Shown: positions 1 through 53,395 of the stretch, piece by piece
How positions within the stretch are numbered: the stretch's first letter is position 1
Layout of the letters: the number at the start of each line of letters is the position of its first letter
Source of the DNA: a virus
Virus record (IMG/VR): IMGVR_UViG_3300029267_003268
Location: 1-53,395 of that record
Reading direction: 5' to 3' (one strand)
DNA length: 53,395 nt
Program-made: the position numbers and the translations under genes
The notes under the pieces: generated by a model
Database searches by the model: none
What the model was told of the DNA's origin: nothing
The model's input: only the letters and a program-made list of their open reading frames with translations

Positions 1-54
1 GCAACCTACCCCAGACTAACAGGTTACAACAAGGAATAAGTAAAATATGTGTTT
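1..54. repeat. Terminal direct repeat, left copy
   Basis: These 54 bases are identical to 53342-53395. This is expected for a circular molecule assembled with an overlap, or for a terminally redundant phage chromosome. The shared length resembles an assembler k-mer overlap, so it need not be the physical end. Inside it, CAGGTTACAA at 20-29 recurs at 80-89, just outside the repeat. Confidence 0.95.
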
Positions 55-405
55 AAATTTGCTAAAGCCTTGCACAACAACAGGTTACAAGCACACCCCA
101 GAACACCCCAATCAGCGTTTTTGGTCTAATAATGCATATGGGCCCGCAAAGTCTCGCAGAAATAGCTTGACGAAGTTCCAGTAGGTGGTGTAAATCGCTA
201 TACATCTACCGATTACTTACGGGGCGGTACCGAGGCATACAGAGGATTTGACTGTGCAGCAATGTCCCGTAAATCCCGAGCAACCACAGACTTACACCAA
301 TCCAACGCAAATACAAACCGCGCACAACAAGCGCGATTATCGTGAGTGCCATAGCATAGGCCAAGCCAAGATCGTCCAACACAGCCAATTCTGGAGGATG
401 CGCAA
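55..405. other. Non-coding upstream region of the late operon
   Basis: No convincing gene is seen here. The stretch is more AT-rich than the rest of the genome and lies between the leftward cluster ending at 53069 and the rightward terminase genes. It holds the second CAGGTTACAA copy (80-89). Lying next to the small terminase gene, it is a reasonable place for a packaging site and divergent promoters, but no packaging motif can be proven by eye. Confidence 0.5.
167..196 (+). promoter_or_regulatory. Possible sigma70 promoter for terminase genes
   Basis: TTGACG at 167-172 is followed after 18 bp by TAAATC at 191-196, about 210 bp upstream of the small terminase. The -35 is good and the -10 is weak, so this is only a candidate. 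Confidence 0.3.
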
Positions 406-921
406 ATGACGATGACAATGCAAGATGTCAAGCAGGGGCGTGCCAAAGGACCAGGAGGGCCACCCAGGATATTCGAGACACCTGAACAGATGCAAGAGCG
501 CATCGATGACTATTTCGCACAAGAGGGCCCCAAGAGCGTCTATGGCCTGTCGCTGCATCTCGGATTCAACCACTACCAGAAGCTCCTGAACTATCAGGTG
601 AGGGATGAGTTCCATGATACCGTCATGCGCGCGAAACAGCGGATCATGGCTTATTACGATGAAATAGGGCATACGAGCAAGGGTGCGGGCCATTTCTGTG
701 ACAGGATGCTCACCAGAATGGGACATGCAGCGATAGAAGTGCAGCTCGATGCGCACGACGTAGCCACCTTGGGTGATCTGGCTGCCAAGCTGGGCGGCGC
801 AGACCCCAGCAAGGTCCTACCTGAACCTCCTGCGGCATTGCCCGTGGAGTCTATCACACGTGATGCAGAGCCTACACAGTCTATGGTAGGGGAGGATAGC
901 CATGATGACCTCACACCATAG
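406..921 (+). CDS. terS: Terminase small subunit (DNA-packaging protein)
   Basis: 171 aa. The small terminase recognises phage DNA and regulates the large subunit during packaging. The N-terminal part (ETPEQMQERIDDYF, then a GLSLHLGF helix-turn-helix-like segment and an FHDTVMRAKQRI helix) matches the pattern of gp3/Sf6-type small terminases. The acidic C-terminal tail would suit contact with the large subunit. GGAGG at 393-397 lies 8 bases before the first of three closely spaced ATGs, supporting this start. It precedes the large terminase by two small genes, the usual order. Confidence 0.8.
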   Translation: MTMTMQDVKQGRAKGPGGPPRIFETPEQMQERIDDYFAQEGPKSVYGLSLHLGFNHYQKLLNYQVRDEFHDTVMRAKQRIMAYYDEIGHTSKGAGHFCDRMLTRMGHAAIEVQLDAHDVATLGDLAAKLGGADPSKVLPEPPAALPVESITRDAEPTQSMVGEDSHDDLTP

Positions 922-1010
922 CCATCAGGGGCATGTGAGCCGGCAGGCGGCGACCATGACACCCACAGGGGGGGTGTACTTTGTAAACGACGGGGCGGGG
1001 TATAGAACGG

Positions 1011-1031
1011 GAGAAGCACATAGGGCTTCTC
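1011..1031 (+). other. Hairpin in the gap after the small terminase
   Basis: GAGAAGC (1011-1017) pairs with GCTTCTC (1025-1031) around a 7-nt loop. No T-run follows directly, so it may be an attenuator or processing site rather than a terminator. The 922-1133 gap otherwise shows no supportable gene. Confidence 0.3.
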
Positions 1032-1133
1032 GCTCGCTCTGCTTCTCATTATCCTGCGTACATTTTCGGTTACATTCTGAAAAAAATACAGATTTTGCGC
1101 ATTTTGGTAGTTTAGGTAAGCTGGAGACAGATA

Positions 1134-1652
1134 ATGGAATGGAGTAGTGTGAAGGATGAAATGAAATCATTCTTTGGATTGATTGTGGCTTTGGTAGCCG
1201 TGGCGGTGTTGGCGGTGGCGGTGTTGGCCACCGACTTCATATTCACGACAGAGGCGGACACTGACTGGCAGCCGGATCGGGCGACGATAACGCCGGGCCC
1301 GGTCGCCTACAGCGGCCTTGTGGCAGACGCCGATAGTAGTGGTTGGTCTGAATCCGGGGTCATATCGGCTGATGGCATCGACTATGAGTTCGAGTGGAAC
1401 GACGAGGAGAATGAGCACAACCTAACGGACGCCTCCATTCGCGCGCTGGCTGAGACCGGGCGTCTGTGTGAGGTATTGGGCCATCAGTGGCGTGAAGGGC
1501 GACCCGGCGAAGGGTACGACCCTGATTTGGGCTTGACGTTGAAGTACGCAGACTATCATCCGGGCACCTTCTATCGCACCTGTACCATTTGCGGTACGTG
1601 CGAGTCGCGCTTTCTGTCCGATTGGTCCAGTGAGGCAGGGGACGAGGAATGA
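1134..1652 (+). CDS. Membrane-anchored protein with a Cys/His motif
   Basis: 172 aa, family not recognised. A hydrophobic helix near residues 11-33 (GLIVALVAVAVLAVAVLA) would anchor it in the inner membrane. The C-terminal half carries a C-x4-H pair (CEVLGHQW) and a CTICGTCES motif, which could bind a metal or form disulfides. GGAGACAG precedes the ATG by a proper distance. Its stop overlaps the start of the next gene (ATGA), indicating translational coupling. Its place between the terminase subunits does not reveal its role. Confidence 0.6.
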   Translation: MEWSSVKDEMKSFFGLIVALVAVAVLAVAVLATDFIFTTEADTDWQPDRATITPGPVAYSGLVADADSSGWSESGVISADGIDYEFEWNDEENEHNLTDASIRALAETGRLCEVLGHQWREGRPGEGYDPDLGLTLKYADYHPGTFYRTCTICGTCESRFLSDWSSEAGDEE

Positions 1653-1921
1653 CAGATCGAACGACAATTGAAGAATCGCTCAAGATGATATTTCGCCTGC
1701 CGATGGCTCAGGTTCAGCACACGGACCACAGCATACGGCAGGCGGCGCAGACATACCTGCGTACCTTGTGTACCTTGGCTCGGGCGCGAATCGGCGAAGA
1801 TTGTAAAGCGGCCGGCGAAGACCCGCGCGATTGGGAGGTCAAGATCACCAACGAAGTCGTCGAGGGAATGCTACAGCTTACGGTTGTTCCGCAAAGGAAA
1901 CGAGGAATGAACCCGACGTAG
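1649..1921 (+). CDS. Hypothetical protein between the terminase subunits
   Basis: 90 aa, soluble, mostly helical in appearance, no recognised domain. It starts in a 4-base overlap with the upstream membrane-protein gene and has a basic C-terminus. It is co-transcribed with the terminase genes, so a packaging accessory role is possible but not shown. Confidence 0.55.
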   Translation: MTDRTTIEESLKMIFRLPMAQVQHTDHSIRQAAQTYLRTLCTLARARIGEDCKAAGEDPRDWEVKITNEVVEGMLQLTVVPQRKRGMNPT

Positions 1922-1977
1922 GAGAGTACGAAGCCCGCTTTGGGGCCGTGAGACAGCCTTCGAAGCCATAGGGGCCT

Positions 1978-4662
1978 GTGGAGCAAATGGTCGCATTGAC
2001 CGATACAGAACGAGTAGTAGCCGAGCGGTTATTCCGATACGGGGCCGATCCGCGCGGTTTCACTATCCACATTCTCAACCATCCCGCCGAGTACTACTGG
2101 CCGAAGATGCAGGAAGTGGCCGAGAGCGTGCGCGACTATCAGTTGACCGCCGTCCCCGCCGGCCACTCGGTCAGTAAGGCGTTAGAAGTTAGCACTCCGA
2201 TTCTCACGCCGTCTGGTTTTGTCTCGATGTCGAACCTTGCCGCCGGTGATATTGTCTACGGCGAATACGGCCAGCGTATTCATGTCACGGGTCGTTCTCC
2301 GGTCCGGCGTCGCCTGTCGTATGAATTGACCTTTGACGACGGGGCTTCTTTACTTGCCTGCGACGAACACTTGTGGGCGGCGCACGATTATGTGTCTCGT
2401 ACGCACATGCGTCGCCAGTGCCGTCAGGAGTATCGAGCGTCCTGGTCTTCGTCGCGCCTTGTGAACACGCTGGGGATTGCTTCGGCGTTACGCCACAACG
2501 GCCAGACCAATTGGTCCATTCCCGTTGCTTCTGCCGTGCGTGGTCGGTCCCATCTGTCGGGCGCTTATACGATTGGTTTTTGGTTGGGCGACGGCTGTCG
2601 GGGCACTGCGGTGGTGACGATTGGCGATGGCGATGCACCGGAGGTGTTATCTCGGATTGCGGCCGATGGTTTTTCGTGTAGCCGTCAGCCCTCTGCCGAC
2701 CAGGAGAATTGCAAGAATTACACCATCCACGGTTTGCGTGGTCTCTTGCGTAGGTATGGTATTTTCAAGGACAAGCGCATCCTGGTTCGCTGGTTGCGCT
2801 TGCGGTACGAAGATCGACTGGCGTTATTGCGCGGGTACATGGACGCCGACGGCTGGCGTCTGGCCCATGGCAAATCCGCTGCTGTTGGCACGACGGACCG
2901 GCGCATGTACGAGACGGTTGTTCCGTTCGTTGCCTCCTTCGGAAACAAGGTCTTTTGTAAGACGGAGACCATAACATACAAAGGTCAGCCGAAACTCGTA
3001 TACAAGCTGAACTTCACGCCTCGTGACCAGCCGTTTTGTTTGGCGCGAAAGCAATTACAGAACAGCCTCAGCGTTCACGCACGCCGGCGACAGACGGCTC
3101 GCATGATCTTGGATTGTCAACCTGTCGGCGAAAAGGATGTCTGCTGTATTGAGACCGACAACCCAAGCGGTCTGTATTTGGCTGGTCCTCATTTGGTGCC
3201 GACCCATAACACCCACGGCGCCGGGCGTATCGTTCCCTGGTTCAAGACTTGCTATCAGCCGTCCACGGTGATTACGACGGCCCCGTCGGACAATCAGGTT
3301 CGCAATCAGCTCTGGCGTCAGATACACGGGGCGTATGCGGCAGCCAACGGTGTGCTGGGCGGGAAGATGACGGCGTTGCAGTGGGACCTGCGGCCCTCGG
3401 ACGAGGTATTGCAGCAGATGGACCCGGCGGAGCGGCAATGGTGGTTCTTGAACTTCGCCATGGGCTTTTCGACGTCTCCGGACACCGTGAGCGAACACGC
3501 AACCAAGATCGCTGGCTGGCACAACCGCTGGATGCTCATCGTCCTTGATGAGGCGTGCGGCATTGCCCCCCCGATTTGGCGGACGGTCATGGACGCACTG
3601 GTCATCAACGAACAAGTCAAGGTCCTGGCTATCGGCAATCCCACGGACCCGGAAGCGGAGTTCGCGGCGGCCTGCCGCTTGAACGGTTCCCTGGAACATC
3701 TCGCCGCGCCCAACGGGGACATGCGCGGGCCTTCCGTATCCTACATGGGCGACGAAGGCTGGCATGTGGTACCCGTCTCCGTTTTTGATACCCCCAACTA
3801 CAAGGAAGGCACAGAACGGATTCCCGGTTTGGCGGGGCGCTCGTACGTCACACTGATTGAGAAGAAGCATCCTCCCGGCAGTAACGGCTGGCTGATTCGG
3901 CTGCGCGGGGCCTTCCCTTCGCACAAGGAGGGCACGTACTACGGGTACGAGCTGTCCCAGGCCAAGAGCCAGAACCGCATCGGCCGCTTCCCCCATGATC
4001 CCACCTTCCCGGTCTACTGCTTCGCCGATCTCGGGGACGTTTACACGGCGGCGATTTGGGTGCAGTTCATTCGCGACCGCGTTCGGGTCATCGGCGATTA
4101 CTGGGACAATAACGGCATCGTGAAGGTGCTCGGCGATACCCACACGGTAGATGGGGCCGGGGCCGAGGCGTTCGCCCGCGCCATGCACAGCGTTCCTTAC
4201 ACCTGGGGCAAGCAGCATTACGCCGGGCCCGACCTGACCGGCAGTAACGCCAAGAAGTTCGGCCAGTCCGGCCAGACGACGCAGACGCTGCTGCGCAGTC
4301 TCGGCTTCAATTTCCAGCCGTGCGAGAACGTAGGTTTCAACGAGGGCATTCAGAGCGTTCGCAATCTCTTCCCGCTTTTGGATATCGACGCCGCCGGCGC
4401 AGCTACCTTTGTCAAGGCCATTACCGGCTACCACAAGGCCAAGAACGCCGGGCTCAGTACGCAGGACGAGGCGGCCTTCCACAATCAGCCGGCGGCTACC
4501 TGGCACCGGCACACGGCCGACGCGCTGCGGCACTTGGCCGTCGCCTACGAGTACAATACGATCAACGGGCAATACCTCGGGTCCAAGCGGGTCATCGCCC
4601 AGTACCGTACTATCCAGCGCGGCAAGCGCGGTAAATATGACCCGATGGAATGGGTCGCATAA
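1978..4662 (+). CDS. terL: Terminase large subunit interrupted by an intein
   Basis: 894 aa precursor; removing the 344-aa intein leaves 550 aa, a normal length for this ATPase-nuclease. The joined extein P-loop reads GHSVSKTHGAG, so the intein sits between the Walker A Lys67 and the following Thr. Walker B is MLIVLDEA (Asp524, Glu525). The C-terminal nuclease shows acidic residues in FADLGD (Asp684) and TADALRHL (Asp848). It pumps DNA into the prohead and cuts the concatemer. GTG at 1978 is given as the start; ATG at 1987 is an alternative, and neither has an ideal ribosome site. Activity should depend on protein splicing, since the ATP site is split. Confidence 0.93.
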   Translation: MEQMVALTDTERVVAERLFRYGADPRGFTIHILNHPAEYYWPKMQEVAESVRDYQLTAVPAGHSVSKALEVSTPILTPSGFVSMSNLAAGDIVYGEYGQRIHVTGRSPVRRRLSYELTFDDGASLLACDEHLWAAHDYVSRTHMRRQCRQEYRASWSSSRLVNTLGIASALRHNGQTNWSIPVASAVRGRSHLSGAYTIGFWLGDGCRGTAVVTIGDGDAPEVLSRIAADGFSCSRQPSADQENCKNYTIHGLRGLLRRYGIFKDKRILVRWLRLRYEDRLALLRGYMDADGWRLAHGKSAAVGTTDRRMYETVVPFVASFGNKVFCKTETITYKGQPKLVYKLNFTPRDQPFCLARKQLQNSLSVHARRRQTARMILDCQPVGEKDVCCIETDNPSGLYLAGPHLVPTHNTHGAGRIVPWFKTCYQPSTVITTAPSDNQVRNQLWRQIHGAYAAANGVLGGKMTALQWDLRPSDEVLQQMDPAERQWWFLNFAMGFSTSPDTVSEHATKIAGWHNRWMLIVLDEACGIAPPIWRTVMDALVINEQVKVLAIGNPTDPEAEFAAACRLNGSLEHLAAPNGDMRGPSVSYMGDEGWHVVPVSVFDTPNYKEGTERIPGLAGRSYVTLIEKKHPPGSNGWLIRLRGAFPSHKEGTYYGYELSQAKSQNRIGRFPHDPTFPVYCFADLGDVYTAAIWVQFIRDRVRVIGDYWDNNGIVKVLGDTHTVDGAGAEAFARAMHSVPYTWGKQHYAGPDLTGSNAKKFGQSGQTTQTLLRSLGFNFQPCENVGFNEGIQSVRNLFPLLDIDAAGAATFVKAITGYHKAKNAGLSTQDEAAFHNQPAATWHRHTADALRHLAVAYEYNTINGQYLGSKRVIAQYRTIQRGKRGKYDPMEWVA
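2179..3210 (+). other. Class 3 intein with LAGLIDADG endonuclease
   Basis: The 344-aa insert runs from Ala68 to Asn411, followed by Thr412 (+1). It lacks the usual Cys/Ser at position 1. It carries the three residues that define class 3 inteins: Trp133 two residues after the block B His (DEHLW), Cys390 in block F (DVCCIE), and Thr409 before the terminal His-Asn (PTHN). Two homing-endonuclease blocks are visible, GFWLGDG near residues 200-206 and GYMDADG near 286-292. The insert looks less GC-biased at wobble sites than the flanking extein, suggesting later arrival. By eye the element looks intact. Confidence 0.9.
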
Positions 4663-4672
4663 GGAGACAGAC

Positions 4673-5053
4673 ATGATTGCACCGATAGCACAAGCCGTTA
4701 AGAGGATGCCGTTGTTGCTGGCGTGTAAATGCGCCCGGCACGCGGTAGTACTACCGCGCGGCGAGGGGAAAATGGTATGGGCCTGCTCGGCGTGCGGGGC
4801 CGGTCAGGAAGTGGAGTTCGGACGTGACGACCGCAACCCGGCGGGCGTGCAGTTCGGCTCGCGCCGCCGCCCGGTAGAGTTGGAATGCCCCTGCGGCCAG
4901 AAGGACCTGATTGTCCTGCCGTTGGGCAAGGGGACGCTCGTCTGGTCGTGCGGGCACTGCAAGCAGCGCTGGCGCATTGATTTTACCCCTACGACCGAGC
5001 AGATCGCCAAGGGCGTGAAGATCGTGGCGCCGTTTGAGAAGGAGCCGAGCTGA
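4673..5053 (+). CDS. Double zinc-ribbon protein
   Basis: 126 aa with two similar halves. Each has a paired-cysteine knuckle: CKC with CSAC, then CPCG with CGHC. Each half also repeats the pattern VLPxGxGxxVWxC. Two zinc ribbons formed by internal duplication are the likely fold, giving a nucleic-acid or protein-binding role. AAGGAGACAG lies just upstream of the ATG. It follows terL and precedes the portal gene. Confidence 0.7.
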   Translation: MIAPIAQAVKRMPLLLACKCARHAVVLPRGEGKMVWACSACGAGQEVEFGRDDRNPAGVQFGSRRRPVELECPCGQKDLIVLPLGKGTLVWSCGHCKQRWRIDFTPTTEQIAKGVKIVAPFEKEPS

Positions 5054-5085
5054 TGAGTTCGCAAAAGCCGTCCAAGGAGAAGTAA
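5053..5085 (+). CDS. Possible 10-codon peptide
   Basis: ATG at 5053 overlaps the TGA of the zinc-ribbon gene and opens MSSQKPSKEK followed by TAA. It may be a coupled microprotein, the remains of a longer gene, or chance. Confidence 0.2.
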   Translation: MSSQKPSKEK

Positions 5086-5098
5086 CTGACGGCATAAC

Positions 5099-5222
5099 CG
5101 ATCCAAAAAAGATGACGGCACAGGCGGGTCGCTCCCGCTGAGATGCCTTAACCATCGCGACCGTTAAGGGGCCGCGTCGGGCGTACCGCACGCTTGGACG
5201 CGGCCCCTTCTTTTTTGGATCG
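5099..5222 (+). ncRNA. Candidate structured RNA closed by a 14-bp stem
   Basis: A perfect 14-bp inverted repeat (CGATCCAAAAAAGA at 5099-5112 with its complement at 5209-5222) encloses three hairpins: GCGGG/CCCGC at 5124-5138, CCTTAAC/GTTAAGG at 5146-5169, and an 11-bp GC-rich stem at 5168-5207. The whole is a cloverleaf-like layout of about 124 nt filling the terL-portal gap. It could be a small RNA, a mRNA processing element or a switch. The closing stem shares the T-run of the terminator below, so the two folds compete. Confidence 0.45.
5168..5216 (+). terminator. Rho-independent terminator between packaging and portal genes
   Basis: GGGGCCGCGTC (5168-5178) pairs with GACGCGGCCCC (5197-5207) and is followed by TTCTTTTTT (5208-5216). 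The form is canonical. Its place inside an otherwise continuous late operon suggests attenuation of, or separate control over, the head genes. Confidence 0.75.
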
Positions 5223-5237
5223 CAATAGAGGATACAG

Positions 5238-6995
5238 ATGGCAGACCGCACGACAGTAGAGAATAAGAAGGCCGGGCAGGCGCAGCTCGCCGGGAAGTCC
5301 CTGGCCCAGCGGGTAGAGCAGCGTCACAAGAACTGGACGGGCTCGACCGAGCGCAACAACTTCGAGCTGCGCGTTCGCGACGTCATCAAGTATTGCCGCC
5401 CGGATCTGCGGCAGTATATCTCGGGCGCGCCGGGCAAGTCGCGCGGCGCCGAGATCTATACGAACAAGCCGCAAACGGACTTGGAGCACGCCTCCGACGC
5501 CTTCTGCGGCAACGTCTTTCTGCAATTCGGCTGGTTCAAGTTCTCCACCGGCGTACCGGAACTCGACGCCGACAACGAGACGCAGAAATGGTCCCAGCGG
5601 CAGGAAGATCATATGTACCGCACCTATGCGGATCGCGGCTTCTACGAGGTGATGCCGCCGCTGGCGATGGACGCCTTTAGCCTGGGCGAAGGGGCGATGT
5701 TCCTCGGGCTCGAGGACGACGGACCGTCCTACGAATACTGCGAGATGATGGCTACCTGGTTTCGTCGCGACCGGCGGGGCCGCATTACGGCCATGCACCG
5801 TCGCCATGACTTTAGCGCTGCCGAAGCCTACGAGCGCTGGGGTCTGGATTGCTCCGACGAGCTGGTGCGCTGCGCTACGGGCAGCGATAACGACCGTCGC
5901 TTCAGCTTCATTCAGGCCGTCTACTCCGCCACCGACCCGATCCTGCATGGCATAACCCTGCCGAAGACCGAACGCGGGGACGATTTCGTGCAAATCTGGA
6001 TACAGGAGCGGTCGCGAAAGAACGAGTTGCCCGGTGACGCCTTGCAAGGCGTGCTCGGCAAGCTGGAAACCTATCCCGAGATGCCGCTGATCTCGTGGCC
6101 CTACTGGTGGAAGAACAATGAGACGTACGGCCGGGCCGCCCTGCACCTCGCGACGGTGATGCGCCTGCAAGGCTTCGCTAAGGATACCATGCTGGCCAGT
6201 CAGCGGCTCGTGGCTCCGCCTCTGGTCGGCTCGCGCAGCTTAGCCGATGCGCTGGACCTGAGCGGCGACGGCGTGACCTGGAAGGACAATCCCGGCGATA
6301 GCCTGGAGCCGGTCTACAAGGGGGCGATACGCTACGATTTCGGTGTGGATCTCATTCAGCGCACAGGCGAGGAAATCGAGAACATGCTGCACCTGCCCGT
6401 CTTCAAGGCCATGACCTACATGGCGCAGCAAAATATGCGAGTGGACCAGGTACTGGAGATCATCGGCGAGAAGGCCGCGTCTCTGATGGGCCGCCTGGGC
6501 CTGCTGGACAGGCTGTTCCTACAGCGGGTTCACGAGCGGACCTGGGCCATCGAATGGCGGGCCGGGCGGATCGAGCCGCCGCCGGCGAAAGTCGCGGAGT
6601 ACATGGAACGCCGTCAGGAACAGAACGCCGTCCAGGGCCGTCACGAGTCGGGTATGCCGCTGCGAGTGCAGTACAAAGGCCCGCTGTCCTACGCTCAGGA
6701 GTCCCTGTTCCTGCGCCGCCGAGTGGCGATGGGCCTGAGCGGGGTGCGTGTACTGTCCGAAATGGGGCCGGAGATGGCCACGCAGGTCATCGACCGGATC
6801 AACGGCGACGTCGCAGCGGAATGGATTCTCGATCAGAGCGGCTTCCTCCAGGCCGCCATTGCCAGCAACGAAGACGTGAACGACCGGCGGGCAGAACGCC
6901 GCGAATTGGAACGCGCCCAAATGAACGCCGATCTCGGTAAGACGCAGAGCGAAGCGGCGCGCAACCTCAGTCAAGTAGCAAAGGAGACAGCGTGA
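5238..6995 (+). CDS. Portal (head-tail connector) protein, T7-like
   Basis: 585 aa, the usual size for podoviral head-to-tail connectors. The portal ring occupies one capsid vertex, docks the terminase and later the tail. The N-terminal pattern (RNNFELRVRDVIKYCRPDL) and the long helical middle and C-terminal segments suit the T7 gp8-like connector family. The position, after terminase and before scaffold and capsid, fits. AGAGG precedes the ATG. Its stop overlaps the next start. Confidence 0.8.
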   Translation: MADRTTVENKKAGQAQLAGKSLAQRVEQRHKNWTGSTERNNFELRVRDVIKYCRPDLRQYISGAPGKSRGAEIYTNKPQTDLEHASDAFCGNVFLQFGWFKFSTGVPELDADNETQKWSQRQEDHMYRTYADRGFYEVMPPLAMDAFSLGEGAMFLGLEDDGPSYEYCEMMATWFRRDRRGRITAMHRRHDFSAAEAYERWGLDCSDELVRCATGSDNDRRFSFIQAVYSATDPILHGITLPKTERGDDFVQIWIQERSRKNELPGDALQGVLGKLETYPEMPLISWPYWWKNNETYGRAALHLATVMRLQGFAKDTMLASQRLVAPPLVGSRSLADALDLSGDGVTWKDNPGDSLEPVYKGAIRYDFGVDLIQRTGEEIENMLHLPVFKAMTYMAQQNMRVDQVLEIIGEKAASLMGRLGLLDRLFLQRVHERTWAIEWRAGRIEPPPAKVAEYMERRQEQNAVQGRHESGMPLRVQYKGPLSYAQESLFLRRRVAMGLSGVRVLSEMGPEMATQVIDRINGDVAAEWILDQSGFLQAAIASNEDVNDRRAERRELERAQMNADLGKTQSEAARNLSQVAKETA

Positions 6996-7210
6996 AGACC
7001 GACGCTTCCGTAGCAGTTGCACAGATCTTGCGGCGGGACATCTCCGGTGATGCCGCCCATATCGTCGCGGCGATGGGGCACCTTGATATGGGCGCCCGCG
7101 TCGCGGACCACGACCAGGTGGTCGAGCAGAACTTCGCCAAGCGGCTCTTGCAGGCCGCCGGCTATCAAATTGACCTGATTCAGAAGAAGGAGACACCTAA
7201 TGCCGACTGA
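6992..7210 (+). CDS. Small hypothetical head-region protein
   Basis: 72 aa, helical, GTG start with AAAGGAG 7 bases upstream and a GTGA overlap with the portal stop. No family recognised. Located between portal and scaffold, it may help early head assembly. Confidence 0.6.
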   Translation: MKTDASVAVAQILRRDISGDAAHIVAAMGHLDMGARVADHDQVVEQNFAKRLLQAAGYQIDLIQKKETPNAD

Positions 7211-8057
7211 CACAGACGCGACCCTCCCAGAGGCCGAACCGACGACCAAGTGGTACGAGGACGAATCCTGGGGCTTCGACCCGGACGAGCATTTGCCTAC
7301 CGTCTCGCGCTATGATACTCGCCAGGCGTTCGGCCGGGCGTTTTTCGAGCAGCGTAAGAAGATCAGCGAGCAGATTGCACCGCTCGATCTGACCCAGCCG
7401 CCGGAGAAGTACCTGCCGGAACTCAAGGCCGCCCGGCTGCGGTTGGGGGCGCACGAGAACTCGGAGGACTATAAGCTGGTAGTCCCCGACGATCTCCAAG
7501 AGACGATGACGAACCGGCTGCCTACGTTCGTAGAGGACCTCAAAAAGGAGGCCGCCGAGTTCGGCTTGACCGACGTTGAGTTCGAGACCCTCGCTACGCG
7601 GCGCCTCGAAGACGTGCGCACGATCCTGGCCGCCGAGACCAAGGCCGCCGACGAAGCCACGCGGGAGAAGAACGAGCGCACGGCCCAAATGGAGGAGCTC
7701 TACGAGCGGATTTGGGGTAAGAGCACGCCGGAACACAAAGCCCACGCCGTTCAATTCGCCAAGCATTACGACGATACGCTGTTCGTCGCGGACAACGAAT
7801 CGCTTAGTGAAGAGGAGCGGGGCGAAAAGGGCGGCCGCCTCGTACAGCTTCTGCGCAGCAGCGACAATCCCCTGCTGTACCGACTGTTCGCCTCGCTGCA
7901 CGGCAAGCTGCTGGCCGAGCCCGGTACGCCCGACACCAGTACGATGCCCGCCGGGGGCGGGGCCTACGCCGAGCGGCTCCGTACCGTCAAGGCGATGTAC
8001 CCGAAACGGCCGGAACTTTGGGACCAATTGGCCTCCGACCCGAGGGTTGAACTATGA
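7200..8057 (+). CDS. Probable capsid scaffolding protein
   Basis: 285 aa, highly charged, with a predicted long helical middle (repeated E/K/A stretches near residues 100-165) and an acidic N-terminus. Scaffolds are typically encoded between portal and capsid genes and have this composition, which is the main basis for the call. A strong AAGGAGACACCTA site precedes the ATG. No protease motif is visible. Confidence 0.6.
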   Translation: MPTDTDATLPEAEPTTKWYEDESWGFDPDEHLPTVSRYDTRQAFGRAFFEQRKKISEQIAPLDLTQPPEKYLPELKAARLRLGAHENSEDYKLVVPDDLQETMTNRLPTFVEDLKKEAAEFGLTDVEFETLATRRLEDVRTILAAETKAADEATREKNERTAQMEELYERIWGKSTPEHKAHAVQFAKHYDDTLFVADNESLSEEERGEKGGRLVQLLRSSDNPLLYRLFASLHGKLLAEPGTPDTSTMPAGGGAYAERLRTVKAMYPKRPELWDQLASDPRVEL

Positions 8058-8254
8058 AACTGGACGCAACTAATTTCACCTACCAGGGCCATCGACTCTG
8101 GATACAAGACGACGAGGACGGCAGCGCTCGCGCCGCGATGGACTATCGTATCGGCGAAATCGGCCAGCGCGTTCTGCTCGTTCAAGACAAGAACCTTCCC
8201 GTAGAAGAAAGGATCGTACATGGCAAAGAAGAAAGAGACACCCCAAGTGCCTGA
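8054..8254 (+). CDS. Small hypothetical protein
   Basis: 66 aa, begins in a 4-base overlap with the scaffold stop and extends 35 bases into the next gene. No recognised motif. Translation is probably coupled. Confidence 0.5.
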   Translation: MKLDATNFTYQGHRLWIQDDEDGSARAAMDYRIGEIGQRVLLVQDKNLPVEERIVHGKEERDTPSA

Positions 8255-8540
8255 GCCCGTCGAGGCAGAGCCCGTCGAGGCAGAGCCCGTCGAGGCAGAG
8301 CCCGTCGAGGCAGAGCCCGTCGAGGCAGAGCCCGTTGCGGCAGAGCCCGTCGAGGCGAACGTTCAGATTCGGGTCGATATTACCGGCGCTTCCGTGCACC
8401 GATTGAAGGTGCCCGCAAGCCACGTCGATGCGGCCCTGGAACGGATCGTTCGGTGCGGAATCCAACAGCCCGGCGGATCGCCCAACAAAACCCGAGTGTA
8501 TCTGCCCCATCAGTTCGAGGCGGTCACAATCATTCGGTAA
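8220..8540 (+). CDS. Small protein with an EPVEA pentapeptide repeat linker
   Basis: 106 aa. A basic N-terminus (MAKKKETP) is followed by seven Glu-Pro-Val-Glu/Ala-Ala units, then a compact C-terminal domain of about 65 residues (VQIRVDITGASVHRL...). The Pro-Glu repeat should be a stiff extended spacer between two binding ends. AAAGGA precedes the ATG by 7 bases. It is immediately upstream of the capsid leader, so a minor head protein is likely. Confidence 0.65.
   Translation: MAKKKETPQVPEPVEAEPVEAEPVEAEPVEAEPVEAEPVAAEPVEANVQIRVDITGASVHRLKVPASHVDAALERIVRCGIQQPGGSPNKTRVYLPHQFEAVTIIR
8253..8357 (+). repeat. 15-bp tandem repeat, seven units
   Basis: GAGCCCGTCGAGGCA or a close variant is repeated seven times in frame and encodes the EPVEA tract. 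Units 1-5 are nearly identical at the DNA level, so copy number could vary by slippage without breaking the frame. Confidence 0.9.
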
Positions 8541-8719
8541 TGTTGGGAGTACGTACCCATATGTGATGCCGCCCCGCAAGCGCGGACATCCGGTATCTGC
8601 TGAGTCTCAGATACCCCTCGTTGTGAGGTCCTGAGCAGGTAACAAGCTATCAGAGACCCCACCGCCGTAGGTGGACACCTCTCGTCGAGTGTCAATCTGA
8701 TTTATCAAGGAGTTCACCT
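8541..8719 (+). promoter_or_regulatory. Structured leader of the major capsid gene
   Basis: This 179-bp gap has no gene but several consecutive hairpins: GGTATCTG/CAGATACC at 8592-8615 (8 bp), CCTC/GAGG at 8616-8628, CCACC/GGTGG and GACA-CTC/GAG-TGTC in the 3' part. AAGGAG lies just before the capsid ATG. Such a leader could stabilise or regulate the most abundant message, or contain a promoter that I cannot identify. Confidence 0.5.
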
Positions 8720-9730
8720 ATGGCAACTGAACAAGGGCTGAGTACCTATTACAGCCTTCTCGGCCTCGCCGGTATTAAGGGCAGGGTCGTGAAGACGATG
8801 TTCGAGAAGAACCCGCCGCTCAAGGACGCGCCGGTTTTTCCCGCCAACGAGAAGATGGGCCATACCGGCACGCGAGCTACGTCCTTACCGGCCCCGACGG
8901 TGCGCAAGGTCAGTGGGTACGTTACGCCCACTACCGCGCAAATGTCGCCGTACAGTGAGGATATCAGTATCTTCGACGGCGCCTGCGCCGTACCGGCCGA
9001 CGTTATCAAGCTGGAAGGCGCCTCGAAAATGGTAACGATGGAGGCCCTGCACCGCGAGGGCTTCGGCCAGGGCGTTATGAACTGGTGGTTCTACGGCGAC
9101 AATAGCACCAAGCCCGAGTATTTCCGCAGCTTCGGACAGCGCTACAAGACGCCGGACAACAACGACAGCACGTACTCGCCGGAGAACCCGGACACCTCGA
9201 CGGCCGCCGACGTCAACGTCTACGACGCCGAGGGCACCGGCAGCGACACCTGTAGCATCTGGTTCTTCCGCTGGGGGGCCGAACAGGTCCACGTCATTAC
9301 ACCCACCGGCGATACCGGCCACGGGATCGTTGAGACCGACAACGGTCGCGAGAAGCAGTGGTCCAGCGATACCTGGCGGTACGTCTATACGAAAGAGTGG
9401 GAATGGTGGCACGGCCTGGCGGTGCCCAACCAGAAGTGCGTCGCCCGTATCCGCAACATTGAGAGCTCCATCGACTCTATCAGCGCCAGTCTCAAGAAGC
9501 TGATTTTCCGTTGCGTCAACGAGGGGCTCACCGAGGGCAACGGTACGATCTGGATGTATATTCCCCGTCGCCTCAAGACCCATTTCGACGTCTTGCTCGA
9601 AGCCAAGCAGAACGTCACGTTCTCGCGGGACAATCCCTACAACGTCGAGATGCCGATGTGGGGTGGGACTATCCCCATCCAAACCTGCGATGCCCTGACG
9701 ATCACCGAGACGGCCGTTGCCGCCGTCTAA
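8720..9730 (+). CDS. Major capsid protein, GP7-like
   Basis: 336 aa. It builds the icosahedral head and is expected to have the HK97 fold. Its length, the GYVTPTTAQMSPYSEDISIF segment and the C-terminal MWGGTIPIQTCDALTITE ending match the pattern of GP7-type capsid proteins of short-tailed phages. The gene follows the scaffold and precedes a Bbp16-type cement gene, as in BPP-1-like phages. CAAGGAGTTCACCT precedes the ATG. Confidence 0.85.
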   Translation: MATEQGLSTYYSLLGLAGIKGRVVKTMFEKNPPLKDAPVFPANEKMGHTGTRATSLPAPTVRKVSGYVTPTTAQMSPYSEDISIFDGACAVPADVIKLEGASKMVTMEALHREGFGQGVMNWWFYGDNSTKPEYFRSFGQRYKTPDNNDSTYSPENPDTSTAADVNVYDAEGTGSDTCSIWFFRWGAEQVHVITPTGDTGHGIVETDNGREKQWSSDTWRYVYTKEWEWWHGLAVPNQKCVARIRNIESSIDSISASLKKLIFRCVNEGLTEGNGTIWMYIPRRLKTHFDVLLEAKQNVTFSRDNPYNVEMPMWGGTIPIQTCDALTITETAVAAV

Positions 9731-9749
9731 GGATAAGGAGTACCTTCTT

Positions 9750-10232
9750 ATGTTGATTGAAAACAGTTTGGGAGAATTTTCCGATGCCCAGCTCGTTAAT
9801 GGCGCGGCTGCCTCTGACGCCTACCTCGATCTCGAAGTGGCCCGCCAGCAAGTCGGCCTGACCGGCGATTTGTGGCTGTGGCTGCGCACGAACGTGGCCG
9901 AGGATTTCGGTGAGAGTGAGACCTTCATTTTCGCCTTCGAGATGGACACCGAGAGTAGTTTCAGTACCCCGACGTGCCTGTTTGCCATTTGCGATAGCGA
10001 CGGCAGCGCCATTGCCACCGCCGATCCGGAATCGACCCCGCTCAAGACGGCGGGCAAGACGATCTGGTGCAGCACGCTTCCGGTCCAGTGCAACCAGCGA
10101 TACATTCGCTGGTACTACACGCACGCCACCGGCACGGCCGTTCTGACCGTCGATTCGCTGCTGCTCAACGGCAAGCCGCCGTTCAATGTCACGGCCGACC
10201 AGAAGTACGTGAGCAACGTCGGTACGCCGTAA
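9750..10232 (+). CDS. Bbp16-family capsid cement protein
   Basis: 160 aa. It opens MLIENSLGEFSDAQLV and has the beta-rich body and the DSLLLNGKPPF C-terminal region expected of the Bordetella phage Bbp16 cement family, which binds outside the capsid lattice and stabilises it. GATAAGGAGTACC precedes this ATG; an upstream in-frame start at 9717 would overlap the capsid gene and lacks a site. Directly downstream of the capsid gene, as expected. Confidence 0.8.
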   Translation: MLIENSLGEFSDAQLVNGAAASDAYLDLEVARQQVGLTGDLWLWLRTNVAEDFGESETFIFAFEMDTESSFSTPTCLFAICDSDGSAIATADPESTPLKTAGKTIWCSTLPVQCNQRYIRWYYTHATGTAVLTVDSLLLNGKPPFNVTADQKYVSNVGTP

Positions 10233-10259
10233 GGAACGAAGCGAAAGGAGAACACTATC

Positions 10260-13166
10260 ATGAAGAAACGCATCTTCTTTGCGGTACTGCTGGCGATGCT
10301 GTGGGGCGCTCCGCGCGCCCCGGCGGCTATGACCAACAGTGCCAGCAATATTGTCAGTCCTGACTACGTCTCGTTCATCGGCTCGATGAGTACGACGTTG
10401 GACCCGGTCTATCTGTTCGGTAACGAGGTCGAGGGTTTGCTGGAGGGCACCAGTGCCTTCGGCAATCTGCTCGATACGGATTCCTATATCCAGTTTGCCG
10501 AGATGAGCGCTCCGGGCAGTCCGGCGGCCAATCACGGCCGCCTCTACGTCGCCGACGACAGCGGGACTACCACCCTCTACTTCAAGGACTCCAGCGGCAC
10601 CGTGTCGAGTTGCATTTCCGGCTCCGGCACGTTCACCGGCGGTGCAATCAGCAGCGACGTGACCCTGGCGAACGGGGTGGACATCTACAGCTCCACAACC
10701 GCCGCCCATACCAGCAGCATCGGCGTGCGTCGTGATTCTGCCTACGTAGACGCTTTTCGCTGGACGAACCACGACACCACGCCGGCCCTGGTCCTGGGGT
10801 CTGCGACAACCTCGTTAGCCGTCACTTCAACGGGCCTGAACGTTACGACCGCCGGCGCCGTTACGGGCGTAACCGATCTGACGGCGACCGGGACGCAGAC
10901 GATCAACGCCAGCGGCTCGGACGCCACCAATATCGGCACCGGGTCCTATTCCGGTACGGTAACGCTCGGCAACAACTCCGCCAGTGTCGCCGTCGGCTCC
11001 TCGGCCTGGGACATTAGTAGCGACGGGGCCATGAGCGGCTTTTCCAGCCTCGGCCTGTCCGGTGATATTACGATGGCCCACGGCAAAGGCGTTAAATCCT
11101 CGACGACCACCGCTCAGAGCGTGGGCGTCTACGGGTACGACGTCGGCGCCGGCTACGTGGGGGCCCTGGTCGTTACCAATTCCGCTACTCCGGCCACCGT
11201 CTTGGGCAATACCAGTGGCACTACGGCCATTTCGTCCAGCGATTGGACGGTGAGCACCGCCGGCAACGCGGCCGGGCTCGGTACGATCACCTCGGACGGG
11301 CTCTTTACCTGTACCGGCGGCGAGACGATGACGGGAACGGTGTCGATCAACGACAGCGCGACCACGTCCACCACCAGTATCGGGGGCGGTACGACCACGG
11401 GCACCATTACCATCGGTGGCACCGGGACGCAAGCCGTGGACATCGGCAATGGGGCCGGCATCAAAACCGTGGCCCTCGGCAGCAGTACCACGTCGAGTAC
11501 GACCACGATCAAGGGCGGCTCCAACGGCGTCAACGTCAACGTCTCGGCCGACGACCCCACCAATATCAATACGGGCACCTCGACCGGCACGGTGACAATC
11601 GGCGGCACCGGCGCACTGGCCATTGCCATCGGCGACGGCGGGACCGGGGCCAAGACGATTACCCTGGGCGACGGCGCGGGGGCTGGCTCGACGACCATCA
11701 AGGCCGGAACGGGCAACCTCGACCTATCCGCCGTCGATGACGTTTCACTCAACGGCGGCTCCGCCGGCTCTATTATCGCCATCGGCACCAACACCCACGG
11801 CAACGTCCTGAATATCGCTACGGATGACACCGCGCTCGACGACATCAACATTGGTAGCGCCAAGGACACTCCCACGATTCTCGGCTCGGCCATTGTTATC
11901 ACGGCCGGGACGGACAATCTGGCCATGAGTGCGACCGATGACGTGAGCTTGAACGGCGGGTCCGCCGGTTCAATCCTGAACCTGATGACCAATACCCACG
12001 GCAACGTCCTGAATATCGCTACGGACGACACCGCGCTGGATGACATCAACATCGGCAGTGCTAAGGATACGCCGACGATTCTCGGTGCGACCATCGTCGT
12101 GACCGCCGGGGACGGCGATCTTACAATGAGTTCGAACGACGACGTCACGCTCAACGGGGGTAGCGCCGGCTCGATTATCAATATCGGGACGAACACCCAC
12201 GGCAACGCGATCAACGTCGGCACCAACAACACGACCGCCGATACCATTGCCGTCGGCAGTGCCAAGGACACCGTTACCGTCGATGGTATCTCCACCACTA
12301 TTGGTTCGACGGGCACGACCTCGGCGACCATCATCCAGTCGGGCACGTCCGACCTCGACATCAACGCCGGGGCCGCCCTGGACATCGACGCGGCGACAAC
12401 TCTCGATATCCTGGCCGGGGGCGCCTTCTCCATCGACGGCTCCAACGCCGCCAGTAACATCTCCCTGGCGACGAACGGCGACAGCGACGACTTCACCATC
12501 GGTCTGACCGGCGCCACCAATTCCAGCATCCTACTCAACAGCACGGGTACGGGCACCGATGCGATTGGGCTGACGGCCGGGGCTGGGGGCATTACCGCGA
12601 GCGCTGCGACCGGGGCCGTCGCCCTGTCCGGTCTCACCGGCAATACCATCACGGCTACCGCCGTCGCCGACGGCGCCAAGGGCACGACGCTGTCCGGCTC
12701 CATCGCCGGGGCGACCGCCTCCGAAGGCGTCGGGGCGTACGTCGAGGGCAATATCACCGGCAATACGGACGGGAAGGTCTATGCCTTCGGTTCCTGGCTC
12801 AACGTCACTGCCGGTACGCCGACCGACGGGAGCGACGCCATCCTCGCCGGAGCGGACGTCGGTATCTACGCCGCCGCCGCGCCGGAACTGGTGAACTGCA
12901 AGCTGCGCGTCTTGAACCTGGAGTATCAGGTCCACGCGGACGCCGGGCCGATCGACGACACCACGTCGATGATCCACTTCAACGCCGATTCCGGCGGGGA
13001 CGTGCCCGACTACCTGTTCACGTTCGGCAATGCGGACGCCGCTGTATACACGGCCAATACGACGCATACAGCGGCCAATACCGATAAGATCGGCGCCATC
13101 AAGATCAGCATTACTGGCACCGCCGAGAACGCTTACCTCTACGTTTATAGCCATGCCGGACAGTAA
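10260..13166 (+). CDS. Repeat-rich fibre-like protein with a Sec signal peptide
   Basis: 968 aa. The N-terminus has a textbook signal peptide: basic MKKR, a hydrophobic core (IFFAVLLAMLWG) and an APAA cleavage site near residue 23. The body is Gly/Thr/Ser-rich. It has imperfect repeats such as GTITIGGTG and three roughly 66-residue units containing LNGGSAGS and NTHGN (about 11735-12290). This suggests a beta-solenoid fibre. The last 90 residues form a distinct domain. AAAGGAGAACACTATC precedes the ATG. Position suggests a head or neck fibre. A signal peptide on a virion protein is unexpected. Confidence 0.75.
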   Translation: MKKRIFFAVLLAMLWGAPRAPAAMTNSASNIVSPDYVSFIGSMSTTLDPVYLFGNEVEGLLEGTSAFGNLLDTDSYIQFAEMSAPGSPAANHGRLYVADDSGTTTLYFKDSSGTVSSCISGSGTFTGGAISSDVTLANGVDIYSSTTAAHTSSIGVRRDSAYVDAFRWTNHDTTPALVLGSATTSLAVTSTGLNVTTAGAVTGVTDLTATGTQTINASGSDATNIGTGSYSGTVTLGNNSASVAVGSSAWDISSDGAMSGFSSLGLSGDITMAHGKGVKSSTTTAQSVGVYGYDVGAGYVGALVVTNSATPATVLGNTSGTTAISSSDWTVSTAGNAAGLGTITSDGLFTCTGGETMTGTVSINDSATTSTTSIGGGTTTGTITIGGTGTQAVDIGNGAGIKTVALGSSTTSSTTTIKGGSNGVNVNVSADDPTNINTGTSTGTVTIGGTGALAIAIGDGGTGAKTITLGDGAGAGSTTIKAGTGNLDLSAVDDVSLNGGSAGSIIAIGTNTHGNVLNIATDDTALDDINIGSAKDTPTILGSAIVITAGTDNLAMSATDDVSLNGGSAGSILNLMTNTHGNVLNIATDDTALDDINIGSAKDTPTILGATIVVTAGDGDLTMSSNDDVTLNGGSAGSIINIGTNTHGNAINVGTNNTTADTIAVGSAKDTVTVDGISTTIGSTGTTSATIIQSGTSDLDINAGAALDIDAATTLDILAGGAFSIDGSNAASNISLATNGDSDDFTIGLTGATNSSILLNSTGTGTDAIGLTAGAGGITASAATGAVALSGLTGNTITATAVADGAKGTTLSGSIAGATASEGVGAYVEGNITGNTDGKVYAFGSWLNVTAGTPTDGSDAILAGADVGIYAAAAPELVNCKLRVLNLEYQVHADAGPIDDTTSMIHFNADSGGDVPDYLFTFGNADAAVYTANTTHTAANTDKIGAIKISITGTAENAYLYVYSHAGQ
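11735..12330 (+). repeat. About 200-bp in-frame repeats in the fibre gene
   Basis: Three consecutive copies start near 11735, 11936 and 12138. The first two share long identical runs around ACGGCAACGTCCTGAATATC. They encode the LNGGSAGS/NTHGN protein units and could recombine. Confidence 0.75.
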
Positions 13167-13178
13167 GGAGCTTGTGTA

Positions 13179-13442
13179 ATGCGAAAGATTGCTACGTTGA
13201 TAGGGGTCATCTTCTTGTCGGGCTGCACGATGACGCTGCACTCCAATGACCCCATGCAAGAGGCCCTGCGCGCTACGAAGGCGCGCATCAGTCAGATGAA
13301 GGTGATTAAGACCGAAGAGCAACTGACACACGACATCCTCCAACTGCGCCGAGACAATGCCCGGCTCAAGCTGGAGATGCAGGCCCCTCCGGTCATCGAA
13401 GGGCAGTTCATCCCGACGGAAGAGCTGCCGGAACAGAAATAG
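13179..13442 (+). CDS. Small lipoprotein with coiled coil
   Basis: 87 aa. The N-terminus MRKIATLIGVIFLSGC fits a lipoprotein signal with lipobox LSGC (Cys16 lipidated). The mature part has a helical, probably coiled-coil segment (RATKARISQMKV ... LQLRRDNARLKLEMQ) and a Pro-rich tail. TAAGGAG precedes the ATG. It could be an outer-membrane lipoprotein acting in lysis (o-spanin-like), in superinfection exclusion, or as a receptor mask. Its place among virion genes is odd for any of these. Confidence 0.7.
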   Translation: MRKIATLIGVIFLSGCTMTLHSNDPMQEALRATKARISQMKVIKTEEQLTHDILQLRRDNARLKLEMQAPPVIEGQFIPTEELPEQK

Positions 13443-13456
13443 GTTGTTTTTCCGGT

Positions 13457-13499
13457 GCAGTCCGGGCGGGTCATCCTGTCTCCGCCCGTCTCGGACTGC
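13457..13499 (+). terminator. Long GC-rich hairpin after the lipoprotein gene
   Basis: GCAGTCC/GGACTGC (outer, 7 bp) and GGGCGG/CCGCCC (inner, 6 bp) form a two-part stem between two late genes. Only a short TTT follows, so it may be a weak terminator or mRNA-end stabiliser. Confidence 0.4.
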
Positions 13500-13518
13500 G
13501 CCCTTTAGGATTGGACTC

Positions 13519-13884
13519 ATGCTGACAGAACACAAACTAACGCTGACGACCAACAGCGGCGGAATCGCCACAGGGTACTTCCCTTCCGTCTCCGGCTATA
13601 TCGTGCGGATGCGCTACGTCAAAGTGGACTTCGCCGACGGTGTGGATTTCACTATCACTTTGAATACTGCCGGGGAAACCGTCTGGACGCAACTCACCCA
13701 GAACGCCTCTGCCATAAAGTATCCGCGTATCGGTCTTCACAGTAACGCCGGCGTGGCCCTGCTCTTTGAGGGCGCCAACACGCAAACCGACCGTATCCCC
13801 TTGCACAACGATAAGGTCAAGGTGGCCGTGGCCGAGGGCGGAAGCGGTAAGAGTGGAGACTTCTACCTGCTCGTAGAGGAGTAA
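13519..13884 (+). CDS. Hypothetical structural protein
   Basis: 121 aa, beta-rich. The pattern LTLTTNSGGIATGYFPSVSGYIVRMRYVKV with a later KYPRIG segment resembles small proteins found in head-tail regions of many tailed phages, function unknown. It lies between the lipoprotein and the tail adaptor. The ribosome site is weak (AGGATTGGACTC). Confidence 0.6.
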   Translation: MLTEHKLTLTTNSGGIATGYFPSVSGYIVRMRYVKVDFADGVDFTITLNTAGETVWTQLTQNASAIKYPRIGLHSNAGVALLFEGANTQTDRIPLHNDKVKVAVAEGGSGKSGDFYLLVEE

Positions 13885-13888
13885 TCTG

Positions 13889-14911
13889 ATGCAGTGCGTG
13901 ATTCCGGATCAAGCCAATACGGTCTACGCCACCGTTATCGCGCGGGCCGACCACAGTCCCATTACCACCGGGGATGTGTACTTCTACCTGCGCTGCACCG
14001 CCGGGGACCAGGCGGGCAAATACTGGATCGCCTCGACATCGGCCTGGAGTTCGACCAAGGGCTCGGCGGGGACCGCTACGCACGTTGACGACGGTCTGTA
14101 CTCGCTGTCCATCGCCGCCGGGGCCTGGCCCGATTACGAGAGCGAATGGCGCTTGAGCTGGGAGGAGAGCGGCGACCTGCACAAGCCCGAATCCGACCAG
14201 GTCATCCCACGCGCTTCGGGCGTGCTGTCGCTGGTAAGCTACGGGGCGTACGAGACGGAGATTGCCAATATGGCCCTGGCCATGCTGGGCGGGGCGACGG
14301 ACGCGTCGCAATCGGCGATTTCCGATATCAGCGATGGGGGCAACCCGACGGCCGTTTGGTGCGAGAGGCTCTTTCGCACCGCGACGGAACATGCCTTACT
14401 GGACCTGCGCCCGCCGGAAGCGGTCAAGTACGACGAGATTACCGCACTGTCATCCTACGACGATTTCCCCGGCAACGAGGACGCCGAACTGTACGTCTAC
14501 AACATTCCTTCCGATTGCGTGGCGATCATTGCGGTCGTGGACCGCGATCTGCGGACCTCGGACAACGGAATTGATCCGGAAGAAACGGAATACTGGTACA
14601 ACGAGGCGGGCGACCAGTTCGTTACCGATCAGGAGGCTGCCGACGTCTACCTCAAGTACGTGCGGCGGATCGGCGACGCCAGCAAGTTCTCCCACGGCCT
14701 CAAGCTGGTGATTGCCGGCTACTTGGCGTTCCTATTGGCCGGGGCGATGGGCAAAACGAAGTTCCGGTTAGAGCTATTGAAGCTCTACGATTTCCAACTG
14801 GGCCAGGCCCGCCGGTATACGGGTCAGCGGAAACGCAAACGGATCACCCCGCAACCGTGGATCGATATTGCCGCGTCCGGCGACGCGAAGCCTACAGTGG
14901 AGCTACCGTAA
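13889..14911 (+). CDS. Tail tubular protein A-like head-tail adaptor with extra N-terminal domain
   Basis: 340 aa. Residues from about 120 on (EIANMALAMLGG, then YVYNIPSDCVAII, later ADVYLKYVRRIGDASKF) match the T7 gp11-like gatekeeper family, which connects portal to nozzle. The first 115 or so residues form a separate beta-rich domain, resembling the Ig-like or BppU-type modules seen in tail proteins. T7 gp11 itself is about 196 aa, so this is a fusion. The stop overlaps the next start (TAATG). Confidence 0.75.
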   Translation: MQCVIPDQANTVYATVIARADHSPITTGDVYFYLRCTAGDQAGKYWIASTSAWSSTKGSAGTATHVDDGLYSLSIAAGAWPDYESEWRLSWEESGDLHKPESDQVIPRASGVLSLVSYGAYETEIANMALAMLGGATDASQSAISDISDGGNPTAVWCERLFRTATEHALLDLRPPEAVKYDEITALSSYDDFPGNEDAELYVYNIPSDCVAIIAVVDRDLRTSDNGIDPEETEYWYNEAGDQFVTDQEAADVYLKYVRRIGDASKFSHGLKLVIAGYLAFLLAGAMGKTKFRLELLKLYDFQLGQARRYTGQRKRKRITPQPWIDIAASGDAKPTVELP

Positions 14912-15117
14912 TGGCCTTTTTGAGTTTGGTGCAGAGTTTGATGAGGGGCAGTATCCAGTCCCCGGAGATGCCCGGTTACGGGTCCGCCGAGATTCTCGCC
15001 GCCCAGGAACGACGCAAGCGGCGCATGGGCCGGCAGACGACGCGGAGCAGTCTCAATATTACCGGCGGCCTGTTCGGTCCGGCGTCGGTGGGCAACGGAA
15101 AGATGCTGGGACTATGA
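14911..15117 (+). CDS. Small basic tail-region protein
   Basis: 68 aa with a basic middle (ERRKRRMGRQTTR). It overlaps both neighbours by a few bases, so it is translationally coupled to the adaptor and nozzle genes. No family recognised. Confidence 0.6.
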   Translation: MAFLSLVQSLMRGSIQSPEMPGYGSAEILAAQERRKRRMGRQTTRSSLNITGGLFGPASVGNGKMLGL

Positions 15118-17816
15118 AAACAATCGTTATCATTCTCTGCCTGGCCGCGACGGCGGCGGGCAGTACCTTGAGCGTGCCGCACACGGGCTTTGTCGGCGGG
15201 GAACTGTCCCCGTTGCTGCACGGACGCTTCGATCTGCCGCAGTATCGCACCGGCTGTCAGACGTTGGAGAATATGTTGGTGGTCGGGACCGGCGCGGCGA
15301 CGCGGCGGCCGGGCAGTGTCTACGTTGCCGGCGCGCGGGGTACGGCGGCGGCGCGCCTGATGCCCTTCATTTACTCGGAGACGGACGCCTATATCCTCGA
15401 GTTCACCAATCTGAAACTGCGCTTCTATCGCAGCGGCGCCCAGATTGTGAGCGGGGACAGCGCCTATGAGATTGCCACCGTATTCACAACCGCCGATCTG
15501 TTCGAGATCCAGGCGTACCAGTTCGCCGACGTCATGTACCTGGTACAGGAGGATCACCCGCCGCAGAAGCTCACACGTGCCGGGCATTCATCCTGGACCA
15601 TTGCCGACGTGGACTTTACCGACGGGCCGTTCTTAGACGAGGACGAAACGGGCACGACGATGACCGCCAGTAACATTAGCGGCTCTATCACCATTACCGC
15701 CAGCGCCGATACGTTCGCAGCGACCGACGTCGGCCGCTTGATCGCCCTCCAGGTGCTTATGGACTCGCGTCTCACCGGCTGGGGCAATGTGAGAGAATGG
15801 CGGGAGGAAGTAGCCTGGCCGTACAGCGAATTGACGACGTGGAAGGCGTACCGCGAAACGGCCGTCTTCGACGAGAGCGGAGATGTCAGTAAGCCGATCA
15901 TGTTGGGGGAAGGCCAGGGGTTCGCCGTTACCGCCCAGTCCACGACGTTCAAAGGGCAAGTCACCTTGCAGGTCTTACTGGACTTCGATAGCGACGATTA
16001 CACCTCACCCTATACGTGGGCCGCCGGCGAGATCGAATCGGATTATACGACGGAAACGACAACGGCAACGTCCTGGAACCTCGAATACAGCGACGTCGCA
16101 AGCTGGGGCGAAAACGTACTGATCCGTCTGGCCTGTACCGACTACACGTCCGGCACTTTGAGAGTGACGATGGAGCGGCAGGAGGCGTCGTATCCGGGCA
16201 TGGCCGAGATTACCGCCTATACGAGCGCCAAGGTAGTCTCGGCAACGGTCAAGGACGAACTGCCCGCGACGGATTACGACTCCAATTGGAAGTGTATCAC
16301 GAAATACTGGCGACTGGGGGCCTGGGGCAGTGCGGTAGGCTATCCGACGTCGGTCACAATGCACTCCGGACGCATGGTCTACGCCAAGGATCTCGATCTG
16401 TACTTCACCTCTGTCGAGAACCTGGAGAGCTTCCGGCCGGGTATGGAGGACGACGACGCCTTCTGGTACACAATGAGCGAGTCCCGCCAGGACTACATCC
16501 AATGGCTGCTCGGCGACCATCGCAATACGCTACTGGCGGGGACCTTGAGCAAGGTCTACGAGATCGGGCAGGCGTACCAGCCGACGGCCCCGCCGGTCGT
16601 GCAATCGGCCTACGCGCAGAGCTGCATGGCCCATGTGCCGGTGCAGGCGTCCAATATGTTCCTCGGCCTGGACCGGACGGGTACGCACGTCTTCGAGTGC
16701 TTCTACAACGATACCCAACGCGCCTATATCGGGGCCGATCTGACGCAGTTGGCCGAGCACGTTCTGGAAGACGGCGTCGTGCAAATGGCCTTTCAGGAGA
16801 CGCCCTATCCGACCCTTTGGTGCGTGTGCGGTAACGGCGAACTGGCGACCATGTACTACCGGCCGGAGTACGAGATTGTCGCCTGGTCTCGGCAAGTGAC
16901 CGACGGCGACTATACCTCGGTAGCCGTTATCCCCCAGGCCAGCGGGCCCGACCAGGTCTGGACGGTGGTCAATCGCGAGATCGACGGCACCGATACGTAC
17001 ATGGTCGAATACTTCGACGATCTGGATCTGGACGCCGACATTTCCGACTGTTACTACGTGGACTCCGGTACGACCTTCGACGGCGGGGCGGCGGTCGATA
17101 TCAGTGGGATTACCCAGGCCGACCCCGGCGTAGTGACCGTATCGTCCTGGCCTTCCGGCCTGAACGACGGGGACAACGTCTACATTACGTCCGTCTCGGG
17201 CATGACGGAGATCAACAATCGTATCTTCACTGTGGACGATGCGACGGAAGGGTCCAAGACCTTCAGTCTCGACAGTACGGGCGATGCCGATTGGGATACC
17301 AGCGGCTACACCGCCTACACGTCGGGCGGGACCGTACAGATCGTAGAGAACACGTTCAGCCTGTCGCACCTGGAGGGCGAATCCGTCACTGTCTATACCA
17401 ACGACGGCGTAATGAGTGACGAGCTGGTCGCGAGTGGCTCGGTAACGGCCGATGACTACGCCAACCAGACGGCCGTCGGCTTGCCCTTTACCTCCATCCT
17501 GGCCCCGGAGCCCTCGGACCTCACGTTCTATACCGGCACGACGATGAGTCGGTCCAAGAAGATTACCGGCCTGTACCTGAACGTGTATTGCTCGATGGGC
17601 GGGTCGTTCGGCGTCAATAGTGACAATCTCTACGAAATCGACTGGTCCAACACCCGTTCGGGCCTGGCCTGGACCAGCGGGACGGAACTTGTTACCGATT
17701 CGGTCGTTTTGCCCCCGTTCGGCGGCTGGCGGCGCGAGGCGGAATATCGCCTGGTGGTGGATGAGCCGTGGCCCTTTACCGTGCGCGTGCTCGCACCCAT
17801 ATACGAGGTGGAATGA
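15114..17816 (+). CDS. Tail nozzle (tubular protein B-like) with an N-terminal signal peptide
   Basis: 900 aa. After residue 20 it has the family signature HTGFVGGELSPLLHGR followed by DLPQYRTG and RRPGSVYV, typical of podoviral nozzle or tubular B-like proteins, which form the DNA exit channel below the adaptor. Relatives generally begin close to the GGELSP motif. Here it is preceded by a lysine and a hydrophobic core (MKTIVIILCLAATAAG) ending in a plausible signal peptidase site. The next in-frame Met is past the signature, so a shorter start is unlikely. The ribosome site is modest and the gene is coupled to the previous one by ATGA. The C-terminal half has extra beta-rich domains. Confidence 0.8.
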   Translation: MKTIVIILCLAATAAGSTLSVPHTGFVGGELSPLLHGRFDLPQYRTGCQTLENMLVVGTGAATRRPGSVYVAGARGTAAARLMPFIYSETDAYILEFTNLKLRFYRSGAQIVSGDSAYEIATVFTTADLFEIQAYQFADVMYLVQEDHPPQKLTRAGHSSWTIADVDFTDGPFLDEDETGTTMTASNISGSITITASADTFAATDVGRLIALQVLMDSRLTGWGNVREWREEVAWPYSELTTWKAYRETAVFDESGDVSKPIMLGEGQGFAVTAQSTTFKGQVTLQVLLDFDSDDYTSPYTWAAGEIESDYTTETTTATSWNLEYSDVASWGENVLIRLACTDYTSGTLRVTMERQEASYPGMAEITAYTSAKVVSATVKDELPATDYDSNWKCITKYWRLGAWGSAVGYPTSVTMHSGRMVYAKDLDLYFTSVENLESFRPGMEDDDAFWYTMSESRQDYIQWLLGDHRNTLLAGTLSKVYEIGQAYQPTAPPVVQSAYAQSCMAHVPVQASNMFLGLDRTGTHVFECFYNDTQRAYIGADLTQLAEHVLEDGVVQMAFQETPYPTLWCVCGNGELATMYYRPEYEIVAWSRQVTDGDYTSVAVIPQASGPDQVWTVVNREIDGTDTYMVEYFDDLDLDADISDCYYVDSGTTFDGGAAVDISGITQADPGVVTVSSWPSGLNDGDNVYITSVSGMTEINNRIFTVDDATEGSKTFSLDSTGDADWDTSGYTAYTSGGTVQIVENTFSLSHLEGESVTVYTNDGVMSDELVASGSVTADDYANQTAVGLPFTSILAPEPSDLTFYTGTTMSRSKKITGLYLNVYCSMGGSFGVNSDNLYEIDWSNTRSGLAWTSGTELVTDSVVLPPFGGWRREAEYRLVVDEPWPFTVRVLAPIYEVE

Positions 17817-18278
17817 ATGAATCCAGCAATGATAGCAATGTTGATGCAGGTCGGCGGCAAGGGACTCGAAGGGTACGCCGCCAAGCGCTCGCATGACGCC
17901 GCCGCGTCCGATGCCAAGGCGCACGCGGCATCGTACTGGGCTCGGGCCAGGGAGACGGCCCAACGGGCGGCCTACGAATCGTGGCGCACCTCGCTCGGGA
18001 TCAACCGTGCGATGGGCTCGATCACGAACGAACTGGCACGCAGCGGCGTGGAGATGCGCGGCAGCGCTACCGATTTGCTTCGTACCAGCCTGCGGGAAAT
18101 GACGCTGGACAAACTTATGACCTGGCGGGATCGCAAGACGCAGGTCAACGCAGACCGTATCCGTGCCTATTACGCCAAGAAGCAAGCGAAGAGCGCTAAG
18201 AAGCAGGGCAGATTGGCGATGGTGGCTGGCGGTATCAGCGCCGGTCACAGTATCGCAAGTTCAGACGTATTCGAGTAG
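17817..18278 (+). CDS. Internal virion protein (gp14-like)
   Basis: 153 aa, Ala-rich and helical, with a hydrophobic N-terminus (MNPAMIAMLMQVGGKG) and the pattern of small ejection proteins: a short amphipathic start, then a basic helical body and Lys-rich tail. Such proteins leave the capsid first and form a pore. Its ATG directly follows the nozzle stop. The gene order gp14-, gp15-, gp16-like is that of T7-type phages. Confidence 0.65.
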   Translation: MNPAMIAMLMQVGGKGLEGYAAKRSHDAAASDAKAHAASYWARARETAQRAAYESWRTSLGINRAMGSITNELARSGVEMRGSATDLLRTSLREMTLDKLMTWRDRKTQVNADRIRAYYAKKQAKSAKKQGRLAMVAGGISAGHSIASSDVFE

Positions 18279-18283
18279 AGCCG

Positions 18284-19831
18284 ATGCCGATTTACATACC
18301 ATATTCCAAGAGAGTGCCTCAAGGCAGTCAAGCCGTGCCGCCGCCGTCGGGTTCAGGTCGAGTGTGGCGCGGCGTGGCCGATATGGGGGCCGCGATTGCG
18401 GCGCTGGGGGCCGACTGGCAGAAACGGCTCGAGCGGGAGAAGGACGAGCGCGACGGCCAGAAGCTCAGTGATACCAAGGTTGCGACCCATGTTGCAATGG
18501 CGACATGGATGCGTGATCGCCTGAACGACCCGGAACTCACGAACGAGGATTTTGAGTGGGGCGCCGGGCAGTATGGAATCGCCCACGACCAGACGGTCCA
18601 GAAGGCAATGGAACAGTTGCCGGAATCGGTACGGGACGAATTCATGTCGTACAGCGATCAGATGCGCGAGAAAAATCTCTATGCCTATACCACCAATTTG
18701 CAGGCCGTCGAGCGTGGTTATCGCCAGGACCAGTCTCGTCAGCAGATTCTCTCCCTGTGTCATACGCACGATGAGGAGGGCCTCAAGGAGGCGATTGCAC
18801 ATAACTTGAAGTGGTGGCCGAAAGACGAGCAGGCCGAGTTCCTGGATTGGGCCAAGTCCGAGTTCCTTTACAAGTTGGCGGAGAAGGACCCGGATATGGC
18901 ACTCGCCTCCCTAACGCCCGATATGTTCTCAACGGCGGGCCTGGCCGATAGGGTGCGCAAGGTGATTGCCGACGCCGAAGACGCGCAGGAGAAAGAGGCC
19001 GAGCGGGAGAGAAAGCAAGCGGTCCTCGATGCGGGCCGGCAAGCCTATGCCGATATGGTTACGTACCGCACGAGCGGGGGCGAGCAGGGACAGATGCACT
19101 CCATCGTTGATTTGGCGCAACTCTACGCCGCCGGCGGCATTGGCAAGGAGGCCTACGATGCCTGTATGTCGGTCTGGGAAGATAAGGCCAAACCCGGTAT
19201 CAGTAAACGCCGGCAAGCCTACGACCGAATCAGTACCGCCCTGGACCACTACCGGCGCGGCGATATCTCCGAGGACGAGTACGAGAAAATCCGCCTGCGC
19301 GAGAGCCCGTACCTCGATGATACCGACGCCAAATACTTCATTCGCCAGCGGGGGGACGTTTACGATAAGGCCGTTGCCGACCTGCGGCGTACGGCCATTG
19401 CCGACGCGACCAAAATCTTGGCGCAAGCCCCGCCAGACAATACCTACGAACCGTTCCCCGTGGAGCAGCAGATTGCCATGCGCGGCGAAGTGGGACGGCG
19501 TATGGACGTCTGGGTCGAGCGAAACTTCACCAAGGACAAGCCTATCGACCGGGCGGCGTACGAGCGGGAAGTCCGGGCCACTATCCTGGAAGTGCGCGAG
19601 ACGTGGGACGCGGAGCCCGAAGAGGAGGCCCCGGCGGAGCCGAAAACAGATGCGGAAACGATACCCACCGGGTTCGAGAAGATCTGGCCCCGACTCAGCG
19701 ACAAACAGAAACAGACGGTGCGCCGTTACAGCGACGCCGAGCGAAAGGCGTTCTTGGAAGAACTCAATAAGAAGCCTGTGCCGTTAGGCATGGATATGAA
19801 CGAGGTACCGACGACGAGCTTCATGCGATAG
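18284..19831 (+). CDS. Internal virion protein (gp15-like)
   Basis: 515 aa, almost wholly helical and charged, with no signal or transmembrane segment. In size and position it matches the middle ejectosome component, which would form a periplasmic tunnel. The N-terminal RVPQGSQAVPPPSGSGRVWRG linker then long helices are visible. Pro/Glu-rich spacing occurs near residue 445. Functional assignment rests mainly on context. Confidence 0.6.
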   Translation: MPIYIPYSKRVPQGSQAVPPPSGSGRVWRGVADMGAAIAALGADWQKRLEREKDERDGQKLSDTKVATHVAMATWMRDRLNDPELTNEDFEWGAGQYGIAHDQTVQKAMEQLPESVRDEFMSYSDQMREKNLYAYTTNLQAVERGYRQDQSRQQILSLCHTHDEEGLKEAIAHNLKWWPKDEQAEFLDWAKSEFLYKLAEKDPDMALASLTPDMFSTAGLADRVRKVIADAEDAQEKEAERERKQAVLDAGRQAYADMVTYRTSGGEQGQMHSIVDLAQLYAAGGIGKEAYDACMSVWEDKAKPGISKRRQAYDRISTALDHYRRGDISEDEYEKIRLRESPYLDDTDAKYFIRQRGDVYDKAVADLRRTAIADATKILAQAPPDNTYEPFPVEQQIAMRGEVGRRMDVWVERNFTKDKPIDRAAYEREVRATILEVRETWDAEPEEEAPAEPKTDAETIPTGFEKIWPRLSDKQKQTVRRYSDAERKAFLEELNKKPVPLGMDMNEVPTTSFMR

Positions 19832-19834
19832 GAC

Positions 19835-22800
19835 ATGGCGACCTTTACGACCAAACAGATTGACGATGCCTTCGCCGCCGCCGATACGGTCAACAGCGAT
19901 ATCGAGCGAGCGTTCACCGCCGCCGACGCAGCCCAGCCGAAGAAGCGACGGACGCAGTTTGGGTTCGGGGCGATGGGTCCGCGCGTCGAGCCGTTGCCGA
20001 CGAAGACCCGCAGCGAAGTGGCCGCCGACATGGTGAAGGATCACGACCAGACGGGCCTGAGCTATCCGGATCTGTTCGGCATCTACGATCAGGCCGGCTC
20101 GCAGAGCGATAAGGCTGCCGCCCTGGACCAGCTCATTCTGCGCCGTCAGTATCGCGGCGTCCTGGACGAAATCGGGATGGGACTGGAATCGGGGGCCGCC
20201 AATGTGGAGGGCAGCGCCGCAGGGACGCTCGGCAGCGCACTGCGCCGCGTGGCCCGGTCGCCGTTGTTCTACGGCCTCACGCGGTTTGGTCCGTTCAACT
20301 ATGATGCCGCAAAGGTGGAGCGGGTCGGGGCGGCGTGGGACGATTACGCCCAGCAGCTCTACGACTATTCCAGTTCGCCGCTCTTTCAGCCTGGCAAAGG
20401 GGCCGGGGCCGGGGGCTGGCTGGCCAATACCGTCGCGAAAACGGCGCCCATGATGGGTCTGGCGACCGGGGCGACCTTGGCGACCGGCGGGGCGGCCGGG
20501 GGCTTTCTCGTCGGGGCCGTGGTGGAGGGCGATAACGCCTACCGCGAAGCCCTGGCCGACGGCGCGTCCGAGGAAGAGGCGCAGATGGCCCGCTACGTCG
20601 TGGGAACGGTCAACGGCGTGATTGAAGTAGCGCAGGTCGGCCACATTATGAAGCTGGGCAAGGGCGCTTCCAAGGCGGTTGCCAAGGAGTTCGCCGGCGA
20701 GGCCAGCGATCGCGCCTTGAAGAAGATTGCCCGCGTGGTCGGCAAGCTCGGGAAACAGCATATTGAAGCCTCGATCAAGGAGGGACTCGAAGAAGTGGCC
20801 CAGGAATGGGTCGGGGCCGGGGCCGCAACGATCATCTACGATAAAGATATCGACGTTGAGGACATGATAACACGGCGCTCCCCGACGGCCTTCGCCGGGG
20901 GGGCCGGGGCGGGGTTCTTCTTAGGCGGCGGGTCGCTGGTCTTCAACGCCGCCACAGAGATCGCCGAGGCGACGACCCCGGCTCAGGCAGAGCCCGAAAT
21001 CCCGCAGATGCCGATGGTCGCTACAAAGGAGACGTACGATGCGGCCGTAGCCGAACGGGAGAAAGCGGTCGCCGCACAGCAAGCCGAGACCAAACCCGAA
21101 GCCAAACCGACCGAAGAAAAACAGACCCCGCCCCCGGCCACACCCACCGAGCCGACCGTTGAGGCAAAAGCGCCGGGGGAGGCGGGGCCTGGGGAATGGA
21201 CAGAGGAAATAAGCCCTAAGACGGGCGACATCACCAAGAGAATCCGAGGAGTAGTCCCAAAAGGAGAAGAAGGCGAAGGGGGGGCGATAGAGGTTACGCT
21301 AACATTCAACAAAGACGGAAGTCTGCGCTGGGTTACGGCGAACCACCCCGGAACTCATAATTTTGAATCACAAGTCCAGTTAGACATCGGATTTTTCCCA
21401 GACGGGGCTGGAGGCTTTCGCGCACTTACGGTCCACGATGACCCGTCTTTGGTTCTGCCGCGAATAGACGATATTATCACCCCGGCGACGCAAGAAACAA
21501 TGCCGGGCGCGGCGGGGCCTGGGGAAGCCACTACCGAAAAGGAGGCCGAACATGCCGAGCGTATCCCAGAAACAGGCGAACTTCATGCGGATGTGCATGA
21601 GCAGCGCCGGGCGCAAGAAGGCCAAGAAGAAGTGCCCGCCGAAGAAGGTGGCGAGGCATTACGTACAGGCCGACCGACGACTGAATCGGTGGGGGCTGTA
21701 GAGGCCCGCGAGCCGTGGGAGATGACGAGGGAGGAATATGCCCCACCGCCTCCCGCAGGTGTTTCAGAAGAGGCTCGCCACAAGGGCATGTTGGATGTCT
21801 CCGCTGTACGGGCAGGCTACGCCGCTGTATTGCGAGGTTTGGAGCCCGCCCGGTTGGTGATTGAAAAACATGGCCGTGCGCCCTATGCGGAAGTGATTAA
21901 GGCTATGCACCGGCCGGAGGCCGAAACGCTGGAATTCAACGACGCCCGCCTGGACGCCGTCGATGCGACCGTAAGTGAATTTGAGAAGGAACTGCAAAAG
22001 TACCCGGACAACGTTCTCGAAATGGTGATGCTCTCGCGCGGTCACGGGCTTGAAGGCAAGGCGCGGGCGCTGCAACGAGAAGCCTTTGCCAAAATGCCGA
22101 AGGCGCTAAAGGACTCGAAGATTCGCCGCGCGCTGGACGAAATCGCCGATGACAATTATCGCTACCTCCAGGAAGTCGCCGGGAAGGATGTAGGTAAGGT
22201 CGAAGACTACTTCTACGGCATCTACAAGGGCGGACGCAAAGTCAGTGCTTTCCTCAAACACTGGCGGACCACCGATCGTTATACCAAGCGCAAGAGCTTT
22301 CCCACCTACGCCGACGCCAAAGCCTTCGGGCTGGAAGCGCGAACGAAGAACCCCGTAGAGAATCTGCGGAGGGAGTTTCAGGCGATTGCGCGCCGGACCG
22401 CCATGCAGCAGTTGCACGATTACATGATGGCCGAGGGCAAGGGTATCTATATTGAAGAAACAGACAAGGCGCCTGCCGATTGGGACTTTATCGGGGACCC
22501 GTTGCGACCGGAGCCGGCCTTTGTCGACGCGCGCGTTGAACCGACAATGGCCGCGCTTATCAACAGCCTGATTTCTACCAATAAGATTACGCAGAACAAA
22601 GCCCTGAACGTGATGCGCAAGGTGAACAATGCCCTGCGCAGTTTGAAGTTCATCGGCAGCGCGTTTCACGCCTGGCAGATTGCCAAGCAATCTATCGCTG
22701 ATACCGGCTTCTTGGGTTTCTACAAAGGGACGTCGCGCACGGGCTTCAAGGCACTCTTTACCAACATGACGAAAGACCCCGCGCTGCGTCCTGCGTACCG

Positions 22801-24211
22801 GGACTATATTGAGCACGGCGGCGGCCATCAATACTCTATTGAGTCCGAGGCCCAGCGCGCCGTCAAGAGCATGATGCACGAACTCGACGCAGGGTCCAGG
22901 GTAATCCTCAAAGGCGTAGCGGCGCCGTTTAAGGTGCCCGTTGGTTTTGTGAACTGGATGTTCGAGCAGTACATCCCGGCTGTGAAGTTCGGTAAGTACC
23001 TTGATTCTGTGGGCGAAGCGGTCGGAAAGCAGGGCCGGGAGCTTACCTCGGTAGAGAAGATTGAGCTTATCAAAGAACAGCAGAATTTCTATGGCATGAT
23101 GAACGAACGCCTCTTTGGCCGTAGCGGAACGGTAACGACCGCCTTACGGTTTATCTTCATGGCGCCGGGATACGCGGAGGGCAACTATCGTACGATGTTC
23201 AAGGCCGCCACCCAATGGGGACGCGGGGCTGAGGGTTACAGCGCCGGGCGGTCCCGACGCAATATCGTCAATTCGTGGGTAGTGACTGGGACGCTTGCTA
23301 CCATTGGGACGATAATCCTGACTGGCAAGCCGCCTGAGAAACCGGAGGATCTGGATGATGTACGAGACCTATTGAAGATCGATACTGGCAAGAGAGACCA
23401 ACACGGCGACCGGATTATGATCGATCTGGCCAGCTACGATAAAGATTACTGGAACGTGGCCTTCAATACCCTGCGCGGTCGGCCGGACAAAGCGGTTACG
23501 GAATCACTCAAGCGGATTGGCGGTATGAAGGCGACCAGCTTTGAGATGCTTCACGATGCACAATCGCTGTTTCTGGGCAAGGCGATCTACGATTGGAAGG
23601 GCGACATGGTTTATCGTCCGACCGACCCGTTCGTAGAGAAAATGGCCGAACTGTTTGCACATGAGTTACGCAGGCTGGTCCCTATTTCCGTAAGCGTATT
23701 CAGTCAGAGTCGAAACAAGGGCCTGGATGATTCAGTCGCCGCAATGGAAGCGTTGATTGGATTGCGACCGACCTATGATGAGGATACCTTGAGCAAACGT
23801 GCCGCTATGCGAGACTGCTGGGACCTTCGCGAGAAGCGCGAAGCATTGGCGTGGCGATTGGATCAGTACAAAGATCCCTGGGGGGCAATAGAGTATTACA
23901 ATGAGCAGGTGAAACGGGTGCTCAAGCCCGACTTTGTGCCGAACGATATGCGGCAAGAATGGGAGAAAAAGCTACTTATTGATCCGGTTAGGGTCCTCAA
24001 TTGGAAGCATTTCCCGCCTCATGCAATGACGCTTGCGCAATTACGCAAGGCTATCGCGTCGCACATATATAAGAAACCGTACACTCGCAGTGACGGGCGA
24101 CGCTATCCTGCGGGGCACCCTCATACGGGTTATGAAGATCGGGTGGCGACGTTGCGAGCTGAACTGCAAAAACGTTCTGCCTCTACGCAAGGGACAAGGA
24201 GTACGCGATGA
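19835..24211 (+). CDS. Large internal virion or polyvalent protein (gp16-like)
   Basis: 1458 aa, the largest gene. The N-terminal third has Gly/Ala-rich hydrophobic stretches (GLATGATLATGGAAGGFLVGAVVEGDN and FAGGAGAGFFLGGG) that could insert in membranes. A Pro/Glu-rich linker follows near residues 410-450 and again near 560-640. The C-terminal 700 residues are helical and resemble the large polyvalent protein domains (LPD38 type) common in giant ejection proteins. It is probably injected with the DNA. No lytic transglycosylase motif could be identified. A domain flanked by direct repeats is described separately. Stop overlaps the next start. Confidence 0.7.
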   Translation: MATFTTKQIDDAFAAADTVNSDIERAFTAADAAQPKKRRTQFGFGAMGPRVEPLPTKTRSEVAADMVKDHDQTGLSYPDLFGIYDQAGSQSDKAAALDQLILRRQYRGVLDEIGMGLESGAANVEGSAAGTLGSALRRVARSPLFYGLTRFGPFNYDAAKVERVGAAWDDYAQQLYDYSSSPLFQPGKGAGAGGWLANTVAKTAPMMGLATGATLATGGAAGGFLVGAVVEGDNAYREALADGASEEEAQMARYVVGTVNGVIEVAQVGHIMKLGKGASKAVAKEFAGEASDRALKKIARVVGKLGKQHIEASIKEGLEEVAQEWVGAGAATIIYDKDIDVEDMITRRSPTAFAGGAGAGFFLGGGSLVFNAATEIAEATTPAQAEPEIPQMPMVATKETYDAAVAEREKAVAAQQAETKPEAKPTEEKQTPPPATPTEPTVEAKAPGEAGPGEWTEEISPKTGDITKRIRGVVPKGEEGEGGAIEVTLTFNKDGSLRWVTANHPGTHNFESQVQLDIGFFPDGAGGFRALTVHDDPSLVLPRIDDIITPATQETMPGAAGPGEATTEKEAEHAERIPETGELHADVHEQRRAQEGQEEVPAEEGGEALRTGRPTTESVGAVEAREPWEMTREEYAPPPPAGVSEEARHKGMLDVSAVRAGYAAVLRGLEPARLVIEKHGRAPYAEVIKAMHRPEAETLEFNDARLDAVDATVSEFEKELQKYPDNVLEMVMLSRGHGLEGKARALQREAFAKMPKALKDSKIRRALDEIADDNYRYLQEVAGKDVGKVEDYFYGIYKGGRKVSAFLKHWRTTDRYTKRKSFPTYADAKAFGLEARTKNPVENLRREFQAIARRTAMQQLHDYMMAEGKGIYIEETDKAPADWDFIGDPLRPEPAFVDARVEPTMAALINSLISTNKITQNKALNVMRKVNNALRSLKFIGSAFHAWQIAKQSIADTGFLGFYKGTSRTGFKALFTNMTKDPALRPAYRDYIEHGGGHQYSIESEAQRAVKSMMHELDAGSRVILKGVAAPFKVPVGFVNWMFEQYIPAVKFGKYLDSVGEAVGKQGRELTSVEKIELIKEQQNFYGMMNERLFGRSGTVTTALRFIFMAPGYAEGNYRTMFKAATQWGRGAEGYSAGRSRRNIVNSWVVTGTLATIGTIILTGKPPEKPEDLDDVRDLLKIDTGKRDQHGDRIMIDLASYDKDYWNVAFNTLRGRPDKAVTESLKRIGGMKATSFEMLHDAQSLFLGKAIYDWKGDMVYRPTDPFVEKMAELFAHELRRLVPISVSVFSQSRNKGLDDSVAAMEALIGLRPTYDEDTLSKRAAMRDCWDLREKREALAWRLDQYKDPWGAIEYYNEQVKRVLKPDFVPNDMRQEWEKKLLIDPVRVLNWKHFPPHAMTLAQLRKAIASHIYKKPYTRSDGRRYPAGHPHTGYEDRVATLRAELQKRSASTQGTRSTR
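21181..21526 (+). repeat. In-frame domain insertion bounded by 16-bp direct repeats
   Basis: GGCGGGGCCTGGGGAA occurs at 21181-21196 and 21511-21526, exactly 330 bp apart, so the frame is kept. The enclosed 110 codons form a compact beta-rich domain (VTLTFNKDGSLRWVTANH) unlike the Pro/Glu linkers around it, with visibly lower GC. Both repeats encode AGPGE. This looks like a domain gained by recombination between short repeats. Confidence 0.65.
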
Positions 24212-27200
24212 AAACGATTGTACTGGCGTTACTACTGACGGCGGCGGTGTGGGGGGCGGGGGTAGAGACTGTTTATGAACCCACAATTTATTCCTGCAAC
24301 GGCTCGACGAAGAGCTTCACCTTTTCCTGGGACATCTGGAATACGAGCGCTTCGACCCACGAGGACCTCGTCGTGATCCTGGTGGACTCCGACGGCGACC
24401 CGAGGACCCTGACGGAGAACTCCTCGGGCACCTACGGCTATTCCGTGGCCGCCACCAACAACGACTTCCGGGACGGGCCGGGCGGGACGGTGACGACCGT
24501 TACCGCGTTCGCCAGCGGCTACCAGATCGTCTTGCAGCGGGCCACGCCGCGCACGCAGACCAACAGCTACGGAACGCAGAGCGCCCCGACCGAACGGGAA
24601 GTGGGCAATTCCGTGGACCGACTGACGCTGATGGTCCAGGACCTCGCCGAGCAGGTCGGCCGGGCGCTGCGGGCGCCGGTAGTGGACTACGCCGAGGATA
24701 TGAACCTGCCCGCCGGGTTCGGCAGTGACGTCGGCTACACCTACTGGAACGGTTCGGCCTGGGTGCTGGCGACTACGGGCGTCGATATCGGGTCCCTCAG
24801 CGCCGCCTGGACCGACGTTACCGACGGCACGACCACGACGCTGGCGAACGGGCGCACCGTCCGCGACCAGTTGGGCCGGCCGTTCATCAATGTCAAGACG
24901 GACTACGACGCCGACGATACGGGGACGAGCGAGAGTAGTACGGAGATTCAGGCGGCGATAGATGCGGCGAACACCGCCGGCGGCGGTACCATCTATTTCC
25001 CGGAAGGCACGTACATCGCCGATGCGCTCACCTTGCAGAGCAATCTCACGCTACTCGGCGACGGGATTGGGGCCAGTACGATTAAGATGAAGGACTCGGC
25101 GACGGACGATTTGTTCACGGCGACCAGCGAAAACTATATCTCCGTGCGCGGCCTGACCTTCGATCTGAACGGGAGCAATCAGGGGAATCCGAGCAGTCCG
25201 GCGAGCAAACGAGGGCTCTACTTCAACACGAGCAATCACGTTCGCGTGCAGAATTGCCATTTCAAAGGCTTCTTTGAATATTACATCGATTGCTACACCG
25301 CCTCCGACATTTGGATTCAGGACTGCTACTTCACAGGCAGTGTTCCAGGTACGCCCACGGAATGGACTTCCGGCGACCTCCATTTTACAACGTGTAGTGA
25401 CGTACGAGTACAGAACTGCACGATGGACCACGCCACTCCCAGCGACGCCGACCACGCGATTATCGGGGTGTTTCTGAGTGGCGTGGTGCGCGGCCAAGTG
25501 ACGGGCAACCATTTCATCAACTGCGGGAAGGATACCGGCGGCGGGCATCAGGGCGCTGCCATCGACTTCTATCGAGACTGCGATGATGTGCACGTTCACA
25601 ACAACACCCTGGAGAGTTGCCAGTACATCGGCTGCCGCATCAGTCGTTCTACGAACATTTGGATCAGCGAATGCAGTATTGATACGAGCGATTCGGGGAC
25701 GCAGGAGGCCATCCAAATCTATGCCGACGCGACGACGGATACCGACCGTATCTGGGTGGTAGACTGCAATCTAATGACCAATGATGCCAGCGGCGAGTGC
25801 GTGCTGGTGAGCACCAATGATGCGGCCGGCGACGAGCCGAACGACATTCACATTATCGGCAATACCATGACCGGGCGGTACGGGGTCCATGTGGATACAG
25901 GCGGCTACGGTATCGAGGTCAAGGATAATGTCATCGAGACGACGTATCCCGCGATTCGGGTCGATGAAGGGGGCTCCGCCGCCGTGCTGTCCGGCGTAGT
26001 GGTTGCCGGCAACGTCTGTAGAATGCAGAACTGCGCCGACCAGTACGCCATTCAGGTGGACGGTGACGATGCGGTCGTCGCCAATAACCTGATCCTCGAC
26101 GCCTACAACGGTATCGCGCTGAAGGTCGCCAGCAACGGACTCGTCTGCGGCAATGTAATCGAAGCTTCGAACGACCATCTCCTCGTATACAACGAGACGC
26201 AGGACTGCGATGTGCATGGTAATAAGTATATCGGTGCGGGGACCGTGCTGTGGAATCAGGGGTCCGGCGTGATCGATACGGTCGTGTACGCCCGTGGGAA
26301 CAAGGCGGCGGCCGGGTCGGTGGTGATCGGCGAGGACTCCGACGACGGCACGAATACGCTCACGTTGCAGGCGCAGGCGATGACGGGGAATGTCACGCTC
26401 ACCCTGCCGGCCGACGATGGAGACAACGGGGAGGTCCTGACTACGAACGGTTCGGGCGTGACGAGCTGGTCGGCTGCCGGGGCGGGGGACATTACGGCGG
26501 TCGGCGACTCGGCCAGTGGGGCGGCCTTCACTGCCGATGGGACTGGCAACACCCTGCACTTCGAGGGGTCGAGCGCCGATGCCCACGAGACTATTATTCA
26601 GGGCTACGACGTGGCGGCAGATGTGACGTTCACCTTGCCGCCCGACGATGGAGATGCCGGAGAGCAGTTGCAGACCGATGGCTCGGGCAATCTGACATGG
26701 GAGGCCGCCGGCACGGTCTCCGTCGCTGACGACGAGAGCACAGACGACGGGCACGAGGTCGTGTTCACCACCGACAACACAAACCTGGAGTCCGACGGCA
26801 ATTTTACCTACAACCCGTCCAGCGGGACGGTTGCAGCTACCGAGTTCAGCGGCGGGGGCGGCAATCTGACCGGCGTGGATGCCGCAACGGGAGACAGCGC
26901 GACCGACTTCTTCGACGCCGGTGAAATCCCCGATGACCGGATCAGCGACACCCTGACGTCGAGTACCTGTACGGGCACCGCAGCCATAGCGACGGCGGTT
27001 ACGATTACCGACAATGAGAGTACGGCCGAGAACAATCCCCTGGTCTTTGTCCCGGACGGCGACTTGGACGGCGGCAATTTGGGTCTGGAATCGGATGGTA
27101 CGTGTTACTACACGCCGAGCACGGGCGTTATCACGACTACGGGCTTCGCCGGGGCCTTAACGGGCAATGTGACCGGCGATGTAACCGGCTCCTCCGGTAC

Positions 27201-28392
27201 CTGTACCGGCGAAGCTGCTTCTGTCACCAACGCCACCTTCACCACTGCCCTGACGGTCAATACCGGGACGGTCACGCTGACCGGCCATGCCGACAACGAT
27301 TCTGCACTGACCATTGGCAAGGGCGCGGTTTCGGTGTCCGGCACGAATACCGGGGACAATACCGTCGCGACCTCGGGCGACGCGGCGGTGGACTTCTTCG
27401 GGGCAGGCGTGGACGCTGTTACCGACGCAACGACCTGCACGGACATAGAAGGCACCAAGCTCAGTATCACCGGCGGCACGCTCAACTGCACCGAGACCGA
27501 CAGCGTCGTAGGGGCGGTCTCCGGGATCGTCAAGGCCGACGGCGGGGGCAATATCAGCGCCGCCGTGGCGGGCACCGACTACATGGCGGCGGCGAAATTG
27601 GTGGATATTGTGTGCTCCGGGACGGGCCTTTCCGGCGGGGCCGACGACGTACTGCCGGGCACCGACGCGGACGTGACCATTACCCTCACGCCGGACACCG
27701 TAGCCGGGGCGATCACTGCCGGATCGTACAACAACGATTCGATTCAAGCCGATGACATCGACACGATCAACTGCGGTACGAGCTGCACCTGGGATGCAGC
27801 GAACGACGAGATCGATGTAGACGATGACTTCCTCAAGAACGACGGTGATAGCGGCACCGGTGACTACGACTTCGGCGGAGCGGACCTGGAACTGCCGCAG
27901 GGCCAGACGCCGGACACCGACGGCGATATCGACCTGGACTTCACCGACGGCTCGGTGGTCATTCAACATGGCAGCGCCCACGCGGAATTGGCCGCCTCGA
28001 CCGATGTGGTGGTGGGCAAGCTGATTCGCTCGTTCAGCGCGACGTTGGCCTTCCCCGACTTGCTGCAAGCGGAGATTGACAACTGGCCGCTCAAGGCGAT
28101 TGAGGCCACGGAGTTCCCGCACGGCGTCGTCGTTACCGACATTCACATTAAGACCTCGGCCTCTTCCACGTATGCGATCAACGTAGAGAACTGGGATGAC
28201 CCGACAACGATCAACGGGGTCAATCCGACCATCGATGCGATCACTACCAGTTCCAGTACCGAGGCGAGTGAAGATACGATCACCTATGCCACGATAGCGG
28301 CGGGACAGATCATCATGCTCGATCTGCCTACCACCGACATTAGCTGGGTGCAGATCCAAGTCGAGTACTACGAACCTATTACGAGCCCGTAA
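24208..28392 (+). CDS. Tail fibre or tailspike with beta-helix and a signal peptide
   Basis: 1394 aa. Residues 20-160 match the T7 gp17-like fibre attachment domain (YSCNGSTKSFTFSW, then VLQRATPRTQTNSYG and EVGNSVDRLTLMVQDLAEQ). Residues about 230-650 form a right-handed beta-helix of pectate-lyase type (IQAAIDAANTAGGGTIYFPEGTY), the fold of capsule-degrading spikes. The rest is repetitive and ends in a receptor-binding-like domain. It starts MKTIVLALLLTAAVWG, an apparent signal peptide, with AAGGAG 7 bases before the ATG, so this start is well supported. Relatives of the attachment domain usually lack such a leader. Confidence 0.8.
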   Translation: MKTIVLALLLTAAVWGAGVETVYEPTIYSCNGSTKSFTFSWDIWNTSASTHEDLVVILVDSDGDPRTLTENSSGTYGYSVAATNNDFRDGPGGTVTTVTAFASGYQIVLQRATPRTQTNSYGTQSAPTEREVGNSVDRLTLMVQDLAEQVGRALRAPVVDYAEDMNLPAGFGSDVGYTYWNGSAWVLATTGVDIGSLSAAWTDVTDGTTTTLANGRTVRDQLGRPFINVKTDYDADDTGTSESSTEIQAAIDAANTAGGGTIYFPEGTYIADALTLQSNLTLLGDGIGASTIKMKDSATDDLFTATSENYISVRGLTFDLNGSNQGNPSSPASKRGLYFNTSNHVRVQNCHFKGFFEYYIDCYTASDIWIQDCYFTGSVPGTPTEWTSGDLHFTTCSDVRVQNCTMDHATPSDADHAIIGVFLSGVVRGQVTGNHFINCGKDTGGGHQGAAIDFYRDCDDVHVHNNTLESCQYIGCRISRSTNIWISECSIDTSDSGTQEAIQIYADATTDTDRIWVVDCNLMTNDASGECVLVSTNDAAGDEPNDIHIIGNTMTGRYGVHVDTGGYGIEVKDNVIETTYPAIRVDEGGSAAVLSGVVVAGNVCRMQNCADQYAIQVDGDDAVVANNLILDAYNGIALKVASNGLVCGNVIEASNDHLLVYNETQDCDVHGNKYIGAGTVLWNQGSGVIDTVVYARGNKAAAGSVVIGEDSDDGTNTLTLQAQAMTGNVTLTLPADDGDNGEVLTTNGSGVTSWSAAGAGDITAVGDSASGAAFTADGTGNTLHFEGSSADAHETIIQGYDVAADVTFTLPPDDGDAGEQLQTDGSGNLTWEAAGTVSVADDESTDDGHEVVFTTDNTNLESDGNFTYNPSSGTVAATEFSGGGGNLTGVDAATGDSATDFFDAGEIPDDRISDTLTSSTCTGTAAIATAVTITDNESTAENNPLVFVPDGDLDGGNLGLESDGTCYYTPSTGVITTTGFAGALTGNVTGDVTGSSGTCTGEAASVTNATFTTALTVNTGTVTLTGHADNDSALTIGKGAVSVSGTNTGDNTVATSGDAAVDFFGAGVDAVTDATTCTDIEGTKLSITGGTLNCTETDSVVGAVSGIVKADGGGNISAAVAGTDYMAAAKLVDIVCSGTGLSGGADDVLPGTDADVTITLTPDTVAGAITAGSYNNDSIQADDIDTINCGTSCTWDAANDEIDVDDDFLKNDGDSGTGDYDFGGADLELPQGQTPDTDGDIDLDFTDGSVVIQHGSAHAELAASTDVVVGKLIRSFSATLAFPDLLQAEIDNWPLKAIEATEFPHGVVVTDIHIKTSASSTYAINVENWDDPTTINGVNPTIDAITTSSSTEASEDTITYATIAAGQIIMLDLPTTDISWVQIQVEYYEPITSP

Positions 28393-28403
28393 GGAGATAT
28401 TTG

Positions 28404-28523
28404 ATGGCAACGAAACGAGGCACACCGAAGCGCGATGGCAGCGGCCGGGGCGCGCGAGCCAATCGAGGTAGGGGCGGATGCAAGACAACCCGCTCCACAG
28501 GCAGAGGCAGAAACAGGAGATAG
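28404..28523 (+). CDS. Arg/Gly-rich 39-aa basic peptide
   Basis: A short gene with an excellent AAGGAGAT site. About a third of residues are Arg, with RGT, GRGAR, GRGRN motifs and one Cys, and no acidic residues apart from one Asp. RG-rich peptides commonly bind nucleic acid; a condensing or RNA-binding role is conceivable. Its end contains the ribosome site of the next gene. Confidence 0.55.
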   Translation: MATKRGTPKRDGSGRGARANRGRGGCKTTRSTGRGRNRR

Positions 28524-28527
28524 TAAA

Positions 28528-29253
28528 ATGGCAACGATGAAACGCAAACTGTTTGGCTACGGCCTCGTCGTTGTGATTGTCGCAGCGGTTTTCTGGATGG
28601 TGACGACGATCTATGCCGCAACATTCGATGCCACGAAGTCGTATGGGCAACTCTTGGACTGGACAATGTTGGACCAGCGAGACGACACCCATACTGAGTA
28701 TGTGGATAGCGCCGTCTTGGATAGCGGCGAGTCGGCGGACTCCGCCCTGCGAATAGTTCTGCACATCGACATGGCCCACCAAGACGCCAATGCCGCCGGA
28801 GACCCCGCGTACGCCATCATTTTCGTCAAGAGCGGTGCGACCGATGAATGCTGGCATAAATTCCTCACGCTGGAGGCTACAGGCGGCACGGCCAACGCCG
28901 GAGACATCGACCGGGAAGCGGCGGCGGCTCAGAACGAAATCGGCCTGGCCAGCACCACGAATTTCGAGACGGGCGGCGATACGTATTTTGTCTTGGATGT
29001 TGGCGACATTACCGCGAGCTGTTTAGTCACGAATACGGGTGACTACGATAATGATGACGATATTGTAGTCATGGACAATCTCGTCAACACCTACGACGAC
29101 GCCGATTACCTCTATGACATCGTGGACCAGTGGTCCATACGCATCCCGGAGGCATTCCAGATAGTGAAGGTGTTGTTTACCAATACCGACGCCGATGCGA
29201 CCTACGCCGTGCGAGTCCATTACAACGTACTGACCGATGTGGATGATTCCTGA
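28528..29253 (+). CDS. Secreted or membrane-anchored protein of the fibre cassette
   Basis: 241 aa. An N-terminal hydrophobic segment (LFGYGLVVVIVAAVFWMVTTIYA) acts as signal anchor or signal peptide with cleavage near TIYA-ATF. The exported part is acidic and beta-rich (DYDNDDDIVVMDN), possibly calcium-binding, with no named domain. It lies directly after the tail fibre and overlaps the LamG gene, so it may be a fibre partner or a host-surface modifier. Confidence 0.6.
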   Translation: MATMKRKLFGYGLVVVIVAAVFWMVTTIYAATFDATKSYGQLLDWTMLDQRDDTHTEYVDSAVLDSGESADSALRIVLHIDMAHQDANAAGDPAYAIIFVKSGATDECWHKFLTLEATGGTANAGDIDREAAAAQNEIGLASTTNFETGGDTYFVLDVGDITASCLVTNTGDYDNDDDIVVMDNLVNTYDDADYLYDIVDQWSIRIPEAFQIVKVLFTNTDADATYAVRVHYNVLTDVDDS

Positions 29254-30197
29254 TGAAACGATTCTTGCTCATTCTATTGCTGTGCGGCGTGACCTACGCG
29301 CCGCAGAAACCCAAACCGATGTTGGGAGAGTTGATCGACCATTCGCATCCCCTGGCCCACGGTCTCGTTGGCTGCTGGCTGATGAATGAGGGGGCGGGGG
29401 GGACGGTCTATGATGTAAGCGGCAACGGGAATCATGGGACCTTGAAGAACGGCGCGGCGTGGTCGAGCGGATTGTACGGACCGGCCGTCGAGTTCGACGG
29501 CAGCGACGCGTACATTGATTGCGGTGTGTGCCCCGAGCGATTGAAATTTACCTCGTCCGATTTCACTATCGTCGCCTGGGTTAAACCAGACTCCGATCAG
29601 GCGGCGGTCATCTGTGGCAATGATATAAACACGGGGAACGGTGGCTGGTCGTTCTGGATATATACGAGTGGCTCTCTGCTGGTCTTTATGCAGGGCAGCA
29701 ATCAGACGTCCGACACGGGAGTGTGGACGGCCGGTGCGTGGAATCAGGTAGTCATCTCATTCGTCAACGGCACGAAAAAAGGCAATTGGTACGTCAACGG
29801 AATCTCGGCCGGTGGTGAGGACACGTTTGCGTACGCGCCGGAATATACGGCCGGCCGACACTTTGTCATTGGCGTCGATCCGAGGGATAATACTGGTACC
29901 GATCTCGATGGCCAACTGGATCATGTCACGGTATATTCGCGGATTCTGTCTCCCGCCGAGATTGCCAGTCTCTACACCGACTCGTTCCAGATGTTCGAGT
30001 CAACGCCGGCCTGGGCCCACTACAGCAGCGGCGAAGCGCCGTCCGGGGCGGCCCAGTTTATTGTGATTACCAGCCGCCTCGGCCCGTTGCCGATAATCCT
30101 GTTGATGACGGCGGCGCTGACCTTTGGCAAAGCGAGAAAACGAGGAGCGACGCATGGTGGAAATACTGGCACAAGCGGCAGAGCCGGCCGCCGGTAG
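29253..30197 (+). CDS. LamG/concanavalin-like lectin with signal peptide and C-terminal anchor
   Basis: 314 aa. A signal peptide (MKRFLLILLLCGVTYA) is followed by a LamG-like jelly roll from about residue 35 to 240 (GLVGCWLMNEG, VYDVSGNGNHGTL, FDGSDAYIDCG, LDHVTVYSRILSPAEI), a typical sugar-binding domain. The C-terminus has a Pro-containing motif, a hydrophobic helix (PLPIILLMTAALTFG) and a basic cluster (KARKRG), so the protein would be surface-anchored. That layout loosely resembles exosortase sorting signals. It could bind surface glycans as a minor receptor protein or alter the lysogen surface. Confidence 0.75.
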   Translation: MKRFLLILLLCGVTYAPQKPKPMLGELIDHSHPLAHGLVGCWLMNEGAGGTVYDVSGNGNHGTLKNGAAWSSGLYGPAVEFDGSDAYIDCGVCPERLKFTSSDFTIVAWVKPDSDQAAVICGNDINTGNGGWSFWIYTSGSLLVFMQGSNQTSDTGVWTAGAWNQVVISFVNGTKKGNWYVNGISAGGEDTFAYAPEYTAGRHFVIGVDPRDNTGTDLDGQLDHVTVYSRILSPAEIASLYTDSFQMFESTPAWAHYSSGEAPSGAAQFIVITSRLGPLPIILLMTAALTFGKARKRGATHGGNTGTSGRAGRR

Positions 30198-30456
30198 TAG
30201 TCCGTGGATAATCTACGTTTTAGTCACCGCCCTGGTCGGCGTGACTACCGGCGGCGGCGTCCTTGGCTACCGGCAGAGGCGGAAGAACGGCAACGGTGGC
30301 GTGTTCAACAAGGCCCTCTGCGATGAACGCCACAAGCGAATTGATGAGGATATGCGAGAGTTGAAAGACGATATTCGTGATGGCTTTAACGGCGTACATG
30401 CACGGCTCGACAACCTGCGAGATATACCCCCGCGCAAACCCCGTTTGAGGACATGA
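30154..30456 (+). CDS. Small membrane protein with coiled coil, possible holin-like
   Basis: 100 aa. One hydrophobic helix (WIIYVLVTALVGVTTGGGVLG) is followed by a basic stop-transfer (YRQRRKNG) and a charged coiled coil (HKRIDEDMRELKDDIRDGF). This one-helix-plus-coil plan occurs in phage lysis-module membrane proteins. GAGGAG lies before this ATG; an upstream in-frame start at 30124 is less supported. No endolysin is adjacent, so the holin idea is tentative. Confidence 0.55.
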   Translation: MVEILAQAAEPAAGSSPWIIYVLVTALVGVTTGGGVLGYRQRRKNGNGGVFNKALCDERHKRIDEDMRELKDDIRDGFNGVHARLDNLRDIPPRKPRLRT

Positions 30457-30459
30457 CCG

Positions 30460-30663
30460 ATGGAACAGAAAGATCGAGATACAGCCCAGGCTCTGATCCG
30501 CGAACAGATGGTGGTCAATGCCGACCAAGCCGACATTGACGACAGGCTGGCCAAGATATTCGAGCGAGCCAAATGGATCGGCGTCGAGGCCAAGGGCGAC
30601 ACGCCGGCAGAACGGCAAATCAGTCTGTACGGCCAGTTGTCGCGGATATGCAACGGGGAATAG
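30460..30663 (+). CDS. Small hypothetical protein, last late gene
   Basis: 67 aa, soluble and helical, immediately after the membrane protein. No motif recognised. It is followed by a hairpin and a new promoter, so it closes the late operon. Confidence 0.55.
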   Translation: MEQKDRDTAQALIREQMVVNADQADIDDRLAKIFERAKWIGVEAKGDTPAERQISLYGQLSRICNGE

Positions 30664-30674
30664 CCCCAATCGGC

Positions 30675-30713
30675 AGGGGGTCGTTGGACGCCTCGGCTCG
30701 TCCGTCGCCCCCT
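30675..30713 (+). terminator. Hairpin ending the late operon
   Basis: AGGGGG (30675-30680) pairs with CCCCCT (30708-30713), with an inner GGACG/CGTCC stem. The following T-run is weak (TAATTCTA), so termination may be partial or Rho-assisted. Confidence 0.5.
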
Positions 30714-30741
30714 AATTCTACGTTCCCCAGGATTTTTCCGG

Positions 30742-30770
30742 TTGACGTCGCGACTTGTTTTGGGTATAAC
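30742..30770 (+). promoter_or_regulatory. Strong sigma70-type promoter
   Basis: TTGACG (30742-30747), exactly 17 bp, then TATAAC (30765-30770). This is close to consensus and sits 28 bp before the 80-aa gene at 30799, which has an AAGGAGGA ribosome site. It is the best promoter in the window and likely active in the lysogen or early. Confidence 0.8.
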
Positions 30771-30798
30771 GTCTGCCCGGAATAGGAAGGAGGAACAT

Positions 30799-31041
30799 AT
30801 GCAATTGCAGTTTCGAGACGCGATCATACCCATGTCGAATCCTCTCTGGCCGCATTTGTCGGTCACTTTGGACCGACTCATTGCCAATCATCCCGAAGGG
30901 ACGGGCCTTACGCGGACTTGCCAGGCCGTCGCGCGGCTGACTTCGCAGATTGAGCAGTTCGAGCCCGGTTTCGCCGCTGCTTTGCAGCATCGGCTGACGC
31001 GCCAGTTACAATCTCGTCGGCGAGAACGTCGGCGGGCGTAG
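30799..31041 (+). CDS. Small basic-tailed protein under a strong promoter
   Basis: 80 aa ending in an Arg-rich tail (RRRERRRA). A near-perfect Shine-Dalgarno and a strong promoter precede it, so it should be well expressed. The helical body (LTRTCQAVARLTSQIEQF) and basic tail suit a nucleic-acid-binding regulator, but no family is recognised. Its 3' part overlaps a convergent gene on the other strand. Confidence 0.7.
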   Translation: MQLQFRDAIIPMSNPLWPHLSVTLDRLIANHPEGTGLTRTCQAVARLTSQIEQFEPGFAAALQHRLTRQLQSRRRERRRA

Positions 31042-31306
31042 AAACCGAAGATTTTTTTTGCCGCAGGGCTTCGGTTGCAGACGCCGTTTCAGCGGGCGCA
31101 AGAGATTCCACAATCGCCTTGGTAGCTTGTTCCGGCCTGTAGTACAGCTCAATTCTGGCGTCCAATGGCAGGTCCATCCACAACTGCACGAGGCGATGCA
31201 GAATCGTCTTTTGTTTGAAATCCACCCCTCGCGAATCTTGCCGGAACGCATCCACAAAGCTAATCGGCAGAAATACGCCCAGATTTTTTTCGTCTTCTCG
31301 TGTCAT
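30908..31306 (-). CDS. Probable RHH-like regulator on the opposite strand
   Basis: 132 aa from ATG 31306; a TTG at 31342 would add 12 residues. Residues 6-47 (LGVFLPISFVDAFRQDS ... LHRLVQLWMDLP) have a strand-helix-helix pattern reminiscent of ribbon-helix-helix regulators. The C-terminus is basic. It is the only leftward gene here with good protein character, in an otherwise rightward region, which fits a repressor-type gene. No clear ribosome site is seen. It overlaps the 80-aa gene tail-to-tail by 134 bp. Confidence 0.5.
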   Translation of the reverse strand: MTREDEKNLGVFLPISFVDAFRQDSRGVDFKQKTILHRLVQLWMDLPLDARIELYYRPEQATKAIVESLAPAETASATEALRQKKSSVSTPADVLADEIVTGASADAAKQRRNRARTAQSAKSAARRPGKSA

Positions 31307-31399
31307 GTAAGTGTGTATATCAAAACAAGTTATGTCTTTCAAGGCTATTGTTTTGTTTAGTTCAACGCCCTATCATCTCCTGAAAAGTCGATTTTTGTG

Positions 31400-31428
31400 T
31401 TGACAAAATGTACATCAAGGCCGATACT
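31400..31428 (+). promoter_or_regulatory. Promoter with embedded palindrome
   Basis: A perfect -35 TTGACA (31400-31405) is followed after 17 bp by GATACT (31423-31428); TATATA overlaps at 31429. The spacer contains the palindrome ATGTACAT (31408-31415), a plausible operator. It would drive the 31652 onward genes. The neighbouring RHH-like protein is an obvious candidate ligand, by inference only. Confidence 0.55.
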
Positions 31429-31651
31429 ATATACATGATGCTGAGATCGACAATACGATTCCATTTGACTGACCCAAGCCGTGCTTCCCTGCGAATTGCT
31501 CTCCGTAGCGATACACAGATTATAGCACATTCAGGGTCGTCAAGCAAATTCTCCTCCACCGGCCGTCGATCTCAGCAATCCCCGCGCCGGTTGGACCGGG
31601 GGGCGGGTCAAGGACGGCTCGCTCCCTATTTTAGCTTGCAGGGAGGCGTGC

Positions 31652-31879
31652 ATGGATGCCCTGGACCGGGAACAGGCTATCGAGCAACGGCTGCGGAACA
31701 TGCCCCGGAGCTTCCGGGCGACCTATCGCAAGGCGGTCGAGGGCAAAAGCCTTCGCTCGTCCGTCAATGCCCAATGCCACGAATGTATGGGCCATCAGCG
31801 GGAAGCTATCGCCACATGCACGGACTATGGTTGTCCGTTGTGGGCCGTGAGGCCCTACAGGCGCTCCCAAAACGCCTGA
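31652..31879 (+). CDS. Small zinc-finger-like phage protein
   Basis: 75 aa. The C-terminal half has C-x2-C (CHECMG) and a C-x5-C pair (CTDYGC) followed by PLWAVRPYR, a pattern seen in small phage proteins of unknown function that probably bind zinc. GGGAGG precedes the ATG. Confidence 0.7.
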   Translation: MDALDREQAIEQRLRNMPRSFRATYRKAVEGKSLRSSVNAQCHECMGHQREAIATCTDYGCPLWAVRPYRRSQNA

Positions 31880-31970
31880 GACGGGCCTTTTTGGCGCGTA
31901 GGATCGCCGAACGGGCCTCGAGCTACATAATGGGTCGCGTGCGGACCATTTTTTTCAGGGAGAAGCGATA

Positions 31971-32709
31971 ATGTGTATTCCGGCCAGTTTTGTCGTAACG
32001 AAAGAGCGTGTCTTTTGGTCGAAGAACACGGACTCGCACGAAGAAATCATTTGCGAGTTCAGGTTGAAAGAGATGGACGTGCGCGGCACACCCACATTGG
32101 TCCGCATCGAAATAACCCCGCCGATGGCGGACCTGGGTAAGCCCCTCACGGATTGGGTATACCACCTCGACCGACAGGATATTCGACCGAGTTGGTACGA
32201 CGCCGCCGATGTTGAGCGACGCGCCCGATCCGTCTTGCCCCAGTGGCGTGACGCGAAAGTCGTCGGTCCTGGCGAGGTGCGCGAAAAGCACACGGAAGGC
32301 CAAATCTACGTCTACGGCGGGACCGTGCAGAAGGTCTACAACGGCGGGACCGTGCAGAAGGTCTACGGCGGGACCGTGCAGGAGGTCTACGGCGGCGGGA
32401 CCGTGCAGGAGGTCTGCGACGGCGGGACCGTGCAGAAGGTCTACGGCGGGACCGTGCAGGAGGTCTAAGGAGGTCTACGGTGGCGGGACCGTGCAGGAGG
32501 TCTACGGCGGGACCGTGCAGAAGGTCTACAACGGCGGGACCGTGCAGAAGGTCTACGGCGGGTCCGTGCAGAAGGTCTGCGACGGGACCGTGCAGACGTA
32601 TGTACCTCTCGCGGAAATCGAACTGATAGGGACAAGCGTCCTGATTGAGCGTGTTAATGGCCGGGTCTCGGTGCGCACTGGGGACGGCCGGAGTTTGCGG
32701 GAGAAGTGA
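31971..32709 (+). pseudogene. Repeat-rich DUF7666-like protein split by a 10-bp duplication
   Basis: The first reading frame (31971-32468) starts MCIPASFVVTKERVFW, an N-terminal domain that I associate with DUF7666-type phage proteins, then enters GGTVQ-K/E-VY repeats. A TAA ends it at 32466-32468. Translation resumes in another frame with the same repeats and a unique C-terminus (PLAEIELIGTSVL ... GDGRSLREK) ending at 32709. The cause is visible: AGGAGGTCTA occurs twice in tandem around 32458-32477. Removing one copy rejoins the frames into one protein of about 243 residues. It may be a slippage on/off switch, a fresh mutation or an assembly error. Confidence 0.75.
32315..32600 (+). repeat. 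Degenerate 21-24 bp tandem repeats encoding GGTVQxVY units
   Basis: Units built on GGCGGGACCGTGCAGAAGGTC or the GAGGTC variant repeat about a dozen times. Each encodes a short strand-turn unit, so the protein probably forms a small beta-solenoid. Near-identity of units makes the tract prone to slippage. Confidence 0.85.
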
Positions 32710-32738
32710 GTCCCTGGAAGTACAGCGAAGGAGACACG

Positions 32739-33029
32739 ATGGAAGACCCAACATTAGCTCAGGAGGTTGCATCGGCCCTGTCGCCAGCGGTTGTGCGACG
32801 TTTGGTTGCCGACGGGATAAGCAGGGCGACAGACGCCTATAACACGCAACAGGCGATTGCGAACATGGTTGAGCCATTGGTCCTGGCCGAGTGCGATAGG
32901 CAACTACAATCTGCCGCCACTCGGGATCGGGTCACGAAGATGGTTGAGACTCGCTTGGCGGCTCTCATAGAACCGGCGGTCTTGAGCGCATTGGGCGGGA
33001 TTGCGGCCAGTATCGCCGCTCAGAAATAG
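32739..33029 (+). CDS. Hypothetical helical protein
   Basis: 96 aa, Ala-rich amphipathic helices throughout (AQEVASALSPAVVRRLVADG, VETRLAALIEPAVLSALGG), no cysteine and no known motif. GAAGGAGACACG precedes this ATG; a longer in-frame start at 32706 is not needed. Confidence 0.6.
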   Translation: MEDPTLAQEVASALSPAVVRRLVADGISRATDAYNTQQAIANMVEPLVLAECDRQLQSAATRDRVTKMVETRLAALIEPAVLSALGGIAASIAAQK

Positions 33030-33056
33030 CCCCTGTAGGCAAGAAGGAGACAGGCG

Positions 33057-33248
33057 ATGACAGAAACAAGCCTATTTGTGATCAAGGGCGAAGACGGCAC
33101 GATGTACGTTTTGGCCAAGGATTGGAACGACGCAGTGAGAAAATGGAAAGAGGACTTTGAGGCCAGACACGCACTGATGGAAGGCACGGAAATCCCACCC
33201 CCCGAGACCTTATCTTTCGTCTGCGGTCCGAGCGAGTTGATTCTGTAG
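33057..33248 (+). CDS. Small hypothetical protein
   Basis: 63 aa, begins MTETSLFVIKGEDGTMYV, alpha/beta in appearance. AAGGAGACAGGCG is a strong ribosome site. It is the last gene before the tRNA. Confidence 0.6.
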   Translation: MTETSLFVIKGEDGTMYVLAKDWNDAVRKWKEDFEARHALMEGTEIPPPETLSFVCGPSELIL

Positions 33249-33281
33249 CCCCTGTGGTTGTAGCTCTCAGACAAATTGACT

Positions 33282-33353
33282 TGCGGGGTAGTGTAGTGGT
33301 AACACGCTGGGCCCATAACCCAGAGATTGCGAGTTCGATTCTCGCCCCCGCTA
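33282..33353 (+). tRNA. tRNA-Met (CAT), initiator-like
   Basis: A complete cloverleaf can be drawn: D stem GTGT/ACAC, anticodon arm CTGGGCCCATAACCCAG, 5-nt variable loop AGATT, T arm GCGAG-TTCGATT-CTCGC, and acceptor GCGGGG/CCCCGC. The anticodon is CAT (33314-33316). The stem has three stacked G-C pairs below the loop, and position 33 is C instead of the usual T. Pair 1-72 is T-T, unpaired. GGG/CCC and a 1-72 mismatch are initiator hallmarks; the T11-A24 pair is elongator-like. The discriminator is A; no CCA is encoded. It lies about 140 bp upstream of the integrase. Confidence 0.88.
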
Positions 33354-33426
33354 TTATGGGCTCGACACATTAGACTGCGGCTCTTTGGCAAGTTCATATG
33401 AGGATGCACAATGGAAACATAACGTC

Positions 33427-33455
33427 TTGCGACCTATGACTGGTGTTGGTACGAT
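33427..33455 (+). promoter_or_regulatory. Possible integrase promoter
   Basis: TTGCGA (33427-33432), 17 bp, then TACGAT (33450-33455); each hexamer matches consensus at four of six. A 6-bp hairpin GTCGGC/GCCGAC (33459-33478) follows in the leader and may limit translation. Confidence 0.4.
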
Positions 33456-33496
33456 GCGGTCGGCTTGCGAGGGCCGACTGGAAAGTAGGTGTTATC

Positions 33497-34438
33497 ATGC
33501 AACAGTCAATCGCAAGCTGTTTCGAGCTATATCTGGCTCGATCTGACTTACGCCCATCGTCGGTAAGGTTCAAAAAGCAGGCGTTGCGGTACTTTCTCAA
33601 GTGGTTCGGCGATCTGGAAATTGGGTCTGTTACCCCTGCGATAGCAGAAGACTATCGGACGCTGCTGGTGAAAGAAGGGCGGTCGCGAAGCACGGCCAAC
33701 GGCTATCTCGCGAACTTCAAGCCATTCTGGAACTGGCTCAGGCGGCACGGACGAGTCCCGGCAAATCCGTTTGACGGGGTTAAACCGTTCAAGATTACCG
33801 AACCGGCGCGGGAGACGTTTACGCCCGCCGAACTGGCGCGATTGATGACGGTAGGCGACCCGCTATGGCAGGGGCGCATCTGTCTCGGACTGCTGGGCTG
33901 TCGGCGTGGTGAAACGCTCAACGTGACCGTCGCGGACATCCATTTGGATGCCACCGTGCCGCATATCCTGCTGGCACCGAAGACGGTGGGACCGGACCGC
34001 TGGGCCTGGGAACTCAAGGATCATGCGATCCGGTACGTCGCGTTGCCGAAGATGATGCGGTTTGTCGGGCGCACGGTGGATCTGCACGGGTTGATTGGTG
34101 GCCTGATAGCAGCGTTGCCGTCAGGTCAACCGTATGTGTTTGTCGAACCGCGTTACTACCGGCGATGCGTCGGTCGAACGTGGGTACCGGACCCGACTGG
34201 GAACTTTCAACGGATGTTCCGGGCCGTACAGCGCCGGGCACAGATCGAGCCACCGCGTAGGTATCACGAGTTACGAGCGGCTTTCGCCACCGCCATGATT
34301 GACGCCGTTGGGCTCAGTCGGGCGGCGGACGCACTCGGACACTCAACTACGCAACTCACACGAAAGTATGATCGTCACGGAAAGATGTCGTTGCTGTCGG
34401 AAATCGGTTCGGCAGCACAAAAATGTTATGTGTCGTAG
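33497..34438 (+). CDS. int: Tyrosine-family integrase
   Basis: 313 aa. Residues about 1-100 form a SAM-like core-binding domain (LRPSSVRFKKQALRYFLKWF). The catalytic domain shows Arg136 (GCRRGE), His257-x-x-Arg260 (HELR), His282 (GHST) and the nucleophile Tyr291 (TRKYDRH). It inserts the phage at its attachment site and marks it as temperate. The start is chosen after the leader hairpin; an in-frame ATG at 33443 would add 18 residues unlike the family. It sits between a tRNA gene and a set of short repeats, both typical of attachment regions. Confidence 0.92.
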   Translation: MQQSIASCFELYLARSDLRPSSVRFKKQALRYFLKWFGDLEIGSVTPAIAEDYRTLLVKEGRSRSTANGYLANFKPFWNWLRRHGRVPANPFDGVKPFKITEPARETFTPAELARLMTVGDPLWQGRICLGLLGCRRGETLNVTVADIHLDATVPHILLAPKTVGPDRWAWELKDHAIRYVALPKMMRFVGRTVDLHGLIGGLIAALPSGQPYVFVEPRYYRRCVGRTWVPDPTGNFQRMFRAVQRRAQIEPPRRYHELRAAFATAMIDAVGLSRAADALGHSTTQLTRKYDRHGKMSLLSEIGSAAQKCYVS

Positions 34439-34508
34439 GTCTCATAAGATATGTTGTGAGACCGCTTATGTGTCGCTCTGGCGATATTAACAGACATCTT
34501 ATGTGACG
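34425..34508 (+). repeat. Short repeats after int, candidate arm-type sites
   Basis: TTATGTGTCG or TTATGTGACG occurs at 34426-34435, 34466-34475 and 34499-34508. An inverted relative (CTCATAAG) lies at 34443-34450, and a 7-bp hairpin GGTCTCA/TGAGACC spans 34438-34463. Repeats of this kind next to int often bind the integrase N-terminus or an excision factor. Confidence 0.45.
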
Positions 34509-34579
34509 GCCCTCGCAAGCTACTTTTCAGTCCCCCAGCACACGCTGGGTCAAACAGAGCCGGGGCTGCTTCGTCCCTC

Positions 34580-34597
34580 GGGGCGGCCCCAATATTT
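34580..34597 (+). repeat. 18-bp direct repeat, copy 1
   Basis: GGGGCGGCCCCAATATTT. An identical copy at 35077-35094 lies on the far side of the single gene 34613-35077. The GGGG/CCCC part can form a short hairpin. Confidence 0.9.
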
Positions 34598-34612
34598 CTG
34601 AAAGGAGACACA

Positions 34613-35077
34613 GTGAGACGACGCGATTTGTTGAAGGGTGCCGTCGCTACGGCGGTAGCCTTTCCGGTCAAAGCCTCGCCGGACCAGCCCGTGGACGATC
34701 CCGAGGCGAGGCAGATACCAGCGTTGCCAGAGACATGCGACGAAGCGCTTCGTCGATGGGACGCAGGGTTGTCTGTGTTTACGGTGGAAATGGGCGGCAT
34801 CGGGCCTGGTTATGAACAGGTGATTCACCTGATGGTCTTCGAGTTGATACGCCAATTACGGGGTGTGCCTTTGAAAGACAACGAGGACGACCTGAATAAG
34901 CAATTCAGCGATTATCTTAAGTCGTCGTTTGTCAAGGAGCTTGGCCCCAGCGGCGCCCAGTGGGGAGCGGCACAGAATCTCGCCTATGTCATGTTGACGC
35001 AGGGGTACGGGGACGCCCTTCGAAGCGTTCCAGACGACAGGCATATTCAGGTGTCCCGCCAGTTCCCGCATCTTTAG
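34613..35077 (+). CDS. Exported protein with Tat-type signal, in a repeat-bounded cassette
   Basis: 154 aa. The N-terminus MRRRDLLKGAVATAVAF has the twin-arginine pattern (R-R-x-L-L-K) followed by a mildly hydrophobic core and a cleavage-like KASP. The mature part is helical and ends with PSGAQWGAAQNLAYVMLTQ and a DDRHIQVSR segment, resembling uncharacterised phage proteins. AAAGGAGACA precedes the GTG start. Tat substrates are folded before export and often carry cofactors; none is evident here. Confidence 0.65.
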   Translation: MRRRDLLKGAVATAVAFPVKASPDQPVDDPEARQIPALPETCDEALRRWDAGLSVFTVEMGGIGPGYEQVIHLMVFELIRQLRGVPLKDNEDDLNKQFSDYLKSSFVKELGPSGAQWGAAQNLAYVMLTQGYGDALRSVPDDRHIQVSRQFPHL

Positions 35078-35094
35078 GGGCGGCCCCAATATTT
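35077..35094 (+). repeat. 18-bp direct repeat, copy 2
   Basis: Identical to 34580-34597. It begins at the last base of the Tat-signal gene's stop codon, so the two copies delimit a one-gene unit of 497 bp. Confidence 0.9.
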
Positions 35095-36049
35095 GAGTAT
35101 CACGGAGTTGGCGGCGGCGTGGTGTGAACACGCAGGCGGCGTCTGCCAATCGGCAGTGAAACGAATATTCGCAGGTGCAAGCACAGCATGTCCTCATTAG
35201 CCTTGACTGCGAGGCTTGTGTAAGAGGACCGTCGCATCTGGCAGGTTTTTATCGTTTGTCCCACAAACGAGCCGGTAGGGGCTCGATCAGCCAATCCGGC
35301 CCGCCAACTCCTGATTGAGTCATCGATGAAGCCAGCGACAGGCTTGGGCGGATACGTTGTCGCCGTTCGTTCCGGGTCCAACCGGGCGGATCGGACATCC
35401 GCGCCACCAACACTATTTACTTGATGCACAGACAGGCTCCTATCCCGGATGTGTTCCGGGGGCCAGGCCATGACTGGGCCGACTTCCCGCGTAATTCGGC
35501 CCTTGACGGTATGGATGTTGCGTGCTGTCCCTATCGTGACGAATGTTGCGAGCGCGGGGTCAGGGGCCGCTAACCATTGAAGGCCGGTAACGGCCAAGTT
35601 GCATCGCCCGGCAATAGGGCACGCATGAGCCGGGCAACATTTGAGTACATCGTAGGTGAACGTCGGCTTCATGTCGTGCCGTCCTTGTAGGGCGCTAGCC
35701 TGCGATTGGAGTTGGCGGCGGCGTGACGAAATCGCATTCACGACCGGGTGCTGGAAAAACGTCAGCAGGGCCGAAGATCGAAGCCGTAAGGCGGGGACGC
35801 CAGATCACCCGAACAACTGCATAATACGGGCAGCCGGGGTAGCGTCCGGCCCGCCAACTCCTGATTGTTTCACCCCCGTCGAGCAGAGACGCTCGGCGGG
35901 ATTCATTGAGACCGGCGATGGCGTGGCAGCGCTAGGTGACTGACTCCGATTGTTGCAACCAGCTTAACGGCTGACTCCAGGACTGCCAAAACCGCAACGA
36001 CTGTGAGTGGAGTCGGAATAGGGGAATCCGGCCCGCCGGTCTCAGTTAT
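35095..36049. other. Repeat-rich, mostly non-coding island
   Basis: Nearly 1 kb without a convincing rightward gene, in a genome with almost no other such space. An 18-bp segment GGAGTTGGCGGCGGCGTG occurs at 35104 and 35708. A 23-bp segment starting TCCGGCCCGCCAACTCC occurs at 35295 and 35845, and its core TCCGGCCCGCC again at 36027. The start of one is the reverse complement of the middle of the other (GGAGTTGGCGG/CCGCCAACTCC), so 35104-35313 and 35708-35863 can each close into a large stem-loop. A leftward reading frame is listed separately with low confidence. Confidence 0.7.
35100..35672 (-). CDS. Doubtful leftward reading frame in the RNA island
   Basis: 190 codons from ATG 35672, with AAGGA 9 bases upstream. 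It opens MKPTFTYDVLKCCPAHACP, with four cysteines early on. It overlaps the repeated inverted segments, has an unbalanced composition and matches no family known to me. It may be chance. Confidence 0.25.
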   Translation of the reverse strand: MKPTFTYDVLKCCPAHACPIAGRCNLAVTGLQWLAAPDPALATFVTIGTARNIHTVKGRITREVGPVMAWPPEHIRDRSLSVHQVNSVGGADVRSARLDPERTATTYPPKPVAGFIDDSIRSWRAGLADRAPTGSFVGQTIKTCQMRRSSYTSLAVKANEDMLCLHLRIFVSLPIGRRRLRVHTTPPPTP

Positions 36050-36181
36050 GCCCCCGTAGTAGTGTAGCGGCCTATCGCACGATGGCCCCGGTTTATGGAC
36101 GGGAAGAGGGCGACGCGTCACCCCGCCATCGGACGCCGGGATCGTATATCTCGCTCGCAGGTTCGAATCCTGCCGGGGGCG
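36050..36181 (+). tRNA. Expanded 132-nt tRNA-like element
   Basis: A perfect 7-bp acceptor stem (GCCCCCG 36050-36056 with CGGGGGC 36174-36180), a perfect T arm (GCAGG-TTCGAAT-CCTGC, 36157-36173) and a tRNA-like D region (GTGTAGCGGCC) are present. The core is about 55 nt too long. ATGGC/GCCAT (82-86 with 125-129, as 360xx-361xx) can form the anticodon stem around a 38-nt loop, and CGGGA/TCTCG (36137-36153) a variable-arm hairpin. Alternatively CGATGGC/GCCATCG marks an intron-like insert of 52 nt. No anticodon can be assigned safely. Confidence 0.6.
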
Positions 36182-36413
36182 TTCAAGCCTTTTCATCACC
36201 CTCCTCCGAAGCTCGGCGGTCGCCCGCCGGGCTTTACCCACAATCGCGCTTTCGGCGGTCCGAGCAAGGACGCGTTCCGGCGAAACCGAGGCGCGCTCGT
36301 TACGGGCCAAGGCCGGGCCAGGGAGGGCTCGGTTCTTGTTCCCCGGTAATCCGTACTCACTCTCGGGCCAGTTGGCAGACGGACCTGCCGACTGCCCGTA
36401 GGAGGTACACAAA
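36182..36413. other. Intergenic stretch before the early operon
   Basis: 232 bp, GC-rich, with several potential hairpins and no supportable gene. AGGAGG at the end serves the next gene. A promoter for the rightward early operon would be expected here or just upstream, but I cannot pick one. Confidence 0.4.
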
Positions 36414-36707
36414 ATGGACCCTGACTATCGCGAACCTGAATTCCATGCCACGCCGGAACACTACGAGTGCAGCAGTTGTGGCGCGGGACTGTCGGCGCAG
36501 AACCCATCGGAACGTTGCGATTGCGGCAAGGAACGCTGCCAGCGATGCACGCACCACTGCGAATGGTGCAACGCCGACGGATGCGAGAGTTGCATGACGA
36601 ATACTATCGACGGATGGGCGCATACAGCCGAGTGTGCGGCGGCCCTGAAAGCGTCCGAGGACCGCAAGAACGCCGCGCCAGTACCAAGTTTAAGTGCAGG
36701 AGAATGA
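36414..36707 (+). CDS. Cysteine-rich zinc-binding protein
   Basis: 97 aa with repeated Cys pairs: CSSCG, CDCG, CQRC-x3-CEWC, CESC. The arrangement suits two interleaved zinc sites, as in RING- or FYVE-like small domains, though the exact family is not certain. AGGAGG precedes the ATG. First gene of the early rightward operon. Confidence 0.7.
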   Translation: MDPDYREPEFHATPEHYECSSCGAGLSAQNPSERCDCGKERCQRCTHHCEWCNADGCESCMTNTIDGWAHTAECAAALKASEDRKNAAPVPSLSAGE

Positions 36708-36708
36708 C

Positions 36709-36903
36709 ATGGCACGAGAATCACGAATTGCCCGGAAACTCCGGGAGCGAATCCAAGAGAACGAGGCCGCCTACGCAGACAAGCAAGCGCAGGTGACACA
36801 ACTACAGGCCGAGGCCAATATGCTCCGCGCGACCATCCAGGCCGACGAAGCCCTGTTGGCCGACGACCAAGCGACGCCAAAGAAGAAAACGCCGGAGGTA
36901 TGA
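36709..36903 (+). CDS. Small coiled-coil protein
   Basis: 64 aa, almost one continuous charged helix (RESRIARKLRERIQENEAAY ... LQAEANMLRATIQ), ending in KKKTPEV. GGAGAATGAC precedes the chosen ATG. Function unknown. Confidence 0.6.
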   Translation: MARESRIARKLRERIQENEAAYADKQAQVTQLQAEANMLRATIQADEALLADDQATPKKKTPEV

Positions 36904-36904
36904 C

Positions 36905-37342
36905 ATGTCTACTGAAACGATCACAATTACCAGGAAGGCGGCACAAGAACTGTACGATGTATTCCCACCACGCACCGCAGTAGGTGCGCCCCTGCGAGCT
37001 GTACTCGCCGAGATCAAACCGCAGCTCTACCCGAAGCACCAGTTCAAGGCGCTGGACGTGATTCGCAACAAGAAGACGGGGGAACTGTGCATCTATGACG
37101 GCGATCCAACGGACTGCCTGCCGTGGCAACGGTTCGGGCCTGGAGGTCGCGCACCGTCGAAGACCATCAATGACTACGACGAATGGGAGTTCCTTTTCAA
37201 CCTCGATAGCGAACTGGCAGGCGGCCAAGTGCCCGTGTTCCTTACGCTCGAGGCGGCAGAGGGGGATTTGTACCACCCCCATTGGGGGCAGGTATGCCAA
37301 GCGTACAGTGTCGCAATGGCGAGAATGGGAGAACGATTATGA
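36905..37342 (+). CDS. Hypothetical early protein
   Basis: 145 aa, soluble, mixed alpha/beta, no recognised motif. GGAGG lies 7 bases upstream. Its stop overlaps a possible small membrane peptide gene. Confidence 0.6.
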   Translation: MSTETITITRKAAQELYDVFPPRTAVGAPLRAVLAEIKPQLYPKHQFKALDVIRNKKTGELCIYDGDPTDCLPWQRFGPGGRAPSKTINDYDEWEFLFNLDSELAGGQVPVFLTLEAAEGDLYHPHWGQVCQAYSVAMARMGERL

Positions 37343-37557
37343 GGCTGCTCGCAGCGGTATGGGCCGCGTTCGCCGCATTGTGGATGCCGGACTTGTACGA
37401 CGGGTTTGGCCGGGAGGTAAATCATGGCTCAAGGGATGCGATATCCGAAAACGTTGCCGAAAGAAATTCAACTGAAGATTGGGGACACTACTCGCACAGT
37501 GAGCGATGCACTCGCCTATCTCTCCATCACACCCTATTTCGGTTTTTGGGGCGTTGA
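37339..37557 (+). CDS. Possible small membrane peptide overlapping the next gene
   Basis: 72 codons, ATGA overlap with the previous stop. Residues 1-16 (MRLLAAVWAAFAALWM) are hydrophobic. The last 45 codons overlap the better supported gene at 37424, so either a short toxic-type peptide or only a coupling leader is plausible. Confidence 0.3.
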   Translation: MRLLAAVWAAFAALWMPDLYDGFGREVNHGSRDAISENVAERNSTEDWGHYSHSERCTRLSLHHTLFRFLGR

Positions 37558-37756
37558 TGAAGTCCTCCCGATTAGGCTGGGACATCCGACAATCGCTTAT
37601 GTGCGAACCATCGCTAAGTGTGCAACTCGATCAGAAGCCCAAACCTTTATTGAGGGCTTCCTGGCCGGAGAGCAGAAGCAGCTCCGCAAGACGATTGCTG
37701 AAATACAGGCCGAAGAGGAGGCCAAGAAGGAAAGAACGGAGGTAAACGATGACTGA
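37424..37756 (+). CDS. Hypothetical early protein
   Basis: 110 aa, alpha/beta N-terminal part and a Lys/Glu-rich helical C-terminus (LRKTIAEIQAEEEAKKERTE). GGGAGGTAAATC precedes the ATG. It overlaps the start of the next gene. Function unknown. Confidence 0.6.
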   Translation: MAQGMRYPKTLPKEIQLKIGDTTRTVSDALAYLSITPYFGFWGVDEVLPIRLGHPTIAYVRTIAKCATRSEAQTFIEGFLAGEQKQLRKTIAEIQAEEEAKKERTEVNDD

Positions 37757-38204
37757 GAAGCAAACGGCATCAGCTTTGGTAACGGACATAGAGGCTCGGA
37801 TCGCCAACGCGGAAAAGTCATTGAGAGACGCTTACGAAGCACGAGATATCGCAGAAAAACTGACCGACATACCCAGCCCCTTGGCCGCATACGTATTTTT
37901 TGACAAGATTATCATGTCCATTCGCAAGCTGGCGGACCTGCACGTAGCGAGAGAGTACCTGCGCAACGCGCTTGGGTGTTGGGAGGACAAACTTACGCAC
38001 ATCTACGCAGGGTATAGCGATCAAGCCACGGCTGAGTGGCACTCGGAAGAGGTGCCAATCGAGATTCGGTTAACCGTCCCCATAGCAGATTTCCCGAAAG
38101 AGTTGATGGGACCCAACTGCCGCTTCGTTGCGGCAGAGTCCGCAGAGCCAACACCGCGATATCGTTACGTTTGCAACGCGGAGACAGGAGAATCTGATGA
38201 CTGA
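37749..38204 (+). CDS. Hypothetical early protein
   Basis: 151 aa, N-terminal helices (IEARIANAEKSLRDAYEARDIAE) and a beta-rich C-terminus. Strong GGAGG site. Directly upstream of, and overlapping, the exonuclease-like gene, so it may belong to the recombination set. Confidence 0.6.
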   Translation: MTEKQTASALVTDIEARIANAEKSLRDAYEARDIAEKLTDIPSPLAAYVFFDKIIMSIRKLADLHVAREYLRNALGCWEDKLTHIYAGYSDQATAEWHSEEVPIEIRLTVPIADFPKELMGPNCRFVAAESAEPTPRYRYVCNAETGESDD

Positions 38205-38751
38205 GACGCAAACGGCCACGCTACCCCGCGTCACGGAAGTTCTCAAAAACGCCGGTCTGATCGACACTCGCTGGTTCAGCGACGAGGTGCGCGACCGGGG
38301 CACGGTGGTTCACGCCGCCTGTCAGTATCTTGACGAAGGGACTCTGGACGAATCGACGCTTGATCCGAAGATTGCCGGGTACGTGGAGGGCTACAAGCGA
38401 TGGATACAGTGGAGGCAGGCTACAGGCCAGCGCGAGTGGGACTGGATCGAGGCCCCGCGTCAGGACCCGCAAGGGCGGTATCGCGGTACGCCCGACCGCA
38501 TTCTCACCGTGCGGCCCCGGTGGGTCTGGGACATCAAAACAGGTTGTCACTTCCCCTGGCACGCCCTGCAAACAGCAGCCTACGTCAATATGTTGCCCAA
38601 CCCGTATTCGTATCGGCGGGCCGGGCTCTACCTCAAGGCCGACGGACACTATCAGGTTCGCGAGTATCCCCGCGACGATTACGCTCGCGACCTGTCCGTG
38701 TTTTTGGCCGCAGTAACCTGTACTGAATGGAGGTTACATCATGAGCACTGA
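38197..38751 (+). CDS. Cas4/RecB-like PD-(D/E)XK nuclease
   Basis: 184 aa. The motif series of this superfamily is present: an early RGTVVH, then RGTPDRI (Asp), VWDIKTG (Asp-x-Lys) and HALQTAAY (Gln). It probably degrades or resects DNA ends for phage recombination, as phage exonucleases paired with an ssDNA-binding or annealing protein do. CAGGAG precedes the ATG. Downstream genes include an ssDNA-binding candidate and a NinB-like protein, supporting a recombination module. Confidence 0.75.
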   Translation: MTETQTATLPRVTEVLKNAGLIDTRWFSDEVRDRGTVVHAACQYLDEGTLDESTLDPKIAGYVEGYKRWIQWRQATGQREWDWIEAPRQDPQGRYRGTPDRILTVRPRWVWDIKTGCHFPWHALQTAAYVNMLPNPYSYRRAGLYLKADGHYQVREYPRDDYARDLSVFLAAVTCTEWRLHHEH

Positions 38752-39445
38752 GATACAAACCTTGGAGACACCGGAGGTCAAACGAATGGAGCAGACGGCA
38801 CTGGCATGGCCGGACCGCGCCCGTGCCATCACAATCACGGATCAGGACACGTACAACAAGGCCGCGATGGTCCTGGTCGAGATCGTGCGGCTGCGCAAGG
38901 ACATCAAGGCTCATCACAAGCCGATCAAGGATGCCACTAACAAGGCCCACAAGGAGGCGGTAGCGGCTGAGAAGAAGTTGCTGGAGCCCATCGCCCAGGC
39001 CGAGAGCATTATCAAGGGCACTGTGGGCCAATGGGACGCCGAGCAAGAGCGGTTGCGGCTGGCGGAACAGCGCAGGCTGCAAGAGGCCCAACGTAAGGCC
39101 GGCGAAGAAGCCCGGCTGGCCCTGGCCGCCGAGGCCGAAGCCAACGGTGCTACTGACGAGACGGTGGAGGAAATCCTCGATACGCCCGTCGTGCAGCCGG
39201 CCATCGTGGCGAAGCCGACATTCCAGAAGGCCAACGGCGTGAGTCGGCAAGAGCGCTGGGGGGCCGAGGTCGTGGACATCAAGGCGTTGTGCCGCGCCGT
39301 CGCCGACGGGCAAGCGGCACCGACGATGGTGCTACCGAACATGGTGGCCCTGAACAGCATGGCGCGGGCCATGCGCTCAACCTTCAACGTACCCGGCTGC
39401 AAGGCGGTTACGACGACGTCGGTAGCTGTAAGGAGTGCTGTCTGA
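38741..39445 (+). CDS. Coiled-coil protein of the recombination module
   Basis: 234 aa. A long helical region (residues about 40-130, with AEQRRLQEAQRKAGEEARLAL) joins a compact C-terminal domain. Similar coiled-coil proteins are common between exonuclease and ssDNA-binding genes in phages. TGGAGGTTACATC precedes the ATG. Molecular role unknown. Confidence 0.6.
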   Translation: MSTEIQTLETPEVKRMEQTALAWPDRARAITITDQDTYNKAAMVLVEIVRLRKDIKAHHKPIKDATNKAHKEAVAAEKKLLEPIAQAESIIKGTVGQWDAEQERLRLAEQRRLQEAQRKAGEEARLALAAEAEANGATDETVEEILDTPVVQPAIVAKPTFQKANGVSRQERWGAEVVDIKALCRAVADGQAAPTMVLPNMVALNSMARAMRSTFNVPGCKAVTTTSVAVRSAV

Positions 39446-39624
39446 TGACGATGCGTGACATATTGGACTCGGCGACAGAACGCGAGAAGCAGGTAGTGCA
39501 ACGGACGTTGCGGGCGATGTGGCTGTCGCGCGAGAGAATGCGTCGCCGTCGCCGTAAGGTGGCCGTGGCGCGGGCTATTGAGGAACTCGGTGCCAGTGAC
39601 AGTCAAACAGATATCCTATTGTAA
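39445..39624 (+). CDS. Small basic helical protein
   Basis: 59 aa with an Arg cluster (SRERMRRRRRKVAVARA). TGATG overlap with the previous stop and AAGGAG upstream. Possibly nucleic-acid-binding. Confidence 0.55.
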   Translation: MTMRDILDSATEREKQVVQRTLRAMWLSRERMRRRRRKVAVARAIEELGASDSQTDILL

Positions 39625-39644
39625 GTACAGTGGAGACGAGAACC

Positions 39645-40298
39645 ATGTTGACAGTAAGCGATAAAGGCAACGGCAGCAGCGTGCCACCGCTTGACCCCGG
39701 TATGTATGCAGCCGTGTGCTATGGCATGGTGGATTTGGGAACGGTTCACAGCGAACGGTTCAATACCGATCATCGCAAAATGCTATTGATGTGGGAGATT
39801 CCGTCGGAACGATTGGAGTGGACGGACAAAGAGGGCAACGAGCAGGAAGGTCCGCGTGTGATGAGTAAGCGGTACACCGCCAGTCTGAACGAAAAGGCGC
39901 ACTTGCGGAAGGACCTGCGCTCATGGCGGGGCCGGGACTTCACGCCTGACGATTTGGTAGCGTTTCAAATGCCGACCCTTATCGGTAAGCCCTGCCAGTT
40001 GAATGTCGTCCATGTGGTGTCCAAGACCAACGGCAATACATACGCGAATGTGGATACCGTATTGCCAGCAGCCAAGGGCGTTACGGTTAAGGGCGAACTA
40101 CCGCAGGTGTACTACGGGATCGAGGAGCATGGCGTACAGATTCCCGAGTTGCCGCCGTGGATTGTTACGGAGATTCAGAAATCGCCGGAATACCAGATAA
40201 TCCTGAACGGCGGTTCTCCGATGACTGTGCCGGATGCCGACGACCAAGGACCGGCAGTGCCCGACGAGGCCCGCAACGTCCGTGATATCCCGTTTTGA
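39645..40298 (+). CDS. Single-strand DNA-binding protein, DUF669-like, with an SSB-type tip
   Basis: 217 aa. The body resembles phage DUF669-type ssDNA-binding proteins: an opening PPLDPGMYAAVCYGMVDLG, a central WRGRDFTPDDL segment and NVVHVVSKTNGNTYANVDTV. The C-terminal 25 residues are acidic and end exactly in DIPF, the tip by which bacterial SSB recruits partner enzymes. This suggests the phage protein can replace host SSB at forks. GGAGACGAGAACC precedes this ATG. Confidence 0.75.
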   Translation: MLTVSDKGNGSSVPPLDPGMYAAVCYGMVDLGTVHSERFNTDHRKMLLMWEIPSERLEWTDKEGNEQEGPRVMSKRYTASLNEKAHLRKDLRSWRGRDFTPDDLVAFQMPTLIGKPCQLNVVHVVSKTNGNTYANVDTVLPAAKGVTVKGELPQVYYGIEEHGVQIPELPPWIVTEIQKSPEYQIILNGGSPMTVPDADDQGPAVPDEARNVRDIPF

Positions 40299-40609
40299 TG
40301 AGTAGGCAATGCCGGCAATGCGGACGGATCAAGAACGACGATTGCTTTCATCAGTGGAAAGGGGAGCCGTTATTCTACTGTCTCGATTGTATTCGTCAAC
40401 GACTTGAGGACCAGGAAAATGGAGTGGTACGGTCACGTACAGAACGGGCAACTACGGTACACGCCGGAAGTGCAGACTCGCAGGGCACGTTATTTGGGGA
40501 AGCTCAAAGACGGGACCATCGTCAAGGAGCGGCTTGTACGACAGGGCAGTCCGAAAAGCCGGCAACAACTCGGATGCCACTTTGGTTTAGTCGTCGGAAT
40601 GATCCGTGA
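40298..40609 (+). CDS. Small CxxC zinc-finger protein
   Basis: Up to 103 aa from ATG 40298, which overlaps the SSB-like stop. The first 40 residues carry CRQCGR and CLDCIR, a four-cysteine zinc site. The C-terminal two thirds overlap the next gene in another frame and look less protein-like, so the true product may be short or the frame partly spurious. Confidence 0.4.
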   Translation: MSRQCRQCGRIKNDDCFHQWKGEPLFYCLDCIRQRLEDQENGVVRSRTERATTVHAGSADSQGTLFGEAQRRDHRQGAACTTGQSEKPATTRMPLWFSRRNDP

Positions 40610-40961
40610 CGAACTGGCGGAGAATGGGATCGATTTAGCAACGTTTCTGGCGGCGCTGGCCGGGTACGACGCGCGAGCGACGAACAGTCGGATTGCACCG
40701 GGCATTCCGGTATCGCGCGAGGTCATTGCGGCAGCGCTCTATGCCTATAATGACGTCGGCGATGACGGGGAACGCAAACGAATATCCGAAATGAATACGA
40801 TTGAAATGAGCCGGTTCTTCGAGAACTGCCGCAACGCCGTGGCCCAATGGTCCATCGTGCAGTTGCAGATTCCCGATCCCGACCCGAACTGGAATAGGAA
40901 CACGCAGGCGGTTCGTAACAGGGATGTGTCAGTCGATGCCGAAACCGCAAAGCGATGCTGA
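40419..40961 (+). CDS. NinB-like recombination protein (probable)
   Basis: 180 aa. The opening MEWYGHVQNGQLRYTP, the RSxQQ-like SPKSRQQLGCHFGLVVGMI and the late IEMSRFFENCRN ... QIPDPDPNW follow the plan of phage NinB or related recombination proteins that bind ssDNA and act with annealing proteins. It follows the ssDNA-binding gene. GAGGACCAGGAAA precedes the ATG. Confidence 0.55.
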   Translation: MEWYGHVQNGQLRYTPEVQTRRARYLGKLKDGTIVKERLVRQGSPKSRQQLGCHFGLVVGMIRDELAENGIDLATFLAALAGYDARATNSRIAPGIPVSREVIAAALYAYNDVGDDGERKRISEMNTIEMSRFFENCRNAVAQWSIVQLQIPDPDPNWNRNTQAVRNRDVSVDAETAKRC

Positions 40962-41027
40962 CAAATTGGCCAGGGATGGCCAGCCGCCTGTGTAAGGAGT
41001 AACCGAACCTTTTGAAAGGAGTCTGAA

Positions 41028-41570
41028 ATGACACGATTATGGATGGTAGTAGCGGTATTGATTGCTACGGTGACGGGGGTTGCAGTGGCAGAGGGGGAGT
41101 TAACGTTGGACGCGCACTGGTCCCTTGAAGGGGGAATGGGCCTCGGGGCCACGGGCGAGGACCTGCTGCAAGGACTGGCTCTCTATTGGCCGGACTACGA
41201 AAACGACGGCGCCGCAGGCTTGATTATGCTGGGGGGCGATCAAGCGCCGGAAAATGAGTGCGGCATCGGGCCGGCAGCGGAGTTCCCGCTCGGTCCTGTC
41301 TACGATGCAGCTCTCCACACGATCTTGCCCGATTATATCGCAGATGCTTTCGCCGAGGCAATGGTACCCGTGCGTCCCGTAGGACTGGTCGCTGTCGCGT
41401 TCGACGACAATTTCAAGCCGACGGCGGTGATTGGCACCGGGTTTCACATTTGGCCGAGCAAGCACATTCAGCCGACGGTGCGGACGGAGTATATGAAACC
41501 GGATTCATCGTCGGCCCTGGCGGAAATGGAAGGCATCTGGACCTTCCTTAACGTGGCCGGTTTCTTCTGA
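41028..41570 (+). CDS. Exported beta-rich protein, possible outer-membrane barrel
   Basis: 180 aa. A signal peptide (MTRLWMVVAVLIATVTG, cleavage after AVA) is supported by AAAGGAG upstream. The mature part alternates polar and hydrophobic residues in strand-like runs (GLVAVAFDD, AVIGTGFHI, IQPTVRTEYM) and ends in Phe-Phe, like small outer-membrane beta-barrels. In an early operon it might mask receptors against superinfection. No family recognised. Confidence 0.6.
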   Translation: MTRLWMVVAVLIATVTGVAVAEGELTLDAHWSLEGGMGLGATGEDLLQGLALYWPDYENDGAAGLIMLGGDQAPENECGIGPAAEFPLGPVYDAALHTILPDYIADAFAEAMVPVRPVGLVAVAFDDNFKPTAVIGTGFHIWPSKHIQPTVRTEYMKPDSSSALAEMEGIWTFLNVAGFF

Positions 41571-41663
41571 TTCTGAATAACCTCCGGCGACCGGGTCGTG
41601 TGTATAGTGCCGCCCCGTGCGATCTCGCGGCCCGGTCTGCTTTTTACCCCGAAAGGGTCTACA

Positions 41664-41909
41664 ATGATACGGCCCCGGTTTTTGGTGGTGAAAAATTTCA
41701 CGATGGACGACGCGCCGTGTTGTGTGTGCGCTTTTCGTGCGACGCTGGCCAAGGCCCGCAAACGGGCGGCGTTGTATCGTCGCAACGAAAAGGCGTCGGC
41801 GCTCGACGTGCTCTCGGCGGCTCGCAGTATGCGGGGGGATGTGGTGGCTGTCAGCATCTATCGCATCGATGAAGGCGGTCGCGTCGTGGAATTCGTCGAG
41901 GGAGTATAG
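41664..41909 (+). CDS. Hypothetical small protein
   Basis: 81 aa, with CCVC near the N-terminus and a basic helix (TLAKARKRAALYRR). The ribosome site is weak (AGGGTCTACA). The 93-bp gap before it has no other feature beyond GC-rich potential hairpins. Confidence 0.5.
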   Translation: MIRPRFLVVKNFTMDDAPCCVCAFRATLAKARKRAALYRRNEKASALDVLSAARSMRGDVVAVSIYRIDEGGRVVEFVEGV

Positions 41910-42006
41910 CGTTTTGTGAGTGACGTGGGGCAAAGACAGTTTGTGCCGGAATCCTGGGGCCACATGCCAGGTTGCTTGTTTGCATAACAGATGAAAGGAC
42001 TTGATG

Positions 42007-42378
42007 ATGGCAGAGACAGAGACCCGGATTGCCCGGTTGCCGAAATGGGCACAAGATCACATCTGCCGGTTGGAAAGGCAACGGGAGCGAGCCGTAGCGG
42101 AAATGAACGCGGCACTTGACACGCAATCAGAGAGCCCGATGTACGTAGACGCTCTGGTCCTGGCAGGCGAAACCGGCAAGGGCCCTACGGTGAAGCGGCG
42201 GTACGTACAAGGGCGACAGATCGTGATTGAGTGGCAGGATGTCCGACTCAGTGTGGATTGTCGTGGCGATGGTTTGCGTTTGCAGTGGGAGACTTCTAAT
42301 AGGGGTGTGTCTCGCGTCGCGATGATCCCCGATAGCTTCCAGGCCGCCTACCTGGTCACCCGCGAAAATATGAGATGA
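42007..42378 (+). CDS. Hypothetical early protein
   Basis: 123 aa from ATG 42007 (ATG 42004 and TTG 42001 are alternatives; AAAGGA is at 41994). The N-terminus is helical (WAQDHICRLERQRERAVAEM), the C-terminus beta-rich. Unknown function. Confidence 0.6.
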   Translation: MAETETRIARLPKWAQDHICRLERQRERAVAEMNAALDTQSESPMYVDALVLAGETGKGPTVKRRYVQGRQIVIEWQDVRLSVDCRGDGLRLQWETSNRGVSRVAMIPDSFQAAYLVTRENMR

Positions 42379-42390
42379 AAGGAGTCGAAG

Positions 42391-42705
42391 ATGTTCACGA
42401 GAATCAAGCAATGGTTCGGTAACAAGGTATTGACGTGGGCCGCACCCCGGATTGGGATGCGGTTGGGATTGGAACTGCGAGACGAGTTGCGCGATCTGGC
42501 GGTGGGAGCAGACCGGACGCCGGGTAAATTCGACGACACGGGAGTAGCGGTTCTCCGGGGGATCGTAGACGCTGATGTGCGCACGGCGGAGCTATCACGT
42601 TCGCTCACGGCCCTGGCAGACTACATGGCAGAGCGCGCTCGGAAGCGCGAGGGCAAGCTCGACGATGCAATGGTGGTCGTGCTTCGCAGTGCGCTGCACT
42701 GTTAG
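42391..42705 (+). CDS. Hypothetical protein with internal repeat
   Basis: 104 aa. Two similar segments, GKFDDTGVAVLRGI and GKLDDAMVVVLRSAL, suggest an internal duplication. An amphipathic N-terminal helix (RIKQWFGNKVLTW) may touch membrane. GAAAGGAGTCGAAG precedes the ATG. Confidence 0.55.
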   Translation: MFTRIKQWFGNKVLTWAAPRIGMRLGLELRDELRDLAVGADRTPGKFDDTGVAVLRGIVDADVRTAELSRSLTALADYMAERARKREGKLDDAMVVVLRSALHC

Positions 42706-42717
42706 GGAGGACACGGA

Positions 42718-43023
42718 ATGGCCAGCAGACGTCGAACGGAATCGACGCCACGGAGTCGTGTTAAGAACGCCCTGCGGTTGCTATGGTTGCACAGTCGGGA
42801 GCGGGCGAAGGTTATCAAGGAGTACCGCAATACGTGCGCCGAATGCGGGGTCAAAGGGTCGAAGGCCAAAGGGCGCGTGGTCAAGATTGAGGTCCATCAC
42901 GATCCGCCTATCGGAGACAAATGGGAGAAGGTCATCGATCTGATTTTTGAGGAGATCTTGAACGCGCCGCAATACCCGCTCTGCAAGGAATGTCACGAGA
43001 AAAGGCATAACAAACTACCCTAA
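42718..43023 (+). CDS. HNH-type nuclease-like protein
   Basis: 101 aa. Paired cysteines CAECG and CKECH frame VHHDPP, matching the zinc-supported HNH fold with the catalytic His in VHH. The C-terminal HEKRH completes the pattern. Phage HNH proteins act in packaging, recombination or homing; here the early-region position favours recombination or host-DNA cutting. GGAGG precedes the ATG. Confidence 0.65.
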   Translation: MASRRRTESTPRSRVKNALRLLWLHSRERAKVIKEYRNTCAECGVKGSKAKGRVVKIEVHHDPPIGDKWEKVIDLIFEEILNAPQYPLCKECHEKRHNKLP

Positions 43024-43050
43024 CTCATTTTACTGTAAGGAGACATGATT

Positions 43051-43323
43051 ATGGCAGGCGAACAAATGGATTTGATTGACGTCACACCCGAGGAACTCAA
43101 GAAGATCAAGCCGGTGGCGACAAAGTACAAGGCGGCGATGACGCGCCGGACGGAAGCGTTGGCCGAGGAAACACAGCTCAAGGAACAACTGCTCACGATG
43201 GTGAAAGAGGCGGACCTGACCCGCCTGGATGATGGCAGCATCAGGTTCACCTGCGACGGCCTGCTCATCACCGTCACACCACGCGACGAGCTGGTCCGGG
43301 TCAAAGAAACCGACGACGGATAG
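43051..43323 (+). CDS. Hypothetical early protein
   Basis: 90 aa. The second ATG (43051) is chosen because AAGGAG lies 8 bases upstream; ATG 43045 would be too close. Helical N-terminus, two-stranded C-terminus (IRFTCDGLLITVTPRDE). Such proteins occur beside ssDNA-recombination genes, role unknown. Confidence 0.6.
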   Translation: MAGEQMDLIDVTPEELKKIKPVATKYKAAMTRRTEALAEETQLKEQLLTMVKEADLTRLDDGSIRFTCDGLLITVTPRDELVRVKETDDG

Positions 43324-43346
43324 TTTCATCTCAAAGGAGACAGCTT

Positions 43347-44000
43347 ATGAACATTACACTTGAGTTCACCGAGCCGTTGCTGGGAACGTTGCCGGCGGAC
43401 CCGGACATTGCCAGGGAGTTCATTCTGGCCAATCATCCGACTGGCGTACCGGCGGCGGACGAAGACGCCACGTTGCCGGCGGCGGACGATGTGTTCGAGA
43501 AAAGCATTACGACCTTTGCCCGCGTGGACGGCAAGCCTATCGTGTGGGATTACCAGATCAAGGGGTTCTTCAAAGACGCCTGCCTCGCCATGATCGATAT
43601 GCAGAGCCACACGCAGGATTCGCTCAAGAAGGCCGGTCTCACAAAGTACATGTATAAACGCACCATCGACAACGTGATCTTCCCCCGGCCCCGGTTCATC
43701 GCCTTGGAACAGCCGGACGGGCCTCCCGAATGGCCGAATTGGGAGAGCCTCCCGGAAGGTCCGATGGGATTGAAGCTGTTGCAGCGTCCTCTCCGAAAGG
43801 AAAATCCACGCGGCGGTACGACGTGCCTGGCGACCTCTGAGATTATCCCGCCCGGCACGAAGCTGCAATGTGAGATCTGCATTGGAGCCGACCGCCTGGA
43901 GCCCTACGTCGTCGAATGGCTCGACTACGGGGCTCTCAAAGGCTTGGGGCAGTGGCGAAATGCCAGTTACGGACGGTTCGCATGGTCCGCGCGAGCGTGA
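43347..44000 (+). CDS. Uncharacterised phage protein with Gly-rich C-terminus
   Basis: 217 aa. It contains IKGFFKDACLAM, FPRPRF and the ending LKGLGQWRNASYGRFAW, a combination I recognise from uncharacterised phage proteins. The final G-x-G-x3-N-x2-Y-G-R-F segment is reminiscent of the glycine-rich loop of RAMP-type folds, but this is only a resemblance. AAAGGAGACAGC precedes the ATG. Its stop directly abuts the pentamer array. Confidence 0.6.
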   Translation: MNITLEFTEPLLGTLPADPDIAREFILANHPTGVPAADEDATLPAADDVFEKSITTFARVDGKPIVWDYQIKGFFKDACLAMIDMQSHTQDSLKKAGLTKYMYKRTIDNVIFPRPRFIALEQPDGPPEWPNWESLPEGPMGLKLLQRPLRKENPRGGTTCLATSEIIPPGTKLQCEICIGADRLEPYVVEWLDYGALKGLGQWRNASYGRFAWSARA

Positions 44001-44483
44001 GCAAAGGCACAGCCCAGCACAGCAAAGCAAAGGCAAGGCTGCGCGATGCGGGGCAACGGCAAAGCGCTGCATGGCTCCGCTAAGGCAAGGCGCGGCATGG
44101 TGCGGCGATGCAAGGGCAAGGCAAAGCGAAGCGCAGCCTAGCAAAGGCAAAGCAAAGCGCCGCGCCGCGAAGGCGGGGCATAGCGAAGCACAGCGAAGCA
44201 AAGGCATGGTTAGGCATGGTTAGGCATAGCGAAGGCACAGCAAGGCACCGCTTAGCTCCGCTACGCAAAGGCAAAGCGAAGCGAGGCTAAGGCCAAGTGT
44301 AGCCGCGCGCTGCTAAGGCGGAGCGTCGTTGCGCAACGCAAAGGCAAAGTATAGCCAGGCGCAGCAAAGGCAAAGTACAGTAACGTTTGGCACAGCAACG
44401 GCAAGGCGTGGCAACGCGCGGCGCCGCAAAGGCAAGGCTCAGTATGGCACAGCAGAGCAAAGCAAAGGCACAGCATTGTAACG
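44001..44483 (+). repeat. Degenerate pentamer array, T-poor, non-coding
   Basis: From the base after the stop codon to 44483 the DNA is made almost only of five-base words ending in GC or GT, often AAAGC, AAGGC, ACAGC or GAAGC. They are interrupted at intervals by six-base words of type AAAGGC. The nonamer GCAAAGGCA occurs nine times. T is only about 9% of the plus strand by hand count. The period of five precludes a steady reading frame, although several frames stay open because T is rare. It sits between an early gene and the replication initiator. Origin, recombination hotspot or RNA function are all possible. Confidence 0.9.
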
Positions 44484-44512
44484 ACGTTTGAAAATACGCA
44501 TGGAGGCCGTCG

Positions 44513-45358
44513 ATGTACGGTAAAATCTTCGCTGAAATCTTCGATTCGAGTTTGCAAGGCGAATGTGACGGCATCGCCATGTTTGTCTTTATGAGCATGA
44601 TTGTCCTGGCGGACAAGGACGGCTATGTCCGCGTGGACGAGCTGAATTTCTATCGCAAGCTCGGCTTGCCGTGGGGCGACCCCGACGGCATTGACAAGTG
44701 GGCTCTACGTCGTTTCCGGGAAGCAATCGACCTATTGGCGGCCCCCGACGAAAACAGCAATATCGCCAAGGAGGGCGGCCGTCGCATCATTCCGCTATCT
44801 GAGTTGACTGGCGGCGAAGAAAATCGGGGCTGGTGGATCGTGAACTATGAGCATTACTGCCACAAGGCGAGCGAGGCCAAAATCCGAGCCCAAACACGAA
44901 AACGGGTTCAACGGCACCGGCAAAAACAGACGGAAACTATGCAAAAGTGTAACGCACCCGTAACGCAGTGTAACGAAAAACCTCGACATATAGATATACC
45001 TGTAAATATAGATAATATAGCGCAAGCTGCGCTTGCTTGTGCAGGCGATGAGTCTTTTGCACAGTTTTGGGATGCATATCCGAAGAAGCGCAGCAAGAAG
45101 GATGCACAAAAAGCATGGCGCAAGCTCAAACCTGATGACGCCCTCTTCCGGACGATCATGGACGCCGTGGCCTTCTGGAAGCAAACGCCAGATTGGATGA
45201 AAGAGAAAGGCGCCTACGTGCCGTTGCCGGCGACGTGGCTGCGTGGTGAGCGATGGACAGATGAACGCCCCGAACTGCCGCCGCCAAAGAAGGATATTCG
45301 CGAGACAATGCACGACTTCTTTGCCAAGCACCCGGAGTATGACGATGACCAAACTTGA
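44513..45358 (+). CDS. Replication initiator (phage O/DnaD-like)
   Basis: 281 aa. Residues 1-115 form a winged-helix-like domain (FVFMSMIVLADKDGYVRVDELNFYRKLGLP). A low-complexity linker lies near 140-175. Residues 180-260 carry FWDAYPKKRSKKDAQKAWRKLKPD and YVPLPATWLRGERW, the C-terminal domain widespread in phage replication initiators. It should bind the origin and bring the host helicase with the loader downstream. GGAGG precedes the ATG. The linker-coding DNA has origin-like features, as in lambda O. Confidence 0.78.
   Translation: MYGKIFAEIFDSSLQGECDGIAMFVFMSMIVLADKDGYVRVDELNFYRKLGLPWGDPDGIDKWALRRFREAIDLLAAPDENSNIAKEGGRRIIPLSELTGGEENRGWWIVNYEHYCHKASEAKIRAQTRKRVQRHRQKQTETMQKCNAPVTQCNEKPRHIDIPVNIDNIAQAALACAGDESFAQFWDAYPKKRSKKDAQKAWRKLKPDDALFRTIMDAVAFWKQTPDWMKEKGAYVPLPATWLRGERWTDERPELPPPKKDIRETMHDFFAKHPEYDDDQT
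44949..45020 (+). other. Candidate replication origin inside the initiator gene
   Basis: GTAACG is repeated at 44949, 44960 and 44970, spaced 11 and 10 bp, so the copies lie on one face of the helix. An AT-rich stretch follows (about 44986-45020, ACATATAGATATACC... TAATATAG), then an inverted GCAAGC/GCTTGC. Iterons plus an AT-rich unwinding element within the initiator linker is the lambda-type arrangement. Confidence 0.5.
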
Positions 45359-46016
45359 GTTCGAGGAATTCTTTTTGAACGACCTGAAAGGACGTTGGCC
45401 CAAATGGGATCCCACACCGGCCATGCTGGAAGATTGGTTCTCTATTCTCCGCTACCACACGCCCGACGTAGCCAAGCAGGCCATCCAAGAGCACCGCCTG
45501 GGCGATAAGAGCACGCGATGGGAGCCGCAGCTTCGCGACGTCAAGAAGCGGCTCTGGCAGCTCTCGAAGCGCGCTGGTAGCGATGACGTGCTCGGTACGA
45601 CGTATTTCGCCTACGTGCGGTGTCTTGAGCCGCCGGCAGGTCATCCCGAATGGCAGGACGAAGAATGGCTATCGCTGGAGCGGTTCGAACGGTCCCGCGC
45701 CACCGATAAGAGATACGTCGCCAGCTATGCCGAGCGGCGGGCGGCGGCGGTGCAGCAGGAAGAGGGCGGTCGGTGGTGCGGTGTCGTGCGCCCGGACGGC
45801 CAAATGCCGCCGGGGTTTCCGACGCTGGAGAAGGAGGAGGCGAGGCAGTGCGTCGAACAACATTGCCGCAACGGACCCAATACCGCCGCCCGGCGTTATT
45901 TGCTGGGCGCTTCCGGTAGCATGAGGCCCGTATTGAAAACGGTTGAGAGCGTCGCGAAAAGAGAGATAGACAAGGCGGCGGACGAACTTAACGAGGACCG
46001 ATGGGAGTTTGGATGA
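45345..46016 (+). CDS. Helicase-loader-like protein (G39P type)
   Basis: 223 aa. The first 75 residues (EFEEFFLNDLKGRWPKW, MLEDWFSILRY, QAIQEHRLGDKSTRWEPQL) follow the helical plan of G39P-like loaders that carry the replicative helicase to the initiator. The C-terminal part has a Cys/His pair and RPDGQMPPGFP. It overlaps the initiator gene by 14 bases, supporting a joint function. GGAG precedes ATG 45345; ATG 45339 is an alternative. Confidence 0.6.
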   Translation: MTKLEFEEFFLNDLKGRWPKWDPTPAMLEDWFSILRYHTPDVAKQAIQEHRLGDKSTRWEPQLRDVKKRLWQLSKRAGSDDVLGTTYFAYVRCLEPPAGHPEWQDEEWLSLERFERSRATDKRYVASYAERRAAAVQQEEGGRWCGVVRPDGQMPPGFPTLEKEEARQCVEQHCRNGPNTAARRYLLGASGSMRPVLKTVESVAKREIDKAADELNEDRWEFG

Positions 46017-46603
46017 GCAAATCGAAAATCATCCTGGATCTGTGCGGTGGCACCGGGGCTTGGTCGCAGCCGTACCGCGATGCCGGCTACGACGTGCGGC
46101 TGGTGACGTTGCCGGATGCCGACGTTCGGTTGCGAATGCCCATTGGCAACGTTCACGGCGTTCTGGCGGTACCACCCTGTACGCACCTGGCGGCGTCAGG
46201 AGCCCGCTGGTGGAAGGACAAGGGGCGGCAACCGCTATTGGATGCGTTGGCGGTTGCTGACGCCTGTATGCGAATTGTGGCCGTTGAGCAACCGGCATGG
46301 TGGGCGCTCGAAAACCCGGTGGGGAGATTACGCCACTACTACGGAGACCCGGCTTTCGACTTCCATCCCTGGGAGTTCGGCGATCCCTACACCAAGAGAA
46401 CGTATCTGTGGGGAAAGTTTACTGCGCCGCAGCGGCAACCGTGCGAGCCGGAAATCACGGACCATAAAAAGTTCACGCTCAGAGACATGCACAGGCTGTT
46501 TCCGTCCCGGATGCACTTGCTCCCGGCCGGACCAGACCGGGCCCGCTATCCTTCAATCACTCCCCCCGGCTTCGCACAGGCATTTTTCAAGGCGAACCCA
46601 TGA
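46013..46603 (+). CDS. C5-cytosine methyltransferase-like protein, compact
   Basis: 196 aa, far shorter than typical Dcm enzymes. Motif I (LDLCGGTGAWSQPY), motif IV (VPPCTHLAASG, with Cys) and an ENPVG motif are present, but there is no recognisable target-recognition domain. Compact relatives are common in phages, and may be methyltransferases of unknown target or nucleotide-modifying enzymes. ATGA overlap with the loader gene. Confidence 0.65.
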   Translation: MSKSKIILDLCGGTGAWSQPYRDAGYDVRLVTLPDADVRLRMPIGNVHGVLAVPPCTHLAASGARWWKDKGRQPLLDALAVADACMRIVAVEQPAWWALENPVGRLRHYYGDPAFDFHPWEFGDPYTKRTYLWGKFTAPQRQPCEPEITDHKKFTLRDMHRLFPSRMHLLPAGPDRARYPSITPPGFAQAFFKANP

Positions 46604-46620
46604 TGAAAGAAAGGACTGAC

Positions 46621-47058
46621 ATGAAATCACGGCGAACGGTAGGCATCAAGCAGGAGAGGATGAGCGACTGCGTGCCGGCGGTTGCCGCAATGGCGACGGG
46701 AACGACGCTGGCTGAGGCGACGGGTGAAATGCGCGAGCATCCCGACGGCGGCTACGATGACCTGGAATTATTGCTGTACTGCGCCCGTCGTGGATTTCTC
46801 GCCGGAGCCTTGCAATGGGATGTGGATGACCGAGGGGGCGAGGCCATGCTGCTGCCGCTGAATCACCCGGCCTATGTGGTAGTCAAATCTGAGCGGCTGG
46901 AAGGAAAGCTACACGCTATCTATTGGGACGGCAAGCAAGTCTGGGACCCCAACCCGGACGCCAAAGACGGCCGACCCCTGTCCGAATACGATAAGGAAAT
47001 ATGGTGGCCTATCGTGCAATCCAAAGACGCGCCGGCACTGGCGGTAGAAAGGACCTGA
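46621..47058 (+). CDS. Papain-like (C39/BtrH-type) cysteine peptidase-like protein
   Basis: 145 aa. SDCVPAVAAMATG places Cys17 at a helix start, and HAIYWDGKQVWDPNP supplies His98 and Asp109, the layout of papain-like folds. It could cleave peptide or amide bonds, for example in host proteins, deconjugation or the cell wall. AAAGGA lies 5 bases before this ATG; an upstream ATG at 46600 is less supported. Confidence 0.65.
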   Translation: MKSRRTVGIKQERMSDCVPAVAAMATGTTLAEATGEMREHPDGGYDDLELLLYCARRGFLAGALQWDVDDRGGEAMLLPLNHPAYVVVKSERLEGKLHAIYWDGKQVWDPNPDAKDGRPLSEYDKEIWWPIVQSKDAPALAVERT

Positions 47059-47059
47059 C

Positions 47060-47521
47060 ATGAAATCAAGAATGATATTACTCGCAGTTGCGCTAGTAGG
47101 CGGGATTCTCCTGCACGTAGTGTTCCCGAGCACCATGTACCTGCTGGCTGAGGAGGTGTGCGTGCAGCCGATTTATCCGGTGACGCGGCTGCCGATGGAG
47201 ATCGATCCCAACCTTGTGGATGGGCTGCTGCTGCCGCCGATCCCCGGCGACGAGGAGACGTGGGAGATGCAGGTAGGCAAGTTTAACCGCTCGGGCCGGG
47301 CGTGCGATCCGGAAGGGCACGCCTTCGATATCGTCGTGGTCGAGGCAACGTCGTCAACGACGGTCTACGCCTCCACGGCCGACGAAATCTGGACGCTGGC
47401 GTGCGAGAGCCTGCCGGGCGTCAACCGCGTCGTGCTGGATGCAACGGATACCTACGGTGCCGTCCAGCGATTTACAGTCATTTGGCTGGGTGTGGGCAAC
47501 GAGCCGCCGGTGCTGTACTGA
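47060..47521 (+). CDS. Membrane-anchored extracytoplasmic protein
   Basis: 153 aa. An N-terminal hydrophobic segment (MILLAVALVGGILLHVVFP) serves as signal or anchor. The outer part is beta-rich, resembling an Ig-like fold (FDIVVVEATSSTTVYAS, RFTVIWLGVG), with three cysteines. AAAGGACCTGAC precedes the ATG. Possibly a cell-surface protein expressed early. Confidence 0.55.
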   Translation: MKSRMILLAVALVGGILLHVVFPSTMYLLAEEVCVQPIYPVTRLPMEIDPNLVDGLLLPPIPGDEETWEMQVGKFNRSGRACDPEGHAFDIVVVEATSSTTVYASTADEIWTLACESLPGVNRVVLDATDTYGAVQRFTVIWLGVGNEPPVLY

Positions 47522-47538
47522 TTCTTAGGAGACAAGGT

Positions 47539-48060
47539 ATGAGTAAGCAAGCGCAGTTTGCGTTCGCCCACGAAACCAAATGCCTGCGTTGTGGGGCCGG
47601 GTGCAGGATCGACCCAGTGGTCGGGTCGAAGGCCCGCATGCTGAAACGTGCCGACCAGAAAGGGCTCTGCGTCAACTGCGCGGTGCATGACATATTGCGG
47701 CACCTGTACCCGGCGAACCTGATCCTGGCGAGGTCTGGTCCGCAGGGCTTGGCGTCGCCGCACATCCAGCGGCAGTTTTTCGAGATGTGCCGCGTGGGGG
47801 GAACCGATGCAAAATTTGAGGAGATCGATTGGCACGCCATCATAGCGAACTGGGAGCTGCCGTTTCCGACGACGATGAAACGGACGGCCACAAACCCCGT
47901 GACCGAGGAAGATATCGCCATGGCGCAACGGGAGGGTGAGCAGCGCCGAGCGGGAACTTGGCAAGAGCCGCAAACAGAAGAGGAATATCAGGCCCAACGG
48001 CAGTCGGCCATAGACCATGTGCTCAAGGCGGCGAGGAAGACGTTCGATGAAGATTCATAG
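47539..48060 (+). CDS. Zinc-knuckle hypothetical protein
   Basis: 173 aa. CLRCGAGC and CVNCAVH near the N-terminus suit one zinc site. The rest is helical and charged. TAGGAGACAAGGT precedes the ATG. Overlaps the next gene. Confidence 0.6.
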   Translation: MSKQAQFAFAHETKCLRCGAGCRIDPVVGSKARMLKRADQKGLCVNCAVHDILRHLYPANLILARSGPQGLASPHIQRQFFEMCRVGGTDAKFEEIDWHAIIANWELPFPTTMKRTATNPVTEEDIAMAQREGEQRRAGTWQEPQTEEEYQAQRQSAIDHVLKAARKTFDEDS

Positions 48061-48301
48061 ACGGATCATTGCGACTGGCCGGGAATGGAAACCCTGTTGT
48101 GAGTGCGGCCAAAAATTCGACGAGGGCGAAATCCTGACCGCTGTTGATGTGGGCGGCAACTCGCCGATGGTCTACTGGCTCTGCGAGGATTGCACCGAGC
48201 GGTACTTCGGGCACTTGCTACGCCAAGGCTGGCGCAGCACTTGGAAGATACGACGAGCCGACGGCGCGGCCGAATCGGTGGATTGGGACAAGGTGGGGTG
48301 A
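48047..48301 (+). CDS. Small zinc-ribbon protein
   Basis: 84 aa. CCECG and CEDC pairs, separated by a beta-hairpin-like segment, form a four-cysteine zinc ribbon. It starts inside the previous gene, suggesting coupling. Function unknown. Confidence 0.6.
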   Translation: MKIHRRIIATGREWKPCCECGQKFDEGEILTAVDVGGNSPMVYWLCEDCTERYFGHLLRQGWRSTWKIRRADGAAESVDWDKVG

Positions 48302-48339
48302 CTTCCCCGCCAGTGCCCTACTGATAAAGGAGCCATCTG

Positions 48340-48543
48340 ATGGCCAACAACTTTGACGTGATTTACGTCGTGAAATTGCCGAACGGCACGTACTCGATAC
48401 GGCGCAAGGCGGATCACGAGCCTATTGGGTACGTGGCGGTTCGCGAGAGCAAGGCAACGTTCACGTCGTATCCAGGGAAGATTGCCGCCGCCGAACAGGT
48501 CAGGATCGCTGCGTTCATGCTCAGTCTTGAGGAGCAAGGATGA
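48340..48543 (+). CDS. Small hypothetical protein
   Basis: 67 aa, beta-rich start (FDVIYVVKLPNGTYSIRRK) and helical end. AAGGAGCCATCTG precedes the ATG; its stop overlaps the methyltransferase start. Confidence 0.55.
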   Translation: MANNFDVIYVVKLPNGTYSIRRKADHEPIGYVAVRESKATFTSYPGKIAAAEQVRIAAFMLSLEEQG

Positions 48544-49541
48544 CCGACCTCCCTATCAACCAGATCGTGCAAGGTGACTGCATCGAGGTCATGGCCGACT
48601 GGCCGGAAAACTCCGTGGACATGGTCCTCGGGAGTCCGCCTTACGAAGACGCCCGAACGTATGGGATTGATTTCAGTCTCAAAGGGCAAGACTGGGTCGA
48701 TTGGATGGTGAAAGTCGTGCAAGCGTCCCTGCGCGTGTGCAGCGGGCTTGTGGCTTTCGTCGTGGAGGGCAAGACGCGTAAGTTCCGCTATTCCGCCACG
48801 CCGGTTCTGCTGATGGCAGACCTGCATCGGGCGGGGGTCCATCTTCGCAAGCCACCTGCGTTTCATCGGGTGGGCATCCCCGGCAGCGGCGGTCCCGACT
48901 GGCTGCGGAACGATTACGAGTTCATCGTTTGCGCCACCAACGGGGGACGGTTGCCGTGGTCGGACAATACGGCGATGGGACATCCGCCCAAATGGGCACC
49001 GGGCGGTGCGATGAGCCACCGCGTCAGTAACGGCTCTCGGGTGAACCAATGGGGGCACTCTGTTGATAGCGGGGCTACGGTAGTGGATGCAGAAGGCGTG
49101 GTGCGGAGCAAGGGACGAAGGCCCAGCCACTTTGAGCATAGAAAGGCGGACGGAACGAGTGTCCTGCGTGAGAACCGCCAAGTAATGTCTCGCGAACGCG
49201 ACGGCATCCATGCGCAGACACAAAATGGATATACAGTTCCCAAAAAGGCCAATCCCGGTAACGTCATCAAGTGCATTGTCGGCGGCGGCCAAATGGGCTC
49301 AAAGCTGGCCCATGAAAACGAGGCCCCGTTTCCAGAGTCGCTTGCCGAGTTCTTCGTGCGCTCGTACTGCCCGCCCGATGGGATTGTACTGGACCCGTTT
49401 TCCGGTAGTGGGACCACGGTGTCAGTGGCGATACGAAACGGTCGGCGGTTCGTCGGGATAGATATTCGAGATTCGCAGGTGGAACTTGGCGGGCGTCGCG
49501 TGCAGGAGGCCCGCAACGGGCAGAAGGGGCTTTTCGAATGA
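48540..49541 (+). CDS. DNA N4-cytosine/N6-adenine methyltransferase
   Basis: 333 aa. Motif IV is SPPY at residues 32-35 and motif I (AdoMet binding) is LDPFSGSGTT near the C-terminus, so the order is the beta class. SPPY is frequent in m4C enzymes, while m6A cannot be excluded. The region between contains target recognition. No partner restriction gene is near, so it is an orphan enzyme, probably shielding phage DNA. Confidence 0.85.
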   Translation: MTDLPINQIVQGDCIEVMADWPENSVDMVLGSPPYEDARTYGIDFSLKGQDWVDWMVKVVQASLRVCSGLVAFVVEGKTRKFRYSATPVLLMADLHRAGVHLRKPPAFHRVGIPGSGGPDWLRNDYEFIVCATNGGRLPWSDNTAMGHPPKWAPGGAMSHRVSNGSRVNQWGHSVDSGATVVDAEGVVRSKGRRPSHFEHRKADGTSVLRENRQVMSRERDGIHAQTQNGYTVPKKANPGNVIKCIVGGGQMGSKLAHENEAPFPESLAEFFVRSYCPPDGIVLDPFSGSGTTVSVAIRNGRRFVGIDIRDSQVELGGRRVQEARNGQKGLFE

Positions 49542-49909
49542 TCTGCTGTGAGTGCAATACTTGGGGTGCGCACGGCGTGCTCCATCTTGGACCCTGCCCG
49601 AAAGAACGGAAGCTCGGCTCGGCGGAGTGTACGATAATCTATGCCCGGAGCATTGCCATCCTCGGCGCCGGTCGCCCGGACGAAGTGATAATGACCGAGA
49701 ACCAGTTCACCGCGTTTCGCGTGGCCTCGTTTGTCGTGATGCACACAGCGCTGGGTGACGAGACGGCGAACACGGAGCGGTTCGTGAAGGCCGTTGCGGG
49801 CACGTCAGATGAGAAGCTCATGTACGCGCTGCAGCGTCACCCCGCCAAGACGCTGGCCCTGGTGCGGGCCTGGCTGCAAACGTCGGACCGGAAAAAGGTG
49901 ATTGTGTGA
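49538..49909 (+). CDS. Hypothetical early protein
   Basis: 123 aa, coupled by ATGA to the methyltransferase. The N-terminus has CCEC and a later CPKE; the remainder is helical. A shorter form from ATG 49691 is possible. Confidence 0.5.
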   Translation: MICCECNTWGAHGVLHLGPCPKERKLGSAECTIIYARSIAILGAGRPDEVIMTENQFTAFRVASFVVMHTALGDETANTERFVKAVAGTSDEKLMYALQRHPAKTLALVRAWLQTSDRKKVIV

Positions 49910-50142
49910 TGGAACCGCAAGCTCGAAAACTGTATACCGTGACGTCGCGCCGGTCTGTCGGAATGTGCAAATGGACGCACAACGAGGATATTTGTGCCTG
50001 GGAAACGGACTGCAAGCACACGTTCACTCTCGAAAACGGCGGGCCAACGGACAATTCCATGGCGTATTGTTGCTATTGCGGTCGGGTGCTGGTGCAATGT
50101 CGCCGCGTGCTGGTCAAGATGAAAAAGGCCGGCCAAGAATGA
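49909..50142 (+). CDS. Small Cys-rich protein
   Basis: 77 aa from ATG 49909 in a TGATG overlap. CKWTHNEDICAWETDC and CCYCG suggest a zinc site. Its last eight codons lie in a 26-bp sequence repeated at the end of the next gene. Confidence 0.55.
   Translation: MEPQARKLYTVTSRRSVGMCKWTHNEDICAWETDCKHTFTLENGGPTDNSMAYCCYCGRVLVQCRRVLVKMKKAGQE
50117..50142 (+). repeat. 26-bp direct repeat, copy 1
   Basis: Matches 50614-50639 with one mismatch (C/T at the twelfth base or so). Both copies encode the same ending, M-K-K-A/V-G-Q-E and stop, of two successive genes. Confidence 0.9.
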
Positions 50143-50639
50143 AATGGAGGCTTAGTAATCGTGCAGGGAGACGTGCGGTAGAAATTGCCGACCGCCACTA
50201 CAATCGGCAGAAACCCGGCACGCCCCAATTTGTGCCACCGGGGCGGTGCCTCGTATTCGTGACGGTGGGCGGTGACGCAGTATGGGTGACTTCGTGGCCG
50301 TTTGCGGAGTACACAAAACATGCCTGGGCGGGAGCGTGGGTGAATACCACCTTTCGTAACGAAGGGGACACACTCAGTAGTACGTTGATTCGACAAGCGG
50401 TAGCGGCGACTCTGGCTTTGTGGCCCAAACCCCCGGCGCTGGGGATAGTGACGTTCGTAGACGCGGCAAAGGTGCGGCGGAAGCGAGACCCAGGGCGTTG
50501 CTATCGCAAAGCGGGATTCTCGCATGTTGGGTTTACCAAGGGTGGATTATGGGCACTGCAAATGGTGCCAAGTGAAATGCCAGAAGCGAAAATGCCTATA
50601 GGGGGACAATGGGAGATGAAAAAGGTCGGCCAAGAATGA
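50139..50639 (+). CDS. GNAT-like phage acetyltransferase family protein
   Basis: 166 aa. The series ADRHYNRQKPGTPQF, NTTFRNEGDTLSSTLIRQA and VRRKRDPGRCYRKAGFSH is characteristic of a phage protein family with a GNAT-like fold. The substrate is unknown. It is the last gene of the rightward operon. It starts within the upstream gene's 26-bp repeat and ends in the second copy, so it looks like a one-gene insertion or duplication product. Confidence 0.6.
   Translation: MKWRLSNRAGRRAVEIADRHYNRQKPGTPQFVPPGRCLVFVTVGGDAVWVTSWPFAEYTKHAWAGAWVNTTFRNEGDTLSSTLIRQAVAATLALWPKPPALGIVTFVDAAKVRRKRDPGRCYRKAGFSHVGFTKGGLWALQMVPSEMPEAKMPIGGQWEMKKVGQE
50614..50639 (+). repeat. 26-bp direct repeat, copy 2
   Basis: Second copy of the 50117-50142 sequence, at the very end of the acetyltransferase-like gene. 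Confidence 0.9.
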
Positions 50640-50645
50640 CCGACC
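50624..50645. terminator. Hairpin between convergent operons
   Basis: GGTCGG (50624-50629) pairs with CCGACC (50640-50645) around a 10-nt loop, where the rightward and leftward units meet. No strong T-run on either side, so it may be a weak bidirectional terminator. Confidence 0.4.
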
Positions 50646-50669
50646 TTCAGGGTGATGCGGGAGCGAGGG

Positions 50670-51017
50670 CTATCCGCTTTGGTGTTTTGTTTTCACGTCT
50701 GTTGGGTCAAGGCCAAAATTACCACACGGCGTATCTGGGTCCGGTAGGTCGCATTCCGTTAGGGTGTGCGGGTCCACACCGAATACACTTCGTTCGAACG
50801 TGACCAGATTATATTTGCCCGTGACAGCCACGCGCACGGTGCCGTCCTCGTTGTAGCCTTCGATAATTACGCGCTGGCCGGTCGTACTCATTTGGTACAG
50901 ACGGTCACAGGGCCAGCGGCGGCACATATCGGCGACGCGGCGCGGTCGGGTAGCGACCCAATTATCCCACTCCCGTCGCTGTTCTGGGGTCCAATTTATG
51001 TGGCGAGCCACGGTCAT
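50670..51017 (-). CDS. Hypothetical leftward-cluster protein
   Basis: 115 aa from ATG 51017 with AAAGGAGA upstream. NWTPEQRREWDNWVATRP, then LYQMSTTGQRVIIEGYNEDGTV and FGVDPHTLTECDLPD are features of uncharacterised phage proteins. Last gene of the leftward unit; overlaps the previous gene by 4 bases. Confidence 0.65.
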   Translation of the reverse strand: MTVARHINWTPEQRREWDNWVATRPRRVADMCRRWPCDRLYQMSTTGQRVIIEGYNEDGTVRVAVTGKYNLVTFERSVFGVDPHTLTECDLPDPDTPCGNFGLDPTDVKTKHQSG

Positions 51018-51328
51018 TCTCCTTTCGCCTCCAATAGAATCGGGCATAGTACCGCCTCCTCTGCTTCTACGTATCCGGTTGGGTAGGTGCGACCAGTGCG
51101 TTTTACGACACCATTCACCTCTAACGCTTCCGGCAAGCCTTCGTTTTCTGACCAGCCCTTGAGCCAGACATGCCCGTCTCTTGCCGGCTCATCAAGGCAG
51201 ACGGTAGCTACGGCTATTGGCTCGCCGTGCAAGCTCACTACACGTAATGCCGCCGATCCGTCTGCGTAGTGACCCCCGACAATCTCGCAATCTTCGTTGA
51301 TGTACTTGGTTTTGATAGGGTAGCTCAT
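51014..51328 (-). CDS. Hypothetical leftward-cluster protein
   Basis: 104 aa from ATG 51328 after AAAGGAGACACTAAT. Acidic, beta-rich (DCEIVGGHYADGSAALRVVS). Unknown function. It lies downstream of a strong terminator, so its expression may depend on read-through. Confidence 0.65.
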   Translation of the reverse strand: MSYPIKTKYINEDCEIVGGHYADGSAALRVVSLHGEPIAVATVCLDEPARDGHVWLKGWSENEGLPEALEVNGVVKRTGRTYPTGYVEAEEAVLCPILLEAKGE

Positions 51329-51345
51329 ATTAGTGTCTCCTTTCC

Positions 51346-51397
51346 AAAAAACCGGGCGCCCCGCGCGGAGGCTGTTGCGCGGGGGCGCTACGCCCGG
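51346..51397 (-). terminator. Strong leftward Rho-independent terminator
   Basis: On the minus strand a long GC stem (outer CCGGGCG/CGCCCGG, inner CCCCGCGC/GCGCGGGG) is followed by TTTTTT (51351-51346). It separates the first five leftward genes from the last two. Confidence 0.75.
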
Positions 51398-51404
51398 CTG
51401 TACG

Positions 51405-51641
51405 CTATACTTGCCAGTTGTCTTCACATTCCTCGATGTACGCCTTAGCTTCGTCATCCAGCGGAATCAAGAGGCTTCCACTGCCCGAGTATTCATCGAC
51501 CAGTACGTCGATGACCTCTTTGGCCCGCTCGTCCTTGTAGATAGTATCGGGCCAATTGAGTTCGACGTAACACGGTAGGTGTACGAGCTGGTACGTATCC
51601 AGCAGGTCTGTTACTCCCTCGCAATTGATTTGCACTTGCAT
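51405..51641 (-). CDS. Small acidic leftward-cluster protein
   Basis: 78 aa, very acidic at the C-terminus (LDDEAKAYIEECEDNWQV). GGAGG lies 7 bases upstream. Acidic early phage proteins may mimic DNA or bind host enzymes, but there is no direct evidence here. Confidence 0.65.
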   Translation of the reverse strand: MQVQINCEGVTDLLDTYQLVHLPCYVELNWPDTIYKDERAKEVIDVLVDEYSGSGSLLIPLDDEAKAYIEECEDNWQV

Positions 51642-51678
51642 GGCTATGCCTCCAGTCAATTCAATAGGGTTTCGTTGC

Positions 51679-51695
51679 GGGCTCCACTGGCCCAT
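51679..51695 (-). promoter_or_regulatory. Shared spacer motif, copy A
   Basis: GGGCTCCACTGGCCCAT on the plus strand. GGGC and GCCC can pair. Close copies occur in two other spacers of the leftward cluster (52075-52091 and 52746-52762). Confidence 0.55.
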
Positions 51696-51725
51696 GCTCG
51701 GCCCCCCCAGGGCGCAGGTCAACTG

Positions 51726-52031
51726 TCACTCGCAGAGGTCCTGCTCGTATTGCTGGAGGTCATCGGGTAGCGCTTCGTCTTGGCTGAGCAGCCACCGCGC
51801 CGCCTCTTGCGGGCTCACCCATTCGGCGTGAGGCGTAGTCCCCTCGTAGTCGCTCCAATACTCCAGCCAGTACCGTCCCCGCCGGGAGCGGTATAGCCGT
51901 TGGTGGCTCCACTGCGAGCCGGTGGCGCGGCTGATGTGATTGGAGCCGTTCCACCAGGTGTCCTCAGTCCAGCTCTCTGTTGCATTTTGGGTTTTGACGA
52001 CGGTTCCATCTTCCATGCGATAAGTTGCCAT
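51726..52031 (-). CDS. Small Trp-rich leftward-cluster protein
   Basis: 101 aa, rich in Trp and acidic residues (ATESWTEDTWWNGSNH, YWLEYWSDYEG, AEWVSPQEAARWLL). AGGAGG precedes the ATG. Unknown function; composition suits a protein-binding inhibitor. Confidence 0.65.
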   Translation of the reverse strand: MATYRMEDGTVVKTQNATESWTEDTWWNGSNHISRATGSQWSHQRLYRSRRGRYWLEYWSDYEGTTPHAEWVSPQEAARWLLSQDEALPDDLQQYEQDLCE

Positions 52032-52074
52032 GATACTACCTCCTGCCCATAAGGCATTTGAGTAGTGAATGACA

Positions 52075-52091
52075 GGGCTCCGATGGCCCAT
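52075..52091 (-). promoter_or_regulatory. Shared spacer motif, copy B
   Basis: GGGCTCCGATGGCCCAT on the plus strand, differing from copy A only in the three-base centre. It adjoins the tRNA-type minihelix. Confidence 0.55.
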
Positions 52092-52092
52092 A

Positions 52093-52135
52093 ATGCCCGC
52101 CCCGGACTCGAACCGGGGCTGTGCCTACGCGGGCA
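52093..52135 (-). ncRNA. tRNA acceptor/T-arm minihelix
   Basis: On the minus strand TGCCCGC pairs perfectly with GCGGGCA (7 bp, 52135-52129 with 52100-52094). They enclose an 11-nt linker and a perfect T arm, CCCGG-TTCGAGT-CCGGG (52117-52101), with the canonical T-loop. The T arm stacks directly on the acceptor as in tRNA, followed by a discriminator-like base. D and anticodon arms are missing. It may be a tRNA remnant, or a processing signal cut by RNase P or Z. Confidence 0.6.
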
Positions 52136-52145
52136 GAGGCGCGGG

Positions 52146-52397
52146 TCACGCCTCTATGGTTTTGTGGTCCGTGGTGGCGATGTCGTCCGGTTCGGCGTCG
52201 TGCCGCTCGATGGTAGTCTCCCTCGCGCGATTGCCGTAGCCAGCCCCATGGTCCTGGGTCTCGCTGCGCAGATACGCCACGCGGGCATCGCGCAGGCTGG
52301 GACCGCAATAGACGGTCTCGCGGTTCCAGAACGTACTACTGGGTTGCAGGGAGCCCGTGGTTTTGACGACGACGCGGTAGATGTAGTCGCTTGCCAT
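52146..52397 (-). CDS. Small leftward-cluster protein
   Basis: 83 aa. TAGGAGACAGGATC precedes the ATG. Begins MASDYIYRVVVKTTGSL and ends acidic. No family recognised. Opening similar in style to its neighbour at 52484, which may reflect paralogy. Confidence 0.65.
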   Translation of the reverse strand: MASDYIYRVVVKTTGSLQPSSTFWNRETVYCGPSLRDARVAYLRSETQDHGAGYGNRARETTIERHDAEPDDIATTDHKTIEA

Positions 52398-52483
52398 GAT
52401 CCTGTCTCCTACCCCGATTCGGCCGGGTATCCGGGAGCTTGTTCCGGTGGCTCCGTCCGGTTGTATGCTCTATTCGTGGGGTA

Positions 52484-52717
52484 TCAGTCTAAATAGGCCG
52501 TGCCACCTAACCCATCAGCGGTCGTGCACTGATACTGTACGTATCGGCGGCCGTCATCATGCGGGGCAAAATCAAAGCGGTCTGGATGCTCCTTGATCGC
52601 TTCAAAAACGGCTTGGGCATCATTGTGATTTTCACAGATGATCTTGCCTATGCCAAACCCAGATCCGCCGTCCTTTGTTTCGCAGCCGTACTCCACGATT
52701 TGTGTTGGCGTTGCCAT
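52484..52717 (-). CDS. Small leftward-cluster protein
   Basis: 77 aa, with IVEYGCETKDGGSGFGIGKI and two further Cys-lacking beta segments. GGAGG precedes the ATG. Unknown function. Confidence 0.65.
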   Translation of the reverse strand: MATPTQIVEYGCETKDGGSGFGIGKIICENHNDAQAVFEAIKEHPDRFDFAPHDDGRRYVQYQCTTADGLGGTAYLD

Positions 52718-52745
52718 GATTCATACCTCCTATCAGGTTTCATTG

Positions 52746-52762
52746 CGGCTCCAGCGGCCAAT
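52746..52762 (-). promoter_or_regulatory. Shared spacer motif, copy C
   Basis: CGGCTCCAGCGGCCAAT on the plus strand, a looser copy of the motif. Beside it (52764-52791), the minus strand forms ACGGGC/GCCCGT with an inner C(TTCG)G tetraloop, a very stable RNA hairpin. Confidence 0.45.
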
Positions 52763-52802
52763 ACGGGCAGGCCCGAAGGCGCGCCCGTGCAGGTCGATGG
52801 CG

Positions 52803-53069
52803 TCAAAACGCCATGAAGGCAGGGGCCTTCCACCACGCAAGGACTGTGTTGTCGGCCTGCCGGATGATCTGGGCAGAGTCGGGAATCGGAATATACCCCA
52901 GCGCGCGGGACAAATGCGCGTTGGCGCCACCGATTTGCAGGCTGTCGATGTATTGCGAGATCCACCGTTCCAACCTGGTTCTGGTGGCTCTGCCTCGCCA
53001 TGCCATTGTGCAGTGTCGCCCGCGTTCGGTTAGCACGAGTCGATATTGTGGTGTCGTGGTGCGTCCCAT
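52803..53069 (-). CDS. First leftward-cluster protein
   Basis: 88 aa from ATG 53069 with TTGGAGG upstream. Basic N-terminal half (GRATRTRLERWISQY) and hydrophobic C-terminus. Promoter-proximal gene of the leftward unit. Function unknown. Confidence 0.65.
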   Translation of the reverse strand: MGRTTTPQYRLVLTERGRHCTMAWRGRATRTRLERWISQYIDSLQIGGANAHLSRALGYIPIPDSAQIIRQADNTVLAWWKAPAFMAF

Positions 53070-53341
53070 GATAGCCTCCAAATAAAGCGGGCCCGGTCAC
53101 TGGCAAATCTGGTCTGGCAACCGAGAGAAGCGCAGGGACGCGGGCCCATGAATGATGGATCGGATTGCGACGGCTGCCAGACCATAACTATACTCTATCA
53201 TACATCGGCAGGAATGCAAGGGAAACGTGAGAAAATGTGTGAAATCATGGCTGACAGGCCAGAAACAACGATAAAATCCAAGTACTGTAAAAGTATAGGA
53301 CAATGCCATAAACCACGTTTCCACGCAACATCGTGACGCGC
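53070..53341. other. Non-coding region upstream of the leftward cluster
   Basis: 272 bp with no gene. GCGGGCCC occurs twice (about 53088 and 53139) and can pair across an 50-bp loop. The AT-rich part from 53180 on should hold the leftward promoter; TATGAT and TATAGT-like -10 elements are visible on the minus strand, but their -35 partners are weak. It continues across the circular joint into 1-405. Confidence 0.5.
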
Positions 53342-53395
53342 GCAACCTACCCCAGACTAACAGGTTACAACAAGGAATAAGTAAAATATGTGTTT
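53342..53395. repeat. Terminal direct repeat, right copy
   Basis: Identical to 1-54 over its full length. See the left copy. Confidence 0.95.

Follow-up and report, generated by a model that had tools for sequence, protein, structure and literature searches.

Organization of the terminase locus

The DNA analysed here, referred to as the window, is a stretch of 53,395 nucleotides covering positions 1 to 53,395 of the viral record IMGVR_UViG_3300029267_003268. The precursor of its large terminase subunit (TerL) is encoded by an open reading frame of 894 amino acids at positions 1978 to 4662, located between the gene of the terminase small subunit (positions 406 to 921; Pfam GP3_package and PHROGs terminase small subunit) and that of the head-to-tail connector (positions 5238 to 6995; PF12236). 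These three genes, and all the parts of the TerL gene described below, lie on the plus strand. The TerL reading frame starts with a GTG codon at position 1978, and another in-frame start, an ATG, is found at position 1987. No terminase model of Pfam was matched by this reading frame or by three intein-less siblings, and the search of NCBIfam gave no useful match. Where Pfam is silent, the identity of the terminase is supported by matches to PHROGs terminase families and by fold comparison, the intein-less siblings being predicted to fold as TerL. The record IMGVR_UViG_3300017987_000171 (L002) shows no difference from the window over positions 968 to 8159 and was counted as the same phage.

The TerL gene is interrupted by an in-frame insert of 1032 nucleotides at positions 2179 to 3210, which encodes a class 3 intein with a LAGLIDADG homing endonuclease, 344 amino acids from Ala1 (codon 2179-2181) to Asn344 (codon 3208-3210). 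These limits, supported by translation, alignment, profile and structural model, coincide exactly with those of the intein in the original prediction, which was made from the sequence of the window before the present analysis. The N-extein of 67 residues (positions 1978 to 2178) ends with the P-loop lysine (...AGHSVSK) that directly precedes Ala1. The terminal THN of the intein is succeeded by the P-loop threonine (positions 3211 to 3213), which is the +1 residue and would serve as the second nucleophile. Both Ala1 and the +1 Thr, anticipated by the prediction, are read in the translation. The rest of the TerL reading frame extends from position 3211 to 4659. The limits of both exteins agree with the intein-less alleles described below, and the C-terminal part also with the fold comparison.

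Elsewhere in the window, a tRNA-Met gene (positions 33281 to 33354) lies directly upstream of a phage integrase gene (positions 33443 to 34438). This junction is a possible attachment site, and the phage may therefore be temperate. A protein of 1458 residues is encoded at positions 19835 to 24211, of which residues 196 to 432 weakly match a virion RNA polymerase family (phrog_2206, E 1.2e-4), and a gene for an N6/N4 DNA methylase (PF01555) is located at positions 48540 to 49541.

The insert carries the residues of a class 3 intein

Class 3 inteins were reportedly defined in the paper of Tori and Perler in 2011. Their position 1 bears no nucleophile, and a Trp, a Cys and a Thr (the WCT triplet) occupy positions B:12, F:4 and G:5 (PMC3196547, PMC7664689). 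The first residue of the insert, Ala1, is neither Cys, Ser nor Thr. In phmmer searches against solved structures, the best matches of the insert were the class 3 mycobacterial DnaB inteins (6bs8, E 6e-14 with the single sequence), and a profile of 59 rows reached E 1e-43 with 6bs8 and the class 3 chains as compared to 8e-13 with the class 1 gp41-1 chain 6qaz. The phmmer alignment places Trp66 (positions 2374 to 2376), the block F nucleophile Cys323 (positions 3145 to 3147) and Thr342 (positions 3202 to 3204) on the corresponding residues of the Mycobacterium smegmatis DnaB intein 6bs8, which are Trp67, Cys118 and Thr137 (PMC6195587). The original prediction had assigned the element to class 3 from the same three residues, numbered along the reading frame as Trp133, Cys390 and Thr409, and had named their displacement from the equivalent columns as what would speak against it; all three are in register with class 3 inteins.

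Conservation was counted in an alignment of 170 sequences, composed of the window intein, 12 relatives from the phage collection and 157 viral loci. The latter came from the best 80 of 528 and the best 80 of 529 retrieved, with resemblance to the query by tblastn required; L023 (the same phage), L167 (N-terminal end cut) and L182 (a stop or N inside) were dropped from the count. His64, at block B position 10 (positions 2368 to 2370), Trp66, Cys323, Thr342 and Asn344 are each present in all 170 sequences. The penultimate His343, which together with the cyclising Asn344 occupies positions 3205 to 3210, is present in 168; L050 and L098 are class 3 relatives in which Ser or Gly replaces this His (TSN and TGN ends). 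Because the retrieval patterns came from the LAGLIDADG motifs, the WCT residues were unselected in the 157 loci. Within these loci from the best 80 of 528 and the best 80 of 529, the +1 residue is Ser (102) or Thr (55), and a Lys precedes the intein in 137.

A profile built from 57 relatives, excluding the window and the second carrier L024 described below, was run against the six frames of the window. It matched the intein segment from end to end with 270.5 bits and gave no second match above 0 bits; among 200 versions of the intein with shuffled residues, the highest score was 3.1 bits. This indicates that the match is not due to chance. Besides, the WCT residues of class 3 are accompanied by a Cys at intein position 1 in Acidovorax phage ACF1 (L012:460-1512) and in the viral loci L081 and L083, possibly a mixed arrangement of class 1 and class 3.

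Predicted fold and homing endonuclease

The AlphaFold model of the intein, obtained with 59 rows, has a mean pLDDT of 95.2 and a pTM of 0.92. In its HINT part, 124 of 125 residues can be superposed on 6bs8 (Z 20.7, 1.3 Å, 36% identity), so that by this prediction the intein has the fold of a HINT splicing domain. The model also superposes on PI-SceI over 313 to 330 residues with Z of about 26 to 27 (27.0 for the whole model) and 17 to 18% identity.

Two LAGLIDADG motifs were located with the 170-sequence alignment and a profile alignment with PI-SceI, at residues 130 to 139 (positions 2566 to 2595, with Asp138) and 216 to 225 (positions 2824 to 2853, with Asp222 and Asp224). Of the 170 sequences, 148 have Asp and 20 have Asn at position 138, all have Asp at position 222, and 163 have Asp at position 224. 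Since both motifs can be aligned with their PI-SceI counterparts and the acidic residues Asp138 and Asp224 are kept, the nuclease looks intact. The two-motif LAGLIDADG homing endonuclease that had been foreseen is thus recovered as a putative, apparently intact enzyme.

The insertion site in the P-loop and its empty alleles

When the whole reading frame or the C-extein was used as a single query against the viral collection, nothing beyond the same phage was returned. Intein-less relatives were reached not by these single-protein scans but by an alignment of two rows (A2), the C-exteins of the window and of L024, which gave 27 TerL loci in viral contigs. No intein is present in 25 of them, and their sequences join exactly at Lys/Thr; the remaining two are L016, which is the same phage, and L194, the intein-bearing contig of L024. 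A search for such alleles in relatives had been suggested with the original prediction. Since the 25 alleles read straight through the site, they fix the excision product, and their number among the 27 homologous loci shows that this terminase family can do without the intein. All 21 intein-less siblings that were aligned have the same residues VSKT (alignment A4, in which the row of L199 includes residues upstream of its gene).

The structure of the intein-less sibling L183 was modeled with a pLDDT of 79.4. Comparison with the TerL of P74-26 (4znl) gave a Z of 21.4 for the ATPase domain, and the model also matches the terminases of T4 (gp17), HK97, D6E and Sf6, as well as the separate nuclease domains of P22 (4dkw) and SPP1 (2wc9). 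In the model, Lys75-Thr76 are located between the strand 64-69 and the helix 75-90, at the start of the helix, which is the usual place of the P-loop. The predicted fold and the intein-less alleles agree with the site originally proposed, and the insertion is thus placed between the Walker A Lys and Thr of the terminase ATPase. Because this Lys-Thr pair of L183 sits at the P-loop, the Walker A motif is split in the precursor, and the siblings give the sequence of the spliced product. In the window (positions 2158 to 2178 and 3211 to 3213), in L183 and in its siblings, this motif reads GHSVSKT. The classical Walker A motif has its last Gly at the position of the second Ser. The Walker A of this terminase clade is therefore unusual, yet it is used as an intein site.

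A second carrier and traces of mobility

Among the 27 TerL loci, and leaving the same phage aside, the only other intein-bearing allele is L024 (IMGVR_UViG_3300028595_000446), a locus of an uncultured phage with the TerL family, the insertion site and the intein class of the window. The identity between the two is 46 to 47% in the intein and 48% in the TerL extein. They are sisters in a tree of 112 intein rows (SH-aLRT 100). In the extein tree (27 rows including the window, 24 of them different, and with the upstream residues of L199 included), window and L024 stand apart, and well-supported branches force two changes.

The 18 bases located 5′ of the insertion site (positions 2161 to 2178, plus strand), a stretch that was picked after viewing the alignment, are identical to those of L024 at 17 positions and may be the footprint of a homing target. 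In the outer flanks of the site, 61 of 102 bases are identical between the two alleles. Only one other of the 276 allele pairs reaches 17 of 18, namely the near-identical intein-less L183 and L184, and the window shares at most 15 of the 18 bases with any intein-less allele. Judged from these bases, a possible origin of the shared stretch is that the intein homed into a fixed target in the DNA and that the adjoining bases were co-converted. An old shared intein that was lost many times also fits, because the intein (47%) and the extein (48%) are about equally diverged.

We also considered base composition as proof of a recent arrival. The GC3 of the intein is about 0.56 to 0.64, that of the C-extein, connector and capsid genes about 0.80. 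This candidate proof was rejected: the terminase small subunit gene (0.61) and the integrase gene (0.65) are equally low in GC3, and composition therefore does not single out the intein.

Cysteines of the window intein

Block B position 7, three residues before His64, is usually Asp in class 3 relatives and is Cys61 in the window (positions 2359 to 2361). The counts in the 170 sequences are Asp 109, Gly 23, Cys 15, Ser 14, His 6 and Asn 3, and the position is described as unconserved in class 3 inteins (PMC7891396). The nucleophile is adjoined by Cys322 (positions 3142 to 3144). A Cys at this place is found in three of the 170 sequences (window, L033 and L085), whereas L024 has Lys. Cysteines at both 61 and 322 occur in the window alone, 1 of 170 in a set that includes the best 80 of 528 and the best 80 of 529.

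In DnaBi1 of M. smegmatis, a class 3 P-loop intein, redox control has been shown, a disulfide between the nucleophile and Cys48 pausing splicing (PMC6195587). A redox switch of the DnaBi1 type was rejected for the window intein, since the equivalent of the partner Cys48 is Ser in the phmmer alignment, which leaves only the weaker cysteine pattern. It is improbable that this pattern marks a new, redox-gated layout of class 3 intein, with a three-cysteine active site (61/322/323) whose disulfide would keep TerL inactive until the cell is reducing; if true, redox gating would time DNA packaging.

Proposed mechanism and alternative explanations

We consider with high confidence that the class 3 intein in this tailed-phage TerL gene is full-length and probably active, and that it is a homing element lodged in the P-loop, where the gene is most conserved. 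The anatomy of the element, its class, its site and the intein-less alleles are observed, and its fold is predicted. From the chemistry of the family, we infer that the HINT domain of the window intein would fold within the precursor and that Cys323 would attack the Lys-Ala1 bond, so that the N-extein would be held in block F as a thioester. Next, the acyl group would be transferred from Cys323 to the +1 Thr, Asn344 would cyclise with the help of His343, and an acyl shift would give the normal P-loop ...GHSVSK-THGAG.... The LAGLIDADG domain would cut intein-less TerL alleles, and in this way the intein would spread. Because 344 residues separate the Walker A Lys and Thr, the unspliced precursor should be devoid of ATPase or packaging activity. 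That ATPase activity requires splicing, as stated with the original prediction, can be soundly deduced from the position of the insert; that packaging could be tuned by the splicing rate is a proposal of a kind already published for cyanophage Mic1, to which the window adds at most a possible redox arrangement of cysteines.

The same gene might instead carry an intein that has decayed and lost its ability to splice, the terminase being dead or supplied by another phage. A class 3 pseudogene, Arth_1007, is a precedent (PMC3196547), and block B position 7 of the window intein is Cys rather than the common Asp. However, this position varies among class 3 inteins (PMC7891396), and Arth_1007 has neither the His at B:10 nor the Cys at F:4, both of which the window keeps. 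With catalytic residues and splice junctions all intact and the reading frame open, decay is very improbable. It is scarcely conceivable that a class 1 or bacterial-intein-like element was misread as class 3: the HINT fold is common to class 1 inteins, but Ala1 is no nucleophile, the WCT triplet is present, and the profile strongly prefers class 3 chains (1e-43) to 6qaz (8e-13).

We give little credence to the view that the same intein is retained as a regulator, in which a disulfide among Cys61, Cys322 and Cys323 would delay splicing under oxidising conditions so that packaging waits. It can draw on the pausing of DnaBi1 by its Cys48-nucleophile disulfide (PMC6195587), on the pair of cysteines 61 and 322 unique to the window among the aligned sequences, and on the suggestion that TerL inteins control packaging in cyanophage Mic1 (PMC7156551). 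Against it stand the Ser at the place of Cys48, the 25 of 27 homologous loci that have no intein, the other carrier L024, which lacks Cys322, and the nuclease, which looks intact and is typical of a mobile element.

Comparison with known inteins

PI-SceI, the yeast VMA1 intein, belongs to class 1. It combines a HINT domain with a two-motif LAGLIDADG nuclease in the arrangement predicted for the window intein. The class 3 P-loop DnaB inteins of M. smegmatis (DnaBi1, 6bs8) and M. chimaera (DnaB1, 6rix and 6riy) match its HINT domain at 1.3 to 1.7 Å and have Ala1, WCT and the THN end in common with it. DnaBi1 is located in the P-loop of DnaB, is devoid of a nuclease and has a +1 Ser (PMC6195587), whereas the intein of the window combines a LAGLIDADG nuclease with a +1 Thr and resides in TerL rather than in a helicase.

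In mycobacteriophages, TerL is described as the commonest intein host, and the TerL1-a site between its P-loop Lys and Thr was described in 2016 (PMC5050341). A class assignment of the TerL1-a inteins was not found in the portions of the published literature that were accessible. The TerL intein of LittleE has W, C and T in the columns of the window, Lys/Thr flanks and 31% intein identity; the TerL of the window differs from that of LittleE and of the TerL1-a mycobacteriophages. The class residues of the window and a Lys/Ser or Lys/Thr site are also found in the TerL P-loop inteins of Microcystis phage Mwe-JY05, Clavibacter phages CN1A and CMP1, Salmonella phage 66FD and Klebsiella phage RaK2, with 24 to 35% identity to the window intein. 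That RaK2 and K64-1 have inteins in their large terminases was pointed out in 2017 (PMC5259590). In the available part of PMC7824862, inteins are mentioned a single time, and not in TerL. A collection of 2020 comprises 1701 class 3 inteins, 82.5% of them with LAGLIDADG motifs (PMC7891396).

The kind of intein found in the window is thus already well known, with hundreds of such inserts, many at this spot. To these known systems the window adds a clean P-loop class 3 case, in which one terminase family includes intein-less alleles as well as a second carrier. Its use is mainly comparative, as the empty alleles give the splice junctions without experiment, and the two carriers (window and L024) together with empty sites such as L183 and L197 form a system for a test of homing.

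Follow-up and report, generated by a model that had tools for sequence, protein, structure and literature searches.

What does a phage gain from a single tRNA gene with a CAT anticodon, placed beside an integrase gene, in which position 33 is C rather than the U that is nearly invariant across tRNAs? Such a gene could serve initiation or elongation, or it could be part of the machinery of integration. The window, meaning the whole 53,395-nt stretch of viral DNA analysed here, contains the following features at the locus.

33282..33353, + strand: initiator-type tRNA(CAU) with C33, U1·U72, A73 and no encoded CCA (ARAGORN, Rfam, fold, classifier).
33307..33323, + strand: anticodon arm CTGGG-CCCATAA-CCCAG, with three G-C pairs and C33 (read from the sequence; the 17-mer is also present in IMG/VR).
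33426..33516, both strands: three CTTGCGA motifs (33426 +, 33464 +, 33510 -) in the tRNA-integrase gap and the integrase start.
33443..34438, + strand: tyrosine integrase ORF (PF00589, 1.8e-8; phrog_1, 1.9e-34; 55% relative L395).

The gene is called by ARAGORN as tRNA-Met(cat) at 33281-33354, with no second tRNA in the full 53,395 nt, and the RF00005 match at 33282-33353 (66.7 bits, E 2e-12) is the sole Rfam match at gathering threshold in the window. The acceptor stem (TGCGGGG/CCCCGCT) places U1 opposite U72, followed by G2-C71, C3-G70, G4-C69 and three further pairs, and A73 is followed by TTA in place of CCA. The D stem is GTGT/ACAC, with a short D loop. The anticodon loop reads C32 C33 C34 A35 U36 A37 A38 on a stem with G29-G31/C39-C41, the variable region is AGATT and the T arm is GCGAG-TTCGATT-CTCGC. 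Sequence, ARAGORN and Rfam bear out what an earlier note on this DNA had described: the CAT anticodon, the three G-C pairs, C33 and the T-T opposition at 1-72. Free folding of the RNA gives -28.7 kcal/mol, with the acceptor, anticodon and T arms all formed, whilst the full cloverleaf, at -28.5 kcal/mol, is at most 0.2 kcal/mol from this minimum. A shifted 5' end had been raised as a possible cause of the 1-72 mismatch. Pairing U-1 with A73 gives -25.6 rather than -28.5 kcal/mol, about 3 kcal/mol worse, and the mismatch stays.

The 3' trailer TTATGGGC (33354-33361) could pair without a mismatch with GCCCATAA (33311-33318), the region of the anticodon loop, and is largely common to L018 (TTATGGG). 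Trailer-loop complementarity as a general feature was rejected, with 3 7-mer matches against 2.2 in shuffles over 1767 distinct tRNAs, which is chance level.

The anatomy points to an initiator. According to the available part of one account, an elongator can be converted to an initiator by two transplantable features, a 1:72 mismatch and three G-C pairs (PMC11231383), and the window tRNA has both, in the form of U1·U72 without a Watson-Crick pair and three consecutive G-C pairs at 29-31/39-41. Formylation is directed by an unpaired 1-72 with A73, G2-C71, C3-G70 and G4-C69, and R11:Y24 is a formyltransferase feature, as stated in the accessible text of PMC9976931. The minor determinants G2-C71, C3-G70, G4-C69 and A73 are all present in the window tRNA. 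R11:Y24 is absent; 11:24 is U:A, the single feature at odds with the initiator class. Because viral tRNAs with this arm vary widely at 11:24, R11:Y24 is treated here as typical of initiators rather than defining.

A broader comparison drew on ARAGORN runs over the collected loci, from which 339 distinct CAU tRNA rows parsed well. Among the viral ones, positions 1 and 72 are mismatched in 147 of the 188 with GGG/CCC but in only 5/43 whose stem is different. The classifier, which scores position by position, learned from 195 initiator-type and 67 elongator-type CAU rows, with positions 1, 72, 29-31, 33 and 39-41 left out; since its labels were set by the left-out positions, it tests the agreement of the remaining molecule with the initiator class. 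The window tRNA scores +29.3 bits toward initiator and outscores 58 of the 195 initiator rows. The leave-out maximum for elongator-type rows, in which Met and Ile2 are pooled rather than separated, is 8.6 bits, and none of the 67 reaches the window tRNA score. Membership of the initiator class is well supported by these sequence comparisons, and the earlier note's description of the tRNA as initiator-like is upheld by both the association of the mismatch with GGG/CCC and the classifier scoring that it had proposed. If the gene were instead an unusual elongator, Met or Ile2, the U:A pair at 11:24 and the short D loop would be accounted for, but the gap between +29 bits and the elongator maximum makes this highly improbable.

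How unusual is C33 in a tRNA of this class? IMG/VR has the exact 17-nt C33 arm in 33 contigs, including a near-identical counterpart of the window, and its U33 version in at least 120 rows. Of 120 rows listed for a pattern that accepts either C or U at 33, two were unidentifiable and one of the remaining 118 was unparsed, leaving 117. Among these listed matches, C33 is found in 12/117 phage tRNAs of this arm type, two of which (L247 and L254) parse poorly, and in 9 of the 82 with a 1:72 mismatch. In a sample of five bacterial phyla, C33 was found in 0/351 genomes with a match (upper 95% bound 0.85%): 0/88 in Planctomycetota (149 searched), 0/92 in Actinomycetota (100 searched), 0/62 in Pseudomonadota, all with U33 (100 searched), 0/91 in Bacillota (101 searched) and 0/18 in Patescibacteria (78 searched). 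The search patterns differed slightly between phyla, all permitting C or U at 33, and genomes without a match, often drafts or with other stems, were counted neither way. The cell counts exclude five centre genomes, which had been picked for their C33 matches; in one of these, G004, the C33 match is a chance, non-tRNA one, and in another, G005, it seems to belong to a mobile element. The contrast between phages and bacteria (12/117 against 0/351) gives a Fisher p of about 4e-8, which is optimistic, the phage rows being mutually related.

C33 does occur in cells. The C33 pattern matches at least 117 stretches in cellular (GTDB) genomes, a few of them chance non-tRNA matches, and the lineages among the matches listed include Weissella/Leuconostoc relatives, some Phycisphaerae, Erysipelotrichaceae, Patescibacteria, DPANN and Thermoplasmata. 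In some Planctomycetota, such as L349 (U1·U72, A73, no CCA), a C33 initiator is the genome's only match. C33 initiators are therefore not exclusive to animals, but are found in some bacterial and archaeal lineages and recurrently in phages. The earlier note had called C33 rare in bacteria, which agrees with the sampled genomes, and had known it from animal initiators, a link that does not hold as an exclusive one. In Actinomadura G005, two host initiator copies have U33 and a third CAU tRNA, near a contig end (L321/L393, G005:C28:244-273), has C33 and probably belongs to a mobile element.

Among phages, the change seems to have happened more than once. When position 33 is ignored, the nearest neighbour of a viral C33 tRNA is a U33 tRNA in 21 of 36 cases, a C33 tRNA in 12 and a tie in 3; this preponderance of U33 neighbours suggests that C33 arose repeatedly in phage initiators. 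A weak tree of 272 short tRNAs, which requires a minimum of 25 changes for the 153 viral rows with a 1:72 mismatch (29 of them C33) and has no shuffle control, only agrees with repeated origin. A contig-wide change of position 33 is ruled out: other tRNAs have C33 in 3/109 cases on contigs with a C33 initiator and in 52/907 on contigs with U33 initiators, so that the change is specific to the initiator tRNA. C33 is nevertheless present in 61 of 1155 non-CAU tRNAs from the collected viral stretches (about 5%). Phage tRNAs are thus generally looser at this position, and the initiator excess over them is only about twofold (p 0.036, again optimistic for related phage rows). Some C33 CAU tRNAs (L003, L009, L013, L025 and L026) are compact, with a shortened variable/T-arm region; ARAGORN called the first four (69 nt) and missed L026.

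The genome around the tRNA encodes a terminase (phrog_36964), a head-tail connector (PF12236), a GP7-type capsid protein (PF20911) and the tyrosine integrase, together with a replication-initiation protein match and methyltransferases. This gene content is that of a podovirus-like, possibly temperate phage. Its structural proteins resemble those of named relatives only distantly (23% for the portal, up to 30% for the capsid). A near-identical contig (IMGVR 3300017987_000171) carries the same tRNA. Tandem repeats of 24-27 nt (GTCTACGGCGGGACCGTGCAGAAG type) lie at 32310-32596, within ORFs directly before the tRNA, and their copy arrangement appears different in the near-identical contig. Elsewhere there are a 15-bp repeat of 6.9 copies before the capsid gene (8253-8356), a 201-bp repeat of 2.3 copies in a large late ORF (11748-12207) and two neighbouring very long ORFs of 1458 and 1394 aa (19835-28392). 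The integrase ORF begins, from its listed GTG, 89 bases downstream of the tRNA, with the ATG at 33497 as the probable true start. The CTTGCGA motifs are possible candidates for integrase binding or regulatory sites; the heptamer occurs 16 times in the whole window against 13.5 expected, so is not over-represented, and the motifs are partly kept in L395.

Its closeness to the integrase gene had led the earlier note to suggest the tRNA as an attachment site. It could be an attP element for integration into the host initiator gene, and a planctomycete integrase relative (30%, L398) is followed by a tRNA gene, a tRNA-Pro(ggg) on the opposite strand. The wider context argues otherwise. A 54-bp direct terminal repeat, 1..54 (+) and 53342-53395, closes the contig on itself with the tRNA inside. 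In L395, the region upstream of the 55%-identical integrase has CTTGCRA repeats in common with the window, but the 8.9 kb stretch examined contains no tRNA. On 19 other C33 contigs, none of the 20 larger ORFs chosen near the tRNA is an integrase by Pfam, and terminase or portal genes lie near the C33 initiator tRNA in L011, L014, L016, L023, L034 and L256. In L018, a tRNA 82% similar to that of the window is inside a tRNA array. None of 392 planctomycete genomes, a group that may not include the host, matches the tRNA 3' end over 20 nt. Because the L395 stretch is without the tRNA, none of the ORFs chosen on the 19 other C33 contigs is an integrase and some of these tRNAs lie near terminase or portal genes, the gene seems to be carried as cargo and not as a site for recombination. 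The attachment-site proposal is left unsupported, and an attP role is very unlikely.

Might the phage tRNA simply mirror a host that itself uses a C33 initiator? The best cellular relative of the integrase is from a planctomycete (30%, E 9e-22, in 1 of 294 genomes), with relatives in 0/249 Pseudomonadota genomes at 1e-12 and matches of 25-27% in phages and plasmids, and it is in Planctomycetota that C33 is in some genomes the only match. Set against this are the lack of C33 in the 88 other planctomycetes with a match, the D and T arms, which are unlike those of C33 initiators in planctomycetes, and the nearest tRNAs, which are viral (84%). Moreover, the phylum of the host of Pseudomonas phage D3, which has a C33 initiator of its own, is U33 in 62/62 genomes with a match. 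Mirroring of the host is on this evidence unlikely.

The reading that we favour, and regard as fairly probable, is that the phage encodes a working initiator tRNA in which C33 is tolerated and, in some phages, alters recognition by host enzymes. From its anatomy, the tRNA would be transcribed and receive its CCA from the host enzyme, be charged by MetRS through the CAU anticodon, be formylated by way of the open 1-72 end with G2-C71, C3-G70, G4-C69 and A73, and enter the P site by virtue of its three G-C pairs. A phage initiator of this kind could keep translation initiation going in infection if the host initiator tRNA were limiting or damaged. The U33 turn is required in the A site, which the initiator bypasses, so that C33 would be tolerated and could persist. 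Tolerance may also be the whole explanation: with direct P-site entry there would be weak selection on the U33 turn, and C33 would be neutral in phage tRNAs that drift more than cellular ones. Its frequency in the other phage tRNAs and its fixation in several cellular lineages are in keeping with neutrality. However, the loop is otherwise constant, a pattern with 33 and 37 both free adding, among the matches listed, a single contig whose loop differs (L397, U37), and drift should have yielded A33 and G33 as well. Neutrality is a serious possibility that falls short of being probable.

Under the favoured reading, C33 in some phages might change how the initiator is recognised by host enzymes whose target is its anticodon stem-loop. 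An example would be the VapC type, which cuts initiator tRNA between the anticodon stem and the loop (PMC8522696, available portion). Taken alone, a protective role for C33 is tentative. The bolder proposal that phages of several bacterial groups repeatedly evolved C33 initiators as a counter-defence against anticodon-loop nucleases or initiator-directed enzymes is doubtful; if it were true, the initiator tRNA would be a contested phage-host target. The favoured reading is weakened by the U:A pair at 11:24, by the presence of C33 in other phage tRNAs and by the observation, in the accessible text of PMC10264068, that tRNA-fMet genes are generally avoided by phages if the attack is on the anticodon itself.

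Phage initiator tRNAs are already known. Those encoded by cyanophages and T5, as described in the available text of PMC4810235, are like the window tRNA in being phage genes of the initiator class, from which it differs in C33, in U1·U72 and in being the sole tRNA of its phage. In the literature searched on phage initiator tRNAs or position 33, with subscription papers mostly outside the search, no description of phage C33 initiators, and so of this phage-enriched variant, was found. Anticodon-loop changes in phage tRNAs are predicted to allow escape from tRNases, and such tRNAs share with the window tRNA a changed anticodon-loop base; the main text of this source (PMC10264068) mentions neither position 33 nor C33, and escape through C33 is hypothetical here.

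The planctomycete C33 initiators (L349, L353) are like the window tRNA in C33, an unpaired 1-72, A73 and no encoded CCA, and unlike it in A11:U24, a longer D loop, a TCGGG stem, another T arm and a cellular location. The animal cytosolic initiator has C33 and GGG/CCC in common with it, but has a paired A1-U72 and is not formylated. For annotators, C33 in a CAU tRNA would be a sign of an initiator and not of an error.

The closest comparison is with named phages. The tRNA-Met of Pseudomonas phage D3 (AF165214, 53398-53473) resembles the window tRNA in its CCCATAA loop, GGG/CCC, 1:72 mismatch (C1·U72) and A73; unlike the window tRNA, it encodes CCA, has A11:U24 and lies near lysis genes, not an integrase. 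FBPa47 has the same arm type (CCCATAA, GGG/CCC, C1·U72), and in both phages the C33 initiator is in a block with tRNA-Gly, -Asn and -Thr, beside holin or lysis-region genes, the holin genes of FBPa47 coming after the tRNA block. The P. aeruginosa initiator is presumably U33. Virus Rctr197k combines C33 with U1·U72, and Janthinobacterium phage Donnerlittchen also has C33; with D3, these make 3 of the 21 phage records read, which were taken from BLAST lists and are not a sample, FBPa47 being additional. Phage C33 initiators, among them that of the laboratory phage D3, provide a concrete handle both on what leads phages to encode initiator tRNAs and on the role of U33 in the P site.

Follow-up and report, generated by a model that had tools for sequence, protein, structure and literature searches.

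A small gene bracketed by two exact copies of an 18-bp direct repeat lies close downstream of the integrase gene in the 53,395-base stretch of viral DNA analysed here (the window). As judged from sequence comparison, its product is not an ORFan, but rather is a member of a widespread, uncatalogued family of phage proteins, with a Tat-like tag at its N-terminus that none of the relatives found shares. The family and the restriction of the tag to one member are the new findings of this work. We consider the chances to be about even that the gene is an accessory (moron-like) gene acquired beside the attP of a temperate tailed phage and that it represents an export-tagged variant of this family. 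A sequence-only reading of the same DNA had proposed that such a cassette is gained and lost by site-specific recombination or slippage. Of that proposal we keep the location beside the attachment site and the probable acquisition of what we regard as an accessory gene, but nothing in our analyses indicates that a site-specific system is at work or that the gene still comes and goes.

The window comes from an IMG/VR virus record. Its end repeats its beginning over ~55 bases, which fits a complete circular genome, and it encodes a major head protein and a head-tail adaptor with matches to PHROG 212 and 332. The closest phage by major capsid protein (62%) is L014. The gene for the terminase large subunit in the window (1978-4662) carries an intein-like insert at the Walker A site (about residues 68-412), which starts with ALEVSTPILTPSGF and ends with VPTHN, and the L014 relative is uninterrupted there. 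A 24/27-nt minisatellite inside reading frames (32310-32596) differs in length from its counterpart in IMGVR 3300017987_000171, an otherwise near-identical contig (68 gap bases in the alignment).

The repeat GGGGCGGCCCCAATATTT is present exactly twice in the window, on the same strand, with a start-to-start distance of 497, and the identity of the two copies stops at 18 bp on both sides. A window search reveals no third match with up to three mismatches. Between the copies (Table 1) there is a single convincing gene, with a GTG start and a TAG stop codon (35075-35077), whose product starts with MRRRDLLKGAVATAVAFPVKASP. Thus, the earlier description of identical copies flanking exactly one gene, of a product beginning with MRRRDLLKG, and of a repeat positioned at the stop codon is accurate, as the first base of copy 2 is the last base of the TAG. 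That this arrangement is due to chance is scarcely credible. The repeated word is indeed G+C rich and partly self-complementary, but only 0.06 matches at three mismatches are expected from shuffled sequences, versus the two exact ones observed to bracket a single gene.

Table 1. Coordinates in the window of the accessory gene, the flanking repeats and the neighbouring integrase and structured elements.
Feature	Positions	Strand	Remarks
Tyrosine integrase (int)	33443..34438	+	331 aa; Pfam Phage_integrase 1.8e-8; PHROG 1 1.9e-34
Inverted repeat around most of int, left member GCTTGCGAGGGCCG	33463..33476	.	repeat search
Probable attP array	34426..34508	+	three direct TTATGTGWCG at 34426, 34466 and 34499
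Palindromic candidate attP core GGTCTCATAAGATATGTTGTGAGACC	34438..34463	+	fold z -5.8; role inferred
Inverted repeat flanking int, right member CGGCCCTCGCAAGC	34507..34520	.	repeat search
Hairpin, 12-bp stem	34562..34590	+	terminator-like but poor T tail
Direct repeat copy 1	34580..34597	+	hairpin 3′ arm plus AATATTT
Shine-Dalgarno GGAG within AAAGGAG	34604..34607	+	5 nt ahead of GTG start
Accessory gene	34613..35077	+	154 aa; MGGxGPGYEQ-family protein with Tat-like N-terminus
Tat-like signal MRRRDLLKGAVATAVAFPVKA	34613..34675	+	residues 1-21; Pfam PF10518 below cut-off
Conserved family core	34724..35074	+	residues 38-154; A3 alignment; AlphaFold2
Direct repeat copy 2	35077..35094	+	begins on last stop-codon base; alone only a 4-bp hairpin
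Structured element 1	35104..35311	+	208 nt; closing stem GGAGTTGGCGG/CCGCCAACTCC; fold z -4.9
Structured element 2	35708..35861	+	154 nt; closing stem as element 1; z -2.9
Structured element 3	35908..36043	+	136 nt; closing stem GAGACCGGCG/CGCCGGTCTC; z -3.1

The sequence-only reading had placed the cassette near the attachment region, and this placement agrees with the integrase and the attP-like array that we find directly upstream. TTATGTGWCG has just three matches in the window versus 0.17 expected, and TTATCAGACA-type or related repeats are present at the corresponding place in four integrase relatives (L005, L017, L018 and L019). Sites of the form ATAAnATATG, akin to the candidate core, follow int in L005 and L018. 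The array plus the palindromic core is therefore probably attP. Because the accessory gene is located past this probable attP, beside the integrase, it would sit at the end of the prophage in a lysogen, although the position of attP is itself inferred. Prophage ends are a usual place for host-modifying genes. No close relatives of the accessory gene or the integrase were found in GTDB genomes, and a search of phage and plasmid records with the integrase returned none. In the window, L005, L018 and L019 (four distinct phages), int is bracketed by perfect inverted repeats of 11-14 bp, whose sequence varies between phages while complementarity is kept.

The hairpin that precedes the accessory gene is predicted to have a folding energy of -24 to -28 kcal/mol, and no shuffled sequence folds equally well. 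Copy 1 of the repeat forms the 3′ arm of this 12-bp hairpin, whereas copy 2 has no 5′ arm with which to pair. By consensus scan, no promoter-like site lies next to the accessory gene, and the sole hairpin is the upstream one. One could propose that copy 2 is nevertheless functional, such that int and the accessory gene each have one copy as a terminator or processing element and these were duplicated along with the structured elements. In both copies the self-complementary segment GGGGCGGCCCC is followed by an A+T tail, copy 2 directly follows the stop codon, and the region is rich in duplicated elements. However, copy 2 alone forms just a 4-bp hairpin with a loop of three (-6.2 kcal/mol), which is no better than those of shuffled sequences, and its tail is poor in T. 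We regard this explanation as unlikely.

Comparison with the integrase relatives suggests how the gene came to be there. None of the four phages, whose int sequences are 51-55% identical to that of the window, carries the accessory gene at the corresponding place, and no match to it was found anywhere in the whole L005 record. The order in L018 is int, attP repeats, hairpin, a spacer of ~14 nt and a structured element, with no gene. If the gene and one repeat are removed from the window, then a similar layout results, with a hairpin, a spacer of at most 16 nt and a structured element. The sequence at the right junction, ATTTGAGTA, is found again in two places, at position 35639 of the window and, in L005, directly behind attP, which points to the right junction being the older one. 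Given this recurrence, the layout of L018, and the fact that copy 1 but not copy 2 is part of a hairpin, we favour the view that insertion of the gene duplicated 18 bp of the hairpin arm. These observations do not constitute proof, because the relatives share just 51-55% identity in int and because the sole other contig with the 18-bp repeats, IMGVR 3300017987_000171, belongs to the same virus. This contig differs by three mismatches in 40.8 kb and was not counted as an independent relative.

The notion that the cassette is moved by site-specific recombination finds no support, since the repeat and the attP core are dissimilar, the insert lacks terminal inverted repeats and a transposase, and copy 1 is one half of a hairpin. 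An inverted-repeat search revealed no inverted ends on the 479-bp insert, which also contains no transposase-sized frame besides the accessory gene itself. This does not fit a transposon with a target-site duplication. Cassette exchange mediated by Int was ruled out as well, given that the repeat bears no resemblance to the attP core. Slippage might in principle gain or lose the gene, as had been suggested, but such an event was not seen, and the one further contig that contains the repeats comes from the same virus. Likewise, relatives with an empty site carrying one repeat, which had been proposed as a check, were not found, and the gene-less integrase relatives are too distant to reveal one.

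It is very unlikely that the repeats are active in living populations, with the gene being deleted and restored in a phase-like manner as the two 18-bp copies recombine or slip. The exact identity of the copies does suggest recent origin or upkeep, and they bracket precisely one gene, which copy 2 neatly ends. Against this, the gene is kept in both contigs of this virus, the repeat lacks a recombinase-type core, no empty version was present among the viral contigs searched, and slippage can lose the gene but cannot regain it.

Duplication may be a more general property of this region. All three dispersed repeat pairs of at least 18 bp with a spacing of 497-604 bp fall within 34580-35872, and so the whole of this region seems to duplicate readily. 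Given the local enrichment in other repeats of 18-28 bp, the repeat that flanks the accessory gene could also stem from this general tendency.

Structured elements similar to those downstream of copy 2 (79-208 nt overall) reside near the integrase in several phages, including L018 (7094-7231), L019 (7099-7177) and L005 (5746-5874), and share similar GGCGGCGGC...CCCGCC ends with those of the window. Their outer closing stems vary on both sides (GGAGTT/AACTCC, GAGACC/GGTCTC, GGAT/ATCC). A search of Rfam yielded no match, and it is possible that these attP-linked elements constitute a new RNA family. A tRNA-like element at 36048-36184, with matching acceptor-like ends, a T-arm-like GCAGGTTCGAATCCTGC and an enlarged middle, was called by neither ARAGORN nor Rfam.

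The protein family to which the accessory protein belongs was not evident from conventional searches. Neither the accessory gene nor two of its relatives gave a match when compared by tBLASTn with phage and plasmid collections. A degenerate DNA pattern for MGGxGPGYEQ, on the other hand, led to 34 other IMG/VR contigs (35 in total), whose frames align across the whole core, and a profile search gave 40 loci including that of the window virus, or ~39 other IMG/VR contigs with relatives. These relatives are 34-48% identical to the accessory protein, and the best (L029) shows 47.5% identity over 120 aa in an independent pairwise comparison. Alignment A3, with 32 sequences, has 16 invariant columns. 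The family invariants (W-D, MGGxGPGYEQ, E, R, the G of SGAQ, R and P) are all present, in order, in the accessory protein, which has the full core of RWDxG, MGGxGPGYEQ, LGxSGAQxGAA and DRxIQVSxxFP. It is recovered by hmmsearch with an E value of 1.5e-39, using a profile that includes this very sequence.

Run on an alignment, AlphaFold2 predicts with confidence a mostly helical core (mean pLDDT 84.8, with residues 41-150 mostly >90) and an unstructured N-terminus. Among PHROGs, Pfam, NCBIfam and PADLOC, the protein and the relatives tested gave just a weak TAT_signal match, that of the window protein. No credible match to the accessory protein was found in the PDB by sequence; the core model yielded no match at E <0.4 in Foldseek searches of the PDB and BFVD, and its best VIA-align result (Z 4.4) is not meaningful. 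A literature search for the signature GPGYEQ returned nothing relevant. In other phages, the neighbours of family genes include a few for RecT, Bet or exonucleases, which are too few for a function to be assigned.

The accessory protein differs from its relatives at the N-terminus. Short relatives start directly at the core, 21-40 residues ahead of the signature, and long ones carry an extra N-terminal domain of ~90 residues. In the profile alignment, the window protein alone aligns from residue 1, and the others begin at residues 24-46. Its N-terminal extension, ~37 residues long and including the Tat-like signal, has no counterpart in the 39 relatives, none of which has a hydrophobic RR N-terminus or other signal start.

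The first residues of the accessory protein resemble known Tat signal peptides (PF10518) in several respects. R3R4-D-L-L fits the rule RR.[FGAVML][LITMVF] as quoted in PMC6085387, the RRDLLKG motif is followed by a weakly hydrophobic stretch, and the signal would finish with an A-x-A-like end. They differ from typical examples in that the Pfam TAT_signal score (15.3 bits as protein and 17.4 bits as a genome search) falls below the curated cut-off of 22.7 bits, in that the uncharged stretch comprises just 11 residues (GAVATAVAFPV, mean hydropathy 1.81, then VKA-SP), and in that no known cofactor-binding core follows. Codon usage in the first 37 codons does not stand out. The Tat-type signal noted by the earlier reading thus fits in its core motif, and is the sole match to the TAT_signal profile in this virus, but it is borderline by score and length. 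We put the chances that this stretch acts as a Tat signal at about even.

The rarity of Tat signatures in phages, also noted earlier, is evident by the fact that only two of 30 other phage records contain a TAT_signal match above the Pfam cut-off. One of these lies inside a 4,366-aa frame (L096, about 950-1010, motif MTRRDILKGMAALGVAANV) and is stronger than that of the window, demonstrating that the motif alone is no proof of export. The other record, L095, has two neighbouring Tat-like small genes on its minus strand, at 1024-1545 (MNRRDLLKGLMAGGVMTAAGL..., 173 aa) and 1726-1968 (MLSRRKFMQGLVAGVATVAMA..., 80 aa). In L014, a small gene between terminase and portal (2077-2466), for which no PHROG match was found, encodes an N-terminus, MTMKRRRFLKYLSGIPFVGSLTFAKS, that looks like a classic Tat signal.

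It is quite conceivable, at somewhat less than even likelihood, that the N-terminal stretch is no Tat signal and instead forms a short basic-hydrophobic, membrane-associating tail or some feature of a cytoplasmic protein, with the gene product remaining in the cytoplasm like its relatives. The low score, the brevity of the uncharged stretch, the comparable motif within the giant phage protein and the relatives without a signal (39 of 39) are all consistent with this possibility. In addition, an in-frame TTG at 34724 (residue 38) counts against export, as it could be an internal start that gives rise to a protein of ordinary family length. Conversely, the RRxLLK motif is correctly placed, it is followed by GAVATAVAF and the VKA end, and an acidic-proline linker precedes the core. 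Moreover, the strong Shine-Dalgarno sequence is positioned for the long form, which supports translation of the signal, and this is the only such match in the virus.

Among known systems, the closest parallels are morons and lysogenic-conversion genes, which the accessory gene resembles in that it is one additional gene, equipped with a ribosome-binding site of its own, next to the probable attP, absent from the integrase relatives at this place, and with a predicted N-terminus that would suit the cell envelope. It differs in that 18 bp of a hairpin arm are exactly duplicated around it. Integron gene cassettes likewise carry single genes close to a tyrosine integrase, but the repeats in the window are direct 18-mers without likeness to the integrase core, and neither cassette end has an attC-type inverted repeat (RYYYAAC...GTTRRRY).

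Returning to acquisition beside attP, we envision that the gene would have entered the junction hairpin-AATATTT|GAGTATC-structured element by short-homology or other illegitimate recombination, with a second copy of the hairpin's 18-bp 3′ arm left behind at the other end. The repeats would then be a scar of acquisition rather than a recombinase site. In a lysogen, the gene would abut the attachment site on the side away from int, and its own strong ribosome-binding site would serve for translation. The host Tat system might then export the folded core, or tether it to the inner membrane, and the protein would act in the envelope, whereas relatives of the protein presumably act in the cytoplasm.

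It is therefore a tentative possibility, less than an even prospect, that the phage has re-addressed an otherwise cytoplasmic protein to the envelope via a Tat signal, to yield an exported lysogenic-conversion factor at the prophage border. Tat exports proteins that are already folded, and so a Tat-tagged phage gene of cytoplasmic stock would, if this is true, be a clear-cut example of protein relocation by a virus to a different compartment. It would also be a candidate modifier of the lysogen envelope. The MGGxGPGYEQ family as a whole, with ~40 phage contigs, strong conservation and an entry in none of the four family libraries, is a good target for structural and functional study.
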